A DNA stretch of 64,000 bases from Bacteroidales bacterium (GTDB taxonomy: Bacteria > Bacteroidota > Bacteroidia > Bacteroidales > UBA4181). Where the stretch lies: positions 1 to 64,000 of the forward strand of contig JAFWVY010000066.1 in NCBI GenBank assembly GCA_017523725.1, read 5' to 3'. The notes below the pieces were generated by a model, which saw only the letters and a program-made list of their open reading frames with translations, did not search any database and was not told the DNA's origin. This document shows positions 1 through 64,000 of this stretch, piece after piece; within the stretch, counting starts at the first letter, position 1, and every line of letters starts with the position of its first letter. Both the position numbers and the translations under genes were made by a program.

Positions 1-2351
1 CCGATGAGGCGGTTGACCTTGCGTGCGAGGTACTTGTACTCCTTGTCGGCCATCTCGCGTCCCATCCTCTCGCAGATGAACTCGGCGGCGCAGACGCGGC
101 TGCGGCGCTCCGTGCCGGCGGCTTCGAGGGGGTCGGGGTTGGCGAAGAACGCACGGCGCCTCCGGAGGTCCCACGCGGCCCAGTCGGCGGGGAGGGGCGT
201 CTCCAGGAACGCCTCCAGCATCTCGCGCAGCGGGTCGTCGGCGTCGTCGTTGAACGCCTCCTGGCGCCGGCGCGCCTCGGCCTCCATGTCGGGCGGCAGG
301 TACAGCCTCTCTCCGTCGCGCCAGCGCTGCACGGCCTCGGCCCACAGCTGGTCGCGGTCGTGCCGCAGCGTCTCGCCGCCGTCGTCGTAGCGGCGCAGCG
401 CGGCGTCGGCCTGGACGACCCAGAAGCGGCGGTTGCCGGTGTCGCCCTTGAGGAAGTAGGCCTCGTTGGTCGTGCCGCAGAACACGCACTGGCGGGGGTG
501 CTTCTCGACGACGCGGCCGTAGGCGGCGCGGTAGATGTCGTCGCGCCGGCTGATGTAGTTCTTCACCTGCTCCACGTCGGAGCGCTTGATGGAGCTGAGC
601 TCGGCCAGCTCGATGATCCAGCCCATGCGCAGCTGCTCCATGCCGTTCTTGCCCTCCATGGTGATGAGGGAGTCGCTGAACCAGTCGCCACCCATGACGG
701 AGAACAGCGTCGACTTGCCGATGCCCTCGGCGCCGGTGACGATGAGACAGTAGTCGTACTTGCATCCGGGCTGCATGACGCGCGCCACGGCCGCCGTGAA
801 GTGCTTGCGCGTCATGGCCCGCGTCAGGGGCGTGTCGGCGGCGCCGACGTAGTCGATGACGAGGCGGTCCAGACGTTCCGTGCCGTCCCACCGGAGGCCC
901 TCCAGGTACTCCCTGATGGGATGCACGGCATGCCGCGTCAGCACGGCGGCCTTGGCGTCGGCGATGCGGTCCTTGCCCGTGATGGCGTACTTGCGGTCCA
1001 GGTACACGCGCAGGTTGGCGTCGTCGCGGTCGCGCCACACCGTCGCGCGGCGGTCCCACGGCAGGCCGTCCCGCACCAGGTCGAAGCCGCTGAACAGGTC
1101 GTGCCACAGGTGCCCCGCCAGCGCCGCGTCGTGCTCCAGCACCGTCATGATGTTGCCCACGGTGGACTTTGCGACGCCGCGCCGGTCGTACTCCAGCAGC
1201 TCCGTCCACGCCTCGTCGCCGCCGGATCCGCCGTCCGCCGGGGCCTCCTCCAGTCCCCCGAAGTCGCTCTCCGCCGAGGCGCGGCGTTCCCTGGCCAGCA
1301 GCGACCGCACGCGCGCGTCGGCCGCCGCGAGGTCCGTCATCAGGGCGTAGGAGGGACGGCGCGTGACATCGTCCGTGCGGCTGTCTTCGTCACGGTCGCC
1401 GAACAGGTGTATGCGCACCAGGTCGAACGCGTTGCAGAGCTGCCCGCCGGCCGGGTCGGTCTCGTGGTGCGAGTAGGCGTAGCGGCCGTCGTAGCACACC
1501 AGGCCGCCCGCCACGGAGCCCTTGCGGTAGGTGTAGCGGCCCGCCGCCGCCGTCCGCTCGTAGCAGTCGCCCAGGAACGCCTCTATGGCCTCCTCGATGC
1601 CGTAGGCCCGGCAGAAGGCGCCTATCAGTCCCGGCTTCTCCGCCGGGTCGCCCGCCTTGCGCAGCTCGTGCGCCACGGCCTCGCCCTCGCGCGACGACAC
1701 CGGCCACTGGCTCGCGTCGGCAGGATCCCTGTATGTGGCCAGCACGGCATCCACGTCGCACGCCGGACCGTCCTGCACGCGGAACACGAACTCGCCGTCG
1801 CGGCTCGTGCTCGGCCAGTAGAACAGCCGCGCCAGCTGGTACGTCGTGTGGTCGAACATGTCGATGCCCACCTCGTCGGCGATGCGGCGGCACAGCGGCT
1901 CGTACTCGGCCGGCGTCACGTGCCGCGACAGCGGTATGACCAGACGGTAGCGCGGATGCTCCGCCGTGTGCTTGTGCGTCGTGTAGAGCAGCGCCGCACA
2001 GTCGTACGCCATGGTGAAGTCGTCCCACAGCTGCGGCGTGCCGTAGTCGACGTCCAGCGTCGCCGCCGTGCGGTACTGGACGGCCGCCGTCCGGCGCACG
2101 CCGCCCGTCAGGAAGCCCCCGACGAAGCCGCCCACGTCCTTCACCGCGCTCTGCTCCTCCCGCGTCATGGCCGCGTACTCCTTCAGGCTCTCGCCCGTGC
2201 GGCGCGTCGCGGCACAGCGCGCCACCAGCTCGCTCCACCGCCAGGTGCGGTTCTTCCACCGCCTGGACAGACGGCTGTGCGCCGTCGCCAGATCCAGCGC
2301 GAAGTCGTGCTCCAGCGCCGGCATGTCTTTCTCTCTCTCTTTCGTTGCCAT
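1..2351 (-). CDS. VapE-type phage primase-helicase, 3' end cut by window edge
   Basis: At least 783 codons, still open at base 1, so the C-terminus is missing. The N-terminal third resembles the primase-like domain of phage VapE proteins (segments RYRLVIPLSRHVTPAEY and RLFYWPSTSRDGEF around residues 125-185). The C-terminal part is a virulence-associated E P-loop ATPase: Walker A GAEGIGKST near residues 538-547, then WIIELAEL near 580 and CGTTNEAYFLKGDTGNRRFW near 620-640, which are family hallmarks. By family it should prime and unwind DNA at the element's origin. It is the last gene in the window of a leftward operon, 9 nt after the polymerase stop. ATG at 2351 was chosen; an in-frame ATG at 2324 is possible. 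Very G+C-rich codon use, unlike the host genes. Confidence 0.9.
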   Translation of the reverse strand, partial: MATKEREKDMPALEHDFALDLATAHSRLSRRWKNRTWRWSELVARCAATRRTGESLKEYAAMTREEQSAVKDVGGFVGGFLTGGVRRTAAVQYRTAATLDVDYGTPQLWDDFTMAYDCAALLYTTHKHTAEHPRYRLVIPLSRHVTPAEYEPLCRRIADEVGIDMFDHTTYQLARLFYWPSTSRDGEFVFRVQDGPACDVDAVLATYRDPADASQWPVSSREGEAVAHELRKAGDPAEKPGLIGAFCRAYGIEEAIEAFLGDCYERTAAAGRYTYRKGSVAGGLVCYDGRYAYSHHETDPAGGQLCNAFDLVRIHLFGDRDEDSRTDDVTRRPSYALMTDLAAADARVRSLLARERRASAESDFGGLEEAPADGGSGGDEAWTELLEYDRRGVAKSTVGNIMTVLEHDAALAGHLWHDLFSGFDLVRDGLPWDRRATVWRDRDDANLRVYLDRKYAITGKDRIADAKAAVLTRHAVHPIREYLEGLRWDGTERLDRLVIDYVGAADTPLTRAMTRKHFTAAVARVMQPGCKYDYCLIVTGAEGIGKSTLFSVMGGDWFSDSLITMEGKNGMEQLRMGWIIELAELSSIKRSDVEQVKNYISRRDDIYRAAYGRVVEKHPRQCVFCGTTNEAYFLKGDTGNRRFWVVQADAALRRYDDGGETLRHDRDQLWAEAVQRWRDGERLYLPPDMEAEARRRQEAFNDDADDPLREMLEAFLETPLPADWAAWDLRRRRAFFANPDPLEAAGTERRSRVCAAEFICERMGREMADKEYKYLARKVNRLI

Positions 2352-2360
2352 TGTCCGTTG

Positions 2361-4280
2361 TCAGTCTTTGCGATAGTATGGCGTGGCGTAGCCGACGCCG
2401 CGCAGCGGCAGCCCGGCACACCACCCGGGGCCCTCGGCGAACAGCGCCTCGACCTCCCCGACCGTCCTCTCCGGCGGCGCCTCGACGATGATCTCGTCGT
2501 GGACGTGGAAGACGGTGCGCAGCCCCGCCGCACGCGCCCTCAGCAGCACGCAGCCCAGGATGTCGCGCGCCACGGCCTGCGTGACGTTCTCCGCCAGCTT
2601 GCCGCCGTAGGTCCGTATCCGCGTCCACTGCTTTGTCGTCTGGTCCGCGCCCTCGTACTCGATCTGCCCGTTCGCCGCCACGGCGGCGCGCGGGTAGCAC
2701 AGCATGCGTCCCGACGGCAGGCGCAGCGTCAGCATGCCGCGCCAGCGGCCCGCCGCGACGCCGCGTGTCACCTCCGCGGAGCGCCCCGTGCGCACGGCGC
2801 ATGCGGCGGCGTCCTCCAGCGTCGACCACAGGCGCACGATGCTGCGGTTAGCCCGGCGCCACTGCCGCACGATGTCCTTCTCCTCGTCCTCCGTGAGGCC
2901 CAGGCGTCCGCCGCCCATGGCCTCCAGCGCTGCCGTGCCGCCGCCGTAGCCCAGCGCCAGCACGGCGATCTTGCCCTTCTGCCGGAGCTCTGCGTTGCGG
3001 CCGTGCTTCTCGACGGGCACGCCGAACATGCGCGACGCCGCGGCGCAGTAGATGTCGCCGCCCCGGCGGAAGACGTCCAGGACCCACTCTTCGCCGGCCA
3101 GCCACGCCAGCACGCGCGCCTCGATGGCCGAGAAGTCGCACACGATGAGCTGCTGCCCCGGCGCCGCCGTGAAGGCGGTGCGTATGAGCTCCGACAGCAC
3201 CTTCGACGGGCTGTCGTAGTTCATCGCCAGCTCTTCGAGCGAGCCCTGCCGCACCAGGCTGCGTGCATGGTCCAGGTCCGGCAGGTGGTTCTGCGGCAGG
3301 TTCTGCACCTGCACCAGGCGGCCTGCCCAGCGGCCCGTGCGCGCCGCGCCGTAGTACTGCAGCAGGCCGTGCAGACGGCCGTCGCCGCACACGCAGTCCA
3401 GCATCGCGCGGTACTTGCGGTTGCTCGTCCGCGTCGTCTCGCGCCGCAGCGCCAGCACCTCGCGCGCCGCCGGGCAGTCCGCCAGGCGCTCCATCAGCGC
3501 CTCGCGGTACTCCGCATCGAGGCTGCCGGCCTCCACGCCCGCCTCGCGCCGCAGCCAGTCCTTCAGCTGGACGGGGCTGTTCGGGTTCTCCAGGCCCGTG
3601 AGCTGCCGCATGCGCTCCATCAGCGTCCCGCGGTACTCCGCGTCGAGACGGTCGGCCTGTGCGGCCAGCGCGGCGTCGACGGCCACGCCGCGGTCGTTGA
3701 TCTCCTGGTCGGCGGTGTACAGCTCCTCCTCGAAGGCCGGCACCGGCAGCTGCCGCACGGCGGCCAGCACGGCCTGCTCGACCTCCACGTCGCGCAGGTT
3801 GTACTGCTTGAACAGATCCCACCGCTCCGGATCATCGGAGGGCAGACGGCGCCTGCCGTCGCGCCCCGGCACGGAGAAGTAGCGTATGAGGGCCCAGCCC
3901 TCCTTCATCTTCTGGCTGTCAAGTCGCAGGAACGCCGCGCACTGAGCCAGCGACAGCGGCAGGCCCAGCCGTGCGGCACGCGCCATCGTGCAGCGCCACT
4001 GCGCGGGATCCAGGTGCAGCCCGTAGTAGCGTCCCAGGCAGACGCGTTCGAAGACGGCGTTGTAGGCCGTCTTGACCACGTCCGGCGAGGTGAGGGCCGC
4101 CAGTATCTCCGGAGGCAGCGTCCCGCCCGACGCCAGGTCGCAGCACACCGGCGCGCCGCCGTCCACGGCGTACGACAGCAGCAGCACCGTGAAGTCCGGC
4201 GCCTCGGCGTAGCGGTACACGCCGCACTTCGCCAGATCGACGCTGCTGTAGGTCTCTATGTCTATGCCTATCTCTTTCAT
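2361..4280 (-). CDS. Phage family A DNA polymerase with 3'-5' exonuclease domain
   Basis: 639 aa, short for PolA because it lacks the 5'-3' exonuclease domain, as in phage replicases. The exonuclease domain starts at once with DIET (residues 7-10) and has an Exo III-like YNLRDVEVE at 160-168. The polymerase palm shows motif A DFSAIEARVLAWLAGE (D382), motif B RQKGKIAVLALGYGGG (433-448) and motif C HVHDEI (H593-D594-E595), so all catalytic residues are present. It lies between the DUF2815 gene (52 nt upstream) and vapE (9 nt downstream), forming a replication module. Its role is inferred to be copying the element's own DNA. Confidence 0.95.
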   Translation of the reverse strand: MKEIGIDIETYSSVDLAKCGVYRYAEAPDFTVLLLSYAVDGGAPVCCDLASGGTLPPEILAALTSPDVVKTAYNAVFERVCLGRYYGLHLDPAQWRCTMARAARLGLPLSLAQCAAFLRLDSQKMKEGWALIRYFSVPGRDGRRRLPSDDPERWDLFKQYNLRDVEVEQAVLAAVRQLPVPAFEEELYTADQEINDRGVAVDAALAAQADRLDAEYRGTLMERMRQLTGLENPNSPVQLKDWLRREAGVEAGSLDAEYREALMERLADCPAAREVLALRRETTRTSNRKYRAMLDCVCGDGRLHGLLQYYGAARTGRWAGRLVQVQNLPQNHLPDLDHARSLVRQGSLEELAMNYDSPSKVLSELIRTAFTAAPGQQLIVCDFSAIEARVLAWLAGEEWVLDVFRRGGDIYCAAASRMFGVPVEKHGRNAELRQKGKIAVLALGYGGGTAALEAMGGGRLGLTEDEEKDIVRQWRRANRSIVRLWSTLEDAAACAVRTGRSAEVTRGVAAGRWRGMLTLRLPSGRMLCYPRAAVAANGQIEYEGADQTTKQWTRIRTYGGKLAENVTQAVARDILGCVLLRARAAGLRTVFHVHDEIIVEAPPERTVGEVEALFAEGPGWCAGLPLRGVGYATPYYRKD

Positions 4281-4332
4281 GCGTAAGGGAAAAAGGTCCC
4301 GGTGCGGCGTCGGCCGTCCGGGACCGGGTGCA

Positions 4333-4902
4333 TCAGAGCATGTCGTCGTCGGCCTCGTCGGCCATGTCGTCGCCGAAGTCCGCGAAGTCGGCCTGCGCGC
4401 TGACGCGTCCGCCCAGACGCTCGTCGTCGCGCCACTTCATGATGTTGTTCAGGCCGCACGCCACGCCGCGGTTGCCGTTGGTGTCATAGCCGAAGAAGGT
4501 GACCGACACGACGGCCCATACGCCGCTGTAGATCTCCTCCTCGTCCGTGATGGGCGCCTTGTCGCGGTCCACGATGCCGGGCCGCGTGCTGCACTTGGCG
4601 TTGACGTAGAAGTGGCCCTCGTAGGTCTCGTCGTCCTTCTCGTCGCCGTCGGAGAGCGGCAGCTGCAGCTTGCGCGGCTCCTTGCCGCCCCACTTGGACA
4701 CGAGGGCGGCGCGCTTCGCCTCCTCGATGGCGTCCTTCAGGGCCTTGATGGTCTCCTTCTCCGTCTTCGGGATCAGGACGTTGGTCTGATACTTGCCGCT
4801 GGCGTCGTCGCCGTCCGGCGAATACTTCTGGAACACGTGCGTGTAACTGAGCCGGCAGGGTCCGAAGATCACCTTGGTGCCGAGTACTTTTGGTTGAAAC
4901 AT
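4333..4902 (-). CDS. DUF2815 family, probable phage ssDNA-binding protein
   Basis: 189 aa with DUF2815 features: N-terminal KVIFGPCRLSY, a central YSGVWAVVSVTFFGYD and CGLNNIMKWRDDERLGG. It ends in a strongly acidic tail (about residues 170-189, mostly D and E, closing DDDML). Acidic C-termini are typical of phage and bacterial SSBs, where they recruit partner enzymes. The gene sits directly before the polymerase and after the DUF2800 nuclease, the usual order in phage replication modules. ssDNA binding is inferred from family, context and tail, not shown. Confidence 0.85.
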   Translation of the reverse strand: MFQPKVLGTKVIFGPCRLSYTHVFQKYSPDGDDASGKYQTNVLIPKTEKETIKALKDAIEEAKRAALVSKWGGKEPRKLQLPLSDGDEKDDETYEGHFYVNAKCSTRPGIVDRDKAPITDEEEIYSGVWAVVSVTFFGYDTNGNRGVACGLNNIMKWRDDERLGGRVSAQADFADFGDDMADEADDDML

Positions 4903-4960
4903 GATTGAAAAGAATTAAAGGGTTGATAAATCGTCTCCCGGAATCCGCCGGGCCGGTAGT

Positions 4961-6112
4961 CTATCGTATGTCGGCGAAGTCGTCCGCCGCCGCGTTGTAC
5001 GCGGGTCTCTTGTCGCTCTCGGGCACCAGCGCGGGCTTGCCCTGCGGCTTGTCTATCCAGGCACCGCACAGCGCCGCGAACTGCTTCTTGCCCACGGTGC
5101 CCTCCAGGTCGGTGATGCTGCGCAGCTCCGGCGGGCGGAGGATCACGTCGTCGCCGTAGCCGGCCCCGTGCAGGGCCTGCGCCACGGCGTCCTGGTCCGT
5201 CAGTCGGCGCACGGAGCGTCCCGCCACGAGCTTGTATCCGGGGTACGCCGTGCCGGCCAGGGCCTGCTCCAGGGTGTACTCCTCCACGCCCGCCAGCCAT
5301 GTGCGGATGGTGGGCAGCAGGGGCAGCACCTCGGAGGCGATCTCCTCGGCGCTCAGCAGCGCCGGCTGCGGCCGGTCCGCCGCGGCGTCGCGGCAGAGCC
5401 CCGCCAGGGGGCGGCAGACGGCCTTCGCGCGGCAGAACTGGCACCAGGGGCCGGGTGTCTGCCCGCCCTCGCCGCCGTAGGCCGCCCGCGCCCGCGGAGC
5501 CAGCTCGCCGTCGGCCCACTGCAGCAGGTTGGCCAGGTCGATCTCCCAGGTGCTGAGGTTGTCCAGCCGCGGCTGCACGATGGTCATGCGCACGCGGTCG
5601 AAGTCGTAGTCGAAGCTGAAGGCCTCGTAGGCCCCCAGCGCGTAGATCATCATCTGCGGATTGGCGAGGGCGTCCACCTTGACGCCCTTGCCGTACTTGA
5701 AGTCGATGACGTCCAGGCAGCCGTCCGCGATGATCACGGCGTCGCCCGTGCCGAAGGCCTCGGGCACCCACCGGGAGAAGTCCAGACGGACCTCCACCAG
5801 CAGCAGCGCGTCCTTCGTCTTCGCCCTCGCGGCGTTGTACTTCTCGAGCACGACGGTCTTGTAGGTCTCGGTGTGGCCGTCCATCTCGGCGGTGTGGTAC
5901 TGCCCGTCCAGGTCGGCGATCTCGATGTCCTCTCTCGCCGTGTCCAGGCCCAGGAACGTCTTCAGGTGTCGTGCGCAGTAGGCATGGGCCAGCGTGCCCT
6001 CGCGCGCGAAATCGCTGCCCTTGTCGGGCATGTCCGCCTCCAGGCGCGGCGCCGCTGCGCAGTGCAGCCAGCGGTGCGCCGCGCTGGGCGACAGCAGTGC
6101 ATGCTCTCCCAT
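4961..6112 (-). CDS. DUF2800 family PD-(D/E)XK nuclease with Cas4/AddB-like Fe-S cysteines
   Basis: 383 aa. Nuclease-fold residues are visible: H43 in the EGTLAHAY segment, D124 (GTGDAV), D137-F-K139 in VIDFKYGKG, and the [10 protein letters not shown] helix (Q153, Y157). C18 near the N-terminus and C224-x2-C227-x5-C233 near the middle give the four-cysteine arrangement of Fe-S RecB-family nucleases such as Cas4 and AddB. By family it should be an exonuclease that processes DNA ends during replication or recombination. The start lies 2 nt after the stop of the preceding 159-aa gene, so they are probably co-translated. Confidence 0.88.
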
Positions 6113-6114
6113 GG

Positions 6115-6594
6115 CTATGCGGCACTTACGGTGTAGAACAGCTGTCCGTCGTCGCAGACGGCGATGGTGCGCGTGGCGGCGATGAAGTCGGCGCGGGAGG
6201 TCTCCGGCAGCGCGCTGGGGCGCGCCTGTCCGCAGAGCTGCCGCGACAGGGCCTTGAAGGCCTCCGTCATGGGCAGGTGCATCTTGTTGCCGGGATGGTC
6301 CTTGTAGTCTTCGCCCTCGATGCGCATGCGGGCCTCGTGCATGGCGCGCCGCACGTCCTCGGGTGTCGGAACCGGCGCCACCCCGGCGTCATCGGCCGGC
6401 GCCGCTCCCGCCGGCGTCTCTTCAGCGGGTGTCTGCGGCTGCGCTGCGGGTTTCTCCTCCGCCGTGACGGGCGGCATGGCGGGCACGGGGCCCTGTGCGG
6501 GCGCCGCCGCCGGGGCGAGGCGCCTCAGAACGCCGAGCAGGCTGTCTGACACGCCCAGCTCGATGTCGATGTGGATGTTGAAATCTGTTTTCAT
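6115..6594 (-). CDS. Unknown protein with Pro/Ala-rich linker in replication operon
   Basis: 159 aa, function not recognised. A short N-terminal block ([19 protein letters not shown]) is followed by an Ala/Pro/Glu-rich low-complexity stretch (about residues 27-77) and a more ordinary C-terminal domain (about 78-159) with [20 protein letters not shown] and KALSRQL. Two short ordered modules joined by a flexible tether suggest an adaptor between replication proteins, which is inference only. It lies between the excisionase-like HTH gene and the DUF2800 nuclease gene, 2 nt before the latter. Confidence 0.7.
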
Positions 6595-6613
6595 GATGTT
6601 AAAGAATTTGAGG

Positions 6614-6958
6614 TTAATGAAGTGTCAGCTTTCCTACGGCGCGGGCCCGCTCGGCGCGGCGCCGGCACAGCAGCGCCTCGGCCTCGGCGGCCGTCTCCGC
6701 GCGGGTGGGGACGCGTGTCTCGGTGAGCCATTCGTCCAGGTCCGTCTTGCGGAAGTAGAGTTTCCTGTCGCGCTTGAAGTGCGGTATCTCCCGTCCCGAG
6801 GTGAGGCGGTAGAGGTGGCCCCGGCTGTAGCCGGTGTACAGGCACGCCTCGTCGAGGTCGAAGATGTTCTTTGCGCCGAGCAGCGTCAGGCGCTCGATGC
6901 GGTCCAGCGCGCTACGCACGTCCGCCAGCGGGGCGGCGCTCTCATTGTTCTGTTCCAT
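6614..6958 (-). CDS. Excisionase/MerR-like helix-turn-helix protein
   Basis: 114 aa. After an N-terminal helix (about residues 10-28) comes a HTH_17-type domain: FDLDEACLYTGYSRGHLYRLT (33-53), then the wing IPHFKRDRKLYFRKTDLDEWL (58-78) typical of excisionase-like proteins. The C-terminus is helical and rich in Arg and Ala. Such proteins in Bacteroidetes mobile elements act as excision factors or transcription regulators. It lies 19 nt from the next gene in the early operon. Whether it partners the integrase at 13368-14516 cannot be told from sequence. Confidence 0.82.
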   Translation of the reverse strand: MEQNNESAAPLADVRSALDRIERLTLLGAKNIFDLDEACLYTGYSRGHLYRLTSGREIPHFKRDRKLYFRKTDLDEWLTETRVPTRAETAAEAEALLCRRRAERARAVGKLTLH

Positions 6959-6977
6959 TGCTGTGTTGATTAGGTGA

Positions 6978-7433
6978 TTAATAATGATGTGTCTCTTGTC
7001 TCTCCGTATCGAACGGCGGATTGGCGTACACGCGGCGCACGTCGCCGAGGCCCAGCTCCGCGGCCTTGGCCTGCATGGTGTCCACCAGCCGGAAGGGATC
7101 GTGGTGCAGGGCCTCGTGGCAGCGCCGGCACAGCACCTGCAGGTTCCGCCGGTCTTCCCGCAGTCCGGGGAAGTAGGCGTAGGGCAGGACGTGATGCAGC
7201 TGTGCGAGCACGTCCTTCCCGAAGGGCCTGCCGCAGATCTCGCAGCGGTCGCCGCGTTCGTCGCGCAGCGACTGCTTCAGGGCGATCATGTGGCCGGGGA
7301 GGCTGCCGCGGTACTGCGACCGGCGGAGGCGCATGTTGCGCGTCAGGCACAGCCGCCAGACGCCGAAACGGCCCAGGGGCAGCGTCAGGCGCATGTCGAG
7401 CGCCGATCCCTGGCGGAAGAAGAAGGTGTTCAT
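6978..7433 (-). CDS. HNH endonuclease family protein
   Basis: 151 aa. A classic HNH core is seen: CEICGRPF, then LHHVLPYAYFPGLREDRRNL and VLCRRCHEALHH, giving two CxxC zinc pairs and the catalytic HH...N...H set. The start was placed at MNTFFFRQG; a longer form begins at 7469 but its extra residues look like readthrough. Phage HNH proteins of this size are nicking or packaging-associated nucleases, or homing-type enzymes. It stands alone in an early operon rather than beside terminase genes, so its role here is uncertain. Confidence 0.85.
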   Translation of the reverse strand: MNTFFFRQGSALDMRLTLPLGRFGVWRLCLTRNMRLRRSQYRGSLPGHMIALKQSLRDERGDRCEICGRPFGKDVLAQLHHVLPYAYFPGLREDRRNLQVLCRRCHEALHHDPFRLVDTMQAKAAELGLGDVRRVYANPPFDTERQETHHY

Positions 7434-7447
7434 GGCTGTCCTCCTGT

Positions 7448-7630
7448 TCAGCGGTCCAGGCGGACCCACCCCGCGCGCGCCATGAGGGCACCCGCCAGGA
7501 CGGTGATTACGAATATGCCGAACGCCGCAAGGTTCAGCAGGAGTGTTCTCTGTTCGGTGCCGGCCGCGACGAGGGCGAGAAAGCCCAGACAGCCGTCAAT
7601 TTGAAAAGCCAGTTTCTTCATTGTTCTCAT
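7448..7630 (-). CDS. Small membrane protein, function unknown
   Basis: 60 aa with one or two hydrophobic segments (about residues 12-24 and 30-50) and a positively charged end (RAGWVRLDR). The ATG at 7630 overlaps the upstream stop as ATGA, suggesting translational coupling; a second in-frame ATG is at 7621. Short hydrophobic early phage proteins may act in superinfection exclusion or membrane anchoring, but nothing here proves it. Confidence 0.55.
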   Translation of the reverse strand: MRTMKKLAFQIDGCLGFLALVAAGTEQRTLLLNLAAFGIFVITVLAGALMARAGWVRLDR

Positions 7631-7836
7631 TGTTTGTCGTTGTTATTGCTGTTGCATTCCGTGAATTCGCGTCCGCCGTTCTCCAGCGCCAGGCGGCGGA
7701 TGTACTCCGTCCTGAGCCGTGCCTTCTCCAGCGTCCGGCCGTGCCCGGCCAATGCCCGCCGCACCGTCGGTATGCTGACGCCGGCCATCCTGGCTACCTT
7801 CTTCATGGCCCCGTAGGGCGTGATGATTAGTGACAT
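7627..7836 (-). CDS. Small HTH protein, first gene of leftward early operon
   Basis: 69 aa. MKKVARMAGVSIPTVRRAL (about residues 11-29) has the spacing of a LacI-type helix-turn-helix, followed by a basic helix and a polar Asn-rich tail. It is the promoter-proximal gene of the leftward operon, divergent from the CI-like repressor, the place of Cro-like or early regulators in temperate phages. That role is inferred. A downstream ATG (residue 11) would leave only the HTH and tail. Confidence 0.65.
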   Translation of the reverse strand: MSLIITPYGAMKKVARMAGVSIPTVRRALAGHGRTLEKARLRTEYIRRLALENGGREFTECNSNNNDKQ

Positions 7837-7843
7837 ATTTGTT

Positions 7844-7851
7844 TATATTTG
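7844..7851 (+). promoter_or_regulatory. Candidate -7 box for the repressor transcript
   Basis: TATATTTG matches the Bacteroidetes -7 consensus TAnnTTTG and faces the repressor gene. A start shortly after would give a leader of about 100 nt that runs through the repeat region. No convincing -33 box is visible. Confidence 0.45.
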
Positions 7852-7880
7852 TACAGATGTTTTAAATCAAAACAACGGGA

Positions 7881-7888
7881 CAAAGATA
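7881..7888 (-). promoter_or_regulatory. -7 box of the leftward early operon
   Basis: On the minus strand this reads TATCTTTG, an exact TAnnTTTG match, with a TTG about 20 nt upstream as a partial -33 element. It is the only good minus-strand promoter upstream of the 69-aa HTH gene and so probably drives the whole replication operon. Confidence 0.65.
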
Positions 7889-7891
7889 CAC

Positions 7892-7909
7892 GCAAATGCG
7901 AACAAATGC
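7892..7909. promoter_or_regulatory. Candidate repressor operator, CAAATGC direct repeats
   Basis: CAAATGC occurs at 7893-7899 and again at 7903-7909, a 10-bp period placing both on the same face of DNA. The pair lies between the -7 box (7881-7888, minus) and the -33 region of the leftward promoter, where a bound repressor would block it. The extended form CAAATGCGAACA recurs at 8118-8129. Confidence 0.55.
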
Positions 7910-7957
7910 AAGCTTTTTACAGAAAATTTACGCAATCGCGAAAAAATATTCAGAGTT

Positions 7958-8614
7958 ATGAAAATAAATGAAAGATTAAGCCTGATAATAAATGAGTTAT
8001 ATAAGGGCAACAAGCGTTCATTTTCTAAACAGATAGGGGTGTCTCCCACTGTTATTGAGAATGTAGTGGGCACAAGACAGGGTAAGCCATCGTTTGATGT
8101 TTTGGAGAAAATATGCTCAAATGCGAACATATCTCCCGAGTGGCTGCTGACGGGAAACGGCGACATGTTGCGTGGCGGACAGGCCAAACCCGGTGCTGTC
8201 ATGTCGTACGACGAGAAGAGCGGCGTGCCGTACTACGCCGTGGACTTCATCGGCGGCTTCGACTTCGTGCTGAACAGCCAGCAGGCGACGCCGGACGCGC
8301 GGATCGTCTTCCCGCAGTTCAACCGCGCGGAGTGCTGGGTGGACATATCGGGCAACAGCATGGAGCCGCTGATATCGTCGGGCGACCTCATCGCCCTGCG
8401 GCGCATAGAGGACTGGCAGGACAACATCCTCTACGGCGAGGTGTACGCTATCGTGACGGACCAGTACCGCACCGTCAAGCGCATACGCCGGTCCGCGCTG
8501 CCGGACCACATACGCCTCGTACCGGAGAATCCGGAGTACGACGCCCAGGACATCGCGTCATCGGCCGTGGTGGCGGTGTTCGCCGTGTTGGGCTGCGCCA
8601 AGAGGATAGGATGA
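7958..8614 (+). CDS. CI-like phage repressor, HTH plus S24 peptidase domain
   Basis: 218 aa. The N-terminal HTH spans about residues 18-66 and ends in ISPEWLLTGNGDM. The C-terminal S24/LexA-like domain has the nucleophile in GNSMEP (S134) and the general base K174 in YRTVKRIRR. Its role is to keep the leftward early operon silent and possibly to self-cleave or be inactivated on DNA damage; no Ala-Gly cleavage pair is seen in the linker (about 72-95), so autocleavage is unproven. The ATG at 7958 was chosen because upstream residues are A+T-rich leader. The HTH half is A+T-rich and the peptidase half G+C-rich, hinting at a mosaic gene. Confidence 0.92.
   Translation: MKINERLSLIINELYKGNKRSFSKQIGVSPTVIENVVGTRQGKPSFDVLEKICSNANISPEWLLTGNGDMLRGGQAKPGAVMSYDEKSGVPYYAVDFIGGFDFVLNSQQATPDARIVFPQFNRAECWVDISGNSMEPLISSGDLIALRRIEDWQDNILYGEVYAIVTDQYRTVKRIRRSALPDHIRLVPENPEYDAQDIASSAVVAVFAVLGCAKRIG
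8118..8130. repeat. Intragenic copy of the operator-like 12-mer
   Basis: CAAATGCGAACA inside the repressor gene (codons about 54-58) is identical to 7893-7904 in the control region. An internal operator could allow looping or autoregulation; coincidence is possible because the copy is coding. Confidence 0.45.
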
Positions 8615-8616
8615 AT

Positions 8617-8624
8617 TATTTTTG
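8617..8624 (+). promoter_or_regulatory. -7 box before the BRO/DinD-like gene
   Basis: TATTTTTG fits TAnnTTTG and begins 3 nt after the repressor stop, leaving a leader of about 12 nt. It would allow the downstream gene to be expressed separately from the repressor. Confidence 0.5.
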
Positions 8625-8642
8625 CCGAAAACATATACCGCC

Positions 8643-9479
8643 ATGTCAAACTCGGAACAGATACAGCTTTTTGAAGACAGACAGATAAGAACAGCCTGGA
8701 ATGAGGCTGAGGGAAAATGGTATTTCTCGATTATCGACATCATTTCCGTTCTCGTGGAAACGGACCGCCCAAGGAAATACTGGGCGGACCTGAAGAAGAA
8801 ACTGGAGACGGAGGGGAGTAAAGTGTCCGAAAAAATCGGACAGTTGAAAATGAAAGCCCCGGACGGCAAGATGCGTCTGACCGACGTGGCCGACCAGGAG
8901 CAGCTCTTCCGCCTCATACAGTCCATTCCTTCGCCCAAGGCTGAGCCGGTTAAGCTGTGGATGGCGCAGGTGGCCTCCCTCCGCATAGACCAGATGCAGG
9001 ACCCGGAACTGAGCATCGGTCAGGCCATCGCCGACTACAGGCGATTGGGCTATAGCGAGGCTTGGATCAACCAGCGCATCAAGAGTATCGAGGTCCGCAA
9101 GGAACTGACCGACGAATGGGAGCGCAGCGGCGTACAGGGGCAGCAGTATGCGTCTCTCACCGACATCATCACCAGGACCTGGAGCGGGATGACCACCCGC
9201 GAATATAAACGGCACAAGGGCCTGAAGAAGGAGAACCTCAGGGACAACATGACCAACATCGAGCTTGCGCTGAACATCCTGGCGGAGGCCTCCACGACGG
9301 AGATATCCAGGCAGCGCAATCCGAAGGACTTTACGCAGAATGCCGCGGTGGCTAAGGCCGGCGGCAATACGGCCAGGGTCGCCCGCGCCCAGCTGGAGAA
9401 GGAGCTCGGCCGCACCGTCATCAGCAGCGACAAGGCGGCGGACCATCTGCTTCCGGGTGAGGACAGCGGCTCAGAGTAA
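8643..9479 (+). CDS. BRO-N/DinD-like antirepressor or damage-inducible protein
   Basis: 278 aa. Residues about 5-110 match the BRO-N fold used by phage antirepressors and DinD (IRTAWNEAEGKWYFSIIDII, then RLTDVADQEQLFRLIQSIPS). The second half (RRLGYSEAWINQRI, KELTDEWERSGVQGQQYASL) is the conserved C-terminal region of DinD-like proteins. By family it could relieve CI repression or act in the SOS response; its place directly after the repressor supports a lysogeny-control role, which is inferred. A TTG at 8622 would add 7 residues but overlaps the putative -7 box, so ATG 8643 is preferred. Confidence 0.85.
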   Translation: MSNSEQIQLFEDRQIRTAWNEAEGKWYFSIIDIISVLVETDRPRKYWADLKKKLETEGSKVSEKIGQLKMKAPDGKMRLTDVADQEQLFRLIQSIPSPKAEPVKLWMAQVASLRIDQMQDPELSIGQAIADYRRLGYSEAWINQRIKSIEVRKELTDEWERSGVQGQQYASLTDIITRTWSGMTTREYKRHKGLKKENLRDNMTNIELALNILAEASTTEISRQRNPKDFTQNAAVAKAGGNTARVARAQLEKELGRTVISSDKAADHLLPGEDSGSE

Positions 9480-9495
9480 CAGGGGAGGATACATC

Positions 9496-9780
9496 ATGCA
9501 GACGGACGACAGCAGGCAGGTGGTGCTGCGTTTCTTCGAGGCGCTGTACGCGCTGAAGGCGGCGCACGCGATACGCGGGAAGAAGACGTTCACCGACCGC
9601 TACGGCATCAACCGGTGGAACATGAACACGCTGGAGAAGGAGCCGTACCGCGACATCTTCCAGCCGGCGTGGCTGACATACCTGGTGCGCGACTACGGCG
9701 TGTCGGCCGAATGGCTGCTGACCGGCGCCGGGGAGATGATGCAGGGGGAAGCCGGAAAGGGGAGAGGGCGGAAGGGGTGA
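9496..9780 (+). CDS. Small HTH protein resembling the repressor N-terminal domain
   Basis: 94 aa. The segment from KKTFTDRYGI to VSAEWLLTGAGEMM parallels the CI-like repressor (NKRSFSKQIGV to ISPEWLLTGNGDML), including the EWLLTGxGxM signature at the end of the HTH, but there is no peptidase domain. It may compete for or modulate the same operators. A purine-rich AGGGGAGGA lies just before the ATG, an unusually good ribosome-binding site for this genome. It is 16 nt after the BRO/DinD-like gene, so the two are probably co-transcribed. Confidence 0.75.
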   Translation: MQTDDSRQVVLRFFEALYALKAAHAIRGKKTFTDRYGINRWNMNTLEKEPYRDIFQPAWLTYLVRDYGVSAEWLLTGAGEMMQGEAGKGRGRKG

Positions 9781-9817
9781 AACCCTATAGTTTTTTTTGT
9801 TAAAAAAATGTAAAAAA

Positions 9818-9848
9818 TTTGTTTCGCATAAAAATATTCGCACCTTTG
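9818..9848 (+). promoter_or_regulatory. Promoter of the putative small RNA before the NYN gene
   Basis: TTTG at 9818-9821 and CACCTTTG at 9841-9848 are separated by 19 nt, the ideal Bacteroidetes -33/-7 spacing, although the first T of TAnnTTTG is C. Predicted transcription start is about 9853-9856. Confidence 0.6.
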
Positions 9849-9853
9849 CGGAA

Positions 9854-9909
9854 ACAAAGCACCGCCATACTTTCTTGTATGGTTCAAGCCGCTCCTGAAG
9901 CGGCTTTTT
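9854..9909 (+). ncRNA. Putative 56-nt structured RNA upstream of the NYN gene
   Basis: Between the promoter and the NYN start codon lie two back-to-back perfect hairpins: CCATAC/GTATGG (9865-9882, 6-nt loop) and AAGCCGCT/AGCGGCTT (9886-9906, 5-nt loop) running into a T tract. This is the layout of a compact free-standing RNA ending at an intrinsic terminator. Alternatively it is an attenuating leader of the NYN mRNA. No Rfam family is recognised. Ends are estimated from the promoter and terminator. Confidence 0.5.
9886..9909 (+). terminator. Intrinsic terminator before the NYN gene
   Basis: An 8-bp perfect stem with loop CCTGA is followed by TTTTT (9905-9909), of which the first two bases belong to the stem. 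It lies 14 nt before the NYN start, so full-length NYN mRNA requires readthrough or a start inside this interval. Confidence 0.7.
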
Positions 9910-9923
9910 ACTTTAAATAGCAT

Positions 9924-10604
9924 ATGGACAAAAAGAGAGTGACCTTCTACGTGGACGGCTTCAATTTCTACTATGGCCTAAAGCGCAAAAAACAAGTGGA
10001 TATCAAATGGAAACGGTACTATTGGATAGACGTCGTAAAGTTTTTTGAACAATTCATCGGCCATGACCAAATACTGTCAAGGGTTATTTACTTCACGGCA
10101 TCCCCTCTTGACCCGAATGAAAGCAGTCGCCAAAGTGCCTTCTTAAATGCCAATTCCATTCTTCATCCAGACACATTCCAGATAGAACGGGGTAAGTATA
10201 TTAATAAGCCGATAGAGTGCCCTAATTGCCATTTTGCCATCAATCGTCCGGAAGAAAAAAAGACGGATGTCAATCTTTCCGTCCGCATGATGGGGGATTG
10301 CTTCAAAAACGAAACCGACATTGTGGTACTTGTCAGTGCGGATACCGATTTAATACCGCCTATAGATTTTATCCTGAAAAACTTTCCCGATAAAAGAATC
10401 AAGGTCTACTTTCCTCCGACAAACCACAGCTCTGATATTGATGGCTATATGAAGGCGCATAAATCGAAGATCGTTAGACTGGAGGCTAGCGAGGTAAAAT
10501 TTAGAAACGCTATTATGCCGGACAATGTTACTGTAGGGGCGAGTACTTACAAGATCCCGGAAAAATGGAAAATCCCAGGTGAGAACTTCTCGGCCGCAGA
10601 ATAA
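9924..10604 (+). CDS. NYN-domain (PIN-like) ribonuclease
   Basis: 226 aa. The NYN/LabA-type fold is shown by VTFYVDGFNFYYGL (D11, N14) at the N-terminus, KKTDVNLSVRM (D115) in the middle and VVLVSADTDLIPPI (D140, D142), which supply the acidic metal-binding set. CPNC at 99-102 suggests a partial zinc knuckle. Such proteins are metal-dependent RNases; the family's physiological targets are mostly unknown. It is much more A+T-rich than the flanking phage genes, pointing to separate acquisition. The only RNA signal upstream is the two-hairpin unit at 9854-9909. No ribosome-binding site is evident. Confidence 0.85.
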   Translation: MDKKRVTFYVDGFNFYYGLKRKKQVDIKWKRYYWIDVVKFFEQFIGHDQILSRVIYFTASPLDPNESSRQSAFLNANSILHPDTFQIERGKYINKPIECPNCHFAINRPEEKKTDVNLSVRMMGDCFKNETDIVVLVSADTDLIPPIDFILKNFPDKRIKVYFPPTNHSSDIDGYMKAHKSKIVRLEASEVKFRNAIMPDNVTVGASTYKIPEKWKIPGENFSAAE

Positions 10605-10852
10605 AAAAGAAGAAAAAGAGAAAGTGAACCGGTAACAATCCGTAACCGGTTGACGGAAAAAGAGGGAGCTGAAGAAGGACTGTATGGTCGGTATCGAAAC
10701 ATTGACTGAGTGTGTTGGAAACGGGTGCTTCCTGACCAATCTTAAAGGCAAACAGCAGTTAGTAAAGAACTTTATTTTTTATGGCAGGGGCAACAACTGT
10801 TGCTTTTTAGGCATATCCTTTGTTACTTTGCAACGCAAAAGCACACACAACC
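10605..10852. other. Intergenic region between NYN and hicB
   Basis: No convincing gene. It has an inverted repeat AACCGGT (10627-10633)/ACCGGTT (10645-10651) with an 11-nt loop and no T tract, and a weak terminator at 10790-10808. A candidate promoter TTACTTTGC at about 10823-10831 lies just before hicB. The 60-codon frame at 10684-10866 has no recognisable protein features. Confidence 0.5.
10790..10808 (+). terminator. Weak intrinsic terminator after the NYN gene
   Basis: Stem GCAAC/GTTGC with loop AACT followed by TTTTT. Only 5 bp, so moderate confidence; it would separate NYN transcription from hicBA. Confidence 0.45.
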
Positions 10853-11224
10853 ATGAAGGCGAGTAATTACATACGGATTCAAAAAAACAAAATTGAAGCC
10901 GCACTTGATGTGTTTGTATATAAGAAAGACGGGGTGTTTTATGCATATTCCCCTGCCCTGGATTTGGTTGGATACGACTATACGGAAGATGGCGCAAAAG
11001 AGTCCTTCGGGGTCGTAATGCAGGATTTCTTTGAATTTGGAATAAAGCGCAATACCCTTGAAGCAGATTTGACCAGTCACGGATGGAAAGAAGAGAAGAA
11101 ATCCGAATTTGAGATTCCGAATATCTGGGCGGTTCTTGCAAATAGCCCGGAAGGGAATAAGCTGGCTCTTACACAATACGAAAAAACATCCGTTCCCTTC
11201 GAACACGAACTCGCTTACTGCTAA
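10853..11224 (+). CDS. hicB: HicB-like antitoxin
   Basis: 123 aa. The N-terminal half has the degenerate RNase H-like fold of HicB: EAALDVFVYKKDGVFYAYSPALDLVGYDYTE arranged in strands, then a helix EDGAKESFGVVMQDFFEFGI. The C-terminal part shows no clear DNA-binding motif. It would neutralise the downstream HicA RNase and perhaps autoregulate the pair. Its stop overlaps the hicA start in TAATG, so the two are translationally coupled. Antitoxin-first order is the reverse of the classical hicAB layout. The identification rests largely on the pairing with hicA. Confidence 0.75.
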   Translation: MKASNYIRIQKNKIEAALDVFVYKKDGVFYAYSPALDLVGYDYTEDGAKESFGVVMQDFFEFGIKRNTLEADLTSHGWKEEKKSEFEIPNIWAVLANSPEGNKLALTQYEKTSVPFEHELAYC

Positions 11225-11460
11225 TGGGCAAATTCGGCAACATTTCCATAGCAAGATACAGGCGAATCCTCGCCAAGCTAGGGCTGGAGTTTGTAAGGAC
11301 AAAAGCCGGACACGAAATGTGGTACAAAGAGGGGATGATGCGGAACGTGGTTTTCCAAACGCATGTTGACCCTGTGCCGGAAGATATTGTCTCTAAAAAC
11401 AATAAAACAATCGGAGTTTCAAATGCGGACTTTGAAGCTGTCCTGAAAGAAGTAAAATAA
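11224..11460 (+). CDS. hicA: HicA-type mRNA interferase toxin
   Basis: 78 aa, the normal HicA size. The dsRBD-like fold is seen in the helix YRRILAKLGLEFVRTKAGHE, with H30 at the place of the catalytic histidine of the GSH motif, followed by the strand MWYKEG and a basic segment. NVVFQTHVDPVP matches the family's second strand. It is a ribosome-independent RNase that degrades mRNA when free of HicB. It starts on the last base of the hicB stop codon. A hairpin with a T-rich tail follows at about 11483-11513. Confidence 0.85.
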   Translation: MGKFGNISIARYRRILAKLGLEFVRTKAGHEMWYKEGMMRNVVFQTHVDPVPEDIVSKNNKTIGVSNADFEAVLKEVK

Positions 11461-11482
11461 CAGGATATTCTCCAAGCGAAGA

Positions 11483-11513
11483 AGCGGTAGGCAAGCAGCC
11501 CGCTGCTTTTCTT
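11483..11513 (+). terminator. Possible terminator after hicBA
   Basis: AGCGG (11483-11487) pairs with CCGCT (11500-11504) across a 12-nt loop, followed by GCTTTTCTTT. The stem is short, so this is tentative. Confidence 0.35.
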
Positions 11514-11574
11514 TAGAAGGCTGGACGGGTGAATGATTTTTGGCCGGGGCGGCAGATTGGGGGAGGAATATTCG

Positions 11575-11582
11575 TATTTTTG
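11575..11582 (+). promoter_or_regulatory. -7 box just before the ImmA/IrrE gene
   Basis: TATTTTTG, an exact TAnnTTTG match, ends 8 nt before the ATG at 11591, implying a leaderless or nearly leaderless mRNA. No good -33 element at the usual spacing. Confidence 0.55.
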
Positions 11583-11590
11583 TGCGGAAT

Positions 11591-12697
11591 ATGGCCGTAA
11601 GGATTGATATCGCAGGTAACATGCTCGAATGGGCTATCACTCGGGCCGGCTATTCTTTGGGACAATATCTAGAAAATAGCCAAGATGTCGCAGCTTGGGT
11701 GAGGGGCGAAAAAAAGCCGACGATAAAACAGCTGGAGGCTTTTGCAAAAGGGCTTCATGTGCCTTTCGGCTATCTGTTTTTGCAGAAGCCGCCGGTTGAG
11801 AAATCTCCGATTCCTTTCTTCAGGGGCGGAGCCAACAGTGGCGACCTTGATCTCAACACATATGACACGGTTCTCGATCTTCAGCGCCGACAGGAATGGC
11901 TGGTAGATTATTTGAGCGAGAATGATTTTGAAAAAAAAAGCTTCGTGGGATCGATGCAGGGCTGCAACTCCGCCGCCGACTTAGTGTCCACGGTGCGAAA
12001 GTTACTCGGTCTGGAGCCGACATGGGCTTTCTCATTTCACAGTAATGAGAGCGCCGTCAATCATGTGGCCGAGCTGTTTGAGGAGCTTGGTATTGTTGTT
12101 ACATTCAACGGGGTAGTAGGAAATAATACGCGCCGGCCGATTGATGTAAATCAGTGCAGGGGATTTGCTCTCGTCGACGACATGGCCCCCTTCATCTTCG
12201 TAAACAGCGCGGACAGCAAAACGGCTCAGCTTTTCACGTTAATACATGAGTTCGTTCATCTGCTCCTCGGTGTCAGCTCCGGGTACGGCGGGAATAACGG
12301 CTTTGAAGGGGACAGCACTGAGAGACTTTGCGACAAAGCCTCCGCAAACTTCCTGGTTCCAGAGGATGCGCTCAGGGCAAACTGGACGAATGTCGAACAG
12401 ACGGCAAAAAAATTCAGGGTGAGCGGACTGGTCGTAGCCAGGCGCGCGAAGGATGTGGGCCTTATTACAGGGACTCAATTCAAGGATTATTACGCCGGTT
12501 ACCTGGCAAGGCCCGTGCAGGACAAAGCCCGCCGCTCCGGCGGCGACTTTAATCTCGTCGCAAGGAAAAGGATAGGGATAACATTTGCTGTTTATGTCCA
12601 TAACGCTGTCAGGACAAGCCAGCTGTCTCAGGTTGAGGCATACAGGCTCACGGGGCTCTACGGTAAGACTTATACCAATTTTATGTCTAAACTATAG
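11591..12697 (+). CDS. HTH-ImmA/IrrE family metallopeptidase, putative antitoxin
   Basis: 368 aa. An XRE-like HTH occupies about residues 11-64 (QDVAAWVRGEKKPTIKQLEAFAKGL). The ImmA/IrrE zinc protease core has HExxH as HEFVH (H219-E220-H223) and a downstream E244 in the STERLCDKASANFLVP segment as third ligand. Relatives cleave repressors during stress or serve as antitoxin-regulators. It is followed after 12 nt by a PIN RNase gene, a recurrent pairing. The ATG at 11591 was chosen because it follows the -7 box; upstream in-frame codons overlap that promoter. Lower G+C than the phage genes. Confidence 0.9.
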   Translation: MAVRIDIAGNMLEWAITRAGYSLGQYLENSQDVAAWVRGEKKPTIKQLEAFAKGLHVPFGYLFLQKPPVEKSPIPFFRGGANSGDLDLNTYDTVLDLQRRQEWLVDYLSENDFEKKSFVGSMQGCNSAADLVSTVRKLLGLEPTWAFSFHSNESAVNHVAELFEELGIVVTFNGVVGNNTRRPIDVNQCRGFALVDDMAPFIFVNSADSKTAQLFTLIHEFVHLLLGVSSGYGGNNGFEGDSTERLCDKASANFLVPEDALRANWTNVEQTAKKFRVSGLVVARRAKDVGLITGTQFKDYYAGYLARPVQDKARRSGGDFNLVARKRIGITFAVYVHNAVRTSQLSQVEAYRLTGLYGKTYTNFMSKL

Positions 12698-12709
12698 GGG
12701 CTGGAGTTG

Positions 12710-13201
12710 ATGGCGTACTTGTTAGACACGAATATTTTGATAGAGGCGAAGAACAAAATGCCCTTTGATCTGTTTCCCTCATTTTGGACTCGGCTAGGAG
12801 AGCAAATTGCGGCCGGGAAGGTGTTTTCAAGTGTAAAAGTAAGGGAGGAGATAGAGAGGGGCAACGATGATGATCCGCTTATCCAATGGCTGGATGATCT
12901 TCCGGAAACATTCTTCCTTCCTTTGGACGGCAACATATTGGCTGAATATGCAGTGCTGATTAATTGGGCGAACTCGAATACCCGATACAAGCCCGCGGCA
13001 AAGGCGCAGTTCGCCAGCGCTGATGTCGCCGATGCCTTTTTAGTCGCGACATCTGCTGCAAAGGACTTAATTCTTGTTACCCATGAAGTGCCAGAACCCA
13101 AAAGCCAAAAGAGCGTCAAGATTCCAGATGCCGCCAACGTGCTCTCAGTCAAGTGCTGTACATTGGTTGAGATGCTCCGCTCTTTGGGCGTTACAATTTA
13201 G
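12710..13201 (+). CDS. DUF4411 PIN-domain ribonuclease, putative toxin
   Basis: 163 aa. PIN catalytic acids are present: LLDTNILIEA (D6, E12), KVREEIERG (E48) and ASADVADAFLVATA-like ASADVADAF (D105, D108), with a final VTHE strand. DUF4411 proteins are full length at about 160 aa, so the gene looks intact. It lies 12 nt after the HTH-ImmA/IrrE gene and is probably its operon partner, forming a toxin-antitoxin-like unit in which the upstream protein restrains the RNase. An adjacent TTG at 12707 could serve as start one codon earlier. Its stop codon abuts a converging kinase gene relic. Confidence 0.88.
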   Translation: MAYLLDTNILIEAKNKMPFDLFPSFWTRLGEQIAAGKVFSSVKVREEIERGNDDDPLIQWLDDLPETFFLPLDGNILAEYAVLINWANSNTRYKPAAKAQFASADVADAFLVATSAAKDLILVTHEVPEPKSQKSVKIPDAANVLSVKCCTLVEMLRSLGVTI

Positions 13202-13320
13202 TTTTCTTGGTGCCGGTCTCCGTTCCCTATAATACTGTCGAAGATGATTGTGGATATCAGTCTGTCAACGAAGTCGGTACCTCTGAATTTCGAGTTATAG
13301 TGCCCCGCAAGGATTAGAGG
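13198..13320 (-). pseudogene. Relic of a HipA/PI-kinase-like gene
   Basis: The minus strand reads about 40 codons ending IIFDSIIGNGDRHQEN then TAA. GNxDRHxxN is the catalytic loop of HipA and related PI3/4-kinase-like bacterial kinases, and the preceding FRGTDFVDRLIST is plausible for the helix before it. The frame stops right after the catalytic Asn, where the converging PIN gene ends, and has no N-terminal half: upstream it runs into a repeat tract and then the integrase. So both ends are missing and it cannot be functional. Identification is from this one motif. Confidence 0.6.
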
Positions 13321-13366
13321 GAAATTCCCTCTAAGTCCCTCTAATTCCCCCTGAATCCCCAACCCC
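13314..13366. repeat. Palindrome and C-rich tandem repeats at integrase 3' end
   Basis: A perfect 21-nt palindrome (13314-13334; arms TTAGAGGGAA and TTCCCTCTAA) is followed by imperfect 10-nt direct repeats GTCCCTCTAA (13335-13344) and TTCCCCCTGAA (13345-13355), then TCCCCAACCCC. The tract lies 2 nt beyond the integrase stop codon. It could be a set of integrase arm sites, part of an att site, or decayed sequence. Confidence 0.6.
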
Positions 13367-13367
13367 T

Positions 13368-14516
13368 TTAATCTGTCGGCATTATGTCCGGAATTGCCGC
13401 CACCGCTGCCTGCTTGTTCTTGTCCAGGACGCGGGCGTATATCTGCGTCGTGGTGAGTTTCCGGTGGCCGAGGAGTTTGCTCACGGTGTAGAGATCCGTG
13501 CCGAGGTCGAGCATCATCGTCGCGAAGGTGTGGCGTGCGCAGTGAAACGTGATCGTCTTGTTTATCCCGGCCCGTGCGACCCACTCCTTTATCACGCTGT
13601 TCGTGTAGAAGGGCGTGTGGATGTCCGGAAAGACCGGATCCCCGGGAGCCCCCTCCGTCCCCATCAGGTTGCGGGCCTGCGCAGTGATGTCGAGGTATTC
13701 CTGTCCGCCCGTCTTTTTCTGCTGGAAGATGATGCGGGTGAAGTCTCCCTGGCGGTGCACCTGGCTCCAGGTGAGCCGTTCGATGTCGCTCCGGCGCAGC
13801 CCCGTGAGACAGCTGAAGAGGAAGGCCGCCTTGACGGCCGGGAGCTTGCATTCCGTCGCGGCGAGCTGTCTCACCTCATCTACGGTAAGGTACATGCGCG
13901 TAGCGTCTTCGGCCTTGAACCCGGCTATCCCCCGGAGCGGGTTTACGGAGATGATGCCTTCGTTGTACGCGGAGTTGATACAGGCCCGCAGCTTGTTGAA
14001 GTAGCACATCTTGCTGTTCCGGGACAGAGGCGCGTCCTTCCGCCGCTCCCGCACGTCGTGTTCCCACGCCTTCGCGTCGTTTTCGAGATAGTCCTTGAAG
14101 CCCTTTATCCAGGCCGGCGTTATGTCGGCGAAGGTTATGGATTCCCGTCGCTCATATTTTTTCAGGTGATGGAGACAGCTGCGCCAGTTGCCCCAGTTGT
14201 CCCGGCTTTCGGTGCTGATGCGCCTTTCGCAGAGCATCCGGTAGTAGTCAAAGAAGCGGATGTCTGCCGCTGCCTGCCGCTGAAATCCGAACTGGCCGTT
14301 GCGCAGTTCGACGAGACGCTTCGCCCGCACCGCCTCGGCGAGCTGGAGCGTCTGCCGGTTCGCCTCCTTGTCGGCCCTCGTCCGTTCCGGGACGAGATAT
14401 AGTTTAAGGTATTCGTACGAGCGCCGTCCGTCAAGATATATGTCAAGATACAGGCTTTCACGCCCGGAGGGGGTGACGCGCCGCCTGAGCCGGATTGGTT
14501 CTTTGCTTTGTCCCAT
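13368..14516 (-). CDS. Tyrosine recombinase/integrase
   Basis: 382 aa, Bacteroidetes phage/transposon integrase type: N-terminal arm-binding segment (about 8-80), SAM-like core-binding domain (about 85-185) and catalytic domain (about 205-375). The full active-site set is present: R241 in TGLRRSDI, K268 (QQKKTGG), H325-x2-R328 in HCARHTFA, H351 in LLGHRKLTTTQ and nucleophile Y360. It inserts and excises the element and is the rightmost element gene before the core chromosome. The ATG at 14516 was chosen; an open frame reaches 14714 but those residues are Thr/Ala repeat and leader translation. Confidence 0.93.
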   Translation of the reverse strand: MGQSKEPIRLRRRVTPSGRESLYLDIYLDGRRSYEYLKLYLVPERTRADKEANRQTLQLAEAVRAKRLVELRNGQFGFQRQAAADIRFFDYYRMLCERRISTESRDNWGNWRSCLHHLKKYERRESITFADITPAWIKGFKDYLENDAKAWEHDVRERRKDAPLSRNSKMCYFNKLRACINSAYNEGIISVNPLRGIAGFKAEDATRMYLTVDEVRQLAATECKLPAVKAAFLFSCLTGLRRSDIERLTWSQVHRQGDFTRIIFQQKKTGGQEYLDITAQARNLMGTEGAPGDPVFPDIHTPFYTNSVIKEWVARAGINKTITFHCARHTFATMMLDLGTDLYTVSKLLGHRKLTTTQIYARVLDKNKQAAVAAIPDIMPTD

Positions 14517-14742
14517 TGTTGCCGTGGTTGTTGCTGTTGTTGCTGTAATTCTGTTCGAGCAACAAATGAACAACAAAAGAATGACAACTCCAATATATGG
14601 CGGGCGATAAATAAGATTTTTTTGCGGCGGTGGCGTTATGTTGTGAATCAGCGCTGAATTTAATATATTTTGTATTATTTTTGCATCTGAGTTATCAAAG
14701 CCCCCCTTGGGCATTAGTTATCTAACCGAAAAATAAACCGAT
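14517..14742. other. Element-chromosome junction region
   Basis: 226 nt without a gene. Next to the integrase ATG the minus strand carries a CAACAACAG-type repeat (14518-14552), an unstructured leader. Bases 14640-14690 are A+T-rich and hold the sirtuin promoter. GCCC/GGGC (14699-14714) forms a short hairpin. The right attachment site probably lies here, but its core cannot be defined without the left end. Confidence 0.45.
14676..14683 (+). promoter_or_regulatory. -7 box of the sirtuin gene
   Basis: TATTTTTG, followed by GC, is an exact TAnnTTTG match; predicted leader about 53 nt. A -33 TTTG at the right spacing is not seen. Confidence 0.55.
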
Positions 14743-15444
14743 ATGCGTCCCAGAATAGTTGTCTTTACAGGCGCCGGGATGAGCGCCGACAGCGGGTTGT
14801 CCACCTTTCGCGATGCGGACGGACTGTGGGCGAACCACCGGGTGGAGGATATCTGCACCCACGAGGCCCTCGACTGGAACCGGGCGGAGGTCATCAAATT
14901 CTACAATGAACGCCGCAAGGAAATCATCGAAGCCAAGCCTAATGCCGGTCATCGCGCCATCGCCCGGCTGGCGGAGGTTTTCCCGGTGGATGTCGTCACG
15001 CAGAATATCGACGACCTGCACGAGCGGGCCGGCAGCACCGGCGTGGTGCACTTGCACGGTGAAGCCCGCAAACTGTGCAGTACACTGCATCCCGACCTGG
15101 TCTATCCCATCGAAGGATGGGAGCAGGATCCGGAGGCTCGCAGCCCGGAGGATGGAGCGCTGTTGCGTCCGTTCATTGTTTTCTTCGGTGAACAGGTGCC
15201 GCTTCTCGAAACGGCGATCCGCATCGCATCGGAGGCGGATATCATGGTGATTGTGGGGACCTCGCTGGCGGTCTATCCGGCCGCGTCGCTCATCCACTAC
15301 ATCCGGCCTGATGTGCCGGTTTACGTGGTTGATCCGAAGCAGCCGCCCGTGTCATCCATCCGCAACAAGGTGACCCATCTGGCCATGGGTGCGGCGCAGG
15401 GTGTACCGCAACTGGTAGAGTTGTTGATACGGGATTTCGCGTAA
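14743..15444 (+). CDS. cobB: NAD-dependent protein deacylase, sirtuin (CobB type)
   Basis: 233 aa. Sirtuin motifs are in order: GAGMSADSGLSTFRD (10-24, NAD loop), TQNIDDLHERAG (86-97), HLHGE (103-107, catalytic His) and VGTSLAVYPAAS (NAD-binding C-terminal Rossmann segment). It removes acyl groups from lysines using NAD. Only two cysteines occur (C38, C112), so the usual four-cysteine zinc ribbon appears absent, as in some short bacterial sirtuins. First core-chromosome gene to the right of the integrated element. It converges with the esterase gene 41 nt away. Confidence 0.92.
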   Translation: MRPRIVVFTGAGMSADSGLSTFRDADGLWANHRVEDICTHEALDWNRAEVIKFYNERRKEIIEAKPNAGHRAIARLAEVFPVDVVTQNIDDLHERAGSTGVVHLHGEARKLCSTLHPDLVYPIEGWEQDPEARSPEDGALLRPFIVFFGEQVPLLETAIRIASEADIMVIVGTSLAVYPAASLIHYIRPDVPVYVVDPKQPPVSSIRNKVTHLAMGAAQGVPQLVELLIRDFA

Positions 15445-15485
15445 GAAAACGCAATCCGTCACAAGCCGGAATTCCGGTCGGTGGA

Positions 15486-16259
15486 TTATTTTTTCTTGTA
15501 CTTGACCTTCTTCAAGCATTTGTTGAGGGGTTTGATCTTCTGCGAACGGATATTGTCCGCGATGATCTTGGCATAGGCCATGGCCCCTTTCTCGCGAAGG
15601 TGCGTGTCATCCTGCTTGTCCGCCTGGATGCTCGGGTGATCTCCGACCTTGACATGGTAGTAGAGTTCCTTGGATCCTTCGTCGCCCAGCGAACGGATGA
15701 GATCGAGGGTTTCTTTGTGCATGTCGATGAGAATCACGTTCAATTCCGCCGCCACATCGCGCACATATTGGATGTATTCGGCGAAATGGGGGCGTTCGAC
15801 GACCAGTTCGCCGTTTTTCCAGGTCCGCATGGCGATGGAGGTGCAGAAAATCGGCGTAGCACCTTTGGCCCGTGCATCGTTGGCGAACTTGGCGAAGTTG
15901 GCCTTGTAGGCGTCAGGGGCCACGTAGCGGGCCATGTTGGGCGAGGTGTCGTTGTGCCCGAACTGGACGATGACGAAATCGCCCGGCTGTATGTCCCGCA
16001 TGATGCCGTCCCAGCGTCCTTCGCTGATGAACGTGCCGGAACTGCGTGCGCCGATGGAACGGTTCACCACTTCGACCTTGTCCTCGTCGAAGAACAGTTG
16101 CAGGCGCTGTCCCCAGCCGCGCTGGATGGAATTCTCTTCGCTGTAGGTCTGTGCCGTGCTGTCGCCGGCGACGAAAATCCTGATCTTCGATTTGGCTGCG
16201 CCGAGACTCAGTCCGCACAGCAGTGTGCAGGTAAGCAGCGTCAGAAAGAATTTTCTCAT
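15486..16259 (-). CDS. Secreted SGNH/GDSL esterase, rhamnogalacturonan acetylesterase-like
   Basis: 257 aa with an N-terminal signal peptide (about residues 1-21). SGNH blocks are clear: block I VAGDSTAQ (S34), block II with IGARSSGTF (G70), block III FGHND (N103) and block V DDTHL with the Asp/His pair near residue 220. This is the CE12-like rhamnogalacturonan acetylesterase layout, which deacetylates pectin side chains in the periplasm or outside the cell. It has no polysaccharide-utilisation neighbours and appears monocistronic. Confidence 0.88.
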   Translation of the reverse strand: MRKFFLTLLTCTLLCGLSLGAAKSKIRIFVAGDSTAQTYSEENSIQRGWGQRLQLFFDEDKVEVVNRSIGARSSGTFISEGRWDGIMRDIQPGDFVIVQFGHNDTSPNMARYVAPDAYKANFAKFANDARAKGATPIFCTSIAMRTWKNGELVVERPHFAEYIQYVRDVAAELNVILIDMHKETLDLIRSLGDEGSKELYYHVKVGDHPSIQADKQDDTHLREKGAMAYAKIIADNIRSQKIKPLNKCLKKVKYKKK

Positions 16260-16393
16260 GGATGCAAAGAATTATGCGGGTTCGCGAAACAAAAAAGCGA
16301 AAGTAAACATAATCCATGGAAAAGCAAAATCTTTTCGCCGCAGCATCGCTGCCGACGGTCGTCCGGCGGTTTGCACCACCCGAAAATAAGTTG

Positions 16394-16401
16394 TAGTTTT
16401 G
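16394..16401 (+). promoter_or_regulatory. -7 box of ribF-ahcY operon
   Basis: TAGTTTTG matches TAnnTTTG. It overlaps a possible TTG start at 16399, which argues for translation beginning further downstream at TTG 16426. Confidence 0.6.
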
Positions 16402-16425
16402 CCGCGCTATCAATACGCTCCCACG

Positions 16426-17352
16426 TTGGAAATCTATACAGATCTGAGCTTTTTTCCGCATCCCGGATGCGTTGTCACGACCGGGACGTTCGACGGCATG
16501 CACAAGGGACACCGCTATCTTGTCGGGAGGACCTTGCAGGCGGCCGGAGAGGAGGGGTTGCCCATGGCGGCGGTCACGTACTGGCCGCATCCACGGACGG
16601 TCTGCGGAACGCAGCCGGTTGCTCTGCTCACCACGCTGGAGGAGAAACTCCGGCTGATGGAAAAGGCGGGTGTGGAGTGCGCCGTGGTATGTCCGTTCAC
16701 GATGGAGACGGCCGCGATGTCTGCAACGGATTTTCTGCAGATGCTTTCCCGGCAACTGCATGTCCGGCGGATGGTCATCGGAGCCAATCACCGCATGGGG
16801 AGGGGCGGACTTTGCGATGCGGAGGGCATCCGCGCCGAAGCCCTCCGTCTCGGTGTCCAGACCGATATTGTCGGACTGCTCGAGGACCGGTCGCAACGGA
16901 TCAGTTCTTCCGAAATACGGAAACTGGTCGCGCAGGGCGACATGGCGCAGGCAGCCGGTCTGTTGGGTTATCCGTATCTGATATCGGGAACGGTGGTCCG
17001 TGGCGACGGACTGGGCCGTACCATTGGCTATCCGACGGCCAATATCCGGACCGGCAGTGCGGAGAAACTGCTGCCGCCGTCCGGCGTGTACGCTGTGCGC
17101 GTTCACGTTGGCGAGGTATCGTCGGACGGCATGATGTATATCGGCAGCCGGCCCACGTTGCGGTCCGGCGCGGAGGAAACCCGCATAGAGGTTAACCTGT
17201 TCGGTTGCCGGGGCGACCTGTACGGCAGGGAAATCCATGTGGACTGTCTGACCCGGATACGCGGAGAAGTGCAGTGCGCTTCGCTCGAGGAACTGCAGCA
17301 GCAGATCCGGCAGGACGAGCAGGCTTGCCGTCGTTATTTGAACATTCTATAA
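16426..17352 (+). CDS. ribF: Bifunctional riboflavin kinase/FAD synthetase, TTG start
   Basis: 308 aa from TTG 16426. The N-terminal FAD synthetase has [16 protein letters not shown] (nucleotidyltransferase HxGH variant) and ISSSEIRKL; the C-terminal riboflavin kinase has [20 protein letters not shown] and GVYAVRV. It converts riboflavin to FMN and FAD. The TTG at 16426 gives M-E-I-Y-T-D-L, lining up with the usual MxIYYDL opening of Bacteroidetes RibF, whereas the longer TTG start at 16399 lies inside the promoter box. Followed by ahcY after 10 nt, so the two are probably one operon. Confidence 0.93.
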
Positions 17353-17362
17353 GTATCAGGAT

Positions 17363-18757
17363 ATGAATTACAAAGTAGCAGATATAAATCTCGCTGACTT
17401 CGGCCGGCGGGAGATAGAGATTGCCGAAAAGGAGATGCCGGGCCTGATGTCGGTCCGCCGGCGCTATGCCGGGCAGCAGCCGCTCCGTGGCGCCCGCATC
17501 ACCGGTTCGCTCCATATGACCATCCAGACGGCTGTGCTCATCGAGACGCTGACGGCTTTGGGCGCCGATGTCCGGTGGGCCAGTTGCAACATTTTCTCTA
17601 CGCAGGACCATGCGGCGGCGGCCATTGCCCGCGACGGGGTGCCGGTGTTTGCCTGGAAGGGCGAATCAATAGAGGATTACTGGGATTGCACGCTGCTGGC
17701 GCTGTCGTTCCCCGGAGGTGCCGGCCCGAATCTGATCGTGGATGACGGCGGTGATGCTACATTGTTGATTCATAAGGGGTATCAGTGTGAGGAGCATCCG
17801 GAACTTCTGGACCGTGAACCGCAGAACAGAGAGGAAGGTGTCATCCTGAACCTGCTCCGGCGGGTCTATGCGGAGGATCCTGACCGGTGGCACCGCGTGG
17901 TGAAAGAGGTCCGGGGCGTCTCAGAGGAGACGACGACGGGCGTGCACCGGCTGTATCAAATGAAAGCGCGGGGCGAGTTGCTCTTCCCGGCCATCAATGT
18001 CAACGATTCGGTGACCAAGTCGAAGTTTGACAATCTGTATGGATGCCGCGAGTCGCTGGCCGACGGCATCAAGCGTGCCACCGACGTGATGATTGCCGGC
18101 AAGGTGGCGGTGGTGTGCGGCTACGGTGATGTCGGCAAGGGGTGCGCCCATTCGATGCGGTCGTACGGCGCGCGCGTGCTGGTGACCGAAATCGACCCGA
18201 TTTGCGCCCTGCAGGCGGCGATGGAGGGTTTCGAGGTCACAACCATGGAAGAGGCGGTCCGCGAGGGCAATATCTTCGTCACCACCACGGGCAACTGCGA
18301 TGTGGTGACTATCGCGCACATGGAGGCCATGAAGGACATGGCCATCGTATGCAACATAGGTCACTTTGACAATGAAATCCAGGTGGATGCGCTGCAGCAT
18401 TATCCCGGCATCCGCAGAGAAAATATCAAGCCGCAGGTGGACAAGTACATCTTCCCCGACGGCCATGCGCTGTTGCTGCTGGCCGAGGGGCGCCTGGTCA
18501 ACCTGGGCTGTGCCACCGGCCATTCCTCGTTCGTCATGAGCAATTCGTTCACGAACCAGACACTGGCCCAGATGGAGCTTTGGCAGAAAAAGTACGATAC
18601 GGATGTTTACCGGCTGCCCATGCATCTGGATGAAGAGGTGGCACGCCTCCATCTGGAGCAGCTGGGTGTGAAACTGACACGCCTGACGCCCAAGCAGGCA
18701 GCCTATCTCGGGGTGCCGGTCGACGGCCCCTACAAGGCTGAATTCTACCGTTACTGA
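17363..18757 (+). CDS. ahcY: Adenosylhomocysteinase
   Basis: 464 aa, standard length. It hydrolyses S-adenosylhomocysteine to adenosine and homocysteine, relieving methyltransferase inhibition. Visible signatures: [16 protein letters not shown] and [14 protein letters not shown] (substrate site), [16 protein letters not shown] (catalytic lysine region) and the NAD-binding [11 protein letters not shown] near residues 252-261; the C-terminal [11 protein letters not shown] and KAEFYRY end is canonical. The stop overlaps the next gene's start in TGATG. Confidence 0.97.
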
Positions 18758-19551
18758 TGGCGGCCATGCGAAACTTCCTGCTGATACTGCTGTCCGCTGT
18801 GTGCTGCACGGGTTGCCGTCCGCCGTCCGCCGGAACGCAGATGGTTTCTTCCGCCCCCGTGAAACAGTACACCTGCCAGGTTGTCCGGACTTTCCCGCAT
18901 GACACCCGGTGTTATACGCAGGGGCTGGTTTACGACGACGGCGTTTTCTACGAGACCGGAGGGCTCTATGGTGAGTCTGTGCTCCGGAAAGTACAGCCTG
19001 AGACGGGTGTGGCAACGCGATTCGCCGACCTGTCACCGCAGTTGTTTGCCGAAGGCCTTGCGCTTTTCGGAGACCGGCTGCTGATGCTGACATGGCGGGA
19101 GCATGTGGCCTATGTCTTCGACAAGCAGACCTTCCGGATGGTGCGTGCCATGGACTGCCCGACCGAGGGCTGGGGCGCCGTTTTCGACGGTACCGACTTC
19201 ATCGTCAGTGACGGTTCTTCCACGTTGTACCGGCGCGACACGGCGACGTTCGCGGAGAAAGGCCGCATCTATGTCACCGAGGACGGTTCTCCGGTGAGCG
19301 CGCTCAACGAGTTGGAAATCATTGAGGGAGAGATCTGGGCCAACGTGTATATGACCGACCGTATCGTGCGCATCGATCCCGCCACGGGTCATGTCACCGG
19401 CAGCATCGACTGCCGGGGACTGCTGCTGCCGGCAGACCGGAAACCCGATACGGACGTGTTGAATGGTATCGCCTATGACTCGGTCGGGAAACGCATCTTC
19501 ATCACGGGTAAGAAATGGCCGAAACTGTTCGAAATAAAATTGTCGGAATAA
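18757..19551 (+). CDS. Glutaminyl-peptide cyclotransferase family lipoprotein
   Basis: 264 aa. A lipoprotein signal ends in CCTGC (lipid-anchored Cys at residue 20). The rest is a five-bladed beta-propeller of the plant-type glutamine cyclotransferase family: RTFPHDTRCYTQGLVYDDG, ETGGLYGESVLRKV, FAEGLALFGDRLLMLTW, GWGAVFDGTDFIVSDG and LNELEIIEGEIWANVY are hallmark segments. It would convert N-terminal Gln to pyroglutamate on exported peptides, in the envelope. It overlaps ahcY by one base; a second ATG is at 18766. Confidence 0.9.
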   Translation: MAAMRNFLLILLSAVCCTGCRPPSAGTQMVSSAPVKQYTCQVVRTFPHDTRCYTQGLVYDDGVFYETGGLYGESVLRKVQPETGVATRFADLSPQLFAEGLALFGDRLLMLTWREHVAYVFDKQTFRMVRAMDCPTEGWGAVFDGTDFIVSDGSSTLYRRDTATFAEKGRIYVTEDGSPVSALNELEIIEGEIWANVYMTDRIVRIDPATGHVTGSIDCRGLLLPADRKPDTDVLNGIAYDSVGKRIFITGKKWPKLFEIKLSE

Positions 19552-19623
19552 ACGCACGCGTATTCCCGAAAATACCGTATCTTTATCCGATTTATACATT
19601 GCCTCTTCAAACGGTAGCACGTC

Positions 19624-20394
19624 ATGTCGAAAACAATTGCCCTTGCCAATCAGAAAGGCGGCGTCGGTAAGACGACCACGGCCATCAACCTGGCCGCCAG
19701 TCTCGCCATTTTGGAGAAGAAAGTGTTGCTGATCGATGCCGACCCGCAGGCGAACGCCACGTCCGGACTGCGTCACGAACTGCCCGAATCCAGCGCGAGC
19801 ATCTACGAGTGTCTCGTGGAGGGTGCCGATCCCAGGAATTCCTGCCTGAAGACGTTCGTCCCCAATCTGGATCTCATGCCGGCCAACATCAATCTGGTCG
19901 GTGCTGAAATCGAACTGGTGGACCTGCCCGACCGGAACGGCTACATGAAGAGGATGATCGCCCAGGTCAAGGATGCGTACGATTTCATCCTGATAGACTG
20001 CTCTCCTTCGCTTGGCCTCGTCACCATGAATGCGCTGACGGCGGCCGATTCGGTCATCATCCCGGTGCAGTGCGAGTTCTTCTCGCTGGAGGGGCTCGGC
20101 AAATTGCTCAATACAATTAAATTGACGCAGAGTGATTTGAACCCGTCGCTGGAGATTGAGGGATTTCTCATCACCATGTACGACAGCCGGCTTTGTCTCG
20201 GCAACCAGGTGGTGGAGGAGGTGACCGGTCATTTCCCGGACATGACCTTCAAGACCATCATCCAGCGCAACGTCAAGCTCAGCGAATCGCAGAGCTGGGG
20301 TAAGCCGATTCTGTTGTACAACGCCGGCTCGACCGGTGCGATCAATTATCTGAACCTGGCCAAGGAGGTTATCGAAAAAAACAAAAAATCCTGA
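19624..20394 (+). CDS. parA: ParA/Soj chromosome-partitioning ATPase
   Basis: 256 aa. Deviant Walker A KGGVGKTT (11-18), LLIDADPQANATSGL (Walker A' with D) and DFILIDCSPSLGLVTMNAL (Walker B) define a ParA/Soj ATPase that moves ParB-origin complexes during segregation. Followed by parB 7 nt downstream, then the DUF5683 and transglycosylase genes, a conserved Bacteroidetes cluster. A near-consensus -7 box TATCTTTA lies at about 19578-19585. Confidence 0.96.
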   Translation: MSKTIALANQKGGVGKTTTAINLAASLAILEKKVLLIDADPQANATSGLRHELPESSASIYECLVEGADPRNSCLKTFVPNLDLMPANINLVGAEIELVDLPDRNGYMKRMIAQVKDAYDFILIDCSPSLGLVTMNALTAADSVIIPVQCEFFSLEGLGKLLNTIKLTQSDLNPSLEIEGFLITMYDSRLCLGNQVVEEVTGHFPDMTFKTIIQRNVKLSESQSWGKPILLYNAGSTGAINYLNLAKEVIEKNKKS

Positions 20395-20401
20395 CACGGA
20401 C

Positions 20402-21271
20402 ATGGCAAAACAGAAAGCTTTGGGGATGGGACTGCAGGCGTTGATCGCCTCGGCTTCGACGTCGGCGGGGCATCCGTCGGAAGCATCGGGTACGGAGGAA
20501 GTGCGCCTCGATCTGCTCGATGTCAATCCTTACCAGCCCCGCAACGCCTTTGATGAGGATGCACTGGAAGCGCTGGCCGCATCCATACGGCAATTGGGAC
20601 TGATTCAGCCTATCTCCGTCTGCCGGACCGGCGACGGGCGTTACCGCATCATCTCCGGTGAACGCCGTTTCCGTGCCGCCCGGCTGGCCGGGCTTCAGAC
20701 GGTTCCCGTCTACGTGCGGCCGGGAGAAGAGAATCGGCATATGCTGCTCATGGCGCTGGAGGAGAATCTGCAGCGTGAAGATCTGGATGCCATCGAGATT
20801 GCGCTGGCCTATCGGCGGCTCATTGACGAGTTCCACTATACCCAGGAGGAACTGAGTGCGGCGGTGTCGAAGAAACGTTCCACGGTTGCCAATTTCCTCC
20901 GGCTGTTGAAACTGCCGCCTGAGGTGCAGTTTGCCATCCGGCGGCGGGCGGTTTCCATGGGGCATGCACGTGCACTGGTCAATGTCCAGGATCCGGACGT
21001 TCAGTTGCAGTTACTCAACGAAATCATCGAGAAGGATTTGTCGGTCCGGGCACTCGAGGAACGGGTGGCAGGGCTGGACGGGGCCGCGAAGAAAAGCAGC
21101 GGTGTCCGGAAGAAATCGGCGGTGACACCGTGGATGCAGGATGCACAACACTATCTGGCCGGCCGGTTGGGAACCCGGGTGGATGTCCGCGCTGCCGGAG
21201 ACGGCGGCAAGATTGTCATCGGGTTTGCCTCGCAAGATGAATTACAGCGCATTCTCAATCAATTGCAATAG
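20402..21271 (+). CDS. parB: ParB/Spo0J centromere-binding protein
   Basis: 289 aa. The ParB CTPase domain shows NPYQPRNAFDEDALEALAASI and GERRFRAARLAGLQTVPVYV; then ALEENLQREDLDAIEIALAYRRLI and a HTH with VSKKRSTVANFLRLLKLP. The C-terminal segment is a short dimerisation domain. It loads at parS and spreads on DNA. Start is 7 nt after parA. No parS palindrome could be found by eye in this window. Confidence 0.96.
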   Translation: MAKQKALGMGLQALIASASTSAGHPSEASGTEEVRLDLLDVNPYQPRNAFDEDALEALAASIRQLGLIQPISVCRTGDGRYRIISGERRFRAARLAGLQTVPVYVRPGEENRHMLLMALEENLQREDLDAIEIALAYRRLIDEFHYTQEELSAAVSKKRSTVANFLRLLKLPPEVQFAIRRRAVSMGHARALVNVQDPDVQLQLLNEIIEKDLSVRALEERVAGLDGAAKKSSGVRKKSAVTPWMQDAQHYLAGRLGTRVDVRAAGDGGKIVIGFASQDELQRILNQLQ

Positions 21272-21274
21272 CCG

Positions 21275-21922
21275 ATGGGGAGACAGCGCTGTGTGGAAAG
21301 GAATACGGGACGATGGCGGTCGCTGTGGCTGGTCTGCCTGCTGTTCCCGGTGATGCTCCATGCTGCGGACGCCGTACCGCAGGCCGACACCATCCGCATA
21401 GGCGAGGACCGGCTGATTATGTCGGGTTTCTCGGCGGATACGGCCGTATATGCCTCCAAACACAATCCATCCAAGGCGACGTTGCTTTCGACGGTCCTGC
21501 CCGGACTCGGACAGGCCTACAACCGCAAATATTGGAAAATCCCTGTGGTCTATGCGACCATCGGCGTATCCGCCTATCTTTATGTCCGTTTCAACAACGA
21601 GTTCCAGAAGTACCGCCAGGCGTATGTCGATTATTACGACACCGACGCTTCCACCAACTCTTTTCTGGACTTCGACATCCCCAAAGGGGTGACTATCGAG
21701 CGCTACATCACGGTCTATAAGGACAATTACCGCAAGTGGCGCGACTGGGCCGGTATCGCGATGCTGCTGTCCTATGCGCTGAACATCGTGGATGCCACGG
21801 TCGATGCGCATTTCTTCGATTTCAACATCGACGACAACCTTTCCATGCAGGTGCAGCCTGTCCTGATGGAAGACATTTACCTGCGCAGGCGGATAGGTCT
21901 CAATCTGAATCTTTCATTCTAA
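21275..21922 (+). CDS. DUF5683 family membrane protein
   Basis: 215 aa. After a signal-like hydrophobic start (about 12-30) comes the conserved core NPSKATLLSTVLPGLGQAYNRKYWKIPVVYATIG with a membrane segment, then FNNEFQKYRQAYVDYYDTD, and a second hydrophobic stretch around AMLLSYALNIVDATVDAHF. DUF5683 regularly lies between parB and a MltD-like transglycosylase gene in Bacteroidetes. Its function is unknown; an envelope role tied to growth or division is only suggested by context. Confidence 0.88.
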   Translation: MGRQRCVERNTGRWRSLWLVCLLFPVMLHAADAVPQADTIRIGEDRLIMSGFSADTAVYASKHNPSKATLLSTVLPGLGQAYNRKYWKIPVVYATIGVSAYLYVRFNNEFQKYRQAYVDYYDTDASTNSFLDFDIPKGVTIERYITVYKDNYRKWRDWAGIAMLLSYALNIVDATVDAHFFDFNIDDNLSMQVQPVLMEDIYLRRRIGLNLNLSF

Positions 21923-21935
21923 ACATACGACATCC

Positions 21936-23609
21936 ATGAATTTATCATACCGATTCCCTCTGCTGTTCTGTCTTGCGGTCCTGTTGCTGTCTGGCATCCG
22001 TGCCGATGCCGCCCGGCGCAACCGGGTGGAGGAGAATTTCGACACCATCGAGGCGGTCGCTGCGGGAAGCGAGATGACAGGTGAGACAGCCGGAGTGCCG
22101 GATGAATCGACAGCGCTGCCCTCGGACGGGGCCGCCGATTCGCTGAGCTACGATGAACTGCTCAACGATCAGATGGAGGATCTCGGCGATCTCGAAACGC
22201 TGACAATTCTGATGGATTCGCTGGGTTATATTCCTGCTTTTGAAGAGGATACGACCGTCTATGATTTTGATTTGCTGCTTGATAACCTCATGAATGTCTG
22301 GTACCTGCAGGACAGTACGCAAACGGCGATTGAGTCGTTCGATGCTTCGTTTGTCGCCCGGGAGTTCCCGGATTCGGTCTATATCGACCGGCTCAGGCGC
22401 ATTCCGTCGCTGGTATCCTTGACATACAACAATGTCATACGCAATTATATACATGTCTATACCATCCAGAAGGCCGCCAAACTGTCCGTTATTCTGGGGC
22501 TCAAGGATTATTATTTCCCGATGATCGAGGAAATCCTGGACCAGTACGGCTTGCCGCTGGAACTGAAGTACATGACGGTCATCGAATCGGCGCTCAATCC
22601 GGATGCCGTATCGCGGGCCGGCGCGACGGGCCTCTGGCAATTCATGCTGAGTACGGGACGGTTCTACAAGCTGCAGATTACTTCGTTTGTCGATGAACGC
22701 CGCGACCCGGTGGCAGCGACCCATGCTGCCGCCCGCTATCTGAGCGACATGTACGAAATCTATCACGACTGGGGTCTGGTCATCGCGGCCTACAACTGCG
22801 GTGCCGGCAATGTCAACAAAGCCATCCGCCGGGCCGGCGGAAAGCGGACATACTGGGAAATCTACCCCTATCTGCCGAAGGAGACGCGCGGCTATGTGCC
22901 GGCCTATATCGCCGCCACCTATGCCATGACCTATTATGAGGCGCACCACATCACGCCGACACATGTCGACATGCCGGTGGCGTCCGATACCATCATGATC
23001 CGCCGGAATCTGAATCTTCATCAGGTGTCCGAAGTGCTGCAGATTCCTTACGAGGAACTGCGCACGCTCAACTCGGTATACCGGCGTGACGTGATTCCGG
23101 GCGACGAGAAACCCTATCCGCTGAAGCTGCCCACGCAGTATGTCGGAACGTTCATCGACCTGCAGGATTCCATTTTCAATTACATGGCCGATGTGTATCT
23201 CAAGGAGAGTCTGTTCAAGGCGACTGCGCCGTCGTCGTCTGCTTCGACGGCCACGGTGGCGGTTAATGCGGCGGGCCGGCAGGTCTATACCGTCCGGCGC
23301 GGCGATACCCTGAGCGCCATTGCCCGGCGGTTCGGCATCACGGTTGACCGCCTGCGTCAGTGGAACGGCATCAGCGGTTCGCGCATCAATGTCGGCCAGC
23401 GGCTGGTGGTCAGTGCTGCTGCATCATCGTCTTCATCCGCCTCATCCCCGACTTCTTCCGGCGGCGGAAAGACCTATACCGTAAAACAGGGCGACACGCT
23501 TTCGCGCATCGCCCAGCAGTTCCATGTGACGGTAACCCAGCTCCGGAGCTGGAACAACCTGTCCGGCTCTGTCATCAAGGTCGGACAGAAATTGGTGGTC
23601 GGAAGATAA
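21936..23609 (+). CDS. MltD-like lytic transglycosylase with two LysM domains
   Basis: 557 aa. Signal peptide about 1-25, then an acidic low-complexity stretch, the SLT domain with VIESALNPDAVSRAGATGLWQFM (catalytic Glu near residue 218) and CGAGNVNKAIRRAGGK, and two C-terminal LysM repeats (about 449-492 and 512-556, each opening YTVxxGDTLS). It cleaves peptidoglycan glycan strands in the periplasm, and LysM anchors it to the wall. A Ser/Ala-rich linker separates the LysM units. The fourth gene of the parA cluster. Confidence 0.94.
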   Translation: MNLSYRFPLLFCLAVLLLSGIRADAARRNRVEENFDTIEAVAAGSEMTGETAGVPDESTALPSDGAADSLSYDELLNDQMEDLGDLETLTILMDSLGYIPAFEEDTTVYDFDLLLDNLMNVWYLQDSTQTAIESFDASFVAREFPDSVYIDRLRRIPSLVSLTYNNVIRNYIHVYTIQKAAKLSVILGLKDYYFPMIEEILDQYGLPLELKYMTVIESALNPDAVSRAGATGLWQFMLSTGRFYKLQITSFVDERRDPVAATHAAARYLSDMYEIYHDWGLVIAAYNCGAGNVNKAIRRAGGKRTYWEIYPYLPKETRGYVPAYIAATYAMTYYEAHHITPTHVDMPVASDTIMIRRNLNLHQVSEVLQIPYEELRTLNSVYRRDVIPGDEKPYPLKLPTQYVGTFIDLQDSIFNYMADVYLKESLFKATAPSSSASTATVAVNAAGRQVYTVRRGDTLSAIARRFGITVDRLRQWNGISGSRINVGQRLVVSAAASSSSSASSPTSSGGGKTYTVKQGDTLSRIAQQFHVTVTQLRSWNNLSGSVIKVGQKLVVGR

Positions 23610-25643
23610 TCAGCAGATAACGCTGCCGCACGCCACTTCCACGCCGGGTGACACCAGCCGCAGCCGGCCGTCGGCGTCTTCGGCGTAGAGCACCATGCCC
23701 TGCGATACGATGCCCTTGATTTTGCGCGGAGCCAGATTGACCAGTACGGCCACCTGTTTCCCGATCATCTCTTCCGGCGTGAAGTGAGCAGCCACGCCGG
23801 ATACCACAGTCCGGACATCGATGCCGGTATCCACTTTCAGCTGCATCAACTTGTCGGTCTTGGGCACCTTGACGGCCTCGAGCACTTTGCCGACGCGGAT
23901 GTCCATTTTCGAGAAGTCGTCGAAACTGATGTCGGGTTTGGCCGGCTGGACGGTGTGCTCCCGGAGCTCGTTGGCTTTCTTCGTGTCGGCCAGGCGCTGC
24001 AGTTGCTTCGCGATGGCTTCGTCATCGATTTTCTCGAAGAGCAGCTGCGGCGTGTTCAACGCGTGACCGGCCGGCAGCAGGTCGTCGTCACCGATGCGTT
24101 CCCACGGTCGTTCGTTCATGCCGAGCATGCCGGCGAGTTTTTCCGAAGAGAACGGCAGGAAAGGTTCTGCGATGATGGCCATGTCGGCCGACAGCTGCAG
24201 GGCTATGTTCAGAATGGTCCGCACCCGGTCGGGATCGGTCCGGTAGAGTTTCCACGGTTCGGTGTCGGCCAGGTACTTGTTGCCTGCGCGGGCCACATTC
24301 ATCACTTCTTTCAGTGCCTCCCTGAAGCGGTAGTTTTCGATGGCGGTCTCCACCCGGTTCTTGATGGCCTTCACCTCGTCGAGCACCTCGCGGTCGTAGG
24401 GCAGCAGGGTGTCCCTTTCGGGCACTTTCCCGTCGAAGTATTTGTGTGTCAATACAAGGGCGCGGTTCACGAAATTGCCGTACACCGCCACCAGTTCGTT
24501 GTTGTTACGGGCCTGGAAATCCTTCCAGGTGAAATCGTTGTCCTTGGTTTCGGGCGCATTGGCCGTCAGCGTGTAGCGCAGCACGTCCTCTTTGCCTGGG
24601 AAATCGTCCAGATATTCGTGCAGCCAGACAGCCCAGTTGCGCGATGTCGAGATTTTTTCGCCCTCCAGGTTCAGGAACTCGTTGGCCGGCACGTTGTCCG
24701 GCAGGATATACGATCCTTCGGCGTGCAGCATGGCGGGGAAAATGATGCAGTGGAAGACGATGTTGTCCTTGCCGATGAAATGCACCAGCTTGGTATCCTT
24801 GTCTTTCCAGTAGAGCTCCCACTTGTCCGGCAGCAGTTCGCGCGTGTTCGAGATATAACCGATGGGCGCATCGAACCAGACATACAGTACTTTGCCTTCG
24901 GCTCCTTCCACCGGCACCGGGATGCCCCAGTCCAGGTCGCGCGTTACGGCCCGCGGCTGCAGCCCCAGGTCGAGCCACGACTTGCACTGCCCGTACACGT
25001 TGGTTTTCCATTCCTTGTGGTCTTCCAGAATCCATTTCCGAAGGAAGCCTTCGTATTCGTTCAGCGGCAGATACCAGTGCTTGGTTTTGCGGAGCACCGG
25101 CGGCCGGCCGCTCAAGGCGGATTTCGGATTGATAAGGTCTGTGGCGTTCAGTGACGTACCGCATTTCTCGCACTGGTCGCCGTAGGTGCGTTCGTTGCCG
25201 CAATGGGGGCAGGTGCCGATGATGTAGCGGTCGGCCAGGAACTGTCCGGCTTCCTCGTCGTAGTACTGTTCCGATTCCTGTTCGATAAAACGGCCGTCGT
25301 CATACAGTTTGCGGAAGATTTCGGATGCGGTCTCGGTGTGGATGGCCGACGAGGTCCGTGAATAGACATCAAAGGAGATGCCGAACCGGCGGAATGATTC
25401 CTTGATCAGCGTGTGGTAGCGGTCGACGATATCCTGTGGCGAGCAGCCCTCCTGACGGGCCTTGATCGTAATGGGAACACCGTGTTCATCGCTGCCGCCG
25501 ATGAAGATGACGTCGCGGCCTTTCTTGCGCAGGTAGCGGACATAGATGTCGGCAGGTACGTAAACGCCGGCCAGGTGGCCGATATGCACCGGCCCGTTGG
25601 CGTACGGCAGGGCGGAGGTGACGGTATATCTTTTATAGGTCAT
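23610..25643 (-). CDS. metG: Methionyl-tRNA synthetase
   Basis: 677 aa. Class I signatures HIGH as HIGHLAGVY (near residue 20) and the KMSKS variant [12 protein letters not shown] four-cysteine zinc knuckle CPHC...CEKCG is in the insert. The C-terminal 100 residues ([18 protein letters not shown], then [17 protein letters not shown]) are the EMAP/tRNA-binding dimerisation domain. It charges initiator and elongator tRNA-Met. The gene is 21 nt downstream of pdxA on the same strand, so probably co-transcribed. It converges with the transglycosylase gene with no gap. Confidence 0.97.
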
Positions 25644-25664
25644 GGTCTGGTTATGGATTGATCA

Positions 25665-26756
25665 TTAATTTTCGTCTTCATCTTTTTCTTCCACCGCGGC
25701 GTGTCTGGCCGGACGGGTGTCTTTGAGGGCCTGCGCCTCTGTGGCGGCATAGCTGCTTCGCCGCCGGAAAATGTCGCAGGCTGCATACAGCGCGTCGCGG
25801 AACGATTGGCAGGAAGCCTCATTCCGTCCCGCCAGGTCGTAGGCGGTGCCGTGGGCCGGGGACGTGCGCACCACCGGCAGACCGGCGGTGAAATTGACAC
25901 CAGTGCCGCAGTTCATCAATTTGAACGGCAGCATGGCCTGGTCGTGGTACATGGCCAGTACGGCGTCGAAGCGGCGCATGCTGTCCGATGCAAAGAACCC
26001 GTCGGGGGAGAAAGGTCCGAAGGCCAGGATGCCTTTGGCATTGGCGGCGGCGATGGCCGGTGCGATGATGCCGGATTCTTCGGTGCCGAGCAGTCCGTTC
26101 TCGCCGGCGTGCGGATTCAGCGCCAGTACGGCGATCTTAGGCCGCGGCACGGCAAAGTCGCGTGCCATGGACTGATGCATGACGGACAGTTTCGCGATGA
26201 TGCGTTCGGCCGTCAATGCGTCCGGGACATCCCGGAGGGCCATGTGCCCGGTGACGGTGCCGATACGGAGACTCTCGCTGACCATGAACATCAGCACTTC
26301 AGAGGCCCCGAACGTATCCTGCAGGTATTCCGTCTGGCCGGGAAACCCGAATGATTCGCATTGCATGTTGTATTTGTTCACCGGGGCGGTCAGCAGCACG
26401 TCGGCGTTGCCTTGTTTCACGGCTGTGACGGCCGACTGCAGGCTCTGCAGCGAGGCTTTGCCCGCCGTTTCGGTAGACTGGCCGAACTCAACCTTGATGT
26501 CGTCGGGCAGACAGGAGACGATGTTGATTTTCCGGTCGACGGTCTCGGATGCGTCGCGAATCTGTATAGAGTTGAAATTCTGTATATTGAGAACCTTCCG
26601 GTAATAGGCTGTCACTTTGCCGGATCCGAAGACGACGGGGGTGCAGATCTCCAGGATGTGCTGGTCCGCCAGGGTCTTCATGATGATTTCACAGCCGATG
26701 CCGTTGATGTCTCCAATGGATATGGCTACGCGCGGTTTTCTGTTTGTCTCGCTCAT
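25665..26756 (-). CDS. pdxA: 4-hydroxythreonine-4-phosphate dehydrogenase
   Basis: 363 aa. PdxA signatures: AISIGDINGIGCEIIMK at the N-terminus, LLTAPVNKYNMQ, TGHMALRDVPDALT (metal His), LALNPHAGENGLLGTEE (metal His) and VLAMYHDQAMLPFKL (metal His/Asp). It oxidises 4-phosphohydroxy-threonine in DXP-dependent pyridoxal phosphate synthesis. The C-terminal about 20 residues are charged and family-atypical. A consensus -7 box lies 57 nt upstream at 26813-26820. Confidence 0.95.
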   Translation of the reverse strand: MSETNRKPRVAISIGDINGIGCEIIMKTLADQHILEICTPVVFGSGKVTAYYRKVLNIQNFNSIQIRDASETVDRKINIVSCLPDDIKVEFGQSTETAGKASLQSLQSAVTAVKQGNADVLLTAPVNKYNMQCESFGFPGQTEYLQDTFGASEVLMFMVSESLRIGTVTGHMALRDVPDALTAERIIAKLSVMHQSMARDFAVPRPKIAVLALNPHAGENGLLGTEESGIIAPAIAAANAKGILAFGPFSPDGFFASDSMRRFDAVLAMYHDQAMLPFKLMNCGTGVNFTAGLPVVRTSPAHGTAYDLAGRNEASCQSFRDALYAACDIFRRRSSYAATEAQALKDTRPARHAAVEEKDEDEN

Positions 26757-26812
26757 GGTGTGCGTGTTGTAAAGTCCGTGCCACCCAGTGCGGCGGCGGA
26801 ATGAGTATCCTG

Positions 26813-26820
26813 CAAAGATA
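26813..26820 (-). promoter_or_regulatory. -7 box of pdxA-metG
   Basis: TATCTTTG on the minus strand, exact consensus, about 57 nt from the pdxA start. Confidence 0.6.
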
Positions 26821-26864
26821 CGGGAAAAAACAATGTGGCCGACGTCTTTCGCGTCGGCCGGGAC

Positions 26865-27869
26865 TTATTTGTCTTTGTCTTTAAGCGGCAAAGGCGACAT
26901 CGACAGCATGATGGCGTCGATCTGCGTGAGGTAGTCGCGTTTTTTTTCCTGTGGATGATAGACGAATCCGTCCATCGTGAGGATGCGGTTACGTTCCTCG
27001 TCGACCATGATGATGCTTTCGAACGGACCGCCCATGAAGGCCTTGACCGTTTTCCACCAGCCGTAGATCCGGATGCAGTAATGTCCCTTGTACATGAACG
27101 ACTGCATGGTGGGCTCGATGTAGTCTTCCTCGATGGCCATGTACGAACTGTCGATGGGGCCCGGTACGTGCAACTGTGTCATTTCGTTGCGTTTGGCGAG
27201 CAAGGCCTCTTTGGTCAGCTGTAACGTGTCGGTGTAGGGATACGACCAGAACAGGATGCCGACCGAGAGGATGCGCTCTTCACGGGAGAGCCAGCAGAAC
27301 TCCGGCGTGGCCACGTCCAGCGAATAGACCCGCGGGATGGTGACATCGATCTGGTGTTCCTCCTCGAAATACTTCTCGGCCGCGATGTTGTTACCGCGGG
27401 CGTACACCTCCGTCAGACGCTCCCTTTCCTTGGCGTCGAGCAGCGCTACCATGCGGTCGCCGAAACGGTCGATGGCGCTCAGAAGAGAATCGGCGGAAGG
27501 CGCGGCCAGCGACAGGATGAACTGGGGTTTGGCCCACCGGTTTTCGACCGCCGAGAGCATGCTCCGGCCGAGCGACGGATCGATGTTGACGGTCACGATG
27601 TTCCGGTGCCGCCGGAACGATTCGAACGATTCGTGGGGGATATGGGTGATGTTATACCGGGTCTCGCTCAACGTGGACCAGGGAATGGTGTCCATGAGGA
27701 AGGTCCGGAGTTCCCGGCCGGGGGCGCCTTTCCACTGCGCATCGTCCATGACGACCAGGACTTCGTTCAGGTTGCCGACGATGATGGGGAGCGCGGTCTC
27801 CCGTTTGCAGGACAGGCACAGCACGGCTGCCAGGAAGCACAGGATGGATTTTTTCAGACAACGGTTCAT
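26865..27869 (-). CDS. DUF4837-like lipoprotein, function unknown
   Basis: 334 aa. The start MNRCLKKSILCFLAAVLC ends in a lipobox LSCK (Cys20). The mature part has ALPIIVGNLNEVLVVMDDAQW, NIVTVNIDPSLGRSML and MQSFMYKGHYCIRIYGWWK, resembling the DUF4837 family of Bacteroidetes lipoproteins. It is probably periplasm-facing. An ATG two codons earlier (27875) is also possible. It is divergent from the kinase gene by 125 nt. The family has no known activity. Confidence 0.75.
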   Translation of the reverse strand: MNRCLKKSILCFLAAVLCLSCKRETALPIIVGNLNEVLVVMDDAQWKGAPGRELRTFLMDTIPWSTLSETRYNITHIPHESFESFRRHRNIVTVNIDPSLGRSMLSAVENRWAKPQFILSLAAPSADSLLSAIDRFGDRMVALLDAKERERLTEVYARGNNIAAEKYFEEEHQIDVTIPRVYSLDVATPEFCWLSREERILSVGILFWSYPYTDTLQLTKEALLAKRNEMTQLHVPGPIDSSYMAIEEDYIEPTMQSFMYKGHYCIRIYGWWKTVKAFMGGPFESIIMVDEERNRILTMDGFVYHPQEKKRDYLTQIDAIMLSMSPLPLKDKDK

Positions 27870-27925
27870 ATGCATTTTATTTAAAGGCGAAACTACAAAA
27901 AAAACAAAAAATGTCAATCTTTTCG

Positions 27926-27933
27926 CATCTTTG
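27926..27933 (+). promoter_or_regulatory. -7 box of the LPS kinase-like gene
   Basis: CATCTTTG, one mismatch to TAnnTTTG, followed by CGGG; leader about 55 nt. Confidence 0.45.
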
Positions 27934-27994
27934 CGGGACGAATCCGCAGAATCGGACGCCTGTGCCGTGGATTCCTCCAAACAATGGTCTGACC

Positions 27995-28747
27995 ATGCAC
28001 ATCAAGACAGTGATACATCCCGACTGCAAGGCATACGCGCCGTTCGTTGCGTCAGTGCTGGACGGCCGGGCGGGCGAAGGGCGCATCATATACCAGTCGC
28101 GCAACCGCAACACAATCTCTGTCCATGTTTTTCAGGGGGTTGAACTTAACGTGAAACGCTACAAAGTGCCGGTATTCCCCAACCGGATTGTGTATTCTTT
28201 CTTTCGGAAAACCAAAGCCCGCCGGGCTTATGAATATGCGTCGGCACTGCTGTCGCGCGGCATCGAGACGGCCCGGCCGGTTGCCTACGCCGAGGCCCGC
28301 CGCGCAGGTCTGGTCGGCGTGTCGTACCTCGTCACGTTCCAATGTCCCTACACCCGCAACATGTACGAATTCGGCGAGGGAACGGCCGAGGGCCGCGAAG
28401 ACATTCTGCGGGCTTTCGGCCGTTTCACGGCCAGGATGCACCGGGCGGGCTTCTGCCATGCCGACTATTCGCCGGGTAATATCCTGTTCGACAAGGTGGA
28501 CGGCGCATGGCGGTTCTGCGTCGTGGACATCAACCGGATGCGGTTCGGGAAACTTTCTTTTGAACGTGGTTGCAGAAACTTCGAGCGGCTGTGGGGCACC
28601 CGGGAGATGTTCGAGCTGATGGCCGAAGGCTATGCGGAGGAGATGCACTGCGACAAGGAAACATGCATCGCGCGCGTATTGCATTATCGGAACAAATTCT
28701 GGACCCGGCGCAACCGGACCCATCCCCGGGAAGCCCGCCCGCTGTAG
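27995..28747 (+). CDS. Lipopolysaccharide/Kdo kinase-like protein
   Basis: 250 aa. It has the fold of the WaaP/KdkA sugar kinases: catalytic HADYSPGNILFD (H, D and N near residues 155-162) and a DINRMRFG motif replacing DFG. The N-terminal VELNVKRYKVP supplies the ATP-binding Lys. It probably phosphorylates inner-core LPS sugars on the inner membrane face; substrate not proven. The ATG at 27995 was chosen, with an upstream in-frame frame to 27911 overlapping the promoter. Confidence 0.85.
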   Translation: MHIKTVIHPDCKAYAPFVASVLDGRAGEGRIIYQSRNRNTISVHVFQGVELNVKRYKVPVFPNRIVYSFFRKTKARRAYEYASALLSRGIETARPVAYAEARRAGLVGVSYLVTFQCPYTRNMYEFGEGTAEGREDILRAFGRFTARMHRAGFCHADYSPGNILFDKVDGAWRFCVVDINRMRFGKLSFERGCRNFERLWGTREMFELMAEGYAEEMHCDKETCIARVLHYRNKFWTRRNRTHPREARPL

Positions 28748-28818
28748 CTGGAACGCCTTTTTCCTTGCGTCCAGCCATCTTTTTGACATGCGGCGTTGCA
28801 GCGTCCACTTATTTTAGG

Positions 28819-28826
28819 TATTTTTG
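28819..28826 (+). promoter_or_regulatory. -7 box of the frdCAB operon
   Basis: TATTTTTG, exact consensus, giving a leader of about 63 nt before frdC. Confidence 0.55.
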
Positions 28827-28895
28827 TCCCTTCGAACGTGTATTATGGCTTTCCGTTCAACATTTACGCACAGTACTTAACACATTTTTCAAGGT

Positions 28896-29552
28896 ATGAG
28901 TAATTTTTTCTGTTCCTCTATCGGCAAGAAATTCGTCATGAGTATCACTGGCCTGTTCCTTGTCCTGTTCCTCTTGTTCCACATGTCGATGAACCTGGTG
29001 GCGGTCATTTCGCTCGAGGGTTACGACATGGTCTGTGAATTCCTGGGTGCCAACTGGTATGCGCTGGTCGGCACGGCGGTGCTGGCCGCCGGTGCGGTAT
29101 TGCACATCGTTTTCGCCATCCTGCTCACATGGCAGAACATGCGCGCCCGCGGGCCGGTAGGCTATCAGGCCCCCAACAAGACCGAAACCGAATGGGCCGC
29201 CAAGAATATGTTTGTCTTGGGTATTATCGTATTGGGTTTCATATGCTTGCACCTGTGTAATTTCTGGGCCAAGATGCAACTGGTGGAAATTATGGGCGCA
29301 GAACCGGCCCAGGGCTCTGCTCTTATCGTGAGTCTCTTTTCAAAACCGTTGTATGTTGTCCTGTACCTGATCTGGCTCACCGCGCTGTGGTTCCATCTTA
29401 CGCACGGATTCTGGAGCGCGCTTCAGACCATCGGCTGGAACAACAACCTGTGGATTCCCCGTCTCAAGGCGATCGCCTGTGTAGTGGCCACGGTCATTGC
29501 CTGCGGATTTGCCGCGGTGCCCATTTATTTCTTTTTCTTCTATAACGCCTAA
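28896..29552 (+). CDS. frdC: Fumarate reductase/succinate dehydrogenase cytochrome b subunit
   Basis: 218 aa, about five membrane helices with haem-ligand histidines in FLLFHMSMNL, VLHIVFAILLTW, LHLCNFWAKM and LWFHLTHGFWSALQ. This is the di-haem type of Bacteroidetes and epsilonproteobacteria. It anchors the FrdAB catalytic subunits and exchanges electrons with menaquinone. First gene of a three-gene operon; frdA follows after 12 nt. Confidence 0.94.
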   Translation: MSNFFCSSIGKKFVMSITGLFLVLFLLFHMSMNLVAVISLEGYDMVCEFLGANWYALVGTAVLAAGAVLHIVFAILLTWQNMRARGPVGYQAPNKTETEWAAKNMFVLGIIVLGFICLHLCNFWAKMQLVEIMGAEPAQGSALIVSLFSKPLYVVLYLIWLTALWFHLTHGFWSALQTIGWNNNLWIPRLKAIACVVATVIACGFAAVPIYFFFFYNA

Positions 29553-29564
29553 CCGCATATTGCC

Positions 29565-31508
29565 ATGACACAGATAGACTCCAAAATCCCTCAGGGACCG
29601 CTCGCCCAGAAATGGACGAATTACAAGGCTTCACAGAAACTGGTCAATCCGGCCAACAAACGTAAACTGGACATCATCGTGCTGGGAACGGGTCTGGCTG
29701 GCGCATCCGCCGCGGCTTCGTTCGGCGAGATGGGATTCAACGTCAAGATATTCTGCATCCAGGACTCGCCGCGCCGCGCCCATTCCATAGCTGCGCAAGG
29801 CGGTATCAACGCCGCCAAGAATTACCAGAACGACGGTGACTCGGTGTACAGGTTGTTCTACGACACCATCAAGGGTGGTGACTACCGGGCCCGCGAGGCC
29901 AATGTGTACCGTCTGGCAGAAGTGTCTAACAACATCATCGACCAGTGTGTGGCGCAGGGTGTGCCGTTTGCCCGCGACTACGGCGGACAGCTGGACAACC
30001 GTTCTTTCGGCGGCGCGCAGGTGAGTCGTACGTTCTATGCCCGCGGCCAGACGGGACAGCAGTTGCTGCTCGGTGCTTACAGTTCGTTGAGCCGCCAGAT
30101 CAAGAAGGGCAGTGTCAAGTTGTTCCCCCGCGAAGAAATGCTCGACCTGGTGCTTGTCGACGGCAAGACGCGCGGCATTGTCACGCGTAACCTCGTCACG
30201 GGTGCCATCGAGAAACACGGCGCGCATGCCGTGGTACTGGCAACCGGCGGTTACGGCAATGTCTATTTCCTTTCGACCAACGCCATGGGTTCGAACGGAG
30301 CGGCCGCCATGCGCTGCTTCAAGAAAGGCGCATTCTTCGGCAATCCGTGTTTCGTGCAGATTCACCCCACCTGCATCCCGGTACACGGTGACTACCAGTC
30401 CAAGCTGACGCTGATGTCGGAGTCGCTGCGTAACGACGGCCGCATCTGGGTGCCTAAAAAGAAAGAGGATGCCGAGGCGCTCCGGGCCGGCCGGCTCAAA
30501 CCGACCGACATCAAGGAGGAAGACCGTGACTATTATCTTGAGCGCAGGTATCCTGCGTTCGGCAACCTGGTGCCGCGCGACGTGGCATCGCGGGCCGCGA
30601 AGGAACGTTGCGACGCCGGTTTCGGGGTCAACGAGACCGGTCTGGCCGTCTATCTCGACTTCAAGGATGCCATCGCCCGTCTTGGCAAGAGTGTCATCGA
30701 AGCCCGTTACGGCAACCTGTTCCAGATGTACGAAAAGATCACGGCCGACAACCCATACGAAACGCCGATGATGATCTATCCTGCCATCCACTATTCGATG
30801 GGTGGCATTTGGGTGGATTACGAACTGCAGACCACGATTCCGGGTCTGTTCGCGGCCGGCGAGGCCAACTTCAGCGACCACGGTGCCAACCGGCTTGGTG
30901 CTTCCGCGCTGATGCAGGGTCTGGCCGACGGCTATTTCGTCCTGCCGTACACCATTCAGAATTACCTTTCGCACGAAATCCAGACCCCGCGCATATCGAC
31001 CGACCGGCCCGAGTTCGAGGAAGCCGCCAAGGCTGCCAAGGCCCGCATCGACCGGCTGATGGGCATCCAGGGTTCACATTCCGTGGATCATTTCCAGAAG
31101 GCACTGGGCCATATCATGTGGGAATATGTCGGCATGGGCCGCACCAAGGAAGGCCTTGAAGAAGGCATCCGCCGCATTCGCCAGGTCCGGGAAGAGTTCT
31201 GGAAAGACGTGCGCGTGACCGGCACGGCCGACGAGTTCAACCCCGAACTGGAGAAGGCCTTGCGTACGGCCGAGCATCTCGAGTTGGGCGAACTGATGGC
31301 TCGTGACGCGCTGCTGCGCGAGGAATCGTGCGGCGGCCATTTCCGCGAGGAACACCAGACCGCCGACGGCGAGGCGCTGCGCCATGACGACCAGTTCATG
31401 TATGTTTCGTGCTGGGAATACAAAGGCGCCGGCGAGGAACCCGAACTGCACAAGGAACCGCTCATTTACGAAAACATCAAGATCGCCCAACGTAACTATA
31501 AAGATTAA
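29565..31508 (+). CDS. frdA: Fumarate reductase/succinate dehydrogenase flavoprotein
   Basis: 647 aa. FAD-binding [17 protein letters not shown] near residue 42 and [17 protein letters not shown] with the His that covalently binds FAD. Active-site segments [11 protein letters not shown] and [21 protein letters not shown], and [19 protein letters not shown], are canonical. With FrdB and FrdC it reduces fumarate to succinate, the terminal electron sink of anaerobic Bacteroidetes. frdB follows after 5 nt. Confidence 0.97.
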
Positions 31509-31513
31509 TCGAC

Positions 31514-32272
31514 ATGGAAAAGAAAGGATTGAATCTGACACTCAAGATTTGGCGGCAGGAAAACGCCAAGGCCAAGGGACAGTTTGTGACCTATCAGGTC
31601 TCCAACATCTCTCCCGACTGTTCGTTTCTCGAAATGCTCGATATTCTGAATGAACAGTTGGTGGACAAGATCGAGAAACCCATTTGTTTCGACCATGACT
31701 GCCGCGAAGGCATCTGCGGCATGTGCAGCCTGTATATCAACGGCCGGCCGCACGGCAACGATACGGGTATCACCACCTGCCAGTTACACATGCGCCATTT
31801 CAAGGATGGCGACACCATTTACATTGAACCCTGGCGTTCGAAAGCGTTCCCGATTATCAAGGACTTGGTGGTGGACCGTTCCGCATTCGACAAGATCATA
31901 CAGGCTGGAGGCTATACGTCGGTCAATACTGGCGGAGCCCAGGATGCCAACGCCATTCTGATACCGAAGAAGAATGCAGACTTGGCGATGGACGCTGCCG
32001 CCTGTATCGGGTGCGGTGCTTGTGTCGCTACTTGTAAAAATGCATCGGCCATGCTGTTCGTGTCGGCCAAGGTGTCCCAGCTGGCGCTGCTGCCGCAGGG
32101 ACAGGTCGAGGCGCGCGAACGGGTGACGGCGATGGTGGCCAAGATGGACGAACTCGGGTTCGGCAACTGCACCAATACCCGGGCCTGCGAGGCTGAGTGC
32201 CCGAAGCAGATCAAGATTTCGAACATCGCCCGTCTCAACCGCGAGTATCTGGGCGCGAAATTCTGCAGCTAA
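31514..32272 (+). CDS. frdB: Fumarate reductase/succinate dehydrogenase iron-sulfur subunit
   Basis: 252 aa. The [2Fe-2S] cysteines are C63, C68, C71 and C89; the C-terminal ferredoxin part has [11 protein letters not shown] for [4Fe-4S] and [15 protein letters not shown] for the third cluster. It relays electrons between FrdC haems and FrdA FAD. Last gene of the operon, followed by a strong terminator. Confidence 0.97.
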
Positions 32273-32290
32273 ACCGCTTATGCGACAAAA

Positions 32291-32320
32291 AAACCGTCCC
32301 AGTCAAGGGACGGTTTTTTT
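32291..32320. terminator. Terminator after frdCAB
   Basis: Perfect stem ACCGTCCC/GGGACGGT with loop AGTCAA, A run before and T run after, so it can act in both directions for the convergent frdB and pyrD genes. Confidence 0.85.
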
Positions 32321-32339
32321 ATGTCTTCTTGAGCGATCT

Positions 32340-33251
32340 CTATACGCGCAGAGCGCCTGTCAGTTCACAGATTTGTGCGATGCCGTGACGTCCGGCGTAG
32401 TCTGACAGCCCGGTGATAACCTTGGCCGATACAGCCGGATCGATGAAGTTGGCGGTTCCGATTTCCACAGCCGTTGCACCGGCCAGCATGAATTCCACCG
32501 CATCGGCGGCCGAGGCAATGCCGCCCATTCCGATGACGGGTATGCGGACAGCCTTGGCAGTCTGCCAGACCATGCGCAGGGCGATGGGTTTGATGCAGGG
32601 ACCCGACAGACCGCCTGTCACCGTGGAAAGAACCGGCCGCTGACGCTCCGCATCAACGGCCATGCCCAGCACCGTGTTGATGAGTGATACCGCATCGGCG
32701 CCGGCATATTCGACGGCCCGTGCGATGGATGCGATGTCGGTGACATTGGGCGAGAGCTTGACGATAAGCGTTTTAGGATAGACTTTGCGGACAGCCTCCA
32801 CCACTTCGAAGGCACCTTTGGCTGTGACCCCGAAAGCCATGCCGCCTTCCTTGACATTCGGACAGGAAATATTCAATTCAATGGCCGGGACGGCGTCCAG
32901 TGCGGCAATCTTTGCGGCGCATTCCACGTATTTTTCGACGGTCGAACCGCTGACATTGACGATGATGTTGGTGTCGATGTCCTTGATGGACGGGTAGATA
33001 TGTGAACAGAACCAATCCACCCCCTTGTTCTGCAACCCCACGGCGTTCAGCATGCCGGACGGCGTTTCGGCCATGCGCGGGTAAGGGTTCCCTTCGCGGG
33101 CATCGGCCGTCGTGCCTTTGACGATGATGCCGCCCAGTTGTGCCACATCGAAGAAATCGGCATATTCCGGACCGTATCCGAAGGTGCCAGATGCCGTCAT
33201 GACCGGATTCTTCAGGGTCAGCGCACCGATTTTTACCGTTAGATCTACCAT
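32340..33251 (-). CDS. pyrD: Dihydroorotate dehydrogenase, class 1B catalytic subunit
   Basis: 303 aa. PyrDB motifs: [31 protein letters not shown] (catalytic Cys region is in the class 1 loop), [12 protein letters not shown] and [21 protein letters not shown] (FMN phosphate site). It oxidises dihydroorotate in pyrimidine synthesis and passes electrons through PyrK to NAD. The start overlaps the end of pyrK by 7 nt. Confidence 0.95.
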
Positions 33252-34015
33252 TTGAGTTGTTCGATGTTAAAGACAGGTCCTGCCGTGCATACGCACTGGT
33301 GTCCCTGCCGGGTGTCCTCTACACAGCACAGGCATGCGCCGATGCCACAGGCCATGGTGTTTTCGAGCGAAACCTCGCACGGACTGCCTGTCCGGCGCGC
33401 ATAGGCGGCCACTGCCGCCATCATCGGCCGGGGGCCGCAGGTGTAGATAAAGTCGAACCGGCGGTCCTGCAGTATGGAGTGCTGCGTGACGAACCCGCGT
33501 TCCCCCATGGATCCGTCTTCGGTGGTGCAGCAGAGCCGTCCGACCGCTTCGAAAGCATCCATCCGGATGAGGTTCGCTGCGGAACGGCCGCCGAGCAGGA
33601 AGGTCGGGACGATGCCGCGCTGCCGGAGTTCCTTGCCTAGGAACAGCAACGGTGCGATGCCGGCTCCGCCGCCTGTCAGCAGCACTTCCGATGCTGGCGC
33701 GATGTCCGTGGTGAAGCCGTTGCCGAGCGGAAAAATCATATCGACGGAATCACCCGGCTGCAACGCCGCAATGCGGGCCGAACCTTCACCCACCACTTGT
33801 ATGAGTAGTTCCAGGGCACGGTCGTCTGCATCAACATTGTGTATAGAGAAAGGCCGCCGCAGGAAGGTGTGCTGCACGCCGTCCACGCGGACCGACACGA
33901 ATTGTCCCGGGACCATGGGCGGCAGCGATTCGTCGCTCTGCAGGCGGATCAGGCTGTATCCCGGACTGGGCCGGCGGTTGTCCGCTACGCGGAATATTCT
34001 GTTGTATTTTGTCAT
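33245..34015 (-). CDS. pyrK: Dihydroorotate dehydrogenase electron-transfer subunit
   Basis: 256 aa. FAD-binding [13 protein letters not shown]-binding [16 protein letters not shown] and [13 protein letters not shown], and the C-terminal [2Fe-2S] motif [13 protein letters not shown]...CVC. It partners PyrD as the B-type electron transfer subunit. The MTKYNRI start was chosen over longer frames to 34039 and 34144 because it matches the usual PyrK length; a -7 box lies at 34092-34099. Confidence 0.94.
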
Positions 34016-34091
34016 GTTTTTTCGGAGGTCGCCCGCCATGTCCGGCCTTGATTCCCGCGCACCGGTTGCACCGTGCGGCGCTCCCCGACAG

Positions 34092-34099
34092 CAAAAGTA
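34092..34099 (-). promoter_or_regulatory. -7 box of pyrK-pyrD
   Basis: TACTTTTG on the minus strand, exact TAnnTTTG match, just after the tRNA-Pro terminator. Confidence 0.55.
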
Positions 34100-34101
34100 A
34101 G

Positions 34102-34135
34102 AAAAAAGAAAACCGGTCCAACGATTGAACCGGTC
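34102..34135 (-). terminator. Terminator after tRNA-Pro
   Basis: ACCGGT (34112-34117) pairs with ACCGGT (34129-34134), extended by CAA/TTG, followed on the minus strand by TTTTCTTTTTT. Confidence 0.7.
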
Positions 34136-34145
34136 TCTTTTCAAG

Positions 34146-34218
34146 TCGGGGTGAGAAGACTCGAACCTCCGGCCTCTACGTCCCGAACGTAGCGCGCTAC
34201 CAACTGCGCCACACCCCG
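34146..34218 (-). tRNA. tRNA-Pro(CGG)
   Basis: 73 nt cloverleaf. Acceptor CGGGGTG/CACCCCG, anticodon stem CTACG/CGTAG with loop TTCGGGA giving anticodon CGG, and T-arm GGTTCGAGTC. CCA is not encoded. Confidence 0.95.
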
Positions 34219-34361
34219 TCTCGGCTTTGAAAAGCGGGGCATGATAATCACTTTTTCAGAAAGTTGAAAAAAAAACTTCATCGGTCTGCCTCCATCATTT
34301 CTGCAACAGGCCGCAGGATGCGGAAAAAAACAAAAAATACGGAACAATCCGTTTAAATCTG

Positions 34362-34369
34362 TATCTTTG
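34362..34369 (+). promoter_or_regulatory. -7 box of the sialate esterase gene
   Basis: TATCTTTG exact consensus, 24 nt before the ATG at 34394. Confidence 0.6.
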
Positions 34370-34393
34370 AACCATTCTAAAACAAACCCGAAA

Positions 34394-35758
34394 ATGAACT
34401 TATTGCTTATCCATCTGCTGGCACTTGTCATGCCGCAGATTTTTTCCGACAACATGATTTTGCAGCAGGGACGCAACCTGCCGGTATGGGGACAGGCGGA
34501 TCCTGCCGCCGCGGTTCAGGTGACACTCTTCGACGAAGCCACCGGCAAGAGTGTGGCCAAGGTCAAGGGCAAGGCCGACCGTGAGGGCAACTGGAAACTG
34601 CAGTTGCCGTCGCTCAAGGCCGAAGGGCAGCAGCTGAAGATGGTCGTCGTTTCCAAGAAGGACGAATTGCAGTTCACCGGTATTGCGGTGGGCGAAGTGT
34701 GGGTCTGCTCCGGTCAGTCGAACATGGCCTATGCGATGCGCCGCGGTACGATGGCGCCGCCGCGCAAGGGTGAGGACCTGGCTGCACTGGAACTTGAGAA
34801 ACCTGCCAATCCGGCCATACGGGTGTTCCTTTGCGGCGGGCGGCCGGGCAGCGGCAACAGTTGGAAGATTGCTGACGGCCAGTCTATTGCGCCGGTCTCT
34901 GCCGTAGGGTATTTCTTTGCGAAAAACCTGACAGAAGCACTGGGCGTACCGGTGGGCATCATTTCGGCTTCTTCGGGCGGCAGCCTCATCAGCCAGTGGA
35001 TGGAAACGGGCATGCTTTATAACAGCCAGCTCAAGCCGCTTACACCGTTTGCGGTCGGCGGCTTCCTGTGGTATCAGGGCGAAAGCGACCTGGCGCTCGG
35101 GACGAAGGACTACGCCTCGCTCTATGTGCAGTTGACGAGTTCCTGGCGGGCGGCCTTCGAATCGCCCGACGCCCCGTTCTATTCGGTGCTCATCTGCCCG
35201 CACACGTATTCCGACCGGATGCACCACAGCAACTTTGTCACCAGCGAAGGACTCCCGCTCTTCTGGCAGGAGCAGCTCAAAGCAGTGACGGCGGCCGGTA
35301 ACGGAGAGGCGATCTTCAATTCCGACCTGGTGGACAACCTCGAGGACATCCATCCGTCATACAAGTGGATTGTCGGTGCCCGTCTGGCCAAGCTGGCCCT
35401 GGCGGACAAGTACAAAGTCGAGAATGCAGCAGAGTGGTCCGGTCCCCGGGCGACCGAACTGCGCATCGAAGGCGAGAAGGCTATCGTGAAGTTTACACAC
35501 TGCGCGGAGGGACTCAAGGGCAAGAGCAATTCCGTCGAACCCAATTCCATCGCGCGTCTCAAATGGTTCGAAGTGGCCGGTAAGGACGGCATCTGGCATC
35601 AGGCGTTCGCAGAGATTGTCGGAACCGACGAGGTGGCTGTCACGCATCCGGACGTTCCTGCGCCGGTGTCGGTGCGCTTTGCATGGCGTGAAACGGCACA
35701 GCCCAATCTGTTCAATTCGGAGGGGCTGCCGGCCTTCCCGTTCATTCTTCAGAAATAA
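34394..35758 (+). CDS. Sialate O-acetylesterase family protein
   Basis: 454 aa. Short hydrophobic start (about 1-15) then an N-terminal beta domain beginning MPQIFSDNMILQQGRNLPVWG, the opening typical of the family. The SASA hydrolase core has VCSGQSNM (nucleophile Ser), GISASSGGSLISQWM and LWYQGESD; the catalytic His is expected near DIHPSYKWIVG. It removes O-acetyl groups from sialic acids or other sugars in the periplasm. Flavodoxin follows 26 nt downstream, possibly co-transcribed. Confidence 0.9.
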   Translation: MNLLLIHLLALVMPQIFSDNMILQQGRNLPVWGQADPAAAVQVTLFDEATGKSVAKVKGKADREGNWKLQLPSLKAEGQQLKMVVVSKKDELQFTGIAVGEVWVCSGQSNMAYAMRRGTMAPPRKGEDLAALELEKPANPAIRVFLCGGRPGSGNSWKIADGQSIAPVSAVGYFFAKNLTEALGVPVGIISASSGGSLISQWMETGMLYNSQLKPLTPFAVGGFLWYQGESDLALGTKDYASLYVQLTSSWRAAFESPDAPFYSVLICPHTYSDRMHHSNFVTSEGLPLFWQEQLKAVTAAGNGEAIFNSDLVDNLEDIHPSYKWIVGARLAKLALADKYKVENAAEWSGPRATELRIEGEKAIVKFTHCAEGLKGKSNSVEPNSIARLKWFEVAGKDGIWHQAFAEIVGTDEVAVTHPDVPAPVSVRFAWRETAQPNLFNSEGLPAFPFILQK

Positions 35759-35784
35759 ATATACAGCACATCAAACCATCTGTT

Positions 35785-36345
35785 ATGAAGCACGTTATAT
35801 TTTCCATTCTGCTGGTCGGACTGTGTTCGCTGGCGTATGGACAGTCCGCACGCGAGGTTGCGGCTTCCAAAACCCTGGTGGCCTACTTCTCCTGTTCAGG
35901 CAACACTGCGCAGGTGGCCAAGACGCTGGCGGAAGCCACCCAGGGCACTTTGTTCGAGATAAAAGCCGCTCAGCCGTATACCGCAGCGGATTTGGATTAC
36001 CGGAACCGGCAATGCCGCAGTATTGTAGAGATGGGCGACGCGAAGGCACGCCCCGCCATCGCGGCGAAAGTGGAGCAGTGGAGCAGTTTCAGCACCGTCT
36101 ATATCGGATTCCCCATCTGGTGTGACGCGGCTCCGCGCATCATCAACACGTTTCTGGAAAGTTATGATTTCAGCGGCAAGACGGTCATCCCGTTTGTCAC
36201 TTCCGGAAGCAGCCCGATAGACCACTCGGCGTCGGCACTGAAGACAACTTATCCCCAAATCAACTGGAAACAGGGTATGCGGTTGAACAATATGACCGCC
36301 GAGCAGATCAAGACGTGGACCGGCAGCCTGGCCTCCGGGCAGTAA
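35785..36345 (+). CDS. Exported flavodoxin-like protein
   Basis: 186 aa. Signal peptide about 1-19 (cleavage after AYG), then a flavodoxin fold: FMN phosphate loop YFSCSGNTAQVAKTLAE, VYIGFPIWCDAAPRIINTFLE and VIPFVTSGSSPIDHS. A secreted flavodoxin is common in Bacteroidetes, where it may work in envelope electron transfer or quinone reduction; the partner is unknown. Confidence 0.88.
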   Translation: MKHVIFSILLVGLCSLAYGQSAREVAASKTLVAYFSCSGNTAQVAKTLAEATQGTLFEIKAAQPYTAADLDYRNRQCRSIVEMGDAKARPAIAAKVEQWSSFSTVYIGFPIWCDAAPRIINTFLESYDFSGKTVIPFVTSGSSPIDHSASALKTTYPQINWKQGMRLNNMTAEQIKTWTGSLASGQ

Positions 36346-36371
36346 CGCGCTGACGGGAGTTTTGCGTTTTT

Positions 36372-37187
36372 CTATTTGAACGGCGAATTTGGTTCGCGCC
36401 GCATATAGGCGTATTGCATTTTGTCGAGCAGTGCCGGGCAGAGGCCTTTCAGAAAACAGACCGCCTTGCCTTCGAACGTGAGCACGATACGGCGACGGCG
36501 GCGGCAGACACCTTTCAGGATGCGTTTGGCCACGGCCTCGGCCGTCATCATCTTGCCTTCGTCGCGCGGCGATTCGCCCTGCGCCTGGCCCTGCGGACCG
36601 AGTGCCGTCACGCGGATGTTGGACGCAGTGAATCCCGGCGTGACAATCATGACATGCAGGTTATTCTTCAGGTTCTCCACGCGGACTGTCTCCAGAAATC
36701 CGTGCATGGCGAATTTCGATGCCGAATAGCCGGTTCGGCCCGGCAGTCCGATAAAGCCGGCAACCGAAGAAATTCCTATAATACTGCCGTGCCTTTCAAG
36801 GATATACGGAAATGCGTACTTCGTGCATTGCACCGTGCCCCAGAAATTGGTGTCCATGAGCCGACGGATGACCGAGAGATCCAGGTCCCGGAACAGTGCG
36901 CGCATGGATATGCCGGCGTTGTTCAGCATGATGTCGATGCCGCCGAAGCGTCCGACGGCTTGCTCGATGAGGTTTTTGCAGTCGGCCTCGACCGATACGT
37001 CGGTCGGAACGGCCAGCACGTCGGGCGTAATGGCTTTGACGGCTTCTTCAGCGGCCGCCAGTTTTTCCGGGTTGCGGGCCGCCATCACGATTTTGAGGCC
37101 GGCCTGTGCAAACACTTTGCAGCAGGCGAATCCGATACCCGAGGAGGCACCGGTGATGACAATCACTTTTCCTTTGAGATCTTTCAT
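36372..37187 (-). CDS. Short-chain dehydrogenase/reductase
   Basis: 271 aa. Classical SDR: NAD(P)-binding TGASSGIGFA near residue 13-22, NNAGIS, and the catalytic SSVAG...YSASK set (Ser, Tyr, Lys), followed by TPGFTASN. The C-terminal region (about 225-271) with VCRRRRRIVLTFEG resembles DUF/“SDR family, 3-ketodihydrosphingosine-like” members that bind membranes. Substrate unknown. ATG at 37187 was used; the longer 298-aa frame begins in the upstream promoter region. Confidence 0.88.
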   Translation of the reverse strand: MKDLKGKVIVITGASSGIGFACCKVFAQAGLKIVMAARNPEKLAAAEEAVKAITPDVLAVPTDVSVEADCKNLIEQAVGRFGGIDIMLNNAGISMRALFRDLDLSVIRRLMDTNFWGTVQCTKYAFPYILERHGSIIGISSVAGFIGLPGRTGYSASKFAMHGFLETVRVENLKNNLHVMIVTPGFTASNIRVTALGPQGQAQGESPRDEGKMMTAEAVAKRILKGVCRRRRRIVLTFEGKAVCFLKGLCPALLDKMQYAYMRREPNSPFK

Positions 37188-37307
37188 GACAGAGTGTTTT
37201 GGGACAGGGCGCGTTTCCGGCGGACCGTCCGGCGAGGACGGCAACGGTCCCGGAATAGCGTTCGGCAAATTTAAGGCACCTTGCCGACAAAGACAAATGC
37301 AAAAAAG

Positions 37308-37338
37308 TTTGTCCCTTTGTTATAAATGGATATCTTTG
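37308..37338 (+). promoter_or_regulatory. Promoter of the kor operon
   Basis: TTTG (37308-37311) and TATCTTTG (37331-37338) at the ideal 19-nt spacing, followed by CGCC; leader about 33 nt before korD. Confidence 0.75.
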
Positions 37339-37376
37339 CGCCTTATTTTTTGCGAAACAGACTTAATAAGGTAATT

Positions 37377-37607
37377 ATGGCAAAACTCAGAGGTGCAATC
37401 GTCATCGACAAGGATCGTTGCAAAGGTTGCGAGTTATGCGCCGCCACTTGCGCACAGCAGGTCATCGCCATGACGACGGCGGTGAACCAGAAGGGCTATC
37501 ATTATGCATATATGGCCAATCCCGAGGCATGTACGGGATGTACCAATTGTGCCGTCATGTGCCCTGACGGGGTCATTTCGGTGTACCGTGTAAAAGTAGA
37601 AGCATAG
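37377..37607 (+). CDS. korD: 2-oxoacid:ferredoxin oxidoreductase delta subunit (ferredoxin)
   Basis: 76 aa, two [4Fe-4S] motifs: CKGCELCAATC and CTGCTNCAVMC. It carries electrons from the KorAB active site. It is first in the order D-A-B-C, with korA 23 nt downstream. The start at 37377 is supported by the promoter at 37308-37338. Confidence 0.93.
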   Translation: MAKLRGAIVIDKDRCKGCELCAATCAQQVIAMTTAVNQKGYHYAYMANPEACTGCTNCAVMCPDGVISVYRVKVEA

Positions 37608-37630
37608 GAACGTAGATAAACAGGAAAGTC

Positions 37631-38695
37631 GTGAAAGAATTACGTTTGATGAAAGGAAACGAGGCCATCGCCGAAGCGGCCATCCGTGCCGGTGCCGATG
37701 CCTTTTTCGGATATCCCATCACGCCGCAGACGGAAGTGATGGAGTACCTCATGGAAACCGATGCCACCGCCCGTACCGGGATGGTGGTGCTCCAGGCCGA
37801 GAGCGAAGTGTCGGCCATCAACATGGTCTATGGTGCCGCCTCCTGCGGCCGGCGTGTCATGACCTCTTCGTCCAGTCCGGGAATCTCGCTGATGTGCGAG
37901 GCCATTTCCTACCTGGCCGGTGCGGAGCTTCCGTGCCTGATTGTCAATGTGTCGCGCGGCGGTCCGGGACTGGGAACGATCCAGCCCAGCCAGGCCGACT
38001 ACTTCCAGACGGTCAAGGGCGGCGGCCACGGAGACTACAAACTGCTGACCCTTGCACCTTCGTCGGTCCAGGAAATGGCCGATTTCGTCGCGCTGAGTTT
38101 CGATCTGGCCTTCAAATACCGCAATCCGGTGATGATTCTCTCCGACGGTGCCATCGGGCAGATGATGGAAAAAGTCTATCTGCCGGAGGAACGTCCGCGC
38201 TTGACAGAGTTCCCTGACTGGGCCACGACGGGTACCCGTCCGGGACAGCACGGCCGCACCATCACGTCGCTGAATCTGCTATCCTCGGTTCACGAGGTGC
38301 ACAACCAGCGTCTGCAGGCCAAATACCGCCAGATGGAACAGGAGGAAATCCGTTATGAGGAACTGTACTGCGACGACGCGGAGTATGTGGTCGTGGCGTT
38401 CGGCATCAGCGCACGCATCGCGCAGAACACCGTCGAGAGACTGCGGGCTGCCGGCAAGAAGGTCGGTCTGTTCCGCCCCATCACGCTTTATCCGTTCCCC
38501 GCGCCGCAACTGGCTGCACTGGCGAAACGGGTGAAAGGATTCCTGTCTGTGGAACTCAGCGCCGGACAGATGATCGAGGATGTGAAACTGGCGGTGGGCA
38601 GCCAGGTTCCGGTCGAGTTCTTCGGCCGGCTGGGCGGCATGGTTCCGACCCCCGAGGAAATCGAGGGTGCCCTGCGGAAATACTTTTCGCTGTAG
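37631..38695 (+). CDS. korA: 2-oxoacid:ferredoxin oxidoreductase alpha subunit, GTG start
   Basis: 354 aa. Pyrimidine-binding half of the enzyme: MKGNEAIAEAAIRAGADAFF, GYPITPQTEVMEYL, ISLMCEAISYLAGAELPC and the C-terminal FGRLGGMVPTPEEI. With KorB, KorC and KorD it interconverts 2-oxoglutarate (or a branched 2-oxoacid) and acyl-CoA with ferredoxin. The GTG at 37631 is the only plausible start in frame after korD. Specificity between Kor and Vor cannot be settled by eye. Confidence 0.93.
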   Translation: MKELRLMKGNEAIAEAAIRAGADAFFGYPITPQTEVMEYLMETDATARTGMVVLQAESEVSAINMVYGAASCGRRVMTSSSSPGISLMCEAISYLAGAELPCLIVNVSRGGPGLGTIQPSQADYFQTVKGGGHGDYKLLTLAPSSVQEMADFVALSFDLAFKYRNPVMILSDGAIGQMMEKVYLPEERPRLTEFPDWATTGTRPGQHGRTITSLNLLSSVHEVHNQRLQAKYRQMEQEEIRYEELYCDDAEYVVVAFGISARIAQNTVERLRAAGKKVGLFRPITLYPFPAPQLAALAKRVKGFLSVELSAGQMIEDVKLAVGSQVPVEFFGRLGGMVPTPEEIEGALRKYFSL

Positions 38696-38730
38696 TTAAA
38701 ACTGATTGATAGACCGTAAAATATAAAGCA

Positions 38731-39510
<780 letters not shown>

Positions 39511-39512
39511 TC

Positions 39513-40049
39513 ATGACTGAGGAAATCATCATAGCCGGTTTCGGCGGACAAGGTGTCTTGTCCATGGGTAAGATTATCGCCTATTCAGGCATCATGGAAA
39601 ACATGGAGGTATCGTGGATGCCTTCCTACGGTCCCGAAATCAGGGGTGGTACGGCCAACGTGACGGTGATTGTCAGCGACAAACGCATCAGTTCGCCTAT
39701 CCTGCAGCGTTACGATACGGCCATCATCCTCAACCAGCAGTCGATGGACAAGTTTGAGGAAATGGTGAAGCCCGGCGGGACGCTCATCTACGACCCGAGT
39801 GGTATCAGCCGCAAGCCGCAGCGTACGGACATCTCCATCTATGCCGTGCCTGCCACCGAAGAGGCTGCTGCCATGAACGCCACCAAGATAGCCAACATGC
39901 TGCTGCTCGGCGCGTTCATCAAACTCCGTCCGGCCCTTGTGCTTGACAAGGTGCTGCTCGGACTCAAGAAGTCGTTGCCGGAGCGCCATCATAAGCTCCT
40001 GCCGCTCAACGAGCAGGCGCTGCGCAGGGGGATGGAGCTCGTCGGATGA
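39513..40049 (+). CDS. korC: 2-oxoacid:ferredoxin oxidoreductase gamma subunit
   Basis: 178 aa. IIAGFGGQGVLSMGKIIAYSG, then SWMPSYGPEIRGGTANVTVI, are gamma-subunit hallmarks. It binds the CoA/domain interface of the KorABCD complex. Its stop overlaps the next gene's ATG as ATGATGA, so the transporter gene downstream is translationally coupled. Confidence 0.94.
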   Translation: MTEEIIIAGFGGQGVLSMGKIIAYSGIMENMEVSWMPSYGPEIRGGTANVTVIVSDKRISSPILQRYDTAIILNQQSMDKFEEMVKPGGTLIYDPSGISRKPQRTDISIYAVPATEEAAAMNATKIANMLLLGAFIKLRPALVLDKVLLGLKKSLPERHHKLLPLNEQALRRGMELVG

Positions 40050-40948
40050 TGTGGCTGATTCCGTCGTTTGCCTCGGCTTTCCTGCTGGGGTTTTACGACT
40101 TTTTCAAGAAACTTTCGCTCGACCGGAATGCGGTTGCGCCCGTGCTGTTTCTCAACACGGTGTTCCTGACCGCTATCTTTCTGCCGTTCATTCTTGGTTC
40201 GCTGCCAGCAGGCACCCCGTTGGAAGGCTCGGTTTTCTACGTGCCTAAAGCCGGCTGGGAAGCACACCGGCTGGTGCTTCTTAAATCTGTCATCGTCCTG
40301 TCTTCCTGGACCTTCGGATACATTGGCCTGAAACATCTGCCACTGACCATCGTCGGTCCCATCAATGCCACGCAGCCGGTCATGGTGCTGCTGGGGGCGT
40401 TGCTGCTGTTCGGTGAATGGTTGAACGGCTACCAGTGGACCGGCGTGCTGCTGGCCGTGCTTTCGTTTTATCTGCTCAGTCGTTCCGGCAGCCGTGAAGG
40501 CATTGATTTCTCGCACAACCGCTGGATTATCTGCGTTGTGACCGGGGTCGCGCTGGGGGCCGTCAGTTCTCTGTACGACAAATTCCTGATGCAACGTTTT
40601 GCACCGATGTTCGTGCAGGCCTGGTATGTGCTGTATCAGGCGGTGTTGTCGGGTATCGTGGTCCTCCTTTTCTGGTGGCCTCGCCGCAAACACTTCACAC
40701 CATTCGAATGGCGCTGGAGCATCCCGTGCATTTCGCTGTTCCTGGCCCTTGCAGATTTCGTTTATTTTTACGCTCTCAGCTACGAGTCGTCCATGATATC
40801 GGTCGTGTCGATGATCCGGCGCAGCAGCGTAGTGGTGTCGTTTCTCTGCGGTGCGCTGATCATGCGTGAAAAGAATCTCCGCAGCAAAGTCATCGACCTG
40901 GTTCTGGTGCTGCTCGGCATGGTGTTCCTGTACATCGGCAGCCGTTAG
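40046..40948 (+). CDS. EamA/DMT family transporter
   Basis: 300 aa with about ten hydrophobic segments in two EamA repeats (first repeat up to about residue 145, containing GPINATQPVMVLLGALLLFGEW; second from about 165 with AVSSLYDKFLM and SSMISVVSMIRRSSVVVSFLCGAL). It probably exports or imports a small metabolite; the substrate is unknown. It overlaps korC by 4 nt, an unexpected coupling to central carbon metabolism. Confidence 0.88.
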   Translation: MMWLIPSFASAFLLGFYDFFKKLSLDRNAVAPVLFLNTVFLTAIFLPFILGSLPAGTPLEGSVFYVPKAGWEAHRLVLLKSVIVLSSWTFGYIGLKHLPLTIVGPINATQPVMVLLGALLLFGEWLNGYQWTGVLLAVLSFYLLSRSGSREGIDFSHNRWIICVVTGVALGAVSSLYDKFLMQRFAPMFVQAWYVLYQAVLSGIVVLLFWWPRRKHFTPFEWRWSIPCISLFLALADFVYFYALSYESSMISVVSMIRRSSVVVSFLCGALIMREKNLRSKVIDLVLVLLGMVFLYIGSR

Positions 40949-41001
40949 GCGGGAATCTGTGCGGACGGCCGGCGCCGTGTCGCATCTGACATCAAAAACG
41001 T

Positions 41002-41009
41002 TATCTTTG
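41002..41009 (+). promoter_or_regulatory. -7 box of the SpmAB-like gene
   Basis: TATCTTTG then CA; leader about 50 nt. Confidence 0.55.
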
Positions 41010-41065
41010 CATAAAAGTTTGGCACATGGGTCAAACCATGCCGCAACACCGATAAATCTTCAATC

Positions 41066-42304
41066 ATGGTTCTCAATTATATCTGGATCGGTTTTTTTCT
41101 CGTAGCCATCGCGGCAGCGACGCTGAAAGCCATCTTTGCCGGCGATACGCAGGTATTCAAAGTCATTATTGACAGTACGTTCACGGCCTCCGAATCGGCT
41201 GTGATGCAGATTGCGCTCCCGCTGACCGGCGTGATGACGCTCTGGCTGGGCCTGATGAACATCGGCGAAAAGGCCGGCGCCGTGCAATTCCTGTCGCGTA
41301 TTGTCGGACCTTTCTTCAACCGGCTGTTCCCGGAACTGCCGCGCGACCATCCGGTTCACGGCCAGATGCTGATGAATTTCTCGGCCAACATGCTGGGTCT
41401 GGACAATGCAGCCACACCGTTGGGTCTCAAGGCGATGGAAGGCCTTCAGGAACTCAATCCGAAGAAGGATACCGCATCGAATGCCCAGATAATGTTCCTG
41501 GTTATCAATACATCGGGTCTGACCATTGTGCCTGTGACCATCCTGGCGCAGCGGTCCATTCTCGGTGCGGCGACACCGACCGACGTCTTTCTGCCCATCC
41601 TCATCGCCACCTATGTCTCGACGTTGATCGGCATCGTGGCGGTCGCCATCCGGCAGCGCATCAACCTGTTGGACAAGGTCGTGCTGGGATGGCTGGGCGG
41701 CATCACGCTGCTGCTCGGCGGCATCGTCTGGTATTTCAGTTCGCTGGACAAGGCGACATTGGAGGTTGTGTCGCAAGTTTTCGCCAATGTTTTGCTCTGC
41801 GCCATCATTCTGGCTTTTTTCGCAGGTGGTATCCGGCGCAAGATCAATATTTACGAGGCGTTCATCGAAGGAGCCAAGAACGGCTTTTCGGTCACCGTCA
41901 AAATCATTCCCTACCTGGTCGGCATGCTGGTCGGCATTGCCGTGTTCAGGGCGTCCGGCGTCATGGATGACATCATCTCCTTGCTGGCCAAAGGACTGGA
42001 AGCTGTCGGACTCGATACAAGTTTCGTCGGAGCCCTTCCGACCGCACTGATGAAGCCGCTGAGCGGCAGCGGAGCCAAGGCCATGATGGTGGAGGCCATG
42101 CAGCATTACGGGCCGGATTCGTTCGTCGGCAGGCTGTCGTGCATGTTCCAGGGTGCGGCCGACACGACGTTTTACATCATTGCCCTGTATTTCGGTTCGG
42201 TGGGCATCAAACGGACCCGTTATGCGGTGACGATGGGCTTGCTGGCCGATCTGGCCGGTATCGTGGCGGCGATTCTGCTGGCGTATCTCTTTTTCGGGGC
42301 ATGA
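41066..42304 (+). CDS. SpmA-SpmB-like double Gate-domain membrane protein
   Basis: 412 aa with many membrane segments. The N-terminal half matches spore maturation protein A (TLWLGLMNIGEKAGAVQFL, ANMLGLDNAATPLGLKAMEGLQELNP) and the C-terminal half matches SpmB (YEAFIEGAKNGFSVTVKIIPYLVGMLVGIAVFRASG-like, then ALMKPLSGSGAKAMM). The fused form occurs in Bacteroidetes, which do not sporulate, so a transport role is more likely. Substrate unknown; sometimes annotated as nucleoside recognition protein. Confidence 0.88.
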   Translation: MVLNYIWIGFFLVAIAAATLKAIFAGDTQVFKVIIDSTFTASESAVMQIALPLTGVMTLWLGLMNIGEKAGAVQFLSRIVGPFFNRLFPELPRDHPVHGQMLMNFSANMLGLDNAATPLGLKAMEGLQELNPKKDTASNAQIMFLVINTSGLTIVPVTILAQRSILGAATPTDVFLPILIATYVSTLIGIVAVAIRQRINLLDKVVLGWLGGITLLLGGIVWYFSSLDKATLEVVSQVFANVLLCAIILAFFAGGIRRKINIYEAFIEGAKNGFSVTVKIIPYLVGMLVGIAVFRASGVMDDIISLLAKGLEAVGLDTSFVGALPTALMKPLSGSGAKAMMVEAMQHYGPDSFVGRLSCMFQGAADTTFYIIALYFGSVGIKRTRYAVTMGLLADLAGIVAAILLAYLFFGA

Positions 42305-42352
42305 CATCCCGCCTTTTTTGACGTGAAACGTGTGTAATTGGAAATACTCTCG

Positions 42353-42360
42353 TAAATTTG
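42353..42360 (+). promoter_or_regulatory. -7 box of tpiA
   Basis: TAAATTTG fits TAnnTTTG; the leader is about 20 nt. Confidence 0.45.
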
Positions 42361-42385
42361 GGGCGTCTTTTTAAAAATCAACATC

Positions 42386-43141
42386 ATGAGAAAAAATATT
42401 GTAGCAGGAAACTGGAAAATGAACAAGACCTTGCAGGAGGGAGTCCAGCTGGCGGCGGATGTGCGCCAGGCACTGGCAGCTGCGGGGGCCGTCAAGTGCG
42501 ATGTGATTCTGGCACCGCCTTTCATTCATTTGACCGAGGTGGTCAAGACGGTCGGCGGACAGGTGGAAGTGAGTGCGCAGAACTGCGCCGCGGAGGCTTC
42601 CGGCGCCTATACCGGCGAAGTTTCCGCTGCCATGGTAAAGAGCACCGGCTGCACGTATGTCATTCTGGGTCACTCCGAACGCCGCAGCTATTACGGTGAA
42701 ACCAACGCCATCCTTGCCAAGAAAGTGCGTCTGGCACTGGACAACGGGCTGAAGGTTATCTTCTGCGTGGGAGAGGTGCTGGCGGAACGTGAGAGCGGCA
42801 AGCATTTCGACGTAGTCGGCAAACAACTGAAAGAAGGTCTGTTTGGTCTTTCGGCAGAAGATTTTGCCAAAATAGTGGTGGCTTACGAACCGGTGTGGGC
42901 CATCGGTACCGGCAAAACGGCCACGTCGGTCGAGGCGCAGGATATGCATGCCTTTATCCGTAAGGCTATTGCGGCGCAGTACGGCGTCCAGCTGGCTGAC
43001 GATACGACCATTCTCTACGGCGGAAGCTGCAACGGCGGGAATGCCGCGGAACTCTTTGCCTGCCCGGATGTCGATGGCGGCCTGATTGGCGGAGCATCGC
43101 TCACGGCGGAGAAATTCATGCAGATTGTCACGGCCTTTTAG
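42386..43141 (+). CDS. tpiA: Triosephosphate isomerase
   Basis: 251 aa. AGNWKMNK (catalytic Lys), [16 protein letters not shown] (catalytic His) and [15 protein letters not shown] (catalytic Glu), with the phosphate loop [11 protein letters not shown] and GGLIGGASL. It interconverts DHAP and G3P in glycolysis. Followed by a perfect terminator. Confidence 0.97.
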
Positions 43142-43163
43142 GGTTTCATCCGAATAACACGGA

Positions 43164-43187
43164 GGGGACGGTTTCGTCCCCTTTTTT
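43164..43187 (+). terminator. Terminator after tpiA
   Basis: Stem GGGGACG/CGTCCCC, loop GTTT, then TTTTTT; it ends 15 nt before nadB. Confidence 0.88.
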
Positions 43188-43201
43188 CAATTAATACTGA
43201 T

Positions 43202-44782
43202 ATGCAGCGGACGACAGATTTCCTGGTCATCGGCACCGGTCTGGCAGGCCTCAGTTTCGCCTTGAAGGTGGCTGACGTCGGCAAGGTCTGTGTGGTGACG
43301 AAAAGTACCATCGGCGACACCAACACCAGTTTCGCACAGGGCGGCATCGCCGCCGTCTTCGAGAAAGGAGACTCGTATGAGAAACATATTCTGGACACCT
43401 TTGATGCCGGCGACGGCCTGTGCGATGAAGCGGCCGTGCGCATGGTCGTGAGCGAAGCGCCGAAACAGGTCCGGCAGTTGCTGGACTGGGGGGCGGATTT
43501 CGACAAGACACCGTCCGGCACGTTCGACCTGGCCCGCGAGGGCGGCCACAGCGAGCACCGTATCTTTCACCACCAGGACAACACGGGTTTTGAAATCCAG
43601 CGGACCCTTATTGAGAAGGTCAAGAACCATCCTAACATCGAGGTGCTGGAGCATCATTTTGCCGTGGACATCATCACCCAGTACCATCTGGGCCGTCTGG
43701 TCAAGCGCTATCATTCCGATATCGAGTGCTATGGCGCTTATTTCCTGAACGAGGAAACGGGCGAGACCATTTCCATTCTGTCGCACGTGACCCTCATGGC
43801 GACGGGCGGTACGGGCAATCTGTATGTCTCGACCACCAACCCGCCCATTGCGACGGGCGACGGCGTGGCCATGGTGTACCGGGCCAAGGGCATCATCGAC
43901 AACATGGAATTCATTCAGTTCCATCCCACATCGCTCTACAATCCTTCGGAGAAACCGTCTTTCCTGATTACCGAGGCGCTGCGCGGTTACGGTGCGGTGC
44001 TGCGGACGCTGGACGGTAAGGAGTTTATGCAGAAATACGACGAACGGGGTTCGCTGGCGCCGCGTGACATCGTGGCGCGGGCCATCGACCATGAGATGAA
44101 AGTCCGCGGCGACGACCATGTGTATCTGGACGCGACACATTTGGAACGTGAGGGTCTGCTGCAGCATTTTCCGCATATCAATGAGAAGTGTCTGACACTC
44201 GGTATCGACATGACCAAGGATTACATCCCGGTGGTGACGGCTGCGCACTACATGTGCGGCGGCATCAAGGTAGACCTGAAGGGACGCACTTCGATCAACC
44301 GGCTGTATGCGGCGGGTGAAACGTCTTCGACCGGACTGCACGGCGCCAACCGCCTGGCATCGAATTCCCTGATTGAGGCCATTGTCTATGCCGACAAGGC
44401 TGCGCAGGATGCCAAGCAGCATTTCCGGGAATATGCGATTCCGGAAGGCATTCCTGCATGGAATTCCGAAGGTACGGCCGATCCCGAGGAGATGATCCTC
44501 ATTACGCAGAATTACAAGGAGATGCAGCAGATTATGAGTAATTATGTCGGCATCGTCCGTTCGAATCTCCGCCTGAAACGTGCGATGGACAGGCTTCAGA
44601 TTATTTATGAGGAAACAGAGCACTTGTATGCCCGGACAACACTTTCGGTCCAGCTGTGCGAGCTCCGCAACCTCATCAACGTGGGATACTTGGTTATCAA
44701 GAATGCCCAGGCGCGGAAAGAAAGCCGCGGCTTGCACTACACCATAGACTATCCGCCCAAGGATGTCAAGCGGCAGGTCTAG
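43202..44782 (+). CDS. nadB: L-aspartate oxidase
   Basis: 526 aa. FAD-binding GTGLAGLSFALKVAD near residue 12, the flavin loop TNTSFAQGGIAAV, and the active-site segments EFIQFHPTSLYN, AAHYMCGGIKVDLKGRTSINRLYAAGE and HGANRLASNSLIEAIVYADK. It makes iminoaspartate for NAD synthesis and can use fumarate as oxidant in anaerobes. nadA and nadC are not adjacent. Confidence 0.95.
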   Translation: MQRTTDFLVIGTGLAGLSFALKVADVGKVCVVTKSTIGDTNTSFAQGGIAAVFEKGDSYEKHILDTFDAGDGLCDEAAVRMVVSEAPKQVRQLLDWGADFDKTPSGTFDLAREGGHSEHRIFHHQDNTGFEIQRTLIEKVKNHPNIEVLEHHFAVDIITQYHLGRLVKRYHSDIECYGAYFLNEETGETISILSHVTLMATGGTGNLYVSTTNPPIATGDGVAMVYRAKGIIDNMEFIQFHPTSLYNPSEKPSFLITEALRGYGAVLRTLDGKEFMQKYDERGSLAPRDIVARAIDHEMKVRGDDHVYLDATHLEREGLLQHFPHINEKCLTLGIDMTKDYIPVVTAAHYMCGGIKVDLKGRTSINRLYAAGETSSTGLHGANRLASNSLIEAIVYADKAAQDAKQHFREYAIPEGIPAWNSEGTADPEEMILITQNYKEMQQIMSNYVGIVRSNLRLKRAMDRLQIIYEETEHLYARTTLSVQLCELRNLINVGYLVIKNAQARKESRGLHYTIDYPPKDVKRQV

Positions 44783-44850
44783 CAGCAGTGGAGAAGCGCC
44801 TGCGGGAAAGCCGTAGCCTTCTCTCGGACTTTCGTACTAAGCGGAAAAAA

Positions 44851-44880
44851 GAAAAGCGGCCAGTCCATTGGTCGCTTTTC
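44851..44880. terminator. Bidirectional terminator between nadB and tRNA-Gln
   Basis: GAAAAGCG/CGCTTTTC extended by CCA/TGG with a 6-nt loop; A-rich before and T-rich after, so it serves both converging transcripts. Confidence 0.8.
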
Positions 44881-44885
44881 TTTTG

Positions 44886-44958
44886 TTGTCCTATCAGGGC
44901 TCGAACCTGAACTTTTCTGATCCAGAGTCAGACGTGTTGCCAATTACACCATAGGACA
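44886..44958 (-). tRNA. tRNA-Gln(CTG)
   Basis: 73 nt. Acceptor TGTCCTA/TAGGACA, anticodon stem TCTGA/TCAGA with loop CTCTGGA giving anticodon CTG, T-arm GGTTCGAGCC. CCA not encoded. Confidence 0.94.
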
Positions 44959-44975
44959 TTGGTCGATAACGGGCG

Positions 44976-44983
44976 CAAAGATA
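44976..44983 (-). promoter_or_regulatory. -7 box of tRNA-Gln
   Basis: TATCTTTG on the minus strand with the tRNA start about 18 nt downstream. Confidence 0.65.
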
Positions 44984-45021
44984 ACGCATTTTTAAAAGAA
45001 TGTACCCGTTATCGGCATTTT

Positions 45022-46365
45022 TTAGATGCGGCTCTTCACTTTTTTGCTTTCTTCTTCGTAGCCGGGCTTGTCCAGCAAGGCGAACATGTTCTTCTTGTAC
45101 GCCTCGACGCCGGGTTGGTCGAACGGATTGACCCCCAACAGGTAACCGCTGATGCCGCAGGCCATTTCGAAGAAATACATCAGGCTGCCGAGCGTGTAGG
45201 CGCTGATGGACGGAATCTCGATGCGGATATTGGGAACCCCGCCGTCCACATGTGCCAGCATCGTGCCGAGTTCGGCCATGCGGTTCACATCCTGGATGCG
45301 TTTGCCGGCCAGATAGTTGAGCTGGTCCAGATTAGCGGCATCCGGGGCGATGGCGATGTGCTTGTCCGTGCCGGAGACCGAGACGACCGTCTCGAAAATG
45401 TTACGCAGGCCCTGCTGGATATACTGTCCCATGGAGTGCAGGTCGGCCGTGAAGGTGACGCTGGCCGGGAAAATGCCCTTCAGGTCCTTGCCTTCGCTTT
45501 CGCCGTACAGCTGTTTCCACCATTCCGAGAAAAACACCAGTTTCGGGTTGAACGATGCCAGGATTTCCGTGGTCTTGCCGGCCTTGTACAGTTCGTTGCG
45601 TGCGGCGGCATAAATGGCCGAGGGATTCTCCTCAAACGGCACGTCCGGACCGGTGGCTTTTTCCATATCAACGGCGCCCTGTACCAACTGCCGGATATCG
45701 TAGCCCGCCGCAGCGATCGGGACCAGTCCGACGGGGGTCAGCACAGAATAGCGGCCGCCCACATCGTCCGGGATGACGAACGTCGCATAGCCTTCCTGCG
45801 TGGCGAGCGTCCGCATGGCGCCCCGTTTGGCATCGGTCACGGCCACAATGTAGTCTTTCGCTTTCGCCTTGCCGACCTTCGCTTCCAGATGGCTCTTCAG
45901 GATACGGAAGGCAACGGCCGGTTCGGTTGTCGTACCCGACTTGGAAATCACGATGATGCCGTAGGATTTGTCGTCCAGCAGTTCAATCAGTTCCCCGAGA
46001 TAGTCCTCGCTCAGATTCTGTCCCGCGAAGATGATCCTGGGACCTTTCTTCGCTTTCATCTGCCAGAAATTGTCGGACAAGGCCTCATAGACGCACCGGG
46101 CACCGAGGTACGAGCCGCCGATGCCGACCACGACCACGACATCCACTTCTTTCCGGAAGAAACCGGCGACCTGCTCGATGGCCTGGAACTGGTCTTCTGT
46201 GATGCTGGAGGGCAGGCGCACCCAACCGGTGAAGTCGCTGCCGACGCCGGTCTTTTCGTAGAGCGTGCGGACATTGGCTTCGGCTGCCGCCTTGTTTGCG
46301 TAAATTTTGTCTTTGGAAACGAACCCAAATACTTTGTCGATGTTCAATTTCAGTGATGTGCTCAT
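45022..46365 (-). CDS. pgi: Glucose-6-phosphate isomerase
   Basis: 447 aa, the short bacterial form. [13 protein letters not shown] (phosphate loop), [15 protein letters not shown] and [11 protein letters not shown], with the catalytic Glu/His/Lys regions in [15 protein letters not shown] and [16 protein letters not shown]. It interconverts G6P and F6P. MSTSLKLN was chosen as start; a frame reaches 46416 but overlaps smpB. Encoded 34 nt downstream of smpB on the same strand. Confidence 0.96.
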
Positions 46366-46399
46366 ATCTGTTTGGTTATTTTGATGATTATTCTTGTTT

Positions 46400-46852
46400 T
46401 TAGGAAAACCGGCCACCTCGCGCCATCTCGCGTTCCGCGTCTTTCTGCTTGAGCGTCTCGCGTTTGTCGTAAAGTTTCTTGCCGCGGCAGAGCGCGATGT
46501 TCAGCTTGGCATAACCCTTCTCGTTCAGGAACAGCGACGTGGCCGCGATGGTCAGACCCTTGTCCTGAAGCCGGCGTTCCAGTCCTGTAAGTTCCTTCCG
46601 CTGCAACAGAAGCTTGCGTTGGCGCAACGGGTCGTGGTTGTTGAAGGTTCCCCACCAGTATGGCGCGATATGCATACCCTGTATCCACAGTTCGTGCTCC
46701 CGGAAAAAGCAGTAGGAGTCGGCCAGGCTGACCTTGCCCGCCTTGACCGATTTAATCTCCGTCCCGGTCAGCTGGATGCCCGCCGTGAACTGCTCGAGAA
46801 AGATGTAATTGAACGAGGCCTTCCGGTTCTTCGCTATGATCTTTACCGCCAT
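46400..46852 (-). CDS. smpB: SsrA-binding protein SmpB
   Basis: 150 aa. [34 protein letters not shown] is the SmpB N-terminus, with [20 protein letters not shown] and the basic tail [18 protein letters not shown] that enters the ribosome mRNA channel. It escorts tmRNA to stalled ribosomes. A -7 box lies at 46871-46878. Longer in-frame starts to 47002 run through that promoter and are rejected. Confidence 0.96.
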
Positions 46853-46870
46853 GGTCTGCTGTTTTCGCCT

Positions 46871-46878
46871 CAAAGGTA
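46871..46878 (-). promoter_or_regulatory. -7 box of smpB
   Basis: TACCTTTG on the minus strand, 18 nt before the smpB start; supports smpB being transcribed separately from the TonB operon. Confidence 0.6.
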
Positions 46879-46949
46879 CGGACATTTTTGTTTGTCTGAG
46901 CCGGTGATGTCCGATGAAAACGCCGGCATTCTTCCATCGTGGGGAAGTG

Positions 46950-47720
46950 TCAGTCCTGCAGCTTGAAAATGTACGTGATGGTCCCCATTTGCACAGGTGC
47001 ATCCGGCTTCCGGTCGAACCGCGCCCGCAGGGCGGCTGCCCGGGCCGCGGCTACCAGCGTCTCATCCGAGGTGGTGGATCCCCGCAACCGGTATTGGGCC
47101 TGGATGACCTGTCCGTCTTTGTCGACCGTGATTTCGATGACGACCGTTCCGTCGTTCTGACCCACATATTCCGGTCTCGGCAGGGCACCGTTCAGGCTTC
47201 GTCCCGTCAGGTCGAACGAATGGCCGCTGCCACCGCCGACCGGTGCTCCCGAATGACCGTCGGGGGCGCCCTGGTTGCCTTCGGCGTTGCGGTCGCCCTG
47301 TCCTTCGGCGGGTGCCGTGACGTTGCCTCCGGTGAACAGGGCCTGCCGGTTCACCTCCCGGACGGGAGGCTGTGGTTGTGGCGGCGTCTCCGTTGCCGGT
47401 TTCTCTTCCGGACGTGGCGTGGTCCGTTCGGTCCGTTCGGCCGGCCGGACTGCTATGGCCGGTGCCTCTTCGACTTCCTGTGTCAGCGTCCGCTCCGGCG
47501 CAGGCTGTGCGGGCGTGACAGGAATCGGCTCGGCGGGTGCCGGCGGCGTGGCCGCGGCGGTTTCACGTCCGCCTTCCAGTGTGCCGAACTCGACAGGGAT
47601 GCCCTGTTCCTCCGGCAACGGCAGTTTCGTCCGGAAACCGGCCGTCAACAGGAAGAACAACAGCAGGCCATGGAAGATAACCGTGGCTGCGATACCTCTG
47701 CTATGTTTCGGAACAGGCAT
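46950..47720 (-). CDS. TonB-like energy transducer
   Basis: 256 aa. One N-terminal membrane helix (about 12-28), a long Pro/Ala/Glu/Thr-rich spacer (about 50-135) able to span the periplasm, and a C-terminal TonB-like domain (about 180-256) with VGQNDGTVVIEITVDKDGQVIQAQ. With ExbB and ExbD it transmits proton motive force to outer-membrane receptors. The exbD gene is 21 nt upstream. Confidence 0.85.
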   Translation of the reverse strand: MPVPKHSRGIAATVIFHGLLLFFLLTAGFRTKLPLPEEQGIPVEFGTLEGGRETAAATPPAPAEPIPVTPAQPAPERTLTQEVEEAPAIAVRPAERTERTTPRPEEKPATETPPQPQPPVREVNRQALFTGGNVTAPAEGQGDRNAEGNQGAPDGHSGAPVGGGSGHSFDLTGRSLNGALPRPEYVGQNDGTVVIEITVDKDGQVIQAQYRLRGSTTSDETLVAAARAAALRARFDRKPDAPVQMGTITYIFKLQD

Positions 47721-47741
47721 GGCCGCTATGGTAGGGTATGT

Positions 47742-48137
47742 TTATTTCTCGGGGGCCGTCGCCAGGATGAGTTTCCACTTGTTGTTCTTGGCAATGACCA
47801 TGACCTTGGTCATGTATTCCACGGGCACGCTTTTGTCTATATGCAGCGAGATGGTCGGGTCGTCTTCGTCCATCAGCTTGAGTTGCAACTGCCGTTCCAG
47901 ATCGCTGAATTCCACGGGGTCTGTCTCAATGTAATAATGGATGTCCCGCGTGATGGAAACCGTGGTGGCCGGTTTGGCAGCCGTCTGGTTGTTGGCTTGC
48001 GGAAGCAACAGTTTCAGCGCGTTCGGCGAGACCAGCGTGGAGGTGATCATGAAGAAAATGAGCAACAGGAACACCAGGTCGGTCATCGACGACATGCTGA
48101 AAGAGGCGTTGATGCGGTTGGATGTCTTGATAGCCAT
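47742..48137 (-). CDS. exbD: ExbD/TolR biopolymer transport protein
   Basis: 131 aa. INASFSMSSMTDLVFLLLIFFMIT gives one membrane helix with the essential Asp (D20), and a periplasmic domain follows. It forms the proton channel with ExbB. It is 12 nt after exbB in the ExbB-ExbD-TonB operon. Confidence 0.92.
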   Translation of the reverse strand: MAIKTSNRINASFSMSSMTDLVFLLLIFFMITSTLVSPNALKLLLPQANNQTAAKPATTVSITRDIHYYIETDPVEFSDLERQLQLKLMDEDDPTISLHIDKSVPVEYMTKVMVIAKNNKWKLILATAPEK

Positions 48138-48149
48138 GGTGCGGTGCTG

Positions 48150-48824
48150 TTACAGGGCCGGTTCGTTCAGGAGGTCGATAAACTCACTGGTGGAGGTCTC
48201 CAGCCGGTGTACGATCTTTTCGATCTTGGCCACCAGGATGTTATAGAAGAAATACGCGATGATGCCGACCGTCAGACCGGCCACAGTGGTGACCATGGCC
48301 TGGTAGATGCCCGACGAGAGCAGCTGGATGTCCACATTGTTGCCGGCCATAGACATGTCGTAGAAGGCCCGGATCATGCCGGCTCCCGTGCCCAGGAATC
48401 CCAGCATGGGGGCGCCTCCCGCGGCCGAAGCCAGCGTCGGCAGACCTTTCTCCAGTGCGAATATTTCCTGACGTCCTACGTTTTCGATGGCGGTATTGAT
48501 GTCGCTCAGCGGCCGTCCGATACGCTGGATGCCCTTCTCAATCATGCGGGCCACGGGACTGTTCGTAGACTGGCAGAGCGCCGTGGCGGCTTCTACGCTG
48601 CCTTCGTGAATATAGTCGCGTATCCGGTTCATGAAAAGCGGATCCTGCCGGCTTGCGGCGCGGATGGCCAGATACCGTTCCACGAAAATATAGACCGACA
48701 GCACCGAAAGCAACGCGATGGGATACATCAGCCAGCCCCCCTTGGTGAGCAGAGTCCAGAAATTCATCTGGGCATACTGGGCGGGTTCTGCGGCGGTGGT
48801 TACTTGCAACAAGAAATGATACAT
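48150..48824 (-). CDS. exbB: ExbB/TolQ/MotA proton channel protein
   Basis: 224 aa with three membrane helices: WLMYPIALLSVLSVYIFVERYLAI, then LPTLASAAGGAPMLGFLGTGAGMIRAF and IYQAMVTTVAGLTVGIIAYFFYNIL. These match the conserved MotA/TolQ/ExbB pore. MYHFLLQV was chosen as start; the frame runs on to 49097 but this is inside the next gene. It energises TonB. Confidence 0.93.
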   Translation of the reverse strand: MYHFLLQVTTAAEPAQYAQMNFWTLLTKGGWLMYPIALLSVLSVYIFVERYLAIRAASRQDPLFMNRIRDYIHEGSVEAATALCQSTNSPVARMIEKGIQRIGRPLSDINTAIENVGRQEIFALEKGLPTLASAAGGAPMLGFLGTGAGMIRAFYDMSMAGNNVDIQLLSSGIYQAMVTTVAGLTVGIIAYFFYNILVAKIEKIVHRLETSTSEFIDLLNEPAL

Positions 48825-48933
48825 ATGTGTGCGATTAAGGCTCCCGTGCGGGGGCAGGTTGAACAGCCAAAAATACATGATAATTTCCAAACATCCGCGT
48901 GTCGGCCGGAAAGATTTCGGCGATGCCGGCCGG

Positions 48934-49728
48934 TTACTGCCGCTGCCGCCCGGCAGTGTCCGCGATGCTGTCTGTCCCGCTGTCCTTCCCATTTCCCGCC
49001 GCATTGCCGGTGCAATGGAGATACGGCCGGATGCGGCGGTAGGTCGTGCTGTCCAGAATGAGATGCTGCAGCAGCTCCTGTGTTTCGCGGATGCCATGGT
49101 TGACGGCGATGTATGTCAGGATGTTTTCGACATGCTCCTTCTCGAGATACGGATGCCGCAGCAGATCGCGGTAGGTTGCGCCCGGAAGCGTCAGTTGCCG
49201 GATGCGCGTGGGATCAACCCGGAGCGATGGCATGAGCGTGTCGACCAGACCCGGCCGCAAACCATAGACTTCCTTGAGTTGATGGACACTGACATAACCT
49301 CCCAGCAACTCGCGGTAGGCGACGATACGGCGGGAGAGTACCGGCCCGATGCCGCGCAGCACCGTCAACTGTCCAGCATCGGCGGCGTTGAGTTCGATTT
49401 GCTGGCGGCGCATGTCAGAAGACGTAGTGCGCTGTGGACGATTTGGAACAGGGGACGGCATCATATCGCCCACTTGCTCGTCGGCGATGTGCGCGGTGGT
49501 GGTGTCCGGCAGAAGCGGCGTCAAGGCGGGGGGCGTTTCCACTGCTCCGGCCACCCTCTCCAGCGTTGAGAACAGGTGGTCCGGCAGTTCCCTGGCAGGG
49601 GGATGATAATAAAGTATAATTCTGATTATCAAGGATATCCAAAGCAAGGTCATCAATACAAGCAGACCCCGCTGCTCCTTGCGCGAAAAACAGAACAAGC
49701 GTTCCAGCCTCTTCAGGAAAGGTGTCAT
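48934..49728 (-). CDS. Membrane-anchored helix-hairpin-helix protein
   Basis: 264 aa. A membrane helix near residues 20-42 (LLVLMTLLWISLIIRIILYY), then two ComEA-like HhH units: IELNAADAGQLTVLRGIGPVLSRRIVAYRELLGG (about 112-144) and a second around LPGATYRDLLRHPYLEKEHVENIL. It is likely to bind DNA non-specifically at the membrane. Its role is unknown; ComEA-like DNA uptake is only one option. The exbB gene lies 109 nt downstream. Confidence 0.85.
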   Translation of the reverse strand: MTPFLKRLERLFCFSRKEQRGLLVLMTLLWISLIIRIILYYHPPARELPDHLFSTLERVAGAVETPPALTPLLPDTTTAHIADEQVGDMMPSPVPNRPQRTTSSDMRRQQIELNAADAGQLTVLRGIGPVLSRRIVAYRELLGGYVSVHQLKEVYGLRPGLVDTLMPSLRVDPTRIRQLTLPGATYRDLLRHPYLEKEHVENILTYIAVNHGIRETQELLQHLILDSTTYRRIRPYLHCTGNAAGNGKDSGTDSIADTAGRQRQ

Positions 49729-49793
49729 ACAGTTGGTCGATGTTATATCATACGGACCTGCAGCCTGTCCGTTCCGGCCGGGATTTCGTTTCC

Positions 49794-50126
49794 CTATTCG
49801 TCGTAGTTCGGCGTGTCGTCGGCTCTGTCCATGGCGGCATCCCCTTCGTTTTCAAAGGAACCGTCTCCGTCCTGCTCGTTGTTCAGGTCGGCGTCCAGCG
49901 CTTTGTCCAGCTCTTCCGGCGAGATGTTGTCTATTTTGACATCCACCTTGACCAGATAGCATGCTTCGTCGGTTTCTACCGTGATGGCATGGAAGAAGTC
50001 TCCGTTGGGCTTCTCGATTTTAATCAAGTCGTCGTTGTATCCCGAGGGGTATTTCTGCCGGATGGCTTCCAGTACCGATTCCGGACAATTCTTATAACTG
50101 ACGACGAGCCTTTTCTTTGCGTCCAT
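49794..50126 (-). CDS. Small acidic conserved protein, function unknown
   Basis: 110 aa. MDAKKRLVVSYKNCPESVLEAIRQKYPSGY and FHAITVETDEACYLVKVDVKID form a small alpha/beta domain; the last 35 residues are almost all acidic or polar. No family is recognised. ATG at 50126 is chosen; an upstream in-frame start at 50183 lies in A+T-rich sequence. Located between the WbqC-like and HhH genes on the same strand. Confidence 0.7.
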   Translation of the reverse strand: MDAKKRLVVSYKNCPESVLEAIRQKYPSGYNDDLIKIEKPNGDFFHAITVETDEACYLVKVDVKIDNISPEELDKALDADLNNEQDGDGSFENEGDAAMDRADDTPNYDE

Positions 50127-50195
50127 GTGACAGATTGATGATTGAAAATCGCGCAATGTAAATACATTTTTCGCATATTTCAAAATGGAAAACCG

Positions 50196-50828
50196 CTAAA
50201 AATTTTCACATTTTTCAGTCAGGTAGGCTGCCGCATCCGGGCCAAGGTTGAACAGCAGATCGAGGATACTCAAATCTGCTTGAAATCCAAGTTTTTGAGA
50301 GAATACTTGCTCGTAGGACGGCAGGTCTTTGCTACGGCTGTGCGGATGGAAAGCGTCGCGCAGATCGGTAAATGCGTTGCCGTCTGTCTGTCCGAAAGCG
50401 GCCGAGAGACGGATGTCCGTCGGCAGACGCAGCAGGCCCAGCATGCATGCAAGTGCCTGCTGGTTGTAGTCGAAGAGCAACCGGAACCGTTCCGTATAGA
50501 AGACCTGCAGGTCGTCGATATAGTATTCGAAGAAAGGGGAGTTCCGGTAGGCCGACACGAGGGTCTTGAAGTGCAGCCGCTGCCATGGCGTGCTGTAGTC
50601 GATCTCAACCTCGCGGATGGGGGCGTCGTTGCCGGTTGCCCGCCGGACGGGAACCGTCAGCGGAATGATGCTGTTGGCGCCGAGTATAAGGTACCTGTTG
50701 CGGTAGGTCTGTCGGCTGTAGTGCTCCCATGCTTCGAGATATCCCTGCGATGCCGCGGCCCAGGCCCGGAAATAGGAAACGGGTGCCCAGCAAGCGGTTG
50801 TACACAGGATTGGCAGAGTGGCGGACAC
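50196..50828 (-). CDS. WbqC family protein
   Basis: 210 aa. YFRAWAAASQGYLEAWEHYSRQTYRNRYLILGANSIIPLTVPV and DYSTPWQRLHFKTLVSAYRNSPFFEYY match the WbqC-like family, proposed to act in glycan or aminosugar metabolism. Enzyme activity not established. It is transcribed leftward, away from the tRNA-Arg promoter. Confidence 0.85.
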   Translation of the reverse strand: MSATLPILCTTACWAPVSYFRAWAAASQGYLEAWEHYSRQTYRNRYLILGANSIIPLTVPVRRATGNDAPIREVEIDYSTPWQRLHFKTLVSAYRNSPFFEYYIDDLQVFYTERFRLLFDYNQQALACMLGLLRLPTDIRLSAAFGQTDGNAFTDLRDAFHPHSRSKDLPSYEQVFSQKLGFQADLSILDLLFNLGPDAAAYLTEKCENF

Positions 50829-50849
50829 GTCAAGAATTTCTTAAAAGCG

Positions 50850-50880
50850 TTTGTGTTTCCGTTGAATTCGTCTATCTTTG
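50850..50880 (+). promoter_or_regulatory. Promoter of tRNA-Arg
   Basis: TTTG (50850-50853) and TATCTTTG (50873-50880) at 19-nt spacing, the full consensus, just before the tRNA. Confidence 0.75.
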
Positions 50881-50892
50881 CACCCCGCTGAC

Positions 50893-50966
50893 GGTCCGGT
50901 AGCTCAGTTGGATAGAGCAACGGCCTTCTAAGCCGTAGGTCGTGGGTTCGAACCCCGCCCGGATCA
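50893..50966 (+). tRNA. tRNA-Arg(TCT)
   Basis: 74 nt. Acceptor GGTCCGG/CCGGATC with one G-T pair, anticodon stem ACGGC/GCCGT with loop CTTCTAA giving TCT, T-arm GGTTCGAACC. CCA not encoded. Confidence 0.94.
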
Positions 50967-50978
50967 CGTTCCGCAAAG

Positions 50979-51007
50979 GAGAAGGTGCAGAGCCTTCTCT
51001 TTTTTTA
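50979..51007 (+). terminator. Terminator after tRNA-Arg
   Basis: GAGAAGG/CCTTCTC, loop TGCAGAG, then a run of at least six T. The T run reaches the stop codon of the convergent DUF2461 gene. Confidence 0.85.
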
Positions 51008-51685
51008 TGGTTCGTACGCATAGGCCACGGCGCGGTTCAGAATGGAATTGAATGGTTCTGCGCTGCGGAATCCGTCGAGGCAGAAATCCAGCAGTTGACG
51101 GGTATCGCGCAGATGGCCCGGAATGGGCATGAACAGGCAGAAATCTTTTCTTTTGAGGTAGTCGCCGTATGGTGTGTCGGCCGGGAACCCCTGCGGAATT
51201 TTTTTGAGCGGTGGCTGGCCGTCCCAGACGAATCCATGTGCCTCAGCTTGCCGGACCGATGCTTCGAATGCCGCCCCGTTGTCTGTGATTTCCTCGCGCA
51301 CACTTTGCAGCACAATCTTGTCGGGACAGTACAGACCACATGCAATCAGGCTGTTGCCCATGCGGTTACTGTCTGAGGGCTCCAGATGGAAATAGTAACC
51401 GGCGTAGCCCGAGTTCTTGCCACCGGGGCAGATGTAGGCGCCGAAGTGGGTTTTGTAAGGAGTCTTGTCCGGAGAGAACCGCAGATCCCGGTAAATGCGG
51501 TAGGTGCATTGGGCGGCCGTCAGGTTCCGGACTCGTCCGTCGAATGATGCAATGGCCGGAATCAGTTGCTCCACCATCCGGTTGAACGCGACTTGCGCGG
51601 AAGTATAGCGTGCACGGTTCGCCTCAAACCATGCACGGTCGTTGTGCTTGCGCAGATCCTGCAGGAACGGGAGTACGGAATCCAT
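51005..51685 (-). CDS. DUF2461 family protein
   Basis: 226 aa. FLQDLRKHNDRAWFEANRARY, then IYRDLRFSPDKTPYKTHFGAYI and GYYFHLEPSDS, are DUF2461 hallmarks. The family's function is unknown and it is widespread in Bacteroidetes. It stands alone between tRNA-Arg and the OmpA-like gene. Confidence 0.9.
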   Translation of the reverse strand: MDSVLPFLQDLRKHNDRAWFEANRARYTSAQVAFNRMVEQLIPAIASFDGRVRNLTAAQCTYRIYRDLRFSPDKTPYKTHFGAYICPGGKNSGYAGYYFHLEPSDSNRMGNSLIACGLYCPDKIVLQSVREEITDNGAAFEASVRQAEAHGFVWDGQPPLKKIPQGFPADTPYGDYLKRKDFCLFMPIPGHLRDTRQLLDFCLDGFRSAEPFNSILNRAVAYAYEP

Positions 51686-51722
51686 AGATTATATAATGTA
51701 TTACGGTCCGGATAAAACGAGA

Positions 51723-51748
51723 GCCGGCCCGCAACGCAGGCCGGCCCG
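51723..51748. terminator. Terminator after the OmpA-like gene
   Basis: Strong stem GCCGGCC (51723-51729)/GGCCGGC (51739-51745) with a 9-nt loop, T run on the plus side and TCTCGTTTT on the minus side. Confidence 0.75.
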
Positions 51749-51766
51749 TTTTTTTTCAGTCCTGTA

Positions 51767-52444
51767 TTACAGCGTGCCGTTTTCGGCTTTCTTGATCATC
51801 TCCTCATTGGCGATGATGAAGATTTCCACGCGGCGGTTCTGTGCACGTCCGGCAGCGGTGCTGTTGTCAGCGACCGGCTGGTCATACGAGAATCCTTCGG
51901 TCGTCATACGGGAAGCGGCGACACCCAGGCCCTGCAGGAATTTGGCCACACTCTGGGCTCTGGCTTTCGACAGCGCGAGGTTGTGGTCGTACGAACCCGT
52001 ATTGTCGGTGTGCCCGTAAATGTTGACGTAAGTGTCGGGGTTGTCCTTGAGCGACGAGGCGAACTTCGTCAGCGACTTCTGCGATGCGGCGTTCAGGTCG
52101 CTCTTGTCGGTCTGGAACAGGATGCCGGACTCAAATGTGACTTTGATGCCCTGCAGGTTGTTCTTGTCAAGCACAGATTCGACAGCTGCGCCTTCGATCT
52201 GCGAAAGTTCTGCAGCCTGTTTGTCCATTTTCTTGCCGATCAGGGCACCTGCCGTGGCACCGACTGTCGTTCCGATAGCCGCACCCAGTGCGATATTGCC
52301 GGTGAGAGCTCCGATGCCGGCACCGAGAGCTGCGCCGCCGCCCGCGCCGTAAAGCGCGCCTTTTTTCTGGCTGGTCATATTGGCACAGCTGCCCAGCAGA
52401 CCAATGCACAGAACCACAACGAGAAGAGTTCTTAAAATTTTCAT
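51767..52444 (-). CDS. OmpA-family lipoprotein with glycine zipper
   Basis: 225 aa. The lipoprotein signal ends in LLGSC (Cys20). A glycine-zipper segment (about 30-70: GALYGAGGGAALGAGIGALTG) precedes an OmpA-like peptidoglycan-binding domain (about 105-215) with YGHTDNTGSYDHNLALSKARAQSV. It probably tethers the outer membrane to the wall. -7 box at 52486-52493. Confidence 0.92.
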   Translation of the reverse strand: MKILRTLLVVVLCIGLLGSCANMTSQKKGALYGAGGGAALGAGIGALTGNIALGAAIGTTVGATAGALIGKKMDKQAAELSQIEGAAVESVLDKNNLQGIKVTFESGILFQTDKSDLNAASQKSLTKFASSLKDNPDTYVNIYGHTDNTGSYDHNLALSKARAQSVAKFLQGLGVAASRMTTEGFSYDQPVADNSTAAGRAQNRRVEIFIIANEEMIKKAENGTL

Positions 52445-52485
52445 GACATTAATTATTAGGTTAAACCATTTCAAGATTGCAATCG

Positions 52486-52493
52486 CAAATATA
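52486..52493 (-). promoter_or_regulatory. -7 box of the OmpA-like gene
   Basis: TATATTTG on the minus strand, exact consensus, about 42 nt before the start. Confidence 0.55.
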
Positions 52494-52582
52494 CGATATT
52501 CTCTTGATGCATCCCTCATAAGCGGGCGGAAAAGATTTATTATTTTTTTTAAGAATTTTTAAAAAAAAGTCACGCCGGATTT

Positions 52583-52611
52583 TTTGATTCAAAAAATTTA
52601 CTGTACCTTTG
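52583..52611 (+). promoter_or_regulatory. Promoter of the MBG/T9SS protein gene
   Basis: TACCTTTG at 52604-52611 with TTTG at 52583-52586 (17-nt spacing). The leader is about 100 nt. Confidence 0.55.
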
Positions 52612-52720
52612 AAAATCGACTTATGAGAATAGGGTGGGCGTAATGCGCTCAATCCTAATTGCTTATGAGTTTTCGTGTATTTTTGGGAAATTTGTTAATA
52701 TCAATGTTAATATCAAATCT

Positions 52721-55700
52721 ATGACTATGAGAAACATTTACTCTGTCGGCCGTCTTTCCCGGTTCGGGTCGTGGCTGCTGATGCTACTCTGTTCATTGAC
52801 AGTCGCATGGGCGCAGGATGCGTTACAGCCCTATGCGGTTTACTACGATTTGGGAGATATGCCCACCCTCAGGCAGATGTTCGCGGACAACGGACAGGAA
52901 CCGCGTACGCCGAGCGCTACGCCGAATACTGCACTTAAGACGTGGAATAATAATGATGCTGTTCCGGAATTCTATCTGGACAGAATCGCTAGCATGAACG
53001 CTAATTATTTTGTCAGAGAGACAACTCCGGACAAGGCGCAGCGTGCTGTCGGCGGTGACTTTGTGCGTTCAGCCATGGGATGGAACCGTAACCTCAAGCT
53101 CGGTCTGCAGACGCCGTGGCTCAACCCTGGTCGGTACAGAGTATATATGAATACTTCATGGGACCAGAACAGCAAGGCCAAGACACAGACGCTTGCCGGA
53201 GTTACGCTGGACGGTGAACCGGCTACGCTTGGCAAGACTTATTTCTATAGCAACAACACTAACAACCGTTTTTACGGGCAGCAGAAGGAAATTCTGGTGA
53301 CCAACCAGACTTATACCCGCTATGATTTCGGTTCGTTCCTGGGATGGGTGACGGTGACGGAACCCGGCCAGCACTGGCTGGAGATCAGCCTCACCAACGG
53401 CAATGAATCGGATGCCATGCTCGACATGGTGCAATTCATTCCTGTCACGGCTGAGGACAATGATGCGGACTACATCTGGCCGAAATTCGATATGGGAGGC
53501 AACGCTCATTTTGAGGGTTACGATCCGGCTGATGTCGTCGATATTATCGGCGAAGGCGGTTCCCAGGGCAAGAAATTCTACCAGGTGAGCGACCCGTCGG
53601 TCTATGCTTCCGCGGCCGTTGCCAAGTTCGGTCTGGATGCCAACAAGGCGGTGACGGTGTACCGTTCCGACAAATGGACCCGTATTGCGGAATTCACGAC
53701 CAATGACGACGGACAGGCCATCGCCACGCTGCCGGCCGGTGATTTCTACTGGGCTTACGACGATGATCTTTCATGGACACTGAATGAGTTCACCATGGAA
53801 GGTGAGGACAAGGTTATCGGCGATGACGGTGACTTCAGCGAATTCGAGGGCCAGGCCCAGACGCTGACGAGTGTATTGACGGAGGAGGACATGATGTACG
53901 GCTATGCCGGCATGCCGTACTCGCTGTCTTCCGGGCTGGGATTTGGTTCGATTGTATCCGACAATGAAGACGTCGCGATTTACGAGGACGGTCTGCTCAA
54001 GTTCGTCGGTTGCGGCGAAGCCAATATCACGGTGACCTCTGCAGCATCCGATTTCTATGCCACGGTCAGCGAAACGTTTGCGGTCAATGTGGCGAGAGCT
54101 CCGTTGACGATTTCTGTTGGAAACTACGACAAGAAACTGCATGAGGACATGCCTGAGTTCGAAATCGTGTACTCCGGTTTCAAACTGGGTGAGACGGAAG
54201 AAGACCTGATTTCTCCGGCTGTCGCCTCCTGCGACGCTGTGAAGGAATCCACCCGCGGTGAATATCCTATCACGCTCTCGGGTGCCGAAAGCGACAATTA
54301 CGAGATTACATACGAAAACGGTGTGCTGACCATCGGCCGTCTGGATCAGGTTGTCACCTTCGATCAGGACTTCGGAACGCTGGTCTATGGCGATACGCTG
54401 GAACTGACCGCCATTTCTGACGCCGAACTGGAGGTTTCCTTCTACAGCGCCGATGAGAACATCGTCCGGATTGACGGCAATATGGCGTATATGGTGGGTG
54501 CCGGCTCTACCACGATCACGGCCTTCCAGACGGGTAATGAAGATTATCTGCCTGCTGCTGACGTTGTGAAGAACATCACGGTCGGCAAGCGTCCGCTTTC
54601 GGTCATCGCCGACAACAACCTGGGTCTGCAGGGAGCTGCCGCTCCGGTCTTCGGATATCACTACGAAGGTTTCATCTTCGGGGATGACGAAACGGCCATC
54701 TCGACCGATCCTGAATTCGTGACCGACGGTGTGACCGACGGCATTGTGACGGGCGACCTGACGGAATACAGCAATACGAACGATCCTTTGAACGCGTATT
54801 CGGTCTATATGGTTCCGACCACCGGTATTGCCGACAACTATGAGTTGCAGCCGGTTCCGGGCACCTTCGTAGTCATTGCCGAGAAGATGAAACAGACCAT
54901 TCTGTTTGACGAATTCGTACCGACCTACAAGGGCACGCTGACCTTGAATGCGGTGGCGTATTCTGCCGGCCGCAAATCTACCTATGTGCCGACAAATCTG
55001 CCGATCAGATTCGAATCCAGCGATCCTTCCGTTTTGAAGATCGAAGGCGATCAGTTGACGGCGATTGACTTCGGTGAGGATATTGTGGTCACCGCCATCG
55101 TCGAGGGTAACGACACCTATTACGAAGAATCGGTCGAAATGACGGTGAGTGTGGCCAAGGCACCGATCACCATCCGTGCCAACGATGTCGAGCGCACCGT
55201 ATTTAATCCGGATCCTGAATTCTCCTACACTGTTTCGGGAGACTTCCTGTTCGATGATACCGAAGAAACCATCCGCGAAATCCTCTCTGATGCCACGATC
55301 ACGACGACTGCCCGCTTCCGTTCGAAAGCCGGTCGTTACCTGATCAATGTGAACGGTATCGAAGAATCCGACTACTATCAGTTCATCTATGAACCCGGAT
55401 ATATCACGATTCATAAGGCTGCGACCGAAATCGTCGACTTCGGTGGAGCCTCGTTCACCATCGCTTACGGCGACCGTGCTGATATCACGGCCAAAGTTGT
55501 TTCCGACTTCATCGCTTCGACCGGTGAGGCTGGTATTGTCCAGGTTCCGTATATGACATCTGCCGACAGTACCATCGCCGACATTTATGTCACGGAGAAT
55601 GTCAGCTATGTTGTCGGTAATGGACTGGGAACCACAAATGTGTACGCCTACTTCCCCGGCAACGATTACTATGAGGCCTCTCCCGAAGTGACGACGACAC

Positions 55701-57337
55701 ACGAGGTCATCGTTGTCCCGCGTGAAATCACGCTGATCGCCGATGATGCCAGCCGTTATGCTTCGCAGCCGAATCCCGAATTCACTTACAGTGCTGTTGG
55801 TCTTTCTTCGACCTACAAAGTGGATGATCTGGAAGAGCTCTTCCAGGATCCTCTGGCTGTAAGACCGGTCCTCAAGACGGATGCCGACATCAACAGCATG
55901 CGTGGCGACACCTATGAGATTTACTTTGACAATTCCGAAACCACGCCTTATCTGCCGAACTACGATATCGTCGGTTACAAGTCCGGTCACCTGACCATCA
56001 CCGGTGGTGTCCAGCAGACCATTGCGTTTGGTTTCGAACAGGTCAAACGTATTGAAACGGGTAATCCCTCTGAGTTCAAGTACAAACTGAGTGCGACGGC
56101 ATCCTCCGGTCTGACGGTGACGTATTCGCTGGCTAACCCGAGTGTGGAATGTGCCACGTTGAACGGTGACATTCTGACGTTCGATACCTCGAAACCAATG
56201 CGTAACCTGGTGATTATTGCTCATCAGCCCGGTAACAATTACTATGGTGCTGCGGATGACAGAAGCATCCAGTTCGGTCTGGTCCAGTTCCACGGTACGG
56301 TAACTGACAGCTCGACCTACGAGCCCATTCCGAATGCCACGGTCCGGATCTATCGCGAGCAGAATATCGAGAGAACACCCGAACAGATTGCGGCTGATTC
56401 GGAGAGTGGCAGAATTACCTATCCTGTTTCGGATATCTATGACCTGGTGGACGAAGTGTTGACGGATGGAGATGGTTATTACACCTCCACCTATGTGCAG
56501 GGTCTGTCCCGCTTCAAGATTGAGGTGATTGCGGGCGAAGGATACATGAATCTGTACTACAACTTCCTCTCCAACTCTACAGCCAGAGGCAGCAATGCTA
56601 TCACCTACACGTGGTCCAATCCTGTAACCACGAGAGACCCGCAGGTCTTGAGCGGTTCTTCTTACCTGAGAGACTTCGAGATTCCGCCGCAGACGGTCAT
56701 GAAGGGTGCAGCTTCTGTCGAAGGCAAGGTCTTCGTCAGCGAAACGTCAGACTTTGTGAACTCTGTGGAGGACGTGACGGTCTACTTGTTCGCGGCTGTC
56801 AATCCGAGATCGGCTACGCCGCGCTTCACGCTCTTCTACTCCAGCCAGATCCCGACGCCGGAAATCAATGCGGCTTGGAAATCGTCTGGTACGTATAAGT
56901 TCGAGAACATCCCGTGGGGTAAATACTTCCTGGGTATCAGCTATCCGGGCGGTAACGCGGGTAACCTCTCCACTGGGTTTATCTTTACGGTTGACTCTGC
57001 ATCGCTGGATACGGCTTATTATACGAGAGACTTCATGATTGTCGACCGCGACGCTTATGCGCAGACGATTACTGCGAGCGAGGATGATATCGCCGCTTCG
57101 CTGGTCGATGTGAATATCTATCCGAACCCGACGACGAACGGCATCTTCAGCATTGCAACGGCTGAAGGCGAATACACGCTGACCATCACCAACGCCGCGC
57201 AGCAGACGGTCTACGCTGCGAAGGTATCCTCCGCGCTGTATCAGGTTGATCTGTCCGGTCAGGCTGACGGTTTGTACATCGTCCGTCTCGACTTCGGTGG
57301 CAAGCAGATTGTCAAGAAGGTTACCTTGCTCAAGTAA
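52721..57337 (+). CDS. Giant MBG-domain surface protein with T9SS C-terminal signal
   Basis: 1538 aa. Signal peptide (cleavage after AWA, about residue 32). At least four MBG_2-like units open LTISVGNYDK, LSVIADNN, ITIRANDVERT and ITLIADDASR, alternating with Ig-like Big domains such as VVTFDQDFGTLVYGDTLELTAI. A CarboxypepD_reg-like domain near FHGTVTDSSTYEPIPNATVRIY follows. It ends in a Por-type sorting domain (about 75 residues, from VNIYPNPTTNGIFSI to GKQIVKKVTLLK). It would be exported and surface-attached by the type IX system, probably as an adhesin or matrix protein. Starts at 52721 and 52727 are both possible. Confidence 0.9.
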   Translation: MTMRNIYSVGRLSRFGSWLLMLLCSLTVAWAQDALQPYAVYYDLGDMPTLRQMFADNGQEPRTPSATPNTALKTWNNNDAVPEFYLDRIASMNANYFVRETTPDKAQRAVGGDFVRSAMGWNRNLKLGLQTPWLNPGRYRVYMNTSWDQNSKAKTQTLAGVTLDGEPATLGKTYFYSNNTNNRFYGQQKEILVTNQTYTRYDFGSFLGWVTVTEPGQHWLEISLTNGNESDAMLDMVQFIPVTAEDNDADYIWPKFDMGGNAHFEGYDPADVVDIIGEGGSQGKKFYQVSDPSVYASAAVAKFGLDANKAVTVYRSDKWTRIAEFTTNDDGQAIATLPAGDFYWAYDDDLSWTLNEFTMEGEDKVIGDDGDFSEFEGQAQTLTSVLTEEDMMYGYAGMPYSLSSGLGFGSIVSDNEDVAIYEDGLLKFVGCGEANITVTSAASDFYATVSETFAVNVARAPLTISVGNYDKKLHEDMPEFEIVYSGFKLGETEEDLISPAVASCDAVKESTRGEYPITLSGAESDNYEITYENGVLTIGRLDQVVTFDQDFGTLVYGDTLELTAISDAELEVSFYSADENIVRIDGNMAYMVGAGSTTITAFQTGNEDYLPAADVVKNITVGKRPLSVIADNNLGLQGAAAPVFGYHYEGFIFGDDETAISTDPEFVTDGVTDGIVTGDLTEYSNTNDPLNAYSVYMVPTTGIADNYELQPVPGTFVVIAEKMKQTILFDEFVPTYKGTLTLNAVAYSAGRKSTYVPTNLPIRFESSDPSVLKIEGDQLTAIDFGEDIVVTAIVEGNDTYYEESVEMTVSVAKAPITIRANDVERTVFNPDPEFSYTVSGDFLFDDTEETIREILSDATITTTARFRSKAGRYLINVNGIEESDYYQFIYEPGYITIHKAATEIVDFGGASFTIAYGDRADITAKVVSDFIASTGEAGIVQVPYMTSADSTIADIYVTENVSYVVGNGLGTTNVYAYFPGNDYYEASPEVTTTHEVIVVPREITLIADDASRYASQPNPEFTYSAVGLSSTYKVDDLEELFQDPLAVRPVLKTDADINSMRGDTYEIYFDNSETTPYLPNYDIVGYKSGHLTITGGVQQTIAFGFEQVKRIETGNPSEFKYKLSATASSGLTVTYSLANPSVECATLNGDILTFDTSKPMRNLVIIAHQPGNNYYGAADDRSIQFGLVQFHGTVTDSSTYEPIPNATVRIYREQNIERTPEQIAADSESGRITYPVSDIYDLVDEVLTDGDGYYTSTYVQGLSRFKIEVIAGEGYMNLYYNFLSNSTARGSNAITYTWSNPVTTRDPQVLSGSSYLRDFEIPPQTVMKGAASVEGKVFVSETSDFVNSVEDVTVYLFAAVNPRSATPRFTLFYSSQIPTPEINAAWKSSGTYKFENIPWGKYFLGISYPGGNAGNLSTGFIFTVDSASLDTAYYTRDFMIVDRDAYAQTITASEDDIAASLVDVNIYPNPTTNGIFSIATAEGEYTLTITNAAQQTVYAAKVSSALYQVDLSGQADGLYIVRLDFGGKQIVKKVTLLK

Positions 57338-57352
57338 GCGTAACCGTTGAAA

Positions 57353-57389
57353 TAAAAAAGAGCATCCCATGCGGGGTGCTCTTTTTTTT
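57353..57389 (+). terminator. Terminator after the MBG/T9SS gene
   Basis: AAAAAGAGCA pairs with TGCTCTTTTT around a short loop closed by a CCC/GGG-like segment, with a T run at the end. Confidence 0.8.
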
Positions 57390-57596
57390 GTCATCATTTC
57401 GTCGTTCGTCTCGCTATAACTGCAGGAGTCCTTATGCCATGATGCGGTTTGTCTCACATTTTTTGTCTTGTCCTGCAGTATGTTCGTTCAAAGCATCTTT
57501 CCCCGCCAGCATAGAGGTTGATTACAACGAGAACTGCCACCGGTGGCCTGGAATAAGGCATTTGAAAGTACAGACCAGTTCAATCGATTTCCAGAT

Positions 57597-57627
57597 CAAA
57601 AAAAGACTCCCTGCCAGGGAGGGAGCC
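57597..57627 (-). terminator. Terminator after the lipoprotein hydrolase gene
   Basis: On the minus strand GGCTCCCT pairs with AGGGAGTC (7-nt loop) and is followed by a run of T. Confidence 0.7.
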
Positions 57628-57697
57628 TCAGATGAAAATTAAACACGTCCGGTAACGGAGGGCCTTGATGACGCTGCTTCCCGGCGAGTTTTTGTTG

Positions 57698-58612
57698 TTA
57701 TTTACCGTCGATGAGTGCGTTTTTCTCGATGGTCCAGCCTTCGCGATGAGAAAGACCGCAGTCCGGACCTTGGAAAAAACTGGCTGCTTCCGCATCGCCT
57801 TTGAGCTGCCATTTCAACCAGGCGATAGCTGGGATGGAGAACTCTCCGCCGTGTGGACGGGCATAGGTGCCGCCATGGCCGACCGGATAATTGGCGGCGA
57901 AGGCAGGAACCTTGACAAGCCGATGGAAGTCATCCATGCCGTTTTCATAGGCGATGTCCCTTTCTCCGCCCAGGATGTAGATAATCGGTACCTTGATATC
58001 CTGCAGTTTATCTTTTTCAGGCATCGGCATGTTCGGCACGGCGCCGGAAGGGTCGATGAACAGGCCGCTGTTGCAGATCATGATGGTTTTCAACCGCGGG
58101 TCGGTTGAATTATCCAACGCCTGGAGCCCGCCGCAGGACATGCCGGCTGCGGCAATATTGCTGACATCAATCCGTCCGTAATAAGGACTTTTTTTGTTCC
58201 CGTTTTGGGCAATGGCCCAGTCAATAGCCTCGATCTGTTGTGCAGAAGTGGACATGGGACCGACATATCGTTCATCGGTCATGGGGATATAACCTGTTGC
58301 GATGACCAGAAAACCATGGGAGGCTATTTCATTGAGGAACAACATGTGCTCCCAGGGAGAATTGGTGCAGGCGCCGTTCCCCCAGACAAGTACGGGCAGG
58401 GGATTCTTTTTCCCGAAGGGCGACAGGTCTGACGGGACGAAGATGGTATGTGCTTCGAGGGTGGAATCCTCCAACATCAGGGCTTTGTACGGGCCGGTTC
58501 CGCCTTCCTCGAGGAGACGGGACTGGGAAAACACGGGCGAATCGGGTCCGTTGTTGCAGGCGCCCAACAGCAGAAGAAAAGTTGCAATGGAGAAAAAGGA
58601 AGATTTTTTCAT
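57698..58612 (-). CDS. Lipoprotein alpha/beta hydrolase (PETase/dienelactone-hydrolase-like)
   Basis: 304 aa. Lipoprotein signal ending LLGAC (Cys near residue 19). The alpha/beta hydrolase core has VLVWGNGACTNSPWEHMLF (oxyanion region), nucleophile elbow AAAGMSCGGLQAL (GxSxG), acid in YILGGERDIAYENG and His in YPVGHGGTYARPHGG. It is probably an envelope esterase of unknown substrate. ATG 58612 follows a -7 box at 58745-58752 and an inverted repeat AAAGGT/ACCTTT (58638-58654) in its leader. Confidence 0.82.
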   Translation of the reverse strand: MKKSSFFSIATFLLLLGACNNGPDSPVFSQSRLLEEGGTGPYKALMLEDSTLEAHTIFVPSDLSPFGKKNPLPVLVWGNGACTNSPWEHMLFLNEIASHGFLVIATGYIPMTDERYVGPMSTSAQQIEAIDWAIAQNGNKKSPYYGRIDVSNIAAAGMSCGGLQALDNSTDPRLKTIMICNSGLFIDPSGAVPNMPMPEKDKLQDIKVPIIYILGGERDIAYENGMDDFHRLVKVPAFAANYPVGHGGTYARPHGGEFSIPAIAWLKWQLKGDAEAASFFQGPDCGLSHREGWTIEKNALIDGK

Positions 58613-58744
58613 ATGCATAGAGTTTAGTGAGATTGTAAAGGTATGTAAACCTTTCCATATGTCTTGTGAATTGTCTCTCAAAACTCATCACAACGTAAAG
58701 ACGGCTGTAACATGGTGAGAGTAGTGCTCCGGTTTATATGTCGG

Positions 58745-58752
58745 CAAATATA
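58745..58752 (-). promoter_or_regulatory. -7 box of the lipoprotein hydrolase gene
   Basis: TATATTTG on the minus strand, exact consensus, leader about 125 nt. Confidence 0.45.
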
Positions 58753-58759
58753 GGTATGC

Positions 58760-58793
58760 AAAAAGAGCCAGCCTGCAGAACGACAAGCTGACC
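58760..58793 (-). terminator. Terminator after tRNA-Gly/tRNA-Leu
   Basis: GGTCAGC pairs with GCTGGCT (two G-T pairs) and is followed on the minus strand by CTTTTTGC. Confidence 0.65.
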
Positions 58794-58803
58794 CTTTCGT
58801 TTG

Positions 58804-58889
58804 TACCCCGGGCGGGACTTGAACCCGCACAATCATCACTGATCACGGGATTTTAAGTCCCGCGTGTCTACCAATTCCACCACCAGGGC
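58804..58889 (-). tRNA. tRNA-Leu(TAA)
   Basis: 86 nt with a long variable arm, as expected for class II tRNA. Anticodon stem CGGGA/TCCCG with loop CTTAAAA giving TAA. T-arm GGTTCAAGTC. CCA not encoded. Confidence 0.94.
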
Positions 58890-58936
58890 AGGCCGGATAA
58901 AGAAATTCCCGATAGGTTTTATCGGGAATCTGGCTG

Positions 58937-59009
58937 AGCGGAAAACGAGACTCGGACTCGCGACCCCAACCTTGGCAAGGTTGTGCTCTACCAACTGAGC
59001 TATTTCCGC
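58937..59009 (-). tRNA. tRNA-Gly(GCC)
   Basis: 73 nt. Acceptor GCGGAAA/TTTCCGC, anticodon stem CAACC/GGTTG with loop TTGCCAA giving GCC. It lies 47 nt upstream of tRNA-Leu on the same strand, probably one transcript. Confidence 0.94.
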
Positions 59010-59022
59010 ATGTTTTCGACGG

Positions 59023-59030
59023 CAAAGATA
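59023..59030 (-). promoter_or_regulatory. -7 box of the tRNA-Gly/tRNA-Leu transcript
   Basis: TATCTTTG on the minus strand, exact consensus, 14 nt upstream of tRNA-Gly. Confidence 0.65.
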
Positions 59031-59091
59031 GATAAAATCTGAATATCTCTGCAAATGGAGCGAAAAAAAATCGTGCGAAGCCGTTCTTTTT

Positions 59092-61701
59092 TTATTCCAA
59101 TCCCATCAACTGTCTGATCTGATGGAGTTTATTAAGTGCTTGCAGGGGCGTCATCGAATTGATGTCCAAGGCTTTCAGCTCGTCGCGGATCTGCGACAGC
59201 ACCGGGTCGTCCAGTTGGAAGAAAGACAATTGGTAGCCGCTGCGATTCTCTCCGAGCGTCTCAAGCGGCTTGGCGGTGACGGACTGGTCTTTGTTTTCTT
59301 TCTCCAGGTCCTTCAGGATGGCGTTAGCCCGGTTGACCACGCTGGGAGGCATGCCGGCCATCTGGGCTACGTGGATGCCGAAGCTGTGTTCGCTGCCGCC
59401 GCGTACCAGCTTGCGCAGAAACACTACCTTGTCAGCCAGTTCCTTGGTCGAGACATGGTAGTTCTTGATGCGTCCGAAGGTGTGCTCCATCTCGTTGAGC
59501 TCGTGATAGTGCGTGGCGAAAAGCGTTTTGGGCCGGCATGGCGATTCATGCAGGTATTCCGCCATGGCCCATGCGATGGAGATGCCGTCGTAGGTGCTGG
59601 TGCCCCGTCCGATTTCGTCCAGTAGCACCAGGCTCCGTTCTGAAATGTTGTTCAAGATGCTGGCGGATTCCATCATTTCCACCATGAAAGTCGATTCGCC
59701 CTGAGACAGATTATCGGAGGCGCCAACCCGGGTGAAGATCCGGTCGATGATGCCTATTTTCGCCGAGTCTGCCGGCACGAAACTGCCGGCCTGGGCCATG
59801 AGCACGATGAGCGCTGTCTGCCGTAGCAGGGCCGATTTTCCGGACATGTTCGGTCCGGTAATCATCAGAATCTGCTGGTCATCGCGGTCAAGCAGCACGT
59901 CGTTGGCGATGTAAGGCGAAGACGGTGGCAGCTGGCATTCGATGACCGGATGCCGTCCGGCCTTGATGTCAATGCAGTTGCCGTCGTTGAGCTCGGGGCG
60001 GTGGTAGTTGTGCGCTTCGGCGGCCCGAGCGTACGACAGCAGGCAGTCGATCTCGGCAATGGCGTGTGCGTTTTGCTGCAGTTCGGCAATATGCGGTACC
60101 AGGTCTTCGACCAGGCGGTTGAAGAGTTCGTTTTCGAGCGTCGCGATGCGGTCCTCGGCGCTCAGGATCCGCGCCTCGAACTCCTTCAGTTCTTGCGTGA
60201 TATAACGCTCGGCGTTGACCAGCGTCTGCTTGCGGGTCCAGTCTTCGGGCACCTTGTCCTTGTGTGTGTTGCGCACCTCGATATAGTAGCCGAAGATGTT
60301 GTTGAAATTGATCTTGAGCGACGGGATGCCCGTACGTTCGATTTCGCGCTGTTGCACCTGAAGCAGATATCCGGTACTGTTCCGGTGCAGTTCGCGCAAT
60401 TCATCGAGTTCCTGCGAGACATGCTCGGCGATGACGTTGCCTTTCGAAATCAGCATCGGCGCATTCTCGGAGATGTCGTGCGCGATGCGCTCAATGAGCG
60501 GGTCGCACGGCTGGATGGTCTCGCCCAGCTTCCGGAGACTCTCCGGGGCATCTTGTACCCCGTCCAGTGTCGTCCTGACCTGGCGGACTGCACACATGGC
60601 GTTCTTCAGTTGCAGCAGGTCGCGCGGTGTGGCGCGCCGGACCGCCAGCTTGGAGATAATCCGTTCCATGTCGCCCACCTCCTTGATGTGCGTTGCGAGC
60701 GCATCGCGCAGTTCGTCCGTGGCGAGCAGACAGCCGACAGCGTCCAGCCGGCCGTTGATGATCCCAGTGTCCTTGAGCGGCATCGAAATCCAGCGTTTCA
60801 GCAGCCGGGCGCCCATGGGGCAGGAGGTGAAATCGATGGTGCCGATGAGCGTGCGTCCGCCTTCGTTGGGCGAGTACAGCAGTTCCAGATTGCGGAGCGT
60901 GTATTTGTCCATGCTGACATAGGCGCTCTGGTCGATGCGCGTCAGGCTGCTGATATGGTCGGTTTCGGCATGCTTCGTCATGTCAAGGTAGTGCAGGATC
61001 GCGCCGGCGGCCGTGATGCCGGCTGTCATCTCATCCACGCCGAATCCCTTGAGCGAAACCGTCTTGAAGTGGTGCAGGAGTTTCTCGCGTGTCGTTTCTG
61101 GATGAAAAGCCCAGTCCTCGAGCGGTGTCATGTAGAATTTGTCACCGAACACGCGTTTGAACTCGTTTTGTCCGGACCGTTCGACCAATACCTCGCGCGG
61201 TGCAAAATGAACAAGCAGTTTTTCGATGTAGGTGTCATCCCCTTCCGCAGCGAAGAATTCACCGGTCGAGATGTCCAGGCAGGAAAGCCCGTACAGCGCG
61301 CCTTCCTGATGCACGCAGGCCAGGAAGTTGTTGCTGTTGTGCTCGAGTACGTTGTCGTTGAGGACGACGCCGGGCGTCACCAGTTCGGTGACGCCGCGCT
61401 TGACCAGTGTCTTGGTGAGTTTGGGGTCTTCCAGCTGTTCGCAGATGGCAACCCGGCAGCCGTTCCTGACCAGTTTGGGCAGATACGTGTCAATGGCATG
61501 GTAGGGGAATCCGGCCATTTCGACGCTGCCTTCCAGCTGGGACCGTTTGGTAAGCACGATGCCCAGAATCTGTGCCGCCCGTATGGCATCCTCGCCGTAC
61601 GTTTCGTAAAAATCGCCCACGCGGAACAGCAGTATCGTGTCGGGGTGCTGTGCCTTGATCTGCGCATACTGGCGCATCAGCGGGGTTTCGGATTTTTTCA
61701 T
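59092..61701 (-). CDS. mutS: DNA mismatch repair protein MutS
   Basis: 869 aa, full length. Mismatch-wedge motif [11 protein letters not shown] (F31-Y32-E33), connector and clamp domains, and the C-terminal ABC-type ATPase: [13 protein letters not shown] (Walker A near residue 616), [28 protein letters not shown] (signature and Walker B) and [11 protein letters not shown]. It recognises mismatches and recruits MutL. The gene is monocistronic between tRNA-Gly and the YwqK-like gene. Confidence 0.98.
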
Positions 61702-61788
61702 GTGGGCGGGTAATGCAACTGTTTTGAACCAAAAGAGGATGACTGGAAGGCCATCCTCTTTGTAAGCGAAAGATGCAGGAGCCGTGGA

Positions 61789-62490
61789 CTACATGGTCGT
61801 TTCGGCCTCCAGCATACCGTTATTGCCGTAGTTGGTCTTGTATGACACGCGCACGCGCACGTACTGTCCGCGGTGGGTGCCCAGCTGACCTACACCGGCG
61901 GGTGTGACGGAAACGGGAAGCCCTGTGGTTGCTTCCGGAGAAGCATACCAGTACATTTCCAGTCCTTTTCTTTCTTTCGAAAGCGAAATCTCCAACAGCG
62001 TGCTGCCGACTTTCTTCAGGACAATCTCGGGCTGGGCCACTTCTTCGCCGCTTTCACGGAATTCGCGGATGCCGGGAATCTGCTCGTTGTTGGCAAACTG
62101 GGCGGCATAGGCTTTCACACCGTTCTTGTAATAGGTGATCATCAAGCCGTCGCGCTTGTCATCCTTGTAGTTGAGCTCCATGTTCAACTGGCCGGACTCG
62201 TAGTACAGCTTCGACGTGCCGTTACGCAAGCCGTCTTTGTAGGAAATCTCCATCTTCAAGGCACCGTTGTCGTAATATTCCTTGGAAATGCCTTCCGGTT
62301 TGCGGTTCACATACGGCATCTCAAGTTTCATGATGTGCTGCTCGTTGTACATCCGCTTGATGAAAGTAGTGGAGTCGTTCTTGTCGGGGAAATCGTAGTA
62401 GGTGCCGGTTCTCGGACCTTCCACATTGCCGCAGGCCGCCAGCAGGGCGATGCCGGCCAATGTCACACACGAAGAAAAAAATCTATTCAT
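61789..62490 (-). CDS. YwqK-like lipoprotein with MORN-type repeats
   Basis: 233 aa. Lipoprotein signal ends ALLAAC (Cys near residue 20). A run of about 20-residue repeats GxxxxYYxNGxLxMExxYKDxxRxG (about 55-130) is the YwqK/MORN_2 type, seen in YDNGALKMEISYKDGLRNGTSKLYYESG. The C-terminal 90 residues form a separate beta domain. Despite the family name, no toxin gene is adjacent, so an envelope role is more likely. Another ATG is at 62496. Confidence 0.82.
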   Translation of the reverse strand: MNRFFSSCVTLAGIALLAACGNVEGPRTGTYYDFPDKNDSTTFIKRMYNEQHIMKLEMPYVNRKPEGISKEYYDNGALKMEISYKDGLRNGTSKLYYESGQLNMELNYKDDKRDGLMITYYKNGVKAYAAQFANNEQIPGIREFRESGEEVAQPEIVLKKVGSTLLEISLSKERKGLEMYWYASPEATTGLPVSVTPAGVGQLGTHRGQYVRVRVSYKTNYGNNGMLEAETTM

Positions 62491-62546
62491 AGCCATTGAT
62501 TTAAAATTCAAGATTCGAGTGGCGGAACAACAGTCTGCCAATTGCG

Positions 62547-62554
62547 CAAAAATA
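62547..62554 (-). promoter_or_regulatory. -7 box of the YwqK-like gene
   Basis: TATTTTTG on the minus strand, exact consensus, about 57 nt before the start. Confidence 0.5.
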
Positions 62555-62602
62555 ATCATTTTTCGTTAGAAAAGACCTGGATGTCCGGACAAAAATAAAA
62601 CG

Positions 62603-62610
62603 TATCTTTG
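62603..62610 (+). promoter_or_regulatory. -7 box of lepA
   Basis: TATCTTTG exact consensus, followed by CCGG; leader about 24 nt before lepA. Confidence 0.6.
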
Positions 62611-62640
62611 CCGGCGCGAGAACCTTCAGCCCTTTGTCTT

Positions 62641-64000
62641 ATGTCGCAGCACGCTTTGAGAAATTTCTGCATCATCGCCCATATCGACCATGGTAAAAGC
62701 ACCTTGGCCGACCGTTTGCTGGAGGCGACCCATGCGGTCGATGCCCGTGATTTCCAGGACCAGCTTCTGGACGACATGGACCTCGAGCGCGAGCGGGGCA
62801 TCACCATCAAGAGCCACGCCGTGCAGATGGACTACGAGGAGGACGGCGTGAAATATACCCTGAATCTTATTGATACGCCCGGTCACGTTGATTTCTCATA
62901 CGAGGTGTCGCGTTCCATCGCGGCCTGTGAGGGGGCGCTGCTGGTGGTTGATGCGACGCAGGGTGTCCAGGCGCAGACCATTTCCAACCTCTACAAGGCG
63001 ATTGAATATAATCTGGAGATTATTCCGGTACTCAACAAGATGGACATGCCCGCTGCCCAGCCGGACATCGTCAAGGACCAGATTGTCGACCTGATTGGTT
63101 GCCGCCGGGAAGAAATCATCGAGGCGAGCGCGCGGACGGGCAGCGGCGTGGACGAGATTCTGCATGCCATCGTCACGCGGATCCCGGCGCCCGGGGGAGA
63201 CCCGGAAGCCCCGCTCCAGGCATTGATTTTCGATTCCGTCTTCAATCCGTTCCGGGGTATCATCGCCTATTTCAAGGTGATGAACGGGACGATGGCATCG
63301 GGCGACTATGTCAAGTTCGTCAATACGGGCAAGGAATACCACGCAGACGAAATCGGGGCGCTCCGGCTCCGGATGAGCCCCCGCCAGACACTGTGCGCCG
63401 GCGATGTCGGATACATTATTTCGGGCATCAAGACGGCCCGCGAAGTCAAGGTGGGCGATACTATCACGCACGTGGAGCGTCCATGCAGTACGGCCATCGC
63501 CGGGTTCGAGGAGGTAAAACCGATGGTGTTCGCGGGTGTGTATCCGGTCGAAGCCGACGAGTACGAAGAACTGCGCGCCTCCATCGAAAAGCTCCAGCTC
63601 AACGATGCCTCGCTGACGTTCGTGCCGGAATCTTCGGCAGCGCTCGGATTCGGTTTCCGGTGCGGCTTCCTGGGGCTGCTGCACATGGAGATTGTGCAGG
63701 AACGGCTGGACCGCGAATTCAACATGGATGTGATATCGACGGTTCCGAATGTTTCGTACAAGGTATATACCACCAAGGGTGAGGTGCTGGACGTGCACAA
63801 TCCGTCGGGTCTGCCGCCGGTCGGCAATATCGACCACATCGACGAGCCCTGCATCAAGGCACAGGTCATCACGCAGTCGGAGTTCCTGGGTGCCATCGTC
63901 AAGCTGTGCCTGGACAAGCGCGGCACTCTGAAAAACCAGGTGTTCCTGACGACCGACCGCGTGGAACTCAATTTCGAGATGCCGCTGGCCGAAATCGTGT
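62641..64000 (+). CDS. lepA: Elongation factor 4 (LepA), cut by right edge
   Basis: At least 453 codons from ATG 62641 and still open at the window end. G1 AHIDHGKST (13-21), G2/G3 with [12 protein letters not shown] and [13 protein letters not shown]4 NKMDMP, and the LepA-specific continuation [14 protein letters not shown] and [24 protein letters not shown]. It is a ribosomal GTPase that back-translocates stalled ribosomes. The missing part would be the C-terminal LepA domain. Confidence 0.97.

Follow-up and report, generated by a model that had tools for sequence, protein, structure and literature searches.

A small structured RNA encoded beside an HEC-09 NYN ribonuclease: a candidate type III-like toxin–antitoxin module

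A compact unit, in which a promoter of Bacteroidota type is followed by a hairpin and an intrinsic terminator, can be read directly from positions 9818–9923 of the window (the whole 64,000-nucleotide stretch of Bacteroidales DNA analysed here), ending 14 nt 5′ of a gene for an NYN-domain ribonuclease. The pairing of such a small RNA with an NYN nuclease recurs in bacteria, plasmids and phages of several phyla. We consider it probable (about 0.7) that the two form a type III-like toxin–antitoxin module, in which the RNA would be the antitoxin and the NYN RNase the toxin.

The RNA gene and the nuclease in the window

Both promoter elements are found in the sequence with the 19-nt spacing given in a preliminary description of this DNA (Table 1), and the −7 element, CACCTTTG, has one mismatch to the consensus TAnnTTTG. 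A sigma-70 scan of the locus found no promoter, as is expected for the lineage of the host. The transcript predicted downstream agrees with the ~56-nt RNA proposed there, and the terminator lies where it had been placed, 14 nt ahead of the nuclease start, with its T-run reaching 9909 and the ATG at 9924. RNAfold returns exactly hairpins 1 and 2 at −21.5 kcal/mol (z = −3.8), with one of 200 shuffles folding as well; hairpin 2 starts two nucleotides after hairpin 1. Both had been called perfect; both make up the predicted fold, but the word is slightly generous for hairpin 1, because its stem of six Watson–Crick pairs closes with a G–U pair.

Table 1. Features of the window locus and orphan class A RNAs (orphan positions refer to their own records).
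Feature	Position	Strand	Details
Bacteroidota-type promoter of the RNA	9818–9848	+	TTTG 9818–9821 (−33), 19-nt spacer, CACCTTTG 9841–9848 (−7)
Predicted small RNA, class A, ~56 nt	9854–9909	+	Fold z −3.8, covariance model R1, covariation
Conserved unpaired 5′ motif AAAGCACCGC	9856–9865	+	Family AAGCAnCGC; near-invariant columns in alignment A2
Hairpin 1	9864–9883	+	Stem 9864–9870/9877–9883; near-invariant loop UUUCUU 9871–9876
Hairpin 2 and T-run, intrinsic terminator between RNA and NYN	9886–9909	+	Stem 9886–9893/9899–9906, eight pairs
NYN-domain ribonuclease, 226 aa, HEC-09 family	9924–10604	+	Pfam PF01936 E 1.2e-8; PADLOC HEC-09 E 1.1e-48
Orphan class A RNA L187	963–1023		R1 65 bits; phage contig
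Orphan class A RNA L188	820–881		R1 62 bits; Mu-like phage, TTGACA-18-TATAAT promoter ahead
Orphan class A RNA L185	7460–7519		R1 50 bits; phage contig, 134 kb
Orphan class A RNA L166	8256–8313		R1 53 bits; phage or prophage, without NYN gene

The terminator alone is not rarer at this locus than in shuffles of the region; a single terminator is therefore unremarkable, and the case rests on comparison. What lies beyond chance is conservation with covariation, together with recurrence across the family. Neither the window locus nor the RNAs of 20 related loci gave an Rfam covariance-model match that reached the gathering score. The covariance model R1 matches positions 9854–9914 with 75.3 bits (E = 4.6e-17); R1 and a second model, R2, are scored partly on their own training sequences, the window being among those of R1, and the E-values are rough.

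The nuclease matches the HEC-09 profile over its full length (residues 4–216 on profile positions 2–203 of 203). In alignment A4, residues D11, D115, D140 and D142, which we take to be the NYN/PIN acidic site, are invariant, and C99 and C102 are near-invariant. An AlphaFold2 model of the protein has a pLDDT of 91; its nearest solved sequence relative is 2qip (E = 5e-5), and a Foldseek search of the model against the PDB gave weak Rossmann-like matches only (TM ~0.3), which are uninformative. A weak phmmer match to KwaB (E = 0.04) was also seen. HEC-09 (PADLOC PDLC04163) is a candidate defence family, HEC standing for Hma-embedded candidate (PMC12111858), and in one study it correlated with phage susceptibility, not resistance (PMC12447246). 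In PLSDB, 406–436 plasmid records carry similar NYN proteins, with Klebsiella accounting for about half. At one locus (L124), a structured region with a terminator (1388–1497) lies directly upstream of an NYN gene of a type that is found on KPC and other Klebsiella and E. coli plasmids (~200 records).

The locus has a GC content of 42% against ~57% around it and appears to form part of phage cargo, flanked by a repressor/BRO region and an integrase, in keeping with its earlier description as mobile cargo of foreign base composition. The flanking genes, an S24 repressor, a BRO-N protein and a phage-type regulator (7820–9780) on one side and a tyrosine integrase (13368–14714) on the other, are likely to mark the end of a prophage that holds its integration and immunity functions. 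Two other likely toxin–antitoxin pairs adjoin the locus. Two short adjacent ORFs at 10853–11460 resemble a HicB/HicA-type pair, the second matching a PHROG that carries a toxin annotation (E = 2.6e-5); at 11576–13201 a Peptidase_M78 (ImmA/IrrE-like) gene is followed directly by a DUF4411 gene, probably a further toxin–antitoxin or defence pair.

Conservation of the RNA across the nuclease family

A scan of the collection yielded two closely related nucleases, at 79% and 75% identity, and a search of 393 genomes yielded further ones; a single-sequence protein search of viral contigs gave no match, and an alignment-based search of the same contigs gave 55 loci. The RNA of the window (class A) is present at both close loci, at those of two relatives with 58% and 63% identity and at further viral loci; it precedes homologous nucleases of 55–79% identity. 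Among 11 aligned class A sequences, both sides have changed in 8 of the 13 stem pairs, and the paired share of cells is 99.3%, compared with 25–51% when the partner is slid (0 of 500 shuffles). In hairpin 1, both sides change in four of the six pairs counted, with 100% of cells paired; in hairpin 2, in four of seven. The preliminary description had proposed to look for the double hairpin, with covariation, ahead of NYN homologues; both hairpins are kept there, with compensatory changes. Variation falls on the stems, with the 5′ motif (AAGCAnCGC) and the loop sequence UUUCUU almost constant, a pattern that would be expected of an RNA bound by protein. A pseudoknot between CUU of the loop and AAG of the 5′ motif was considered and rejected, its pairing being lost in L063 and L066. 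Of the ten other class A loci, nine have the −7 element TAnnTTTG in the corresponding position; in the exception (L003) the promoter is absent and the RNA stands directly behind a tRNA-Asp gene. Flanking genes are not common to the class A loci, except in two related phages, which indicates that RNA and NYN gene form a portable unit.

Other RNAs built on this plan accompany more distant nucleases, and two of these types likewise have compensatory changes. Class B, which like the viral RNA types was grouped by eye, has the loop AUGAGAAA, and in its hairpin 1 five of six pairs change on both sides. Class C has the loop UAGCA, with both-side changes in 9 of 12 pairs and 93.3% of cells paired (38–47% slid). 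The class C RNA is transcribed away from the nuclease, Thermus included; in Bacteroidota it has a TTTG element resembling −7, and in a Thermus plasmid the promoter is TTGACA-17-TTTAAT. In classes A–C we found no variable unpaired stretch fit to serve as a guide; the unpaired segments are conserved and the paired stems vary, so the RNA-guided action suggested earlier is unsupported.

The RNA accompanies the NYN gene family-wide. A same-strand terminator ends ≤60 nt from the start in 53 of 73 nucleases (<90% identical, with complete upstream DNA) and in 16 of 200 control ORFs (Fisher p = 1e-25), the controls being other ORFs of the same loci, called mechanically, which limits the comparison. Seventeen of the other 20 nucleases have a divergent terminator unit (35 of the 184 controls without a same-strand one), which leaves only 3 of 73 with neither; a strict first-ATG version, made as a conservative check, gives 42 of 85 against 16 of 245. 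The RNA types track the phylogeny of the nucleases: class A occupies one supported branch and class C another. Four changes suffice for the RNA labels on the nuclease tree, where shuffles need ~32, the class B labels having been set by eye.

These comparisons bear on a further reading of the window locus, in which the terminator simply ends a transcript from upstream, the other hairpin is there by chance and the pairing with NYN is a coincidence. It would fit with the frequency of single terminators in shuffled sequence and with the four terminators that lie within 3 kb, but is contradicted by the covariation in classes A, B and C, by the family-wide enrichment over controls and by the scarcity of strong R1 matches, which occur in only 4 of 393 genomes, three of them at NYN loci (matches below ~40 bits were treated as generic terminators). 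We regard this reading as very improbable.

Repeat arrays and orphan RNAs

In the window the RNA is a single unit and not an array. On a 4.6-kb E. coli plasmid (L121), four hairpin repeats of 29–33 nt are followed by a terminator and then the NYN gene, the last repeat differing through paired changes in its stem. Four or five repeats are found in E. coli and Klebsiella plasmids; five occur on two plasmids otherwise ~99% identical over the locus, the repeats being gained in whole units. Three phage loci (L100, L105 and L107) have three two-hairpin units each. An array followed by a terminator and the NYN gene is, by analogy, the layout published for type III toxin–antitoxin systems (PMC8860590, PMC12373285).

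RNAs without a nuclease also occur. The fourth R1 genome match (53 bits) is in a Mu-like prophage, and the protein search found no such NYN in that genome. For the pattern scan for orphans ~20 chance matches were expected, by our own estimate from information content and an assumed collection size; we therefore kept only matches in which R1 also gave a score for the terminator half, and set L186, L194, L195 and L196 aside. No NYN was found in the records of L185, L187 and L188 (Table 1), which may be fragments. R2 gave 43 matches over 395 Bacteroidota genomes, about half of them divergent beside NYN; the others are mostly from one genus and without NYN, and two of those examined keep short NYN-like scraps. 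The class C orphans L172 and L181 lie beside such scraps, which suggests that the nuclease was internally deleted and the RNA kept. In one genome (G111, contig C5; L006/L029) an intact class A RNA adjoins an NYN gene that is broken into two frames, and intact copies of this NYN occur in other genomes. Orphan RNAs and lost nucleases indicate that the RNA can outlive its nuclease, as expected of an antitoxin. Some orphans may be decayed loci, or may double as terminators of the preceding gene; that those in phages are decoys is a guess.

The preliminary description had offered a free-standing RNA and attenuation of the nuclease as alternatives. A purely cis-acting leader, which the nuclease binds or cuts, or whose terminator tunes NYN by attenuation with no role in trans, would explain why the terminator stands directly before the start codon in 53 of 73 loci, as in attenuators, and an RNase could autoregulate. 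The divergent RNA of the class C clade, Thermus included, argues against attenuation, and tandem repeats and orphan RNAs without NYN also speak against a leader; we judge it improbable and favour the free-standing RNA.

Alternatively, the RNA could be a stable component that the nuclease needs, in a sensing or guiding ribonucleoprotein where the RNA activates or directs NYN. Conservation of the loop and the 5′ motif points to tight contact with protein, HEC-09 is itself a defence candidate, and such RNAs are used by other defence systems (retrons, PMC12548924). We nevertheless find this unlikely: a variable unpaired segment fit for a guide is missing, the copy-number change by whole repeats fits inhibitor dosage, and an inhibitor also fits better with the orphan RNAs, which occur in phages and where nucleases have been lost.

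Proposed function and relation to known systems

That structured RNA and RNase make up a two-part system, as first proposed, is strengthened by hairpins conserved with compensatory changes in homologues; its function, as regards transcript, binding, toxicity, neutralisation, trigger and defence, we infer to be that of a toxin–antitoxin module. A short structured RNA would be made from its own promoter, mostly stopping at the terminator, and a little NYN ribonuclease would be made by rare read-through or, in the divergent clade, from a separate promoter. Contacts made by its conserved loop and 5′ motif would let the RNA bind the nuclease and keep it inactive. Should transcription fail, for example on phage infection or loss of the element, the RNA would decay first, and the freed nuclease would cut RNA, leading to abortive infection or maintenance of the element.

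HEC-09, a widespread and unexplained defence candidate, thereby gains the RNA partner that it lacked, along with a mechanism that can be tested, and to test its protein alone is to test half a system. There is perhaps an even chance that the HEC-09 NYN proteins are the toxins of a large cross-phylum superfamily with RNA antitoxins (in single, array and divergent layouts), a superfamily that hundreds of enterobacterial plasmids carry and that phages counter with decoy antitoxin RNA. If confirmed, the module would add the NYN fold to the RNA-neutralised toxins ToxN, AbiF and AvcD and would suggest a natural RNA counter-defence in phages.

The type III systems ToxIN, CptIN, TenpIN and AbiQ likewise combine structured RNA repeats, an intrinsic terminator and an RNase gene, reside on plasmids and phages and vary in repeat number (PMC8860590, PMC12373285); their terminator between RNA and toxin gene is found here in 53 of 73 family members. 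The present module, with repeat arrays at some loci and a single unit in the window, would work like a type III system, yet lacks the ToxN fold: by Pfam NYN and HEC-09 the toxin is an NYN (PIN-like) nuclease and not of the ToxN/AbiQ fold. Unlike ToxI, its RNA units are plain hairpins, the pseudoknot between loop and 5′ segment being unsupported, and unlike ToxN-based systems there is often one unit only, and one clade has a divergent RNA gene. The prophage-borne toxin AbiF/RCd22 is also preceded by a small RNA (abiF RNA, Rfam RF03085), which has its own promoter and terminator and neutralises the toxin as in type III systems (PMC12373285); AbiF is however an Abi_2/AbiD/F protein, not NYN, and the abiF RNA model has no match here. 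AvcID shows that a type III-like RNA antitoxin can go with a non-ToxN toxin, but its toxin is a deoxycytidylate deaminase, its active antitoxin RNA is longer and no terminator is predicted between the parts (PMC10511110). By profile our nuclease is a full-length member of HEC-09, which in PADLOC is a protein model alone, unlike the RNA and NYN pair described here. In the open full-text literature, a scope that excludes bioRxiv, the HEC preprint (doi 10.1101/2024.01.29.577857) and most subscription papers, we found no NYN nuclease joined to an RNA antitoxin and no mention of an RNA partner of HEC-09; with this scope priority is not proved. A CRISPR-associated NYN ribonuclease also places an NYN RNase in an immunity context, but differs in being tied to CRISPR (PMC11346440).
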